IMG/VR virus record: IMGVR_UViG_3300009593_000122
Coordinates: 1-23,879 of that record
DNA length: 23,879 nt
From: a virus
Strand: one strand, 5' to 3'
Shown here: in pieces, positions 1-23,879 of the stretch
How the letters are laid out: each line of letters opens with the position of its first letter
Numbering within the stretch: the stretch's first letter is position 1
Notes under the pieces: model-generated
The model's database searches: none
The model's input: the letters and a program-made list of their open reading frames with translations, nothing else
What the model was told of the DNA's origin: nothing
Translations under genes and position numbers: made by a program

Positions 1-1343
1 AAACCTATTGTATTTCCACCACCATCATCACTTGCAACTGAACCTTTTGCAGTATCCATAAGTGTGACTGTTGAGAATGCATTTAAGTCTCCAGCATCAC
101 CAATATCTGGTAGACCATATACATTATTAATCTTTAAGAAGTTACCAATTCTAAATGCAGATGCAACATTATCTTTTGATGAAGTTGTTCTTGCTTTATC
201 GAAAGTTAAAAATGAAGGTGTTTGTTTGTCTACTTCAAATCCTCTTACATAAGATTTACCAGCAGATACTACTGCAATAAATTTAGATTCATCTCCAACT
301 GGAGTTGATGTTGAAGTATAAACACCATTATTTGATAGGTTGTTTAAATGTTCTCTGAATGCAAGAGTAAATGGTTGTAATGTATAATCACCAGACTCAT
401 CGAATGTTCTTCGTGCAAGAGTTTCTTGTATTCTGTTGTATTCTGTAATTTCTTGTTTTCTAACTACTTCACCAGCAGACAGTCTCATTAATTCAATAAA
501 GTCTGTTGAGTCGGTTGCAGTTAAAGATTTCTTTGCAAGAACTAATTGTACTTTAAGTCTATCAGCACCTGGCGCATTTTCATTTGATGACCCCTGTGCA
601 TTATCTAATAAAGTTACATCCTCTGTATACGATGTAAAGGTTTCTGCAATATCTACACCAACCTTGTAGGATGGAGTATTAGAATATTTTTCTAAAATAA
701 TTGTTTGTGCTGGAACTTGTACAAACATACCTCTAGTATAAATAATACCTTCTGATATACTTGCAGCTGAACCTGCCATAGACCCTACATCTGTAGAACC
801 TGCTATTGAATAAATTTTAAATTGATTGTTTGATGATACAGAAGAATATCCACCAAGACCATTTGCATCTTGAGTTACTTCATCTATTATTTCACCATCT
901 TGGAATTCTGTATAGAATGTAGAACCAGAGTTACCTGTTGCTTGATACTTAACATGAAGTGTTAAAGAATCAGTTGTAGTTTTTTGACTTGAATTTACAA
1001 CCTTACCTACAACACCAGAGGTTAATCCTTTAAAGAATTTACCTACTGATTCTGCACGAAAAGATTCAGTGGCAGACACACCACTTCCATTAGGATTTGT
1101 ATCCTCAACCCTTACTCCAAAGTATTGATTGTCATAGTTAGTTCTTGCACCAAGGATGATTGCACCCTCTTTGAACATATGAGAACCGAACCTCTCAATT
1201 TGATTTTGAAGTATTGATTGTAATTGTGTTAGTTCCCTAGCCTGTATTGCGGCAGATGGTTTGAAGAGGATACGATGAAAACTCTTATCCTCTGCAAAAT
1301 CATCATAATAAGGACTAACATTAAGGTCTGTTTTTTGAGCCAC
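1..1343 (-). CDS. DUF4815-like phage structural protein, 3' part cut off by window edge
   Basis: A reading frame runs open from a GTG at 1343-1341 to the left edge, giving about 447 residues with no stop. The N-terminus reads MAQKTDLNVSPYYDDFAEDK, followed by FHRILFKPSAAIQARELTQL and then NQIERFGSHMFKEGAIILGA. This N-terminal pattern (early YYDDF, then QARELTQLQ and QIERFGSH) is what I recall from DUF4815 proteins, large virion proteins of marine T4-like phages next to the baseplate genes. The GTG start is chosen because no in-frame ATG lies upstream before the preceding gene's stop at 1355, and AGGAT sits about 10 bases before it. It directly follows gp8, as expected for the last baseplate or short-fibre position. 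The exact virion location is inferred, and the C-terminal end is not visible. Confidence 0.75.
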   Translation of the reverse strand, partial: MAQKTDLNVSPYYDDFAEDKSFHRILFKPSAAIQARELTQLQSILQNQIERFGSHMFKEGAIILGARTNYDNQYFGVRVEDTNPNGSGVSATESFRAESVGKFFKGLTSGVVGKVVNSSQKTTTDSLTLHVKYQATGNSGSTFYTEFQDGEIIDEVTQDANGLGGYSSVSSNNQFKIYSIAGSTDVGSMAGSAASISEGIIYTRGMFVQVPAQTIILEKYSNTPSYKVGVDIAETFTSYTEDVTLLDNAQGSSNENAPGADRLKVQLVLAKKSLTATDSTDFIELMRLSAGEVVRKQEITEYNRIQETLARRTFDESGDYTLQPFTLAFREHLNNLSNNGVYTSTSTPVGDESKFIAVVSAGKSYVRGFEVDKQTPSFLTFDKARTTSSKDNVASAFRIGNFLKINNVYGLPDIGDAGDLNAFSTVTLMDTAKGSVASDDGGGNTIG

Positions 1344-1354
1344 TGTTAGTTATC

Positions 1355-2791
1355 CTACATTTCAATTATTAGTTTTATATCCTCAATCTGGTCAGCTGCC
1401 CTTGCTACTGCACCACGATTCTCTAAATATACAATATCCCCAGAGTTTCTTTGAACTTCTGGATACGCTGCACTCACACCACCACTTGTCAAGATAGTTC
1501 CTTTTTGAGTACTACCTACAAAGACACCATTACTATTTGCAAATGCATTATAGTTTCCTATTGAGTCTACATGTGGTAGATAATAAACATATCTATTAGT
1601 TGAATCAACTGATACTACTTTACCTGTTGCAGTTCCAGTTGTTATGGAAGCTGCACTTGCTATTGTAGCATCTACTGCTGGCATTGTTGCACCAGACTGT
1701 AATGTAATTCTATTTAATGCACTTAATGTTGTTGCACTTGACAAGGTGTTACCACCAGCATTGGTTGGGTTTACAATCAAACCAATTTGTCTAAAGTCGT
1801 TATCTGTTGGGAAGTCACCAGAACCCTCTGCATATTCTAATCGAGAGTTTACGATGACATAGTTTCCACCCAATTCTTCTGTTGGGTCTGAACCATGTCC
1901 ATTCTTAGGACTAATGATTATATCAAAAGCTGCATCTGTTCCAGAAGAACTTGTTGCAGTTCTAAGTAATGCATTATCTATATTTGCAACTGAGTATCCA
2001 CTACCCACTGCATTTACTGTTACTGCTGTAATAGCACCAGAAGACACTGTTACTTGTATTTGTCCACTTGCACCATCACCACTAATTGCAACATTATATG
2101 TACCATCTGAACCATATGAAGAACCACCTGCTGTGACTCTTGCATGTTCTATAGTACCATCTGTTGCACCATTTTCTACATCCCATTGTGCAGAGTTATC
2201 ATCTGTAGCTGCACTTCCTAGTCCACCAACTTCACCCTCAACTCCTGCTTTTGCACCAATAGTTTTTACTGGTATAAAATCGGATGTTACAAATTTAATA
2301 ACATCTGATGCAGAAATAGAATACATAAATTTCCATTTGTATCCATCTGATGTTGTTAGAATGTTTGTTGATGTACCTGTTGGCATTACTGTTGAGTTTG
2401 CACCATTGTTATTTGAGATTACTTTATATACATTGTAATCACTGGTAACAACATAGAATGTTGATGCCCATAAAGTTGATGCACCACTAGTTGCAGTGTT
2501 GCTTGAAGTATAATTATGACGATACTCGTCATACTTTGTGCCTGATGTCCAGTCTCTTCGGATAATGGCATGACTTACATCTGTAGATGAAACTTTCTTA
2601 AGTGCTGTCATATTTGCATATGCATCATACTCATCATTTAGAGAGTCTACTGGAGTAGGCGGGTTTGAGTCGTCTGTCCAAGACAAAGGTCTTCCAATAA
2701 ACATATACATTGCATTACCAGTTTCGGTTGCACTTTGTTTAAATTCCTTTGCGTTGTGGAGACGAAATTTTTCGGTAATTATCGCTGCCAT
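1355..2791 (-). CDS. 8: Baseplate wedge protein gp8
   Basis: Homologue of T4 gp8, a wedge protein that joins gp7, gp10 and gp6 in the baseplate. The N-terminal half has SHAIIRRDW (residues 73-81), matching the PRRDW segment of T4 gp8, and GYKWKFMYSI (150-159), matching GYVWEYLFEI. The last residues, GDIVYLENRG...ADQIEDIKLIIEM, line up with GEMIYMENR...DQTEEINILF of T4. At 478 aa it is longer than T4 gp8 (334 aa). The extra length includes a Gly/Ser-rich beta-type stretch around residues 215-295 with VTAGGSSYGSDGTY and AVGSGYSVAN, which resembles surface-loop repeats of marine phage structural proteins. The gene has its own Shine-Dalgarno (AGAGGAAAGG) and two tandem late promoters upstream, so it can be transcribed apart from the gp7-like gene. 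Confidence 0.9.
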   Translation of the reverse strand: MAAIITEKFRLHNAKEFKQSATETGNAMYMFIGRPLSWTDDSNPPTPVDSLNDEYDAYANMTALKKVSSTDVSHAIIRRDWTSGTKYDEYRHNYTSSNTATSGASTLWASTFYVVTSDYNVYKVISNNNGANSTVMPTGTSTNILTTSDGYKWKFMYSISASDVIKFVTSDFIPVKTIGAKAGVEGEVGGLGSAATDDNSAQWDVENGATDGTIEHARVTAGGSSYGSDGTYNVAISGDGASGQIQVTVSSGAITAVTVNAVGSGYSVANIDNALLRTATSSSGTDAAFDIIISPKNGHGSDPTEELGGNYVIVNSRLEYAEGSGDFPTDNDFRQIGLIVNPTNAGGNTLSSATTLSALNRITLQSGATMPAVDATIASAASITTGTATGKVVSVDSTNRYVYYLPHVDSIGNYNAFANSNGVFVGSTQKGTILTSGGVSAAYPEVQRNSGDIVYLENRGAVARAADQIEDIKLIIEM

Positions 2792-2831
2792 TTTATCCTT
2801 TCCTCTAAGTTAAAATTAATTTCTATTATAG

Positions 2832-2849
2832 TATTTATATGTATTTATA
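2832..2849 (-). promoter_or_regulatory. Two tandem T4-type late promoters ahead of gp8
   Basis: The plus strand shows TATTTATA at 2832-2839 and again at 2842-2849, so the minus strand carries two exact TATAAATA boxes 10 bp apart. The first-mentioned box would start RNA near 2826, leaving a leader of about 35 bases with a good ribosome site before the ATG at 2791. The other box overlaps the stop codon of the gp7-like gene. Function follows from the known T4 late consensus read by the gp55 sigma factor. Confidence 0.75.
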
Positions 2850-5800
2850 CACCAGATTGTACAGAAGCTGGATAATTTAATATCATACTTCTTCCACTGT
2901 GTTCTTGTAAATCATTAATACTTTCTTTTGGATATAAAGTACTTATATCACTAATTTTAACACCTTCATAAGGTGCTTCAACAAGTACTCTACCTGCTTC
3001 ATTCTCCATGAGAATATTATCACCATCTTCCTGTGTTATTCTTTCCTCAAATTTAAGGGATTGAGAGAAACCTATTTTTGCAAGGTCACCTAGTGTTGGG
3101 CCTAGTCTTTCGACTGGTTCACCAAATGATATTGCGTTTTCTTGGATTAGTCTACTATCATCTTCGAGGACAAGTGTATCTTGTTCTTCGGTTTTCATGA
3201 AGTATGAACCCAAGTTATATGACCTTTCAGTCACAAATCTTTCATGTTTTTCTAAGTCTGTTGCATCTTCTAATGCAAGTCTACTACCATCTTCTAAAGT
3301 TAATTCTTCGGTTGGGTCTACTGACCATAAATCACCAACATAATAATGACCATCTGTAGTAGTATATGAATTATATTTTTCTGGTTCTGGTTCTGCCATT
3401 AAGAACCCATGGTCTAATTCTTCTATTAAATATAAACCATCTTCTGTTACAATAAACTCTTCATCAACATTTGCAACTGAGTTGATTCTTTTTGCATCGG
3501 ATGGAATCATTGCATTTGCAAATAATCCACCAACATTATTTCTATCTGATTGTTTAACTATTGTATTAGAACCATCAAAAGAATTTATAGTATTAGTTCT
3601 TTTTGCAGATGCTTCTATATTATTAATTATAGAACCACTGGTTGCACTCTTAATTGTTTCACCCCATTCAAGTCCACCAACCATTGCAATCGTAGTTGCA
3701 TTTGCACTACCTCTTAGACCATGTTGATTTAAATCTTCTTTACTGTCTGGGACAATAGTTAGTGTCCTACCAGATTTAGTATTTGCACTTGCAAATGTTT
3801 GTAACATTGTAATGTTTTTTCTTTGTTGTCTGTTTGCACCTTCATAGAATTCAGATGCTTTGAAGAATGCATTAGGGTCAAGTGTGCCTGGCGGATGAAT
3901 ATTATTATCTGGGTCAATCACTTGATTTTGTGGTGGAGTAACTACTGGAGAGTTATGTCCTATGTCAACTTTAACTATATTCTCATGTACATGATGTTCT
4001 TCTATTGTTATTGCAGTAAAGTGTGTTGTATTACCAGCTTCATTTGTAATTACTTCTGTTGCAAAACTTCCTACATTTGCACCAAATGAATCTGAACCTT
4101 CCCAAACAATAATAAATTTATTGACTGTATCGTGTTCCATAACACGACCTAACTTACCAGAAGTTGCACCTTTAACAGTTTGACCTATTGACAATGCATT
4201 GTTTAAAGTGTTATAATAGAGTCTGGTATGTGCATAGTGAGGATATATCTCTAATTCTTTTACGACTTCATGACCATGTGCAGTCACATTTGCACGAATT
4301 ATCCTATCGTATAATCCAACATCTGATTCTGTAATATCTTGTCCTATAATAAATGCTTGTCCAGAACCTTGGTCTGTTTTAACACTTGCATCTACTACTG
4401 TAGTAACAATTGCTTTTCTACCAGATGATTCTCCAACAATACCATGGACAAATTCTATGTCTGTATCTGATTGGTCTGTTTTCCAATCACCATGAGTTTC
4501 CTTAAACAAACCATAGATACCTGCTCTTCCACCTTCGGAAGTTAATTGTTTCATTGCAGTATGGTCTGGTCTAATTTGGTCTATAGTTAATGTTGTACCA
4601 GATATAGATATGACTCTACCTGTAATTGTTCCAATATCACCACTTGCAGTTTTAAATAAATTCTGTGATACTGTTTCTCCAACTGTAAATGCAGTTGAAC
4701 CAGCTGGTGACATATCTGTTGTACTTAATGTTAATTGTAATCTATCGTCTGCAATAAATCTTTCGGTTACTACTACACCAGAGTTATCTTCGTAAATTAT
4801 GTTTTGTTCTTCTGCATAAAATACATCTTCTTCTCCAGATGCAACTGTTCCTTCTTCCAGAATAACTTTTGCTGGGTCAATCTTAGAACCAATATAAAGT
4901 GTTGGTACGAATGACCTTGTAACTCTGTCACCATCGAACCCATCATCGTTAGAACCTGTTCTATATGCCTCTGCACTACCATCTAAATTATTAACAATTG
5001 CAACCTCTCCAAAGAAGATTGTACCTGCTGGGTTTAATAATTGTTGTACTACTGAACGATAGTTGTTAATACTTTGACCAACTTTAATTACATATGAGAA
5101 GTCTTGATAGAATTTTGAATCTTGTATTCTTTGTGCAGTTACAGATGGGAAACCTATATCACTTGTATAGTTACCATCTACTTTACTAATTGAATTATTT
5201 TTTGCACCAACTGTTGCTGGATTACCTTCTAATATCTGGAATGTTTTTCCATCGGATGCAGTTACAGTTTCATTCTTTCTAAACATACCTTGTGTAGGGT
5301 CAATACTTACTACACCTTTATCATTGTCTACAACTTTAATTGTACCTGTTGCTCCAGAAGCTGCACCTGTAACTGTAGTATCAACTACTGGTATTGCAGA
5401 TGCTCTACCAAAGATAAAGTGATGTCTAAAATATGGTATACCAGAAGATTTATCAAAGTGATTACCTTCTTCTATAACTCTTAGTTGTCCAATCTTTCCA
5501 ATCTCATTACCATAAGGTAAAAGTTTTGCACCAACACCTGTAGTAAAACTATTTTGTTTGACTGTTGCAGTTGCACCAGAAGCTGCACCTGTAACTGTAT
5601 CACCTACACCAAATGTTGTAGTATCGGTTGTAGTTTGTAGTTTTGCAATGACAAGTTTGTTTGCACCTTTATCATGGTCAACTAATCTTCCTGTTGTAGT
5701 TCCAGATGTGACTGTTTCTCCAATTGTAAAATTAGGTGTAGTTTCTTCTGTATAGAATACTTCACCACCAACAAATGCTTGTGGAAGAGATGTATATCCT

Positions 5801-7782
5801 ACACCACTAGTTAACATTCTAACTCTTGATATTGCACCTGTTGGATTTGCACCAGATTGGTCAAAAAGAATTTTGTTTTCTCCTGTTGACTGTAATCCAT
5901 CTTCCAGAATTAAAGTTGTTTCTTCTGGTTCTGCAAATACTTCTATAAGTGTTCCTGCGTTACCAACATAATTTGCATGACCACTCTGTGCATAAGTTCC
6001 TGTAAAGACAATAGAACTTCCATTGAGACCTATGTTTGCAGCTCCTCGTACTTCTTCAAATACTGAGAATGAAATATTACCACCCTGTGCAGTTATATTT
6101 TGTGTTGCATCTGACCTCTTAACTCTTACCATTACTTTTTCTGCATCATAAACTAAAAGATTATTATGATTGTCTCTTCCAGTAAATGTAGTTTGTCCAC
6201 CAGATGCAGTGAATTCAAATGAACCAAATGTAGTTCCACTTTCTAAAAGTACATCACCAGATATAGAAGTAACCTCACCCAACGAAAGTGTTCCACCACT
6301 TCCTGTATTATCAAATACAACTAAGTCACCATCTTCGTATCCTGTTCCTCGATTAGATGGGTCTACTAAAACCTTTTCTACTTTTGCATCTTCAATATTA
6401 CCAACAAGTGTTTTTGCCGCTTGACCTATACCAAGTTCTGATTGTGGTAAATTAACTGTAACATTTTCTGATATAGAATATAATGCACCCTTTGAATTCT
6501 CTTCGGATTTTATTGAACCACCAATTACAGCTTCTGATTGTGGTGTGTTAACTGTTTCTCTTACTAAGATTGGTGTTCTACCATGAACTTCATTATTACT
6601 ATTATCAGTTTGTGTTCCTTCTTCTAATAAGAGAAGATTATTGACATCTGGATTTACATTGTCTGTTTTAGTTTCTAATTGGAATGCTTCAGTATCATCT
6701 GATTCAGATGAGAAGAATCCTGTTCCAGTTCCAGACTCAAGTCTTAATTGAACATTACTATTCTCTTCGTCAAGGTCTGAGACTATACCTCTTACTACTG
6801 CATTGTGAAATTTAAGTTCTGTTTCTCTTGATTGTAATTCTATTTTGTCACCAATGTTTAATGAACCTATGTAAGGCTCCATAATTACTACTCGGTAAAC
6901 ATTATCTCCTTCTCCAGAAGTAACCCTTGTAATTGTGTCTGCTTGTATGTTTGCTGTTATTCTACCTTCTGCTCTTTTTATTATTTTTCCTTTTTCATAT
7001 TCGAGTAGATTTTTTTCTGAGAATAAATGTAGTACTGTAGATTCTGTCCATTTAGATTCTGAGGGTTTTACAATGTTATCTCTAGGATATACAATCTCTA
7101 TGTCTTCATTATACAATACTCTAAATAAGAAATCATATGATGCCATACTACCTTTTGCAAGATAGATATTATTAATATGTTTTGCAAGTAATCTTTTATC
7201 TGCAATTATTTTTGTGTCAATTGAAGGCATGAAGTCTTTTCGGAAGTATTCCAAAAAGTCACCAGTGGTTTTGTCTACATCTGCATAATCTAATAGATTA
7301 TTTGCAGCGAACAATGCACCACCTTCAAATGAATTTGCCTTTGCAGTGTAACTACTATTTTGACCAACAATAGTTTCACCTATTAGGAATTGTGATTCGG
7401 TGAACATTTCAACATAAAGTTTATTAGATGTATTTCCTATAACATCGATTCTTGCAGTTGCACCAGATGTTGACCCAACTACATATTCACCTATTTCCCA
7501 AGAACCAGTTTGTGTAGCTCCTAGATTGTTTTGTTCGTACAAGAATTTTGCTTTATCTAAAGGTGATGGAGAGAAGGTTGCAGTTTCTTGTAAGACTGCA
7601 CCTTCTCCATCTTCTAATCCTATTGTCTCAAGGTCTGTGCCTTGTTCAAAGATAAGAATACCCTTCTCAAGAAAGTCAAAGTATGCAGACAAAAACTGTT
7701 TAAGTCCTTGTCCTTCCTCACTAATGTACTCTGGTAAGAGTTCATCAATCTGGTCTACTATTCTATCATTGAGAATGGGCAT
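2845..7782 (-). CDS. 7: Very large baseplate wedge protein, gp7-like
   Basis: The gene encodes 1645 residues and lies between gp6 and gp8, the position of gene 7 in T4-like phages. The N-terminus (DQIDELLPEYISEEG, then FLSAYFDFLEK, residues 10-40) resembles that of marine T4-like gp7 proteins. T4 gp7 is about 1030 aa, so this is much enlarged. The excess seems to come from two repeat types: beta modules of the form GETVTGxxSGATxxV (first copy about residues 95-148) and short acidic motifs of the form LxLEDGxxL (near residue 56, and several near the C-terminus: LEDGSRLALEDATD, VLEDDSRLIQENA, ITQEDGDNILMEN). The start has AAGGAT at a suitable distance. The gp7 call rests mainly on position and N-terminus; the repeat-rich body could instead belong to a fibre-connecting protein. 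Confidence 0.65.
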   Translation of the reverse strand: MPILNDRIVDQIDELLPEYISEEGQGLKQFLSAYFDFLEKGILIFEQGTDLETIGLEDGEGAVLQETATFSPSPLDKAKFLYEQNNLGATQTGSWEIGEYVVGSTSGATARIDVIGNTSNKLYVEMFTESQFLIGETIVGQNSSYTAKANSFEGGALFAANNLLDYADVDKTTGDFLEYFRKDFMPSIDTKIIADKRLLAKHINNIYLAKGSMASYDFLFRVLYNEDIEIVYPRDNIVKPSESKWTESTVLHLFSEKNLLEYEKGKIIKRAEGRITANIQADTITRVTSGEGDNVYRVVIMEPYIGSLNIGDKIELQSRETELKFHNAVVRGIVSDLDEENSNVQLRLESGTGTGFFSSESDDTEAFQLETKTDNVNPDVNNLLLLEEGTQTDNSNNEVHGRTPILVRETVNTPQSEAVIGGSIKSEENSKGALYSISENVTVNLPQSELGIGQAAKTLVGNIEDAKVEKVLVDPSNRGTGYEDGDLVVFDNTGSGGTLSLGEVTSISGDVLLESGTTFGSFEFTASGGQTTFTGRDNHNNLLVYDAEKVMVRVKRSDATQNITAQGGNISFSVFEEVRGAANIGLNGSSIVFTGTYAQSGHANYVGNAGTLIEVFAEPEETTLILEDGLQSTGENKILFDQSGANPTGAISRVRMLTSGVGYTSLPQAFVGGEVFYTEETTPNFTIGETVTSGTTTGRLVDHDKGANKLVIAKLQTTTDTTTFGVGDTVTGAASGATATVKQNSFTTGVGAKLLPYGNEIGKIGQLRVIEEGNHFDKSSGIPYFRHHFIFGRASAIPVVDTTVTGAASGATGTIKVVDNDKGVVSIDPTQGMFRKNETVTASDGKTFQILEGNPATVGAKNNSISKVDGNYTSDIGFPSVTAQRIQDSKFYQDFSYVIKVGQSINNYRSVVQQLLNPAGTIFFGEVAIVNNLDGSAEAYRTGSNDDGFDGDRVTRSFVPTLYIGSKIDPAKVILEEGTVASGEEDVFYAEEQNIIYEDNSGVVVTERFIADDRLQLTLSTTDMSPAGSTAFTVGETVSQNLFKTASGDIGTITGRVISISGTTLTIDQIRPDHTAMKQLTSEGGRAGIYGLFKETHGDWKTDQSDTDIEFVHGIVGESSGRKAIVTTVVDASVKTDQGSGQAFIIGQDITESDVGLYDRIIRANVTAHGHEVVKELEIYPHYAHTRLYYNTLNNALSIGQTVKGATSGKLGRVMEHDTVNKFIIVWEGSDSFGANVGSFATEVITNEAGNTTHFTAITIEEHHVHENIVKVDIGHNSPVVTPPQNQVIDPDNNIHPPGTLDPNAFFKASEFYEGANRQQRKNITMLQTFASANTKSGRTLTIVPDSKEDLNQHGLRGSANATTIAMVGGLEWGETIKSATSGSIINNIEASAKRTNTINSFDGSNTIVKQSDRNNVGGLFANAMIPSDAKRINSVANVDEEFIVTEDGLYLIEELDHGFLMAEPEPEKYNSYTTTDGHYYVGDLWSVDPTEELTLEDGSRLALEDATDLEKHERFVTERSYNLGSYFMKTEEQDTLVLEDDSRLIQENAISFGEPVERLGPTLGDLAKIGFSQSLKFEERITQEDGDNILMENEAGRVLVEAPYEGVKISDISTLYPKESINDLQEHSGRSMILNYPASVQSGV

Positions 7783-7794
7783 TATTAATTATCC

Positions 7795-8262
7795 TTATGC
7801 AATAGTGTAAGAATTACCACCTAAAACAACCCAACCATAAGTTGAACCTGTGTACAACATTTGTACAGTGTCCCCAGCTGAATCAAGTTGCACATATGAA
7901 CCACCAGTAAAAGTACCAGATGGAGTTATTCTTGCATTAGCACCACCATCGGATACTAGTACAAAATATTTAACTTGACCTGTTGAACCATTTCCTAAAG
8001 TTAGGATATCAGTTCCACTTCCACTTGAAGTTACATAGTGTGCAAACTTACCTACTGTTGCAGTTGCAGCGTTTGAACTGAATGTTACAGCTTCTGCTGA
8101 TTGTGCAAATCCAAGGTAGTCTGGAAGGTTATTTAAAACATTACTGACTGTAACCTTTTTGTTTACTGGAGTACCAGAAGGGTCGTCAATAACATGAAGC
8201 AAGTCTTCACCTGCGATGCCTGTCCCTAAGTCGGACAATGCTGTTACTTTTTTATCTGCCAT
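7795..8262 (-). CDS. Small fibre-like virion protein
   Basis: 155 residues. The N-terminus contains KVTALSDLGTGIAGEDLLHV followed by IDDPSGTPVNKKVTVSNVL, a motif I associate with the particle-attaching ends of tail-fibre and adhesin proteins in many marine phages. The rest is Gly/Ser/Thr-rich with alternating hydrophobic residues, ending in DTVQMLYTGSTYGWVVLGGN, a beta pattern typical of short fibre or decoration domains. It lies between gp6 and the gp7-like gene, behind a terminator, with a strong ribosome site (AGAGAGGAAA). A baseplate-attached short fibre or decoration trimer is the most likely role, but this is inferred from composition and context; no enzymatic motif is visible. Confidence 0.55.
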   Translation of the reverse strand: MADKKVTALSDLGTGIAGEDLLHVIDDPSGTPVNKKVTVSNVLNNLPDYLGFAQSAEAVTFSSNAATATVGKFAHYVTSSGSGTDILTLGNGSTGQVKYFVLVSDGGANARITPSGTFTGGSYVQLDSAGDTVQMLYTGSTYGWVVLGGNSYTIA

Positions 8263-8290
8263 TTTAAGTTTCCTCTCTAATTTAGCATGT

Positions 8291-8311
8291 TAAAAACCCA
8301 CAACATGTGGG
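8291..8311 (-). terminator. Rho-independent terminator after gp6
   Basis: On the minus strand CCCACA, loop TGT, TGTGGG forms a perfect 6-bp GC-rich stem followed directly by TTTTTA. It lies 34-54 bases after the gp6 stop, in the 82-base gap before the next gene. It matches the textbook intrinsic terminator and would end or reduce the gp25-gp6 transcript. Confidence 0.75.
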
Positions 8312-8319
8312 AATATTAC

Positions 8320-8337
8320 TTCGTGCATATACACGAA
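8320..8337 (-). other. Second hairpin between gp6 and the terminator
   Basis: TTCGTG and CACGAA form a perfect 6-bp stem around a 6-base loop CATATA, just 8 bases after the gp6 stop and upstream of the terminator. It has no T-tract of its own, so it may protect the mRNA 3' end or be part of the terminator. Confidence 0.45.
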
Positions 8338-8344
8338 TCATAGT

Positions 8345-10216
8345 TTAGGAGTAACTAGATGAGGATGTATATCCCACCCCAGCACTCGTATCACCAGAGG
8401 CAATGGTGTCTGTTGCACCAGTTACCTTTATCAATGATGTGTTAATATCTAGAAGGTTACTTCTATATGCAACACTGTCATATGAATTCGGATTCACTGT
8501 AAAGTGAATTGTGTCATCGGTATTAATTGTTGAAAGTACATTAACACCATTAATTGTTATTTTACCATTTGAATAGTCTACTGTTCCTGCTTGACTGTCT
8601 GCATAGACTCTTGTCGAACCACTTAGAGAATATCGTCTTAGATTACCTTCTCCATCATCATCAAAATAGAAAGTATCTGTAAATCCAGATACTAAGAAAC
8701 CAGTGGTTTCTAAAATACCACCACCAGCTTTGTTATGTCCTGTATGTGGATTATAAAATCCATTTCCATCTCCAAACTCTACTTCATAACCTTTGGATTG
8801 TCCAAAAGTAGGAGTCACAGTTTTTCTAAGCTTGACAGTTGTAATATTCGAAAGAATCGAGGATTCTGCACTGTCTATGTCTTTTGCTAGAACTGAGTGC
8901 CTAAAAATACTATCAAACCCACTTAGATAGGTACTGTCATGTGTAATGATTGCAGCCCTTACTAGTGTTTCTAGTTCAGATACAGTTTTAGTTGTTGCTC
9001 TAGGATTGAACTTAAATGTAGTTGTCACTAGGATGTCTATAATATCTGCATCAACTATTTCTGGTCTGACTGTTAACATATTTAGTTTTCTCATCTTGTC
9101 TCTTAACAAAGTTTTTTCAGATGAGGTTAATTTATTTACATTCTGAGAAGGTTTAATTGATATAAATATCTTCCCATATTGTGGTGGATTATTATCTTCA
9201 CCACCCCAGACTGATATAGAATCTGCGCCAGGATATAGTGTTTGTAATTTTGATTTGTAGTCATCTACTGTGACTAATCTGTTTTGTGAGGTGTAAAACT
9301 TAGAAGCTGCAAATCTAATTGATTCAATTCCTTCTTTTGCTTTACCACCAGATGATGCAGTTTTAGTAATTAAAGTTACATCTGAATTACCACCAATTGC
9401 ATCAGTCATAGTAAACTGACTTGCACCTTCTGTATGATTTTCATCTGTTACCAAGTATGATATTGTTATTGTGTCTCCATCTAAAGGTTCTGCACTAATA
9501 ACACCATCACCAAAATATATTTCAAAAAGACCTTGGTCATTTTCTTGAACATACCATACTTTACTATCTTTGTCCACTGCACTAATATCTGTTGATTGAG
9601 ACCATGCAGATGAACCACCACCTGTTGATTGTACTGTGACTGTAACTGTTGAAGTATCTACAAGTTCTTCTGTAAGTGGAAATCTTTGGTTTTGAATTTG
9701 TCCATTGTATGCAAAGATATCTGAATTCATTTTACCTTGATATATTTCAAGGTCTTCAAATTTAAAGACACCATTTAATGGAGAAATTGTTTGTGAAGAA
9801 AGAGCAACATATGGATATGTAAATCCATCATACACTGTTTTAAATTTATGTCCTCTACTAATTGTCAAAGATGTAGGAGTCTCACCACCAATTAAAGGAT
9901 TGTTTACCTGTAAATCCATTGTTGCCATAGAGGCAGTTGCACTCGTTGGTGTGTAACCAATTTCTTTTGCACGAGAGACTACATTCTTTCTTATTTGTGC
10001 AGTATCCAAGAACAACTCAGATGCAACCATGTTTGCATTAAAAGCTGATACATGTGAACTGTATGCAAGAAGGTCAATCAATAAACTAATATTACTACCT
10101 TCAAAGTTGTAGTCTTTAAGAGTCGATTGACCCTTAAGATATTCTTTTAGATTAGATGCAATATCATCGAAATCTAAATCGGTGATATTGACTTGTGAAC
10201 TTTTTACTGTTGCCAT
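8345..10216 (-). CDS. 6: Baseplate wedge protein gp6
   Basis: Homologue of T4 gp6, the wedge subunit whose ring forms the baseplate backbone (Baseplate_J-like fold). The N-terminus (ITDLDFDDIASNLKEYLKGQ, then LLAYSSHVSAFNANMVASEL) is the characteristic opening of the family, and the middle has YPGADSISVWGGEDNNPPQY followed by GKIFISIKP, the best conserved block of T4-like gp6. Length is 623 aa against 660 in T4. It begins right after the gp25 stop at 10218 with the ribosome site AGAGAGTAAG, so gp25 and gp6 are read as one unit. A terminator follows. Confidence 0.95.
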   Translation of the reverse strand: MATVKSSQVNITDLDFDDIASNLKEYLKGQSTLKDYNFEGSNISLLIDLLAYSSHVSAFNANMVASELFLDTAQIRKNVVSRAKEIGYTPTSATASMATMDLQVNNPLIGGETPTSLTISRGHKFKTVYDGFTYPYVALSSQTISPLNGVFKFEDLEIYQGKMNSDIFAYNGQIQNQRFPLTEELVDTSTVTVTVQSTGGGSSAWSQSTDISAVDKDSKVWYVQENDQGLFEIYFGDGVISAEPLDGDTITISYLVTDENHTEGASQFTMTDAIGGNSDVTLITKTASSGGKAKEGIESIRFAASKFYTSQNRLVTVDDYKSKLQTLYPGADSISVWGGEDNNPPQYGKIFISIKPSQNVNKLTSSEKTLLRDKMRKLNMLTVRPEIVDADIIDILVTTTFKFNPRATTKTVSELETLVRAAIITHDSTYLSGFDSIFRHSVLAKDIDSAESSILSNITTVKLRKTVTPTFGQSKGYEVEFGDGNGFYNPHTGHNKAGGGILETTGFLVSGFTDTFYFDDDGEGNLRRYSLSGSTRVYADSQAGTVDYSNGKITINGVNVLSTINTDDTIHFTVNPNSYDSVAYRSNLLDINTSLIKVTGATDTIASGDTSAGVGYTSSSSYS

Positions 10217-10217
10217 T

Positions 10218-10637
10218 TTATCTTACTCTCTGTAGTATTACTTCTAATTCTTGTGGTTCTGTTACTCCAATAATCCCATAGTGTAAATTAACATACATTC
10301 GATTTCCTCTATCTTGATTTAAATATATGTTATCAATTACAACTCTAGGTTCGTAATCTTGGATTGCCTCGGTAATTTGTTTTCTTATTTCAAATTTAGT
10401 AATGTCATCTGCAAGTTCAAATAAAAGAGCTCTTAAGTTTGCACCAAAGTTTGGTTTAAATGGTCTCTCATAATTATTAGTCAACATGATATTTCTAATT
10501 GACCTTTTAACTGCATCATTATCTTTTTTAAGAACCAAATCACCAGACGATGGATGGGGTTGTAGATTTAAATCAATATCTGTATACCATCTTCGTGCAG
10601 TAATTTTGTTTTGGTTCTGTAAATAATTATTACTCAT
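10218..10637 (-). CDS. 25: Baseplate wedge protein gp25
   Basis: 139 residues, against 132 in T4 gp25. The sequence fits the GPW/gp25 family of wedge proteins, related to T6SS TssE: YTDIDLNLQPHPSSGDLVLK, then KRSIRNIMLTNNYERPFKPN and FGANLRALLFEL, with the family's EXR-type acidic C-terminal half (EIRKQITEAIQDYEPRV). The protein nucleates sheath assembly at the wedge. The start has no purine-rich ribosome site; instead CATAAATACTATT ends directly at the ATG, so a late transcript starting here would be leaderless or nearly so. Confidence 0.95.
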   Translation of the reverse strand: MSNNYLQNQNKITARRWYTDIDLNLQPHPSSGDLVLKKDNDAVKRSIRNIMLTNNYERPFKPNFGANLRALLFELADDITKFEIRKQITEAIQDYEPRVVIDNIYLNQDRGNRMYVNLHYGIIGVTEPQELEVILQRVR

Positions 10638-10642
10638 AATAG

Positions 10643-10650
10643 TATTTATG
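10643..10650 (-). promoter_or_regulatory. Late promoter touching the gp25 start codon
   Basis: Minus strand CATAAATA (7 of 8 matches to TATAAATA) is followed by CTATT and then the gp25 ATG. The usual spacing puts the RNA start on or next to the A of the ATG. The box also overlaps the stop codon (10646-10648) of the preceding gene. Confidence 0.55.
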
Positions 10651-11752
10651 CACCTTCTCCCACTAGATTGTCAATCGATATTTGTTTTGGAAAACCAAGA
10701 AACTCTAAGAACGAACATAGAGTAAATGGTATCGGTATATCATCTGGTATAAGTATTCCAATATACTTTTTAAGAGAATCTAAAACTGCTTCAAGTAACA
10801 TTTGAGGTAGATTTCTTATGAAGTTATCAATTCTGTCTCTTAACTTATCTATGTTCCAGTTTGGAAAATCTACTTTTTTAAACTCACCTATTTCTTCTAA
10901 ATCAATTAAGTCACCTAATGTCTCTGGTAAATCGAGTCCTACTAATTCTGCCTGACCAGCTATTTCTGATACTACTGGTAAAGGGTATGCAAGTAATTCT
11001 TCTTGGAAATCTTTACCTGCTTCTTTAAATTGTTTTTTTAATCCCATAAGAAATGCATCGGTATCAAAATCTAGTTGACCACCATTTACAACCATGCCTG
11101 GCAAACTTATTAGTAAGTCTAGGTAATCTGTGAATGGACTTCCAGCTGCCTTAATAGCTTCTATTACAGTTTCAAGAGCTGCATCTTCTAATATATCTTT
11201 TAGTGTACCAAAAATATTTCCTTGAAATAATTCTTTTACTTTTGCAACAAACTCTTTCCATGCTTTACTCATCTTAATTGCTGGTGCATCAATACCATCT
11301 GTACCATCCCAGTTTTCTAAAACAAAATCTGGAACAAGTAAGTCTATTATTTCATCACCAGCTTCTTGGAATTCTGTTAAGAGTTTTGCTTTATAATCTG
11401 GGTCTGTTATTAATTTTTTAACATCAACTGTTATACCTGTAATTGGTTCTATAACAGTTAAAGGAATTGGTATTATTGAACTAAATTTTTCTGCAATGAA
11501 GACCAGTGGATATAATTTAAATTCTTCAATGATTGCTTGTATCTTACCTTCCCATTCTAATTCTGGTATATCTAAAGTAATACCATCCCAAGAATGAGAT
11601 AAAGGAAATGCACCTAATAATTCTTCAAGAGGTTTAATATATTCCCAACCATATTGATTCCCAATAAAAATTATTATTTTTTCTAGGTCATCAGCAGTTG
11701 GTTTAACAACCTTCGGACATGGGACTTTAACTGGTTCAGTAGAGGTTGTCAT
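10646..11752 (-). CDS. Unrecognised helical protein in the baseplate operon
   Basis: I do not recognise this 368-residue protein. It is acidic, mostly amphipathic helix by eye, and rich in Ile, Leu, Glu and Lys. It contains LEKIIIFIGNQYGWEYIKPL near the N-terminus and several proline-bounded segments such as PIPLTVIEPITG and LAYPLPVVSEIAG. It has no signal peptide and no obvious membrane helix, apart from a hydrophobic C-terminal stretch PDDIPIPFTLCSFLEFLGFP. Its start codon overlaps the gp5 stop by one base (TAATG), which indicates translational coupling. The position between gp5 and gp25 suggests a virion or baseplate-assembly protein of the marine T4-like group; no more specific function is supported. 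Confidence 0.5.
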   Translation of the reverse strand: MTTSTEPVKVPCPKVVKPTADDLEKIIIFIGNQYGWEYIKPLEELLGAFPLSHSWDGITLDIPELEWEGKIQAIIEEFKLYPLVFIAEKFSSIIPIPLTVIEPITGITVDVKKLITDPDYKAKLLTEFQEAGDEIIDLLVPDFVLENWDGTDGIDAPAIKMSKAWKEFVAKVKELFQGNIFGTLKDILEDAALETVIEAIKAAGSPFTDYLDLLISLPGMVVNGGQLDFDTDAFLMGLKKQFKEAGKDFQEELLAYPLPVVSEIAGQAELVGLDLPETLGDLIDLEEIGEFKKVDFPNWNIDKLRDRIDNFIRNLPQMLLEAVLDSLKKYIGILIPDDIPIPFTLCSFLEFLGFPKQISIDNLVGEGA

Positions 11753-12915
11753 TAATCGTACTTAGTACCATTTAATGATACATTACCTTTTAATTTAATT
11801 GCACCACCTTTAGAAGTAATTGTGCAGTCTTTATCTACAGTAATAAAAACATTACCACCATCTTCGGTTTTTCCTTTTTTAGTAATTAAATTATAATCAC
11901 CATTTGCAAGTTCTATATCTGCACTACCAGCTATTAATATTTTTTTATCCTTCATTATTATTTCATAAGAATCATTAGAGACTTTCATTGTCTGTGAACC
12001 ATCTGGTAATATTTCTAAACGAGTCCCAGACCTATGATACATATGTAATCTTTCTGAGCCAGGGGTATCATCCATTTCTAATACATGACCAGATTCGGAT
12101 TCAACAATATGTGCAAAAGGATATATTGGATTTACTACTTCTTGACGACTTAATTCTTTAACTGTACCACCTTTAGTTTGTTCGATTAAATTATGTGGAT
12201 AAGAATTTAATTGACCTTGCATAGTTCTATGCACATCGGATAATTTATTTTCAGTATATTCTTTTCTCGGAAAGTTTTCTTTAAGTCTAGCAGCTTGATT
12301 ATGAGTATCGCCTGAACCAAATATCTTACCTACTATTCCCTCGGCAATTTTGTCAAGAAGACTTTTATCTTTACCACCATCAATAACAGTACCCATACCA
12401 TCCAATTTAAATTCTAAGGTATTCGGTCTTACTGGAGAATTTTCTAGAGTTAATCCAAATGCATAGTTTCTTCCAGTCTCACTATTTTTTATTCCATCAG
12501 AAGAAGCGTCAAATGCAGCTGAATCTGCATAACGAGAGTCATTAAATCCCTTATCGGGCCCTCGGTCTACTTGTTTATTAGAGTCACCACCATCGATTTT
12601 ATATTTATCAGAAGGTCTACCAAATAAACTACCAATAACTACAAAGTCTTGCATCTCATCTTCGTCTCGGAAAAATCCCATAACAGTAGAACCATCTACC
12701 AGTCCATGAGGAGAGAGACCAAGACCAGAAAGACTTGGAGAAGTGGTCGGCATAAGGACATCACTCCAAGGTAAATCACCTGTAGAGATTAATTTTTTAT
12801 CATCGGTATGAAGACCATAGAGACGAACACGAACACGACCCAAAGATAGTGGGTCAAATCGGTCTTCGACTACTCCTGTATAAAAATTATTCTTTAATCC
12901 TGCGAATGTCGGCAT
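11752..12915 (-). CDS. 5: Baseplate hub/spike protein gp5, without lysozyme domain
   Basis: The N-terminal part is a gp5/VgrG OB-fold: NNFYTGVVEDRFDPLSLGRV, then RVRLYGLHT and a long segment ending MQDFVVIGSLFGRP. The C-terminal third has short beta repeats (GDYNLITKKGK, GNVFITVDKDCTITSKGGAI) like the spike beta-helix. T4 gp5 (575 aa) carries a lysozyme domain between these parts; here the length is only 387 aa and no E-D-T-type lysozyme motif is seen, so peptidoglycan cutting must be done elsewhere or is not needed. The trimer would sit on gp27 at the tip of the tail. The ribosome site (GGAATAAGAG) lies inside the 3' end of a small overlapping ORF. Confidence 0.85.
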   Translation of the reverse strand: MPTFAGLKNNFYTGVVEDRFDPLSLGRVRVRLYGLHTDDKKLISTGDLPWSDVLMPTTSPSLSGLGLSPHGLVDGSTVMGFFRDEDEMQDFVVIGSLFGRPSDKYKIDGGDSNKQVDRGPDKGFNDSRYADSAAFDASSDGIKNSETGRNYAFGLTLENSPVRPNTLEFKLDGMGTVIDGGKDKSLLDKIAEGIVGKIFGSGDTHNQAARLKENFPRKEYTENKLSDVHRTMQGQLNSYPHNLIEQTKGGTVKELSRQEVVNPIYPFAHIVESESGHVLEMDDTPGSERLHMYHRSGTRLEILPDGSQTMKVSNDSYEIIMKDKKILIAGSADIELANGDYNLITKKGKTEDGGNVFITVDKDCTITSKGGAIKLKGNVSLNGTKYD

Positions 12916-13006
12916 CTCTTATTCCTTTGTTATATCCATCCTTCCATATAAAGTACACCATAGGTATTAATACTACCATATGAAAGAATATTACTGTATT
13001 ACTCAT
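12887..13006 (-). CDS. Tiny membrane ORF (39 aa) between panD and gp5
   Basis: Not recognised. The frame reads MSNTVIFFHMVVLIPMVYFI, then WKDGYNKGIRDADIRRIKE and a stop. The first 20 residues form one hydrophobic helix and the tail is charged, so a single-span membrane protein with the tail in the cytoplasm is likely. Its ATG overlaps the panD stop as ATGA (13006-13003), the arrangement of translational coupling, and its last 29 bases overlap the start of gp5. It lacks an independent ribosome site. It belongs with three other small ORFs around panD. A non-coding leader is possible, but the repeated ATGA linkage favours translation. Confidence 0.5.
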   Translation of the reverse strand: MSNTVIFFHMVVLIPMVYFIWKDGYNKGIRDADIRRIKE

Positions 13007-13380
13007 GTCAATCCCAATAGTTCCCTATAAAGTCGGTCTTTAGGGTCGATTATTTTTATTTTCGGTTTATGTCTGAGAGGTAAAGTCTCCATACTCTCAT
13101 CCAATTGTATATAAGAACAAATAATCAGTTCGTCTCCTATATCGGTTAAATGGGCACCAGCACCATTGACTGATACCTCATTTGAACCTCTTGGTAATGG
13201 TAGGACATAGGTCGTATGTCGGTTACCATTGGTTTTATTATATACATCAACCTGTTCATGGACTAGGAGTCCCACCTCATCCATCCAGTCTTCATCAATT
13301 AATATACTACCTTCGTAGTCTAAATCTACATCGGTGCAGATACAACCATGTATTTTTGCACCTAATAAAGTTCTAATCAT
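13003..13380 (-). CDS. panD: Aspartate 1-decarboxylase PanD
   Basis: Converts L-aspartate to beta-alanine and CO2, the step that supplies beta-alanine for pantothenate and coenzyme A. The 125 residues match bacterial PanD (E. coli 126 aa) nearly end to end in spacing. The opening MIRTLLGAKIHG parallels MIRTMLQGKLHR, and the self-cleavage site Gly24-Ser25 in YEGS is at the canonical position, so Ser25 can become the pyruvoyl group. Lys9, His11, Tyr22, Arg54, Thr57, Tyr58 and Asn72, the known active-site residues, are all in register (TNGNRHTTY, VSVNGAGAH). It looks fully functional. It is flanked by tiny membrane ORFs joined by ATGA overlaps on both sides and lies between the hub genes gp27 and gp5, under a separate late promoter at 13818. 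As an auxiliary metabolic gene it could raise CoA supply during infection; a virion role cannot be excluded. Confidence 0.93.
   Translation of the reverse strand: MIRTLLGAKIHGCICTDVDLDYEGSILIDEDWMDEVGLLVHEQVDVYNKTNGNRHTTYVLPLPRGSNEVSVNGAGAHLTDIGDELIICSYIQLDESMETLPLRHKPKIKIIDPKDRLYRELLGLT
13264..13273. repeat. TAGGAGTCCC copy inside panD
   Basis: An exact copy of the 10-bp repeat lies in the coding sequence of panD, where the minus strand reads GGA CTC CTA and encodes Gly-Leu-Leu (residues 37-39). It has the same orientation as the intergenic array. Confidence 0.7.
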
Positions 13381-13472
13381 AATTCTTCTTTATCCCATAA
13401 CCAAATAAACAACATGGGTAATCCTATCCATGCAAATAGTGTTAAACTAATATATGTAATTACTTCAATCAT
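13377..13472 (-). CDS. Tiny membrane ORF (31 aa) just before panD
   Basis: Not recognised. The frame encodes MIEVITYISLTLFAWIGLPM followed by LFIWLWDKEEL and a stop. Nearly the whole protein is one hydrophobic helix (residues 3-26) with an acidic end. Its start overlaps the preceding stop as ATGA (13472-13469), and its own stop overlaps the panD ATG in the same way (13380-13377). This double coupling is the main argument that it is translated. Length is too short for family assignment. Confidence 0.5.
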   Translation of the reverse strand: MIEVITYISLTLFAWIGLPMLFIWLWDKEEL

Positions 13473-13654
13473 TGTATCCAACACACTGGGTAAACACACC
13501 AATAGGGATTAAATACTCCCATCATCCATAGGATTAGGAGTCCCAAGGGTATTTTAACCCATAATTTATCTTTAGACCACTCTTTAAACCTTAAAGCATG
13601 TGGTACTAGTTTATTATATAGCCAATTACTCATTATATTGTGGTAAAATAACAT
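13469..13654 (-). CDS. Small membrane protein (61 aa, or 54 aa from an inner Met)
   Basis: Not recognised. The ORF gives MLFYHNIMSNWLYNKLVPHA and then LRFKEWSKDKLWVKIPLGLL and a hydrophobic, aromatic C-terminus with two cysteines (WMMGVFNPYWCVYPVCWIQ). One membrane span is likely at residues 32-45. An inner start at 13633 (MSNWLYNK) is equally possible because neither start has a strong ribosome site; the outer start lies 4 bases after the preceding ORF's stop. A copy of the TAGGAGTCCC repeat lies inside and encodes Gly-Leu-Leu. It is the second gene of the panD cassette. Confidence 0.5.
   Translation of the reverse strand: MLFYHNIMSNWLYNKLVPHALRFKEWSKDKLWVKIPLGLLILWMMGVFNPYWCVYPVCWIQ
13535..13544. 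repeat. TAGGAGTCCC copy inside the 61-aa ORF
   Basis: An exact copy of the 10-bp repeat in the same orientation, again read as GGA CTC CTA (Gly-Leu-Leu) in the small membrane ORF. Together with the panD copy it extends the repeat field to 13264-13985. Confidence 0.7.
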
Positions 13655-13658
13655 TTCA

Positions 13659-13799
13659 TTAAAACATCCATACTATAATAGATGTAAATATTACACCTTT
13701 CATAAAACAAAACCATGATAAGGTATATTCATCCATACCAGTAATGTCCATTAAATCGAATAACATTCTTTTATGGGAGTCTATTAGATTCTTAATCAT
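13659..13799 (-). CDS. Small protein (46 aa), first ORF of the panD cassette
   Basis: Not recognised. The frame reads MIKNLIDSHKRMLFDLMDIT, then GMDEYTLSWFCFMKGVIFTS and IIVWMF. The N-terminal half is an amphipathic helix and the C-terminal 18 residues are hydrophobic. It has the best initiation signals of the cassette: an exact late promoter box at 13818-13825 and AGAGGAAATAAT before the ATG, giving a leader of about 13 bases. A late transcript starting here would read on through the 61-aa, 31-aa, panD, 39-aa and gp5 genes. Confidence 0.6.
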   Translation of the reverse strand: MIKNLIDSHKRMLFDLMDITGMDEYTLSWFCFMKGVIFTSIIVWMF

Positions 13800-13817
13800 A
13801 TTATTTCCTCTTATTTG

Positions 13818-13825
13818 TATTTATA
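13818..13825 (-). promoter_or_regulatory. T4-type late promoter for the panD cassette
   Basis: Exact TATAAATA on the minus strand followed by CAAATAAGAGGAAATA and the ATG at 13799. The expected RNA start is near 13812. The box is immediately preceded by GGGACTCC, one copy of the repeat array, so the repeats sit directly upstream of the promoter. Confidence 0.75.
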
Positions 13826-13985
13826 GGAGTCCCAGAAGAATATCTAGGAGTCCCATCATAATAAAATAGGAGTCCCTTTTTAAAACTTAGGAGTCCCATC
13901 ATAATATAAAGCCTTTTTTTAACATTTACTGCCCAAGACTTTAATAGGGGTAGCAATGCCCAGCTGATTTGAGTCTAGGAGTCCC
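13824..13985. repeat. Phased direct repeats of TAGGAGTCCC (five copies)
   Basis: Exact plus-strand copies of TAGGAGTCCC begin at 13824, 13845, 13867, 13888 and 13976. The first four are spaced 21, 22 and 21 bp, two turns of B-DNA, and the fifth is 88 bp further. Two copies (13845, 13888) share the longer 19-bp repeat TAGGAGTCCCATCATAATA. GGAGTCC is itself a near-palindrome around a central base. All lie in the otherwise gene-free stretch 13800-13998 between gp27 and the first cassette ORF. Helical spacing suggests binding sites for a protein acting on one face of DNA. An intergenic hairpin with a GCAA loop (13947-13960, plus strand) lies between copies four and five. Confidence 0.8.
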
Positions 13986-13998
13986 AAAACACTGTCCT

Positions 13999-15525
13999 TT
14001 AGTATTGCGGAGAGCCTTTGTGGTCAACAAAGGTATCTGGGTTCACTTGCCATCCATCTGTGGTGCATGTGAGTTGTGTTTCCAAGCCATCCTCAGTTCC
14101 TATCCAAGTAATACCTTCTACTAACATCCTACCATTCTGTGTCAGTTCATCTCTGACATCTGCTGTACTGGTAGGTTGTTTTAAATCTATATTAATAGTC
14201 ATGCCTGCACTGATATTAGTTCTCCCAGATATCTGGATATTCATTCTATTCGTCTCTAATAACTTCTCTGCGCGCTCTCGATGAAACTTATTCTTCTCCA
14301 TTGTATAACCTACACTCTGACCATCATCGGATATCCCTTGACTAAACATGTAGGGGTTGTTATAATTAAACGATACAGCGGCTCCTGTGGCCTCTGTGAT
14401 AGGGTCATGTGGTATATCTGCATCTAAGGGCGGCATTTCCTCTCCTGCTATACCCCCATCTGGTGGAATCTTGATATTTTCTGCATTAAATCTAAAAGAA
14501 GGGGCTACTGAGAAGTGTTTTTTATCGTTTTTATAGAATCCATCATCATCTATAGGGAACTGTTGGTCGAATTGACTCGGAATATCCATTAATAGTTTGG
14601 TCTTAGGGTCAAATACCTGTATGTTACCACTATACATACCATGCAAATGACTGTCAAGTACATTATAAGTGTTACTCTTGTTGTAGGATAGGATGTCATT
14701 ACCCCTACCATCTTTGAAATCATAATTAAAGTCGTCATCTCCATCACCCATACGAGGAGAGAAGGTAACTTTGCCACCCATATACTCTGGAGTTCTCATA
14801 GATTCTATATTACGAAACATAAATCCATCCATACATGTCTGATAGAAGTAGTAAGAGTCTCCCCACTCCTCTGTATCGTCTGAGGTATTGTCTCTCAGCC
14901 ATCTCAGAGTCTTGAATACAGACCAGTTTGGGATAACCATTCCATTCACCTCTCCCACACCTGCCTCGAACTTGGAGAAGTAATTACCGAGTGCCTGCCC
15001 CCCCTTCACACGCGGTTTCGAACCTTTTTGTGGTGATGTTTTCTTCTTCGGTTTTTCTTGGAATTTTAATTTATCGAAACATATTTTATGTAATATATCT
15101 CCAGTCTTTCCTCTATATGCCTGAGATATTCTCTGAGTTCGTGCAAGATATAATAAAGGAGAACAAAATTCCACTCTATATATCTGGAGAGCTGGATTTT
15201 CTATACTTCTGATATGATTAGAGACATTAAATATACGAAATACTTGGTCTATTCTCTGTTCATGTGGTACAATTTCCTCAAATCCTCTTATACCACCGAT
15301 ATGTATTCGAATATATTCTTGTCCTGTGAATCCAATCTTATTAAATATATTCATTGAATCTGCAAAGGTCATACTACCTGTGAGAAACATCTGATATATA
15401 CTCTCAGTAATCTGAAAGGATTGCATTAAATTACTCACTTCATATGAGTTACCTTCATTATTTGTTATGGTGATACTCTCAATCCTATAAGAATTAGGAG
15501 TATTTTTACCTATCATTATGGGCAT
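13999..15525 (-). CDS. 27: Baseplate hub protein gp27
   Basis: Homologue of the T4 gp27 hub, the trimeric adaptor between the gp5 spike and the tube. The N-terminal domain (IESITITNNEGNSYEVSNLM, then FQITESIYQMFLTGSMTFAD) and the later VIPNWSVFKTLRWLRDNTSD segment are typical of gp27/gpD-like hubs, as is the C-terminal SGRTNISAGMTINIDL block. The length is 508 aa against 391 in T4; part of the increase is a basic linker around residues 155-180 (KPKKKTSPQKGSKPRVKGG). Hand counts of two stretches (14041-14100 and 14401-14460) give about 50% G+C, clearly above genes to the left. The gene follows gp53 by 4 bases with the ribosome site AAGAGAGTAA. In T4, gene 27 is not next to gene 53, so the order here is rearranged. 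Confidence 0.85.
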   Translation of the reverse strand: MPIMIGKNTPNSYRIESITITNNEGNSYEVSNLMQSFQITESIYQMFLTGSMTFADSMNIFNKIGFTGQEYIRIHIGGIRGFEEIVPHEQRIDQVFRIFNVSNHIRSIENPALQIYRVEFCSPLLYLARTQRISQAYRGKTGDILHKICFDKLKFQEKPKKKTSPQKGSKPRVKGGQALGNYFSKFEAGVGEVNGMVIPNWSVFKTLRWLRDNTSDDTEEWGDSYYFYQTCMDGFMFRNIESMRTPEYMGGKVTFSPRMGDGDDDFNYDFKDGRGNDILSYNKSNTYNVLDSHLHGMYSGNIQVFDPKTKLLMDIPSQFDQQFPIDDDGFYKNDKKHFSVAPSFRFNAENIKIPPDGGIAGEEMPPLDADIPHDPITEATGAAVSFNYNNPYMFSQGISDDGQSVGYTMEKNKFHRERAEKLLETNRMNIQISGRTNISAGMTINIDLKQPTSTADVRDELTQNGRMLVEGITWIGTEDGLETQLTCTTDGWQVNPDTFVDHKGSPQY

Positions 15526-15529
15526 ATTA

Positions 15530-16258
15530 TTACTCTCTTATCATACTCTTGAATTGTCTGAGTAACTCTGGGACAAATTGCAACTTGATGTATTTAATAC
15601 TTCTCTTATCGTCATTAAACTTTTGCTCGTAGTCGTGGTTAGATACTGGTGTATTACCTGTTGAGATGGTAGTTTTCGTACCCTCTGAATCCTCATAGTG
15701 ATGAGGTGAGTCTGAAAAATTTCTGACCGAAATAATAGAGAAACTTTTGGTGCTGTTCGAACCTGTGACTGTTTCTCCTTCTATGAATTGTCCTTCGATA
15801 TCGTTTAATATAATCTGTTTATTGGTTGGGTCTATTTTGGTGACGAATCCGAAGGCCGAACTGGTAGAACCTACTACCTTTTCCCCTTGGAAAAATTTCG
15901 AGTCCGAACTGCCTACTATATCCGACTGCTGGTTGCTCACAAGTGCTTTACCAGAATACTTTCTATTGATGAATCGTTCTAGTACTCTCTGAGACTTAGG
16001 CCAATCAATATAGGTTGCAAGATGAGGGTTAACCATCCAGAATAACCAATATAAAGTACTATCTGCATACAGTTTATCTGCAAGAACATCTGGTCTATCT
16101 TGGTCACCGATATAATAATATTCATACCCAGTGATACCTTCTTCTGCATCCTCTGATATTCTTATATTACGAAATATATCCTTTGCTTCGATTAATTCAC
16201 CATCGTTCTTGAGGTCAAAGTCAATGGTTGGATAATGTTTAAAATATTGTTCTGTCAT
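15530..16258 (-). CDS. 53: Baseplate wedge protein gp53 with an extra beta module
   Basis: The first 100 residues match gp53, the wedge protein that links wedges to the hub: YFKHYPTIDFDL, DIFRNIRISEDAEE, and ADSTLYWLFWMVNPHLATYI followed by DWPKSQ. T4 gp53 is 196 aa; here it is 242 aa. The increase is largely a module at residues 122-175 (FFQGEKVVGSTSSAFGFVTK, then QFIEGETVTGSNSTKSFSI) that has the same pattern as modules in the gp7-like protein. The C-terminal FVPELLRQFKSMI returns to the gp53-like end. It starts just after gp48 (stop at 16261) with AAAGGGA as ribosome site. The module may be an exposed decoration on the baseplate. Confidence 0.9.
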   Translation of the reverse strand: MTEQYFKHYPTIDFDLKNDGELIEAKDIFRNIRISEDAEEGITGYEYYYIGDQDRPDVLADKLYADSTLYWLFWMVNPHLATYIDWPKSQRVLERFINRKYSGKALVSNQQSDIVGSSDSKFFQGEKVVGSTSSAFGFVTKIDPTNKQIILNDIEGQFIEGETVTGSNSTKSFSIISVRNFSDSPHHYEDSEGTKTTISTGNTPVSNHDYEQKFNDDKRSIKYIKLQFVPELLRQFKSMIRE

Positions 16259-16260
16259 GT

Positions 16261-17787
16261 CTATGTCCCTTTAGATTTCTTTCTGATACCATATCTAGTA
16301 CCACCTCTTAATACCATTTTTTGTAAGTCCCCAACTGAATATCCAGTATATCTCTTTGTATAATTAAATATTGGGAAATTCGCATCAGTGTAAGCTGCAT
16401 TAACATCAACAAAGTCATCATACCAATTATTTTCACCAATTGCAACTACTTCATATTCACCAGATAGTCCTTTCTTAGTTAAAGCTTCCTGTGCCTGTAC
16501 TCGATTTACGAAAGACATTTCTTCCATACTTTGTGCAATTTCACTAGTGACCTCTGCATTAACTTGTTTTTCAAAACTATCAAGTTCTGATTGTACATTC
16601 TGTTCAGCTCCCATTGCACTTGCAGCTACTCTTTGTACATATCTGAGTCTATCGATGTTGAGTATTTCTTGGAATACTAAGTTTAAATTAATACCATTAG
16701 GATAATGTTGTACAGCAGACTTAACTGCTTCTTTACCATCTGAAATCTTTTTACCATCTGCATCCATTTCTGGTGGAATTGCGTCTTTTGATTGTGTAAA
16801 TCCTTCGATAAATGACATATCTTTACCACCAGAATAGTCTACATCACATGATTTTAAGAAACAATTTTGTGGATGTTCTATATGACCTAAGATAGGGCCT
16901 TGGAAATCAATACTCCATTCTGCTGGCATTATTTGTATTCTTCTATTTTTACTTGATGCCATAGGTAACATCATCATCTTAAATGCATGAACAATTTGAG
17001 TGATTTCTTCTGCATCTGTTTCATTATATGGATATAATGTGAATGAGTAACTATGGTCTCTGAATCCTACTCCTTGAAAGGTATTGAATTTAGGATTATC
17101 TACTACTAAACCAGACTCAAATGCAGAGAAAGCTACTGCAGCTTGTTTTGCTTTCTGGAAGGTTTCACCAAATGCACCACCAGCTGCATCTAATAATGTA
17201 CCAAATTCTCCTTGCATTAATGAATCTAATGCAATATCACTAAGTCCTACTTCTTTTGCCTCATATTCTACTGATATATTATCTCTTACACCAGTTGGAA
17301 AATACATTGCAATGGTGTATTCTTTAGTCATACCTTTATTTGGTTCTGGAGGGCCTATATTAGCATCCTGTGGTGTTGCAAGGACACCATAATCTGAATT
17401 ACTAAATGCACCATCCTGTGGTGTTGCACCTAAATCTGAAATGGGTCTTTTAATAGTTCTAAAAATAATCCAATTATCTACAAATCTAGTATCTGACTTA
17501 GGAAATTTGAGTATGTCATGTTGTTTTGGAGTAACTCTACCCATGGCAGCTGCTCTGTTTTCAATATCAGCCTCTGCTGATTTTCTATCTTCTGCACTTA
17601 GTAATGCTTCTTCTGATATACTCTGTGGGACATTTGATATATTAATACCAGTCTTCATTGCAATTAAGTCATCTAATGCACCAGATATTTTTGAGTTAAA
17701 AGATACTCTTCGACTGCCTAAAGCTGAGTTGAGGTCTTCTTTGATTGAACCCAACAATTTTGCTTTTAATGATTTGAAAAAATTCAT
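16261..17787 (-). CDS. 48: Baseplate tail tube cap protein gp48
   Basis: The frame extends upstream to 17862, but I choose the ATG at 17787 (MNFFKSLKAKLLGSIKEDLN, 508 aa). It follows AGAGAG and lies 30 bases after the expected start of a late transcript; the longer form would overlap gp4. Features fitting the gp48/gp54 tube-cap group are SDTRFVDNWIIFRTIKRPIS near the N-terminus and a tube-like domain with YSFTLYPYNETDAEEITQIV, then HAFKMMMLPMASSKNRRIQI and DYSGGKDMSFIEG. This protein would close the baseplate and start the tail tube. T4 gp48 is shorter (364 aa), and the extra C-terminal segment (helical, residues about 380-450) has no obvious T4 counterpart. Confidence 0.75.
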   Translation of the reverse strand: MNFFKSLKAKLLGSIKEDLNSALGSRRVSFNSKISGALDDLIAMKTGINISNVPQSISEEALLSAEDRKSAEADIENRAAAMGRVTPKQHDILKFPKSDTRFVDNWIIFRTIKRPISDLGATPQDGAFSNSDYGVLATPQDANIGPPEPNKGMTKEYTIAMYFPTGVRDNISVEYEAKEVGLSDIALDSLMQGEFGTLLDAAGGAFGETFQKAKQAAVAFSAFESGLVVDNPKFNTFQGVGFRDHSYSFTLYPYNETDAEEITQIVHAFKMMMLPMASSKNRRIQIMPAEWSIDFQGPILGHIEHPQNCFLKSCDVDYSGGKDMSFIEGFTQSKDAIPPEMDADGKKISDGKEAVKSAVQHYPNGINLNLVFQEILNIDRLRYVQRVAASAMGAEQNVQSELDSFEKQVNAEVTSEIAQSMEEMSFVNRVQAQEALTKKGLSGEYEVVAIGENNWYDDFVDVNAAYTDANFPIFNYTKRYTGYSVGDLQKMVLRGGTRYGIRKKSKGT

Positions 17788-17794
17788 ATAAATA
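17787..17794 (+). promoter_or_regulatory. Late promoter for the rightward arm (gp4 onward)
   Basis: Exact TATAAATA followed by CTCTCT; the expected RNA start is near 17800, 30 bases before the gp4 ATG. The box overlaps the gp48 start codon on the other strand and is half of an 11-bp perfect inverted repeat with the opposing promoter. Confidence 0.75.
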
Positions 17795-17822
17795 CTCTCT
17801 GTAGATTTAGTTATGTATAAGG

Positions 17823-17830
17823 TATTTATA
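17823..17830 (-). promoter_or_regulatory. Late promoter for the leftward arm (gp48 onward)
   Basis: Exact TATAAATA on the minus strand, overlapping the first base of gp4. The expected RNA start is near 17817, giving a 30-base leader before the gp48 ATG at 17787. Confidence 0.75.
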
Positions 17831-18261
17831 TGAGTTACAAGGGAAGATTTAAACCAAAACAATATAAAAAGTATAAAGGTGACCCCACAAAAGTCATATA
17901 TCGTTCTATGTGGGAATTGAGGTTTATGAAATATTGTGACAAAACACCTAACATATTAGAATGGTCAAGTGAAGAAATTATTATACCATATCGTGGATTA
18001 GATAGAAAAATCCATCGATATTTCCCAGACTTCTGGATAAAATATAAGAATCAACAAGGACAAATAGTCAAAGAGATTATTGAGGTCAAACCTAAAGCAC
18101 AAACCAAGAAACCCACTAAGAAGGGTAAACACTATGGTAAGTATTTAAGAGAGGCAAGAACTTATGCAATCAATCGTGCAAAGTGGGAAGCTGCAGAAGA
18201 GTATTGTTTGGATAGGGGATATAAGTTTAGAATAATTACCGAAGACCACCTTGTAAAATGA
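17830..18261 (+). CDS. 4: Head completion protein gp4 (PD-(D/E)XK nuclease fold)
   Basis: Closely matches T4 gp4 (gp50/65 region), needed to finish filled heads before tail joining. The N-terminus MSYKGRFKPKQYKKYKGDPT followed by YRSMWELRFMKYCD, then LEWSSEEIIIPYRG and RYFPDFWIKY, is characteristic. The family shares the TnsA-like nuclease fold. The expected catalytic residues are present: Glu29 (WEL), Asp67 (PDF) and Glu85-x-Lys87 (EVK). Length (143 aa) is normal. It is first in the rightward operon, with a late promoter at 17787 and TAAGG as ribosome site. Whether it cuts DNA ends in the packaged head is known only by inference from the fold. Confidence 0.93.
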   Translation: MSYKGRFKPKQYKKYKGDPTKVIYRSMWELRFMKYCDKTPNILEWSSEEIIIPYRGLDRKIHRYFPDFWIKYKNQQGQIVKEIIEVKPKAQTKKPTKKGKHYGKYLREARTYAINRAKWEAAEEYCLDRGYKFRIITEDHLVK

Positions 18262-18269
18262 CCTAAATA
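18262..18269 (+). promoter_or_regulatory. Weak late-promoter-like box at the start of the 194-aa gene
   Basis: CCTAAATA (6 of 8 matches to TATAAATA) followed by CTATT and then the ATG at 18275. The spacing is the same as at gp25 and the tape-measure gene, which is the main support; the box alone is weak. Confidence 0.35.
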
Positions 18270-18274
18270 CTATT

Positions 18275-18859
18275 ATGGCAGGTAAACTATTTGACAAATT
18301 AGAACGAGAAGCTTTTCGTGGTGGTATCCAAGCAAGGACTCAAGAGTCTATGAGATGGTTCAAACAACGAGTATCCTCAATTAAAGGTGTAAGTAGACAA
18401 GAACTACTGAGGGATGCAACTCAACGAAAAAGACAAATCTTTGGTGATATGTACATGTATATGTACGACCCAAAACACAAACAAACCTTACCTTACTATG
18501 ATAGGTTTCCATTGTGTATACCAGTAGAACCTGCTAAAGGTGGATTTTATGGATTGAATCTACATTATCTACCTCACTCATTACGAGCTCAATTTTTAGA
18601 TGCATTATATGATACAACAAACAACGATAAATATGATGCAACCACAAAATTTAGATTGACATATGATTTACTTAAACAGATAAAAGGTAAACCATTTTAT
18701 AAAGCATGTTACAAACATTATCTATCTTCACATGTAAGAAGTGCATTTGCAAAGGTAGATAGTGCAGATTGGGAAATTGCAATATTTTTACCAATAGAGT
18801 CATTCAAGAAATCAAGTATGGATGCAGTTTGGAAAGAAAGTAGGAAAAAAATGGCATGA
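18275..18859 (+). CDS. Conserved virion-assembly protein of unknown role
   Basis: I cannot name this 194-residue protein with confidence. It is basic and has a striking central block: MYMYMYDPKHKQTLPYYDRF, then PLCIPVEPAKGGFYGLNLHY and LPHSLRAQFLDALYD (about residues 64-117). I recall similar tyrosine-rich blocks (YDPK...LPYYD.FP, GFYGLNLHYL) in uncharacterised proteins of T4-like phages near tail genes. By position next to gp4 it could be a DNA-end protector (gp2-like) or a hub-assembly factor (gp28-like); neither is shown. It has no ribosome site but a late-promoter-like sequence up to its ATG, and its stop overlaps the next start as ATGA. Confidence 0.55.
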   Translation: MAGKLFDKLEREAFRGGIQARTQESMRWFKQRVSSIKGVSRQELLRDATQRKRQIFGDMYMYMYDPKHKQTLPYYDRFPLCIPVEPAKGGFYGLNLHYLPHSLRAQFLDALYDTTNNDKYDATTKFRLTYDLLKQIKGKPFYKACYKHYLSSHVRSAFAKVDSADWEIAIFLPIESFKKSSMDAVWKESRKKMA

Positions 18860-19467
18860 AGATAGAAAGATTTAAGGCACAAATAGATAATCTACAACGA
18901 AGTAATAGATACAATGTTGCAATGTTTGGTACTGGTGCAAAGAATGGTGGTCTTAGTATCAGAGGTATTAAATGTGACTCTGCAACATTGCCTGGCAAAG
19001 GTTTCTTTACAGTAGAAGAATCAGAATATGGCCCTAAAAGAGCAATACCACATAAACCACAATACGATGCATTTGATTGTTCATTCATATTAGATAATAG
19101 TTTTGAAGATAGAGAAATAATAGAACTATGGATGTCTACTATTAATGCTGGTCATGAAGGTAATTTCCATAGTAGATTTCATGATGATTACACTGGTATT
19201 ATCATGGTTGAGGCATTAGACAAACAAGATAATGTTAACTATAGATGTGTCATGACCGATGCATATCCTGTACAACTTGGACAAGTTACTCTTGGAAATG
19301 AAAATGGAGATATAACAAAATTTAATGCACAGTTTCGATATAGATACTGGCATGGAGAGTTTACTAATTCTAAACCATCTAACCTGTTTATGGGTTTCAT
19401 GGATAAACATTTAAGTAAATTCTCAAATAAAATTAAAGGTAAAATTGAAGACAAAATCTTCGGATAA
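18856..19467 (+). CDS. 54: Tail-tube-fold protein, probably gp54 (tube initiator)
   Basis: 203 residues with the tail tube (gp19/gp54) fold pattern. It contains NRYNVAMFG, CDSATLPGKGFFTVEESEYG, an extended FDCSFILDNSFEDREIIELW segment, then DAYPVQLGQVTL and FNAQFRYRYW. T4 gp19 shows the same order (CKATALP, DWTVTVMND, WPTNVGELQL, FEVTLALDYWE). Its place just upstream of the chaperone and tape-measure genes, far from the sheath genes, favours the initiator gp54 over the bulk tube protein gp19. T4 gp54 is longer (320 aa), so the identification is uncertain. It is coupled to the preceding gene by ATGA. It would bind the gp48 cap and start tube polymerisation. Confidence 0.65.
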   Translation: MKIERFKAQIDNLQRSNRYNVAMFGTGAKNGGLSIRGIKCDSATLPGKGFFTVEESEYGPKRAIPHKPQYDAFDCSFILDNSFEDREIIELWMSTINAGHEGNFHSRFHDDYTGIIMVEALDKQDNVNYRCVMTDAYPVQLGQVTLGNENGDITKFNAQFRYRYWHGEFTNSKPSNLFMGFMDKHLSKFSNKIKGKIEDKIFG

Positions 19468-19483
19468 ACAATAGGAGTATATT

Positions 19484-20209
19484 ATGGCATTACCTAAATT
19501 AAATACTGTAGAGTATTTTTGTAAACTACCTGTATCTGGTATTGAAGCAAAGTACCGACCTTTCACTGTAGGTGAACAGAAGGTACTACTTCAAGCACTA
19601 GAGGATGGTGAAAATAAAACGATAGCACATACAGTTATCAACTTAGTTGAAAGTTGTAGTGGTTTAAGTGAATCTGGAGATTCAGTTAGACATCTATCAA
19701 ATACAGATTTAGAATATTTGTTTATGCAAATTAGGATTAAATCTGTTGGTGAAGAAACTACTGTTCAGTTGGGATGTAAAGACCAACCAGAATGTGATGG
19801 AATAACACCTGTAAAAGTAGACTTGAATTCTATTGAAATAGAAGGTGAAGTTAAGGATAACAAAGTAATGTTAACTGACACTATAGGTATCACTTTGAAA
19901 GTTCCAAACTTTAATGAAGTGCAAGGTATTGTAGAGAATGTATCAACAATCAGTACAACTGATATATTTAATATTCTTTCAATGTCCATCGACTCTGTAT
20001 TTACAGAAGATGAAATTCATAATAGAAGTGACTTTACTGAAAAAGAATTAGATGATTTTATGAACGAATTGTCAACTGAACAATTCAATAATGTGATGGA
20101 ATGGTTTAATGAACTACCAAAACTGGTAAAGAATGTGGAGTTTGATTGTATTAAATGTAGTACTCATAATGAGGTAAAACTAGAAGGAATTCAGAATTTT
20201 TTCGTCTAG
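19484..20209 (+). CDS. 26: gp26-like tail assembly protein (short frameshift product)
   Basis: 241 residues fitting the T4_baseplate (gp26) family. The N-terminus LPKLNTVEYFCKLPVSGIEA followed by YRPFTVGEQKVLLQALE is the family signature. Two cysteine pairs, C98-x5-C104 (GCKDQPEC) and C222-x2-C225 (CIKC), suggest a bound zinc. T4 gp26 acts in hub assembly and is not clearly part of the finished baseplate. The gene sits just before a membrane protein and the tape-measure gene, the position of tail assembly chaperones in other phages. Near the end the slippery heptamer T TTT TTC allows a -1 shift into the overlapping frame. It has a good ribosome site (AGGAG) and starts 17 bases after the gp54-like stop. 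Confidence 0.8.
   Translation: MALPKLNTVEYFCKLPVSGIEAKYRPFTVGEQKVLLQALEDGENKTIAHTVINLVESCSGLSESGDSVRHLSNTDLEYLFMQIRIKSVGEETTVQLGCKDQPECDGITPVKVDLNSIEIEGEVKDNKVMLTDTIGITLKVPNFNEVQGIVENVSTISTTDIFNILSMSIDSVFTEDEIHNRSDFTEKELDDFMNELSTEQFNNVMEWFNELPKLVKNVEFDCIKCSTHNEVKLEGIQNFFV
20182..20203 (+). promoter_or_regulatory. Probable -1 ribosomal frameshift site
   Basis: Positions 20197-20203 are T TTT TTC, a perfect X XXY YYZ heptamer in the reading frame of the gp26-like gene, two codons before its stop. An AGAAGGA purine tract at 20182-20188 lies 8 bases upstream, suited to act as an internal Shine-Dalgarno stimulator as in dnaX. I see no strong downstream hairpin. Confidence 0.75.
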
Positions 20210-20391
20210 CCCTTTCTCATGAAACACTTGCAAATTACATTCAGACAAACTTTGGTTTAATTCAACACCACAATTGGTCATTGACCGAACTGGATGGTAT
20301 GCATCCTTGGGAAAGGGAGATATATGTCTCTCTACTAGTGTCTCATCTTGAAGAACAAGAATTGAAGATGAAACAACAACAGAACAGATAG
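20203..20391 (+). CDS. Frameshift extension (62 aa) of the gp26-like protein
   Basis: In the -1 frame after the slippery site, 62 codons are open to TAG at 20389: RLALSHETLANYIQTNFGLI, then WSLTELDGMHPWEREIYVSL and LVSHLEEQELKMKQQQNR. No good start codon or ribosome site serves this frame; its only inner ATG (20299) would give about 30 residues. The sequence (a WSLTEL...HPWE block then a charged helix) resembles the T-like half of GT tail chaperones, where it binds the tape measure. The fusion would be 302 residues (240 + 62). In T4 the corresponding place is held by gene 51, but similarity to gp51 cannot be judged here. Confidence 0.75.
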   Translation, partial: RLALSHETLANYIQTNFGLIQHHNWSLTELDGMHPWEREIYVSLLVSHLEEQELKMKQQQNR

Positions 20392-20405
20392 AATAGGAGA
20401 GTATA

Positions 20406-20792
20406 ATGTCTGATAATAGAGAAAGGTTCAGTGGTGATATGAGCCGTAATGAAGTTGAAATAGACTTAAGTAAGTTTATGGAGATGGTCACCGAAAACAA
20501 CGACCTCAAACAACAAATATTTGAGTTAACACATGATGATAAGACTAATCCATGGCAGAAATGGATATTTCTTGCAAGGGCAGTTGATGCATGGAGAATA
20601 TGGCCTCGTGCATTCTTAAGTGTGTACATATTCTTAATTTACTTTGTAGTAATGTGGTTCATAGGATTAGAGGCACCAACAATGGAACAATCTGGTCTTA
20701 TCAGTATTCTAGTTGGAGCAGGTGCAGCTTGGTTTGGACTATATGTTAATAGTGCAGCTAAAGAACATTCTACTAATAACGATGGAAAATAG
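20406..20792 (+). CDS. Two-span membrane protein between chaperone and tape-measure genes
   Basis: Not recognised. 128 residues: a charged N-terminus with heptad-like leucines (LSKFMEMVTENNDLKQQIFE, residues 21-40), a tryptophan-rich amphipathic part (NPWQKW, DAWRIWPR), then two membrane helices at about 70-88 (FLSVYIFLIYFVVMWFIGL) and 97-115 (GLISILVGAGAAWFGLYVN) and a short polar tail. Small size, two helices and location in a late tail operon recall some holins (GTA-type three-helix holins have a similar GAGAAWFG helix), but it might equally be a virion protein carried with the tape measure for DNA entry. Good ribosome site AGGAGAG. Confidence 0.6.
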   Translation: MSDNRERFSGDMSRNEVEIDLSKFMEMVTENNDLKQQIFELTHDDKTNPWQKWIFLARAVDAWRIWPRAFLSVYIFLIYFVVMWFIGLEAPTMEQSGLISILVGAGAAWFGLYVNSAAKEHSTNNDGK

Positions 20793-20799
20793 ATAAATA
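20792..20799 (+). promoter_or_regulatory. Late promoter touching the tape-measure start codon
   Basis: GATAAATA (7 of 8 matches to TATAAATA), then GTATT, then the ATG at 20805. By the usual spacing RNA would begin at the A of the ATG. The box overlaps the stop codon (20790-20792) of the preceding gene only at its first base. Confidence 0.5.
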
Positions 20800-20804
20800 G
20801 TATT

Positions 20805-22754
20805 ATGGCAGACGAAGATAAAGGATTAAGTGCAAAGGAACAAAACTCTATAGCACAAAAAATCATGACTGAACTTAGAAGGTCTCGTGCAGAGACCACT
20901 AAGGGTCAAGAAAAGGCAAGAGAAGCGTTCGAAAAGAACATCGATAATCAAGAAGGTTTATCTGATGCTGTCAAAACTATGGCAAAAAATCAAGGTATGT
21001 TAGAACAGAACTTTGGTTTTAATAAAGAACAAGCTAAACAAATTGCAATGACAACCGATGCACTTAAAACTACTAATGAAAAAATATCAGCAATGGAGTC
21101 TACTGCATCTGAAACTGGTCAAGACCTCACTCGTAATACCGAATATGAAAGATTAATTCTTGAGAAGAAACAACTCGAAGAACAACAAAAGTTTGGTAGA
21201 AACCTAACTGGTTTTGAAAGAGCTACAGTAAAAATCTTTGGTGGTAAATTTGATGACTTGAAAAAATCTGTTGAAGAAGGTGGTAAATTAACTCAAGCTG
21301 AAATATTCAAATCAGTAGGTCAAGATTTATCTGGTGACCTTGATAAAGTATTAACATTCCTTGGCCCTGTTGGTGGTTTCTTGCAACAAATACCATTATT
21401 AGGAACACTCTTAAACTTTATTGGTAGACAAGCATCAGCAATAGCAATTAGAATTGCAATGTCTATAAAAAGAAATATCTTTGATAGAAAAAAACAAGAT
21501 AAGATTGACAAAAAGAACTTGCAACTTGCATTAAGAAATGATAAAAGACAAGAAAAAATTGTTAGAAACCAAACCAAACAGACCATGGTTCAAGGGACTA
21601 CAACAACTGCAGCTGCTCCAGATTCACCAGAAGAAGGTGATGATGCACAAGGTGGTGGTTCATTCAGAGCTGCATCAATTTTCTTAGGAGTTGCAGCTGC
21701 ATCTGGTGTGGCTGCTGGTGCTGGATTAACTGCAGCTGCAGCTGGTATGAGTGCATTTGCATCTGCAGCGTTTAAGTTTTCTGGTGCATTAGCAGTTGGT
21801 GGTCTTGCACTAGGTGTTGGTCTTACTGGTATCTTTGGTTCATTTGCATTAGGTCAAAAGATGGGTGCCTTCGAAGGAATGAAAGAGTTTGGTAAAGTTA
21901 ACATGCTCAAAGTTCTTGGTAGTATGTTAGGTCTTGCAACTCTAATGGGAGTTCTTGGTGCAATTGTGACTACTGGTGTTGGTGCATTGATTATGGGAGT
22001 TGGTGCAATAGCTATTATGGCATTAATTGGTACTTTAGTTGTAATTGGTAAAGGACTAGGTGAATTTGCAACTTCTATTCTACCATTTGAAACCATGAAT
22101 GTCCCTAGAATCAAACAAAACATTCAACAACTTGCAAGTATAAGTGGAGATATAGATGAATTAATGGATATAAGTGGTGGTCGTGGTATTATAGCACAAG
22201 CACTCTCTGACCATCCACTAAAAGAATTAGCACTTGCACTAGATGACTATAGAGGTGACTTTAGTGAAAGAATCAATAATATTACTGATTTAAAAAGGGC
22301 ATTAAAAGGATTTGAATTCCCAGAAATGCCTGAATCTGAAACAGGTTGGGGGTCATTACTGGCAGGATGGACAGGTGAGGACTTTGCTGGTGAACTTAAA
22401 AAACTGTCTAAATTACAGATAGCTACAGACCTTGGTACAAAACTAGGTTTAGTAGGTGATGGACTTCTAAAAATAGGTAATGGATTAGGTAGTATAACAG
22501 ACAAAAAAGTTGAACACCTTGAGGCAATTACAGAGGCACTTGGTGACATGAAAAATGTAGATTTAAACTTCAATGCAAATGTAACTGCAACCGATATTGC
22601 ACCAACTAGTACTACCCAACCTCAAGGACAAAATAACAATGTTGTTGTTGCACCTCAAGTAAGTAATAGAGTTAGTAATAATATAAAAAGATTCAATGCA
22701 ACTGGTTCAAACATGATGAATCATTCTGCACTTCATTACCCTAGTCTAGGGTAG
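20805..22754 (+). CDS. 29: Tape-measure-like tail protein (gp29 position)
   Basis: 649 residues with the tape-measure layout. The N-terminal 180 residues are charged and helical or coiled (SRAETTKGQEKAREAFEKNI, LILEKKQLEEQQKFGRN). A hydrophobic hairpin follows at about 180-225, with a basic Lys/Gln stretch after it. A long Gly/Ala-rich membrane-like region at about 288-420 comes next (GVAAASGVAAGAGLTAAAAG, LGAIVTTGVGALIMGVGAIA), then a more polar C-terminus with Asn/Gln-rich end. At about 0.15 nm per residue this length implies a tail near 100 nm, similar to T4 (gp29, 590 aa). Position right after the frameshifting chaperone supports the assignment. Its start has no ribosome site but abuts a late-promoter box. 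Direct similarity to T4 gp29 is not evident by eye. Confidence 0.65.
   Translation: MADEDKGLSAKEQNSIAQKIMTELRRSRAETTKGQEKAREAFEKNIDNQEGLSDAVKTMAKNQGMLEQNFGFNKEQAKQIAMTTDALKTTNEKISAMESTASETGQDLTRNTEYERLILEKKQLEEQQKFGRNLTGFERATVKIFGGKFDDLKKSVEEGGKLTQAEIFKSVGQDLSGDLDKVLTFLGPVGGFLQQIPLLGTLLNFIGRQASAIAIRIAMSIKRNIFDRKKQDKIDKKNLQLALRNDKRQEKIVRNQTKQTMVQGTTTTAAAPDSPEEGDDAQGGGSFRAASIFLGVAAASGVAAGAGLTAAAAGMSAFASAAFKFSGALAVGGLALGVGLTGIFGSFALGQKMGAFEGMKEFGKVNMLKVLGSMLGLATLMGVLGAIVTTGVGALIMGVGAIAIMALIGTLVVIGKGLGEFATSILPFETMNVPRIKQNIQQLASISGDIDELMDISGGRGIIAQALSDHPLKELALALDDYRGDFSERINNITDLKRALKGFEFPEMPESETGWGSLLAGWTGEDFAGELKKLSKLQIATDLGTKLGLVGDGLLKIGNGLGSITDKKVEHLEAITEALGDMKNVDLNFNANVTATDIAPTSTTQPQGQNNNVVVAPQVSNRVSNNIKRFNATGSNMMNHSALHYPSLG
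22737..22753. terminator. Palindrome at convergent gene ends, possible two-way terminator
   Basis: TACCCTAG, T, CTAGGGTA is a perfect 8-bp inverted repeat spanning the stop codons of the rightward tape-measure gene and the leftward basic-protein gene. Rightward RNA would carry a T-rich stretch (ACTTTTCTTTTCTT) shortly after it. Termination is likely rightward; leftward the following tract is not T-rich. Confidence 0.55.
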
Positions 22755-22947
22755 AATACTTTTCTTTTCTTGGAATAGTTTTAGTTTTATCTTTGTGGAC
22801 TTGAGTCAGTCCATGTTTAGGTGTTTTCTTATGTGACTTTACCTTTGGTTCTTTCTTACCAAATATCTTTTCCCAATTGTCTTGATAGACTGTACCTTCT
22901 GATGGGCGTTGTTTCGAACCTTTCCCACCATGCCATTGCTTTGTCAT
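22741..22947 (-). CDS. Small basic protein, conserved type in T4-like phages
   Basis: 68 residues, strongly basic: MTKQWHGGKGSKQRPSEGTV, then YQDNWEKIFGKK and a lysine-rich tail (KVKSHKKTPKHGLTQVHKDK). The opening HGGKGSKQRP...NWEKIFGKK is a pattern I recall from short uncharacterised proteins in many phages. No function is known to me; nucleic-acid binding is plausible from charge. It reads leftward after gp32 and overlaps the tape-measure gene by 14 bases at its 3' end. The ribosome site is poor (GGAAAA), and a late promoter at 23137 would give it a leader of about 184 bases. Confidence 0.7.
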   Translation of the reverse strand: MTKQWHGGKGSKQRPSEGTVYQDNWEKIFGKKEPKVKSHKKTPKHGLTQVHKDKTKTIPRKEKYSTLD

Positions 22948-22979
22948 AAGAATTTTCCATAATATAAAGTTGTTAGATT

Positions 22980-23110
22980 AGCCCCTCTTTTCGACCCGCT
23001 ACCTAACCGATATCACACTGCCGCATTTGATATCTTACCACGATGTATGTACCCAAACCTCAACCAGCCTACTTGGTACATTCTCTGAGTCAAGTGGTTA
23101 CTCAGCCCCC
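22980..23110 (-). ncRNA. Structured leader or small RNA between gp32 and the basic-protein gene
   Basis: This gene-free stretch has about 50% G+C by hand count, well above its surroundings, and three perfect stems in series: GATATCA/TGATATC (23009-23015 with 23028-23034), TGTACC/GGTACA (23048-23053 with 23075-23080) and CTGAGT/ACTCAG (23085-23090 with 23100-23105). Minus-strand RNA from the late promoter at 23137 would contain all three. I tested it for a tRNA: no T-arm or acceptor pairing fits. It may be a regulatory 5' leader, a small RNA, or a gp32 3' end. Confidence 0.4.
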
Positions 23111-23136
23111 TAAGTCAATTCTATTACTGCATAGTA

Positions 23137-23144
23137 TATTTATA
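23137..23144 (-). promoter_or_regulatory. Late promoter downstream of gp32
   Basis: Exact TATAAATA on the minus strand, 28 bases after the gp32 stop, with expected RNA start near 23131. It would transcribe the structured stretch and the 68-aa gene independently of gp32. Confidence 0.65.
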
Positions 23145-23171
23145 ATTCAAATAGATTAGAATTGACAATCC

Positions 23172-23879
23172 TTACACATCATTTGCAAGTTTTTGGAAAT
23201 ATGAGAGTGACTCATCTTCCTCTACATCTGTTGATACAGTAGTAGGTTCTGCAACTGTTGGTTCTGGACTTGGAAATGCAACATCGTCCATGTCAGATGC
23301 AACTGAAGCTGCAGTTGCTGTTGATGCTGTCATTCCTAAAACTCTGTCGAGTTTTTGTTTCAACTCATCATAAGATTTAAACTGGTCTGCACCAATAACA
23401 TCTTGTAATGAATGTTGACTGTTCCAGACTGCCTCCAATTTTGCATCATCATCCGATAATGGTTTTGGAGTTGCAAACTCAGACTTGTCATAGTTCCAGT
23501 AGCCATCTACTTTACGAACTTTAATTTTAAAGTCTGCACCTTCCCATAAATCAAATGGATTCATAGGTGTTTCATCTTGAAACTGTGGTTGCATTCTGTC
23601 TTTCAACATTTCAAAGATTTTCTTCCCATATCTGAATAGGAATACTTTACCTTCATTTTCTGGATGTGTAGGGTCAGAAACTACAAGAATGTTTGACACA
23701 TAGTGCAACCTTCTTTTCTGTTTCCTTGCTATATCCTTGTTTGACTCAAGACCAGAGTTCCACAATTCAGTATTGTGTTCTGATACTGGGTCTTTCTCAT
23801 TAAGAGTCGTTAGAGACTTCTCAATGTACCATCCACCTGGCCCTTGGAAACCATGGTCAAAGTATTGAACCCAAGGCAT
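23172..23879 (-). CDS. 32: Single-stranded DNA-binding protein gp32, N-terminus cut by window edge
   Basis: 235 residues of the T4 gp32 core and C-terminus. The core matches in order: FDHGFQGPGGWYIEKS (T4 NHGFKKNGKWYIETC), RLHYVSNILVVSDPTHPENE, GKVFLFRYGKKIF, WEGADFKIKVRKVDGYWNYD, and FKSYDELKQKLDRVLG. The acidic tail (DVEEDESLSYFQ) would contact replication and recombination partners. Zinc-binding cysteines of T4 (C77, C87, C90) are replaced (EKSLTTLNEKDPVSEHNTEL has none). The Met at 23879 is at the edge and is not the true start; about 50-60 N-terminal residues, including the cooperativity domain, are expected beyond it. It coats single-stranded DNA in replication, recombination and repair. 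Confidence 0.93.
   Translation of the reverse strand: MPWVQYFDHGFQGPGGWYIEKSLTTLNEKDPVSEHNTELWNSGLESNKDIARKQKRRLHYVSNILVVSDPTHPENEGKVFLFRYGKKIFEMLKDRMQPQFQDETPMNPFDLWEGADFKIKVRKVDGYWNYDKSEFATPKPLSDDDAKLEAVWNSQHSLQDVIGADQFKSYDELKQKLDRVLGMTASTATAASVASDMDDVAFPSPEPTVAEPTTVSTDVEEDESLSYFQKLANDV

Follow-up and report, generated by a model that had tools for sequence, protein, structure and literature searches.

Exact 10-bp direct repeats beside a late-type promoter box suggest a strictly kept control site in marine T4-like phages

T4-like phages are among the most abundant marine viruses, and their late genes were thought to need a TATA-like box alone. Repeated sites are familiar from the lac operon, where the operator O3 lies upstream of the promoter, O1 at the promoter and O2 inside lacZ; these operators are imperfect palindromes that vary. 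At T4 late promoters (TATAAATA, with gp55, gp33 and gp45) there is no upstream or −35 element, and the enhancer of T4 late transcription consists of a break in the non-transcribed strand, effective from upstream or downstream and over kilobases (review PMC2988020). Repeats also occur at the T4 replication origin oriE, where 12-nt ‘iterons’ have a role that is unproven (PMC3016281), and in iteron plasmid origins, which in general carry direct repeats at a spacing of roughly two helical turns (reviewed in PMC4980987).

Here, we describe an array of exact 10-bp repeats beside a late-type promoter box in a 23,879-nucleotide stretch of viral DNA (the window). Like T4 oriE, the array is made up of direct repeats, lies in the gp53-gp5 region of a T4-like genome and has a strand switch nearby. 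The visible T4 repeats differ in that they lie within the gene 5 coding sequence and have another sequence, whereas the array repeats are 10 bp long, identical, mainly intergenic and placed beside a late-type box, with further copies downstream. The T4 units (L146:4420-4560; T4 79.4-79.6 kb) are GTTGAAGGTAATG-like, recur ~24 bp apart in gene 5 and encode a repeated V(E/K)GN peptide, so the oriE ‘iterons’ may be protein repeats. The box beside the array is the same late box as at T4 late promoters, but here an exact repeat touches it and other copies lie up- and downstream. As in the lac operon, sites lie before and at the promoter and also within the first genes; the array copies differ from lac operators in being all identical and in the same orientation. 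Direct repeats at roughly two-turn spacing also recall iteron plasmid origins, yet the array has fewer copies, no nearby Rep gene, sites in coding sequence and contact with a promoter box. Three further resemblances were set aside. The motif contains GACTC, a GANTC sequence as in GcrA/CcrM control, but it is strict over 10 bp and phage GcrA was found in none of 11 array-bearing records, some of which are fragments; GcrA/CcrM control was rejected. The likeness of GACTCCTATA to the T7 promoter and that of GACTCCTA to 16S rRNA were judged coincidental.

The initial annotation had reported five exact 10-bp copies directly upstream of a late-type promoter box. Both claims are borne out, and two further exact copies lie downstream, one of them inside panD. 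The seven TAGGAGTCCC copies in the window lie at positions 13824, 13845, 13867, 13888, 13976, 13535 and 13264; all seven read GGGACTCCTA on the minus (coding) strand and none does so on the other. The steps between the five array copies are 21, 22, 21 and 88 bp. With up to one mismatch allowed, the window holds 9 matches to the motif; shuffling predicts 0.68, and none of 100 shuffles reached 9. The surroundings are a T4-like baseplate region with the order gp4-like, tail tube cap, gp53-like, hub-like, array, 46-aa ORF, small ORF, panD, gp5-like, gp25-like and gp6-like. In the list that follows, group A denotes the 41 contigs, including the window, that make up one of two large groups carrying exact pairs of the repeat; the other, group B, also comprises 41 contigs.

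13999..15525, minus strand: tail/hub-like protein (PHROG 350), just upstream of the array
13976..13985, minus strand: repeat copy 5, the upstream single site, 88 bp before the next copy in the window
13888..13897, minus strand: repeat copy 4, a duplicate of copy 2
13867..13876, minus strand: repeat copy 3, within a 43-bp tandem duplication seen in the window only
13845..13854, minus strand: repeat copy 2, which with copy 1 forms the pair kept in all group A relatives
13824..13833, minus strand: repeat copy 1, reading GGGACTCCTA on the minus strand, with its TA shared with the TATAAATA box
13825-13818, minus strand: late-type promoter box TATAAATA, sharing two bases with the end of copy 1
13659..13799, minus strand: 46-aa ORF, the first gene after the array, present in every group A relative
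13469..13654, minus strand: small ORF, 61 aa with an upstream start, carrying the copy at 13535
13535..13544, minus strand: downstream sense copy in the small ORF (L-G-L-L-I), in the closest relatives only
13003..13380, minus strand: panD, aspartate 1-decarboxylase (Pfam PF02261, E = 1.9e-34)
13264..13273, minus strand: downstream sense copy within panD (GTG GGA CTC CTA = V-G-L-L), conserved at the nucleotide level
11752..12915, minus strand: gp5-like baseplate hub and tail lysozyme, downstream of panD

The extra copies of the window are ascribed to the 43-bp duplication because the pair alone is present in the closest relative, the phage contig L139, and in other near relatives; on the plus strand, ATCATAATA follows both copy 2 and copy 4. 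The 46-aa ORF has a hydrophobic C-terminus, and a search for a PHROG match to it returned none.

All 31 distinct group A arrays have a TAAATA core touching their last repeat, and in the related 146-kb genome (G013) the late box enriched upstream of genes is TATAAATA. Judged from its sequence, the box beside the array is a putative promoter of the T4 late type. It departs from that type in its exact upstream repeats, which are present in all relatives; the earlier remark that T4 late promoters normally need no upstream array agrees with the published review (PMC2988020). As in an operator array, the repeats hold a fixed place relative to the promoter box.

Comparison across related phages, a check put forward in the initial annotation, found the repeats and their layout conserved in ~40 related contigs. 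Most group A relatives have two evenly spaced copies and one distant copy, in a sequence and form unlike the T4 oriE repeats. The copies of the pair are spaced by 19, 20 or 21 bp, and all relatives that include the region have a single site 61, 87-88 or 93-95 bp upstream of the pair; array spacing in the window's lineage overall is 19-22 bp. Copies beyond the array lie downstream, within ~3.5 kb and on the sense strand. Counted over homologous loci, group A sites beyond the array number 53 sense versus 2 antisense, and the coding copies occur in three reading frames.

The 31 distinct group A arrays contain 95 exact copies and none with one or two mismatches. Since these arrays, like those used to assess exactness in group B, had been selected by exact pairs, the test was repeated on loci found independently of the motif, through the hub or panD protein. 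The resulting 24 distinct arrays hold 71 exact copies and again none with 1-2 mismatches, while the spacers between the pair copies are only ~59% identical. G013 has 90 predicted ORFs in common with Pelagibacter phage HTVC008M, which keeps the same gene order but has no GGACTCC in the corresponding region, and GGGACTCC is absent from Marine virus AG-345-O18, the best-covered baseplate match.

Inside panD, the motif falls in codons V36-G37-L38-L39. The first three of these are GTG-GGA-CTC in all 39 sequences; at the fourth codon, 33 have CTA and 6 have CTT. Other valine, leucine, threonine and proline codons of panD vary, and among 32 distinct panD segments (210 nt, 87% mean identity) the sole invariant run of at least 8 nt is one of 17 nt that contains the motif. 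Invariant motif codons amid variable ones, together with this lone invariant run, point to selection on the nucleotide sequence and indicate that DNA-level selection overrides codon drift at the motif. All panD relatives of at least 78% identity with sequence on the array side have the array, so among close relatives the cassette was not found without its repeats. In other phages with panD at 70% identity, GTAGGAATCC takes the place of the motif and the array is absent; panD was rejected as the carrier of the motif because distant panD genes lack it. Phage contigs L179-L182 also have panD, in a different gene context and without the repeats.

We searched IMG/VR for exact tandem pairs with 5-20 bp between copies. 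Direct pairs were found in 98 contigs from many metagenomes, against 3 contigs for an inverted-arrangement control and 15 for a reversed-pattern control, several of the latter with copies at multiples of 9 bp, like coding repeats. A few of the 98 likewise look like chance or coding repeats (e.g. L039/L102). In 257 Gb of bacterial genomes there were 12 pairs, approximately our chance estimate, and one of these is L139. This contig is binned in a Synechococcus sp. CPC35 metagenome-assembled genome, and binning is no proof of host. Group B contigs carry a T4-type terminase and portal, and exact pairs occur in at least two divergent T4-like lineages. Rather than being scattered genome-wide, the repeats form a single cluster in one orientation in each of the large records (112-146 kb), with 4 copies within 560 bp in the 146-kb record, 2 in that of 130 kb and 3 in that of 112 kb.

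One of the options raised initially, a control layer special to the panD cassette, is not supported, given the position of the array in other lineages as well as its absence beside panD at 70% identity. Relatives with a hub identity of 36-38%, in which no panD was found, have a hub-gp5 interval without a site; instead, they carry sense-strand GGGACTCC sites downstream of gp5, around accessory small ORFs. Group B arrays sit between divergent genes, at a strand switch and at the head of the terminase/portal operon; most contigs showing both array and terL have terL on the same strand, 1.1-6.3 kb farther downstream (one spans 12 kb). The layout of this second lineage is nonetheless similar, as the array likewise precedes a TATA-like box: several last copies touch TATATAA, and others have CTATATAA ~15 bp on. 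Its arrays contain 107 exact and 13 one-mismatch copies, and 8 of the 13 mismatches are at the last base. Group B spacing is mostly 15-21 bp with a mode of 17, so helical phasing is no general rule, and strict phasing was rejected on these grounds; the proposal that the copies lie on one helix face describes the 21/22/21-bp steps of the window but not the element in general. In group C (L012, L031), the array precedes a gene of opposite orientation.

We interpret the repeats as putative sites of one highly stringent, sequence-specific double-stranded DNA-binding factor that controls a single special late promoter, with a probability of a little under one half (about 0.48). The factor would occupy the pair at the promoter and bridge from there to the sites on either side, in the manner of lac repressor at O3, O1 and O2. 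The small-ORF/panD cassette could then be switched separately from other late genes. A DNA-level control element is favoured by the fixed relation to the box, the auxiliary sites, the absence of RNA covariation and the change of orientation in L012 and L031. Tolerated shifts in site-to-box and site-to-site distance would suit occlusion or looping better than a strictly phased activator. Overall, the letter-perfect conservation of the repeats, even of a copy within a gene, suggests a very strict control site at a late-type promoter in marine T4-like phages. Three expectations count against an operator. Ordinary operators usually vary between sites and between phages, copies this exact are more typical for the sites of enzymes or initiators, and a dedicated one-promoter factor would normally be encoded beside its promoter. 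None of the first genes after the array resembles a DNA-binding protein, and a search for a regulator among genes common to the array-bearing lineages beyond the T4 core detected none. The extreme exactness, unusual for an operator, keeps an origin or a clamp-loading site in play.

The main rival, which we consider rather unlikely, is a replication origin of the T4 oriE type, in which an initiator would bind the repeats as iterons and the neighbouring promoter would supply a primer transcript. An origin could explain why there is one locus per genome, with direct repeats near 20 bp in AT-rich surroundings, and T4 oriE also has evenly spaced 12-nt repeats (PMC3016281). The group A array occupies the gp53-gp5 interval, adjoining the place of T4 oriE and ~4 kb from the strand switch at gp4; that of the second lineage lies outside the gp53-gp5 region but does sit at a strand switch. 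However, cumulative GC skew is unchanged at the array in four large genomes, the sites extend up to 3.5 kb into coding sequence, and no initiator was found. The parallel with T4 is also weakened by the visible repeat unit near oriE, which is inside the gene 5 coding sequence with another sequence and form, and by HTVC008M, where the same gene order comes without the motif. An action at the RNA level, with GGGACUCC copies in late transcripts binding a protein or small RNA, appears improbable. In group A, the sense strand of late transcripts does carry sites, in untranslated as well as coding parts, but the pair and the upstream site precede the promoter box and would be absent from the cassette transcript. 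The group C arrays, antisense to the gene that follows, favour DNA over RNA. A covarying structure was sought and none was found; with no Rfam family above its gathering score either, a structured RNA element was rejected.

We give very little weight to the idea that the late activator of the T4 type loads at points set by the sequence of the repeats, where a strand-specific nick or similar entry at GGGACTCC would load the sliding clamp the right way round to activate late promoters. In group A, every array site and almost every extra site is indeed on the non-transcribed strand, from upstream of the box to ~3.5 kb beyond it, but the group C array, antisense to the gene that it precedes, argues against such loading, and we know of no nicking enzyme that would serve it. 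If this reading were true, the sites would be the first case of a mobile enhancer fixed in sequence. Packaging (pac) or site-specific recombination sites seem just as improbable. Their best argument comes from the second lineage, where nearly all contigs showing both have terL 1.1-6.3 kb after the array and where contigs often end just upstream of the array. These ends are at variable distances and some contigs run through the array for 47 kb, so there is no fixed terminus, and ~40 kb separates the group A array from the terminase genes. Moreover, one exact site shared by distant lineages is hard to reconcile with the rapid divergence of TerS proteins. A pac site or genome end was rejected for group A by terminase distance and for group B by the variable contig ends. 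As to chance, assembly artefact or functionless slippage repeats, the four-copy state of the window did arise through the 43-bp duplication, but such an explanation is already refuted by the controls: 98 contigs from many metagenomes stand against control counts near chance, copies stay exact despite divergent spacers and conservation in panD reaches the codon level.

A direct-repeat control array is an already known kind of element. A full-text literature search for the motif letters returned unrelated matches only, and the repeat sequence, its exactness, its one-locus distribution and its coding copies appear to be undescribed in the literature searched. An exact repeat that is confined to one locus in distant lineages, and that apparently overrides codon choice in a metabolic gene, may be a missing piece of T4-type gene control or of the start of replication. 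The motif also provides a defined 10-bp bait for finding its protein.

Group B offers several further observations. Contigs L014, L022, L032, L045, L049, L086 and L097 end within ~2 kb upstream of the array, and ends near the array are far commoner than random breakage predicts, although their distances vary; the cause could be a hypervariable early region or an effect linked to packaging. Many late genes of this group (L026 +12 to +2644, L035 +69 to +3321, L123:7998-9231) share an N-terminus like MN-YERIY-LLTE, which resembles a common capsid-targeting or internal-protein signal. At the arrays of L026, L035 and L050, TATATAA lies only a few bases before the ATG, and this closeness suggests that part of group B may produce leaderless mRNA.
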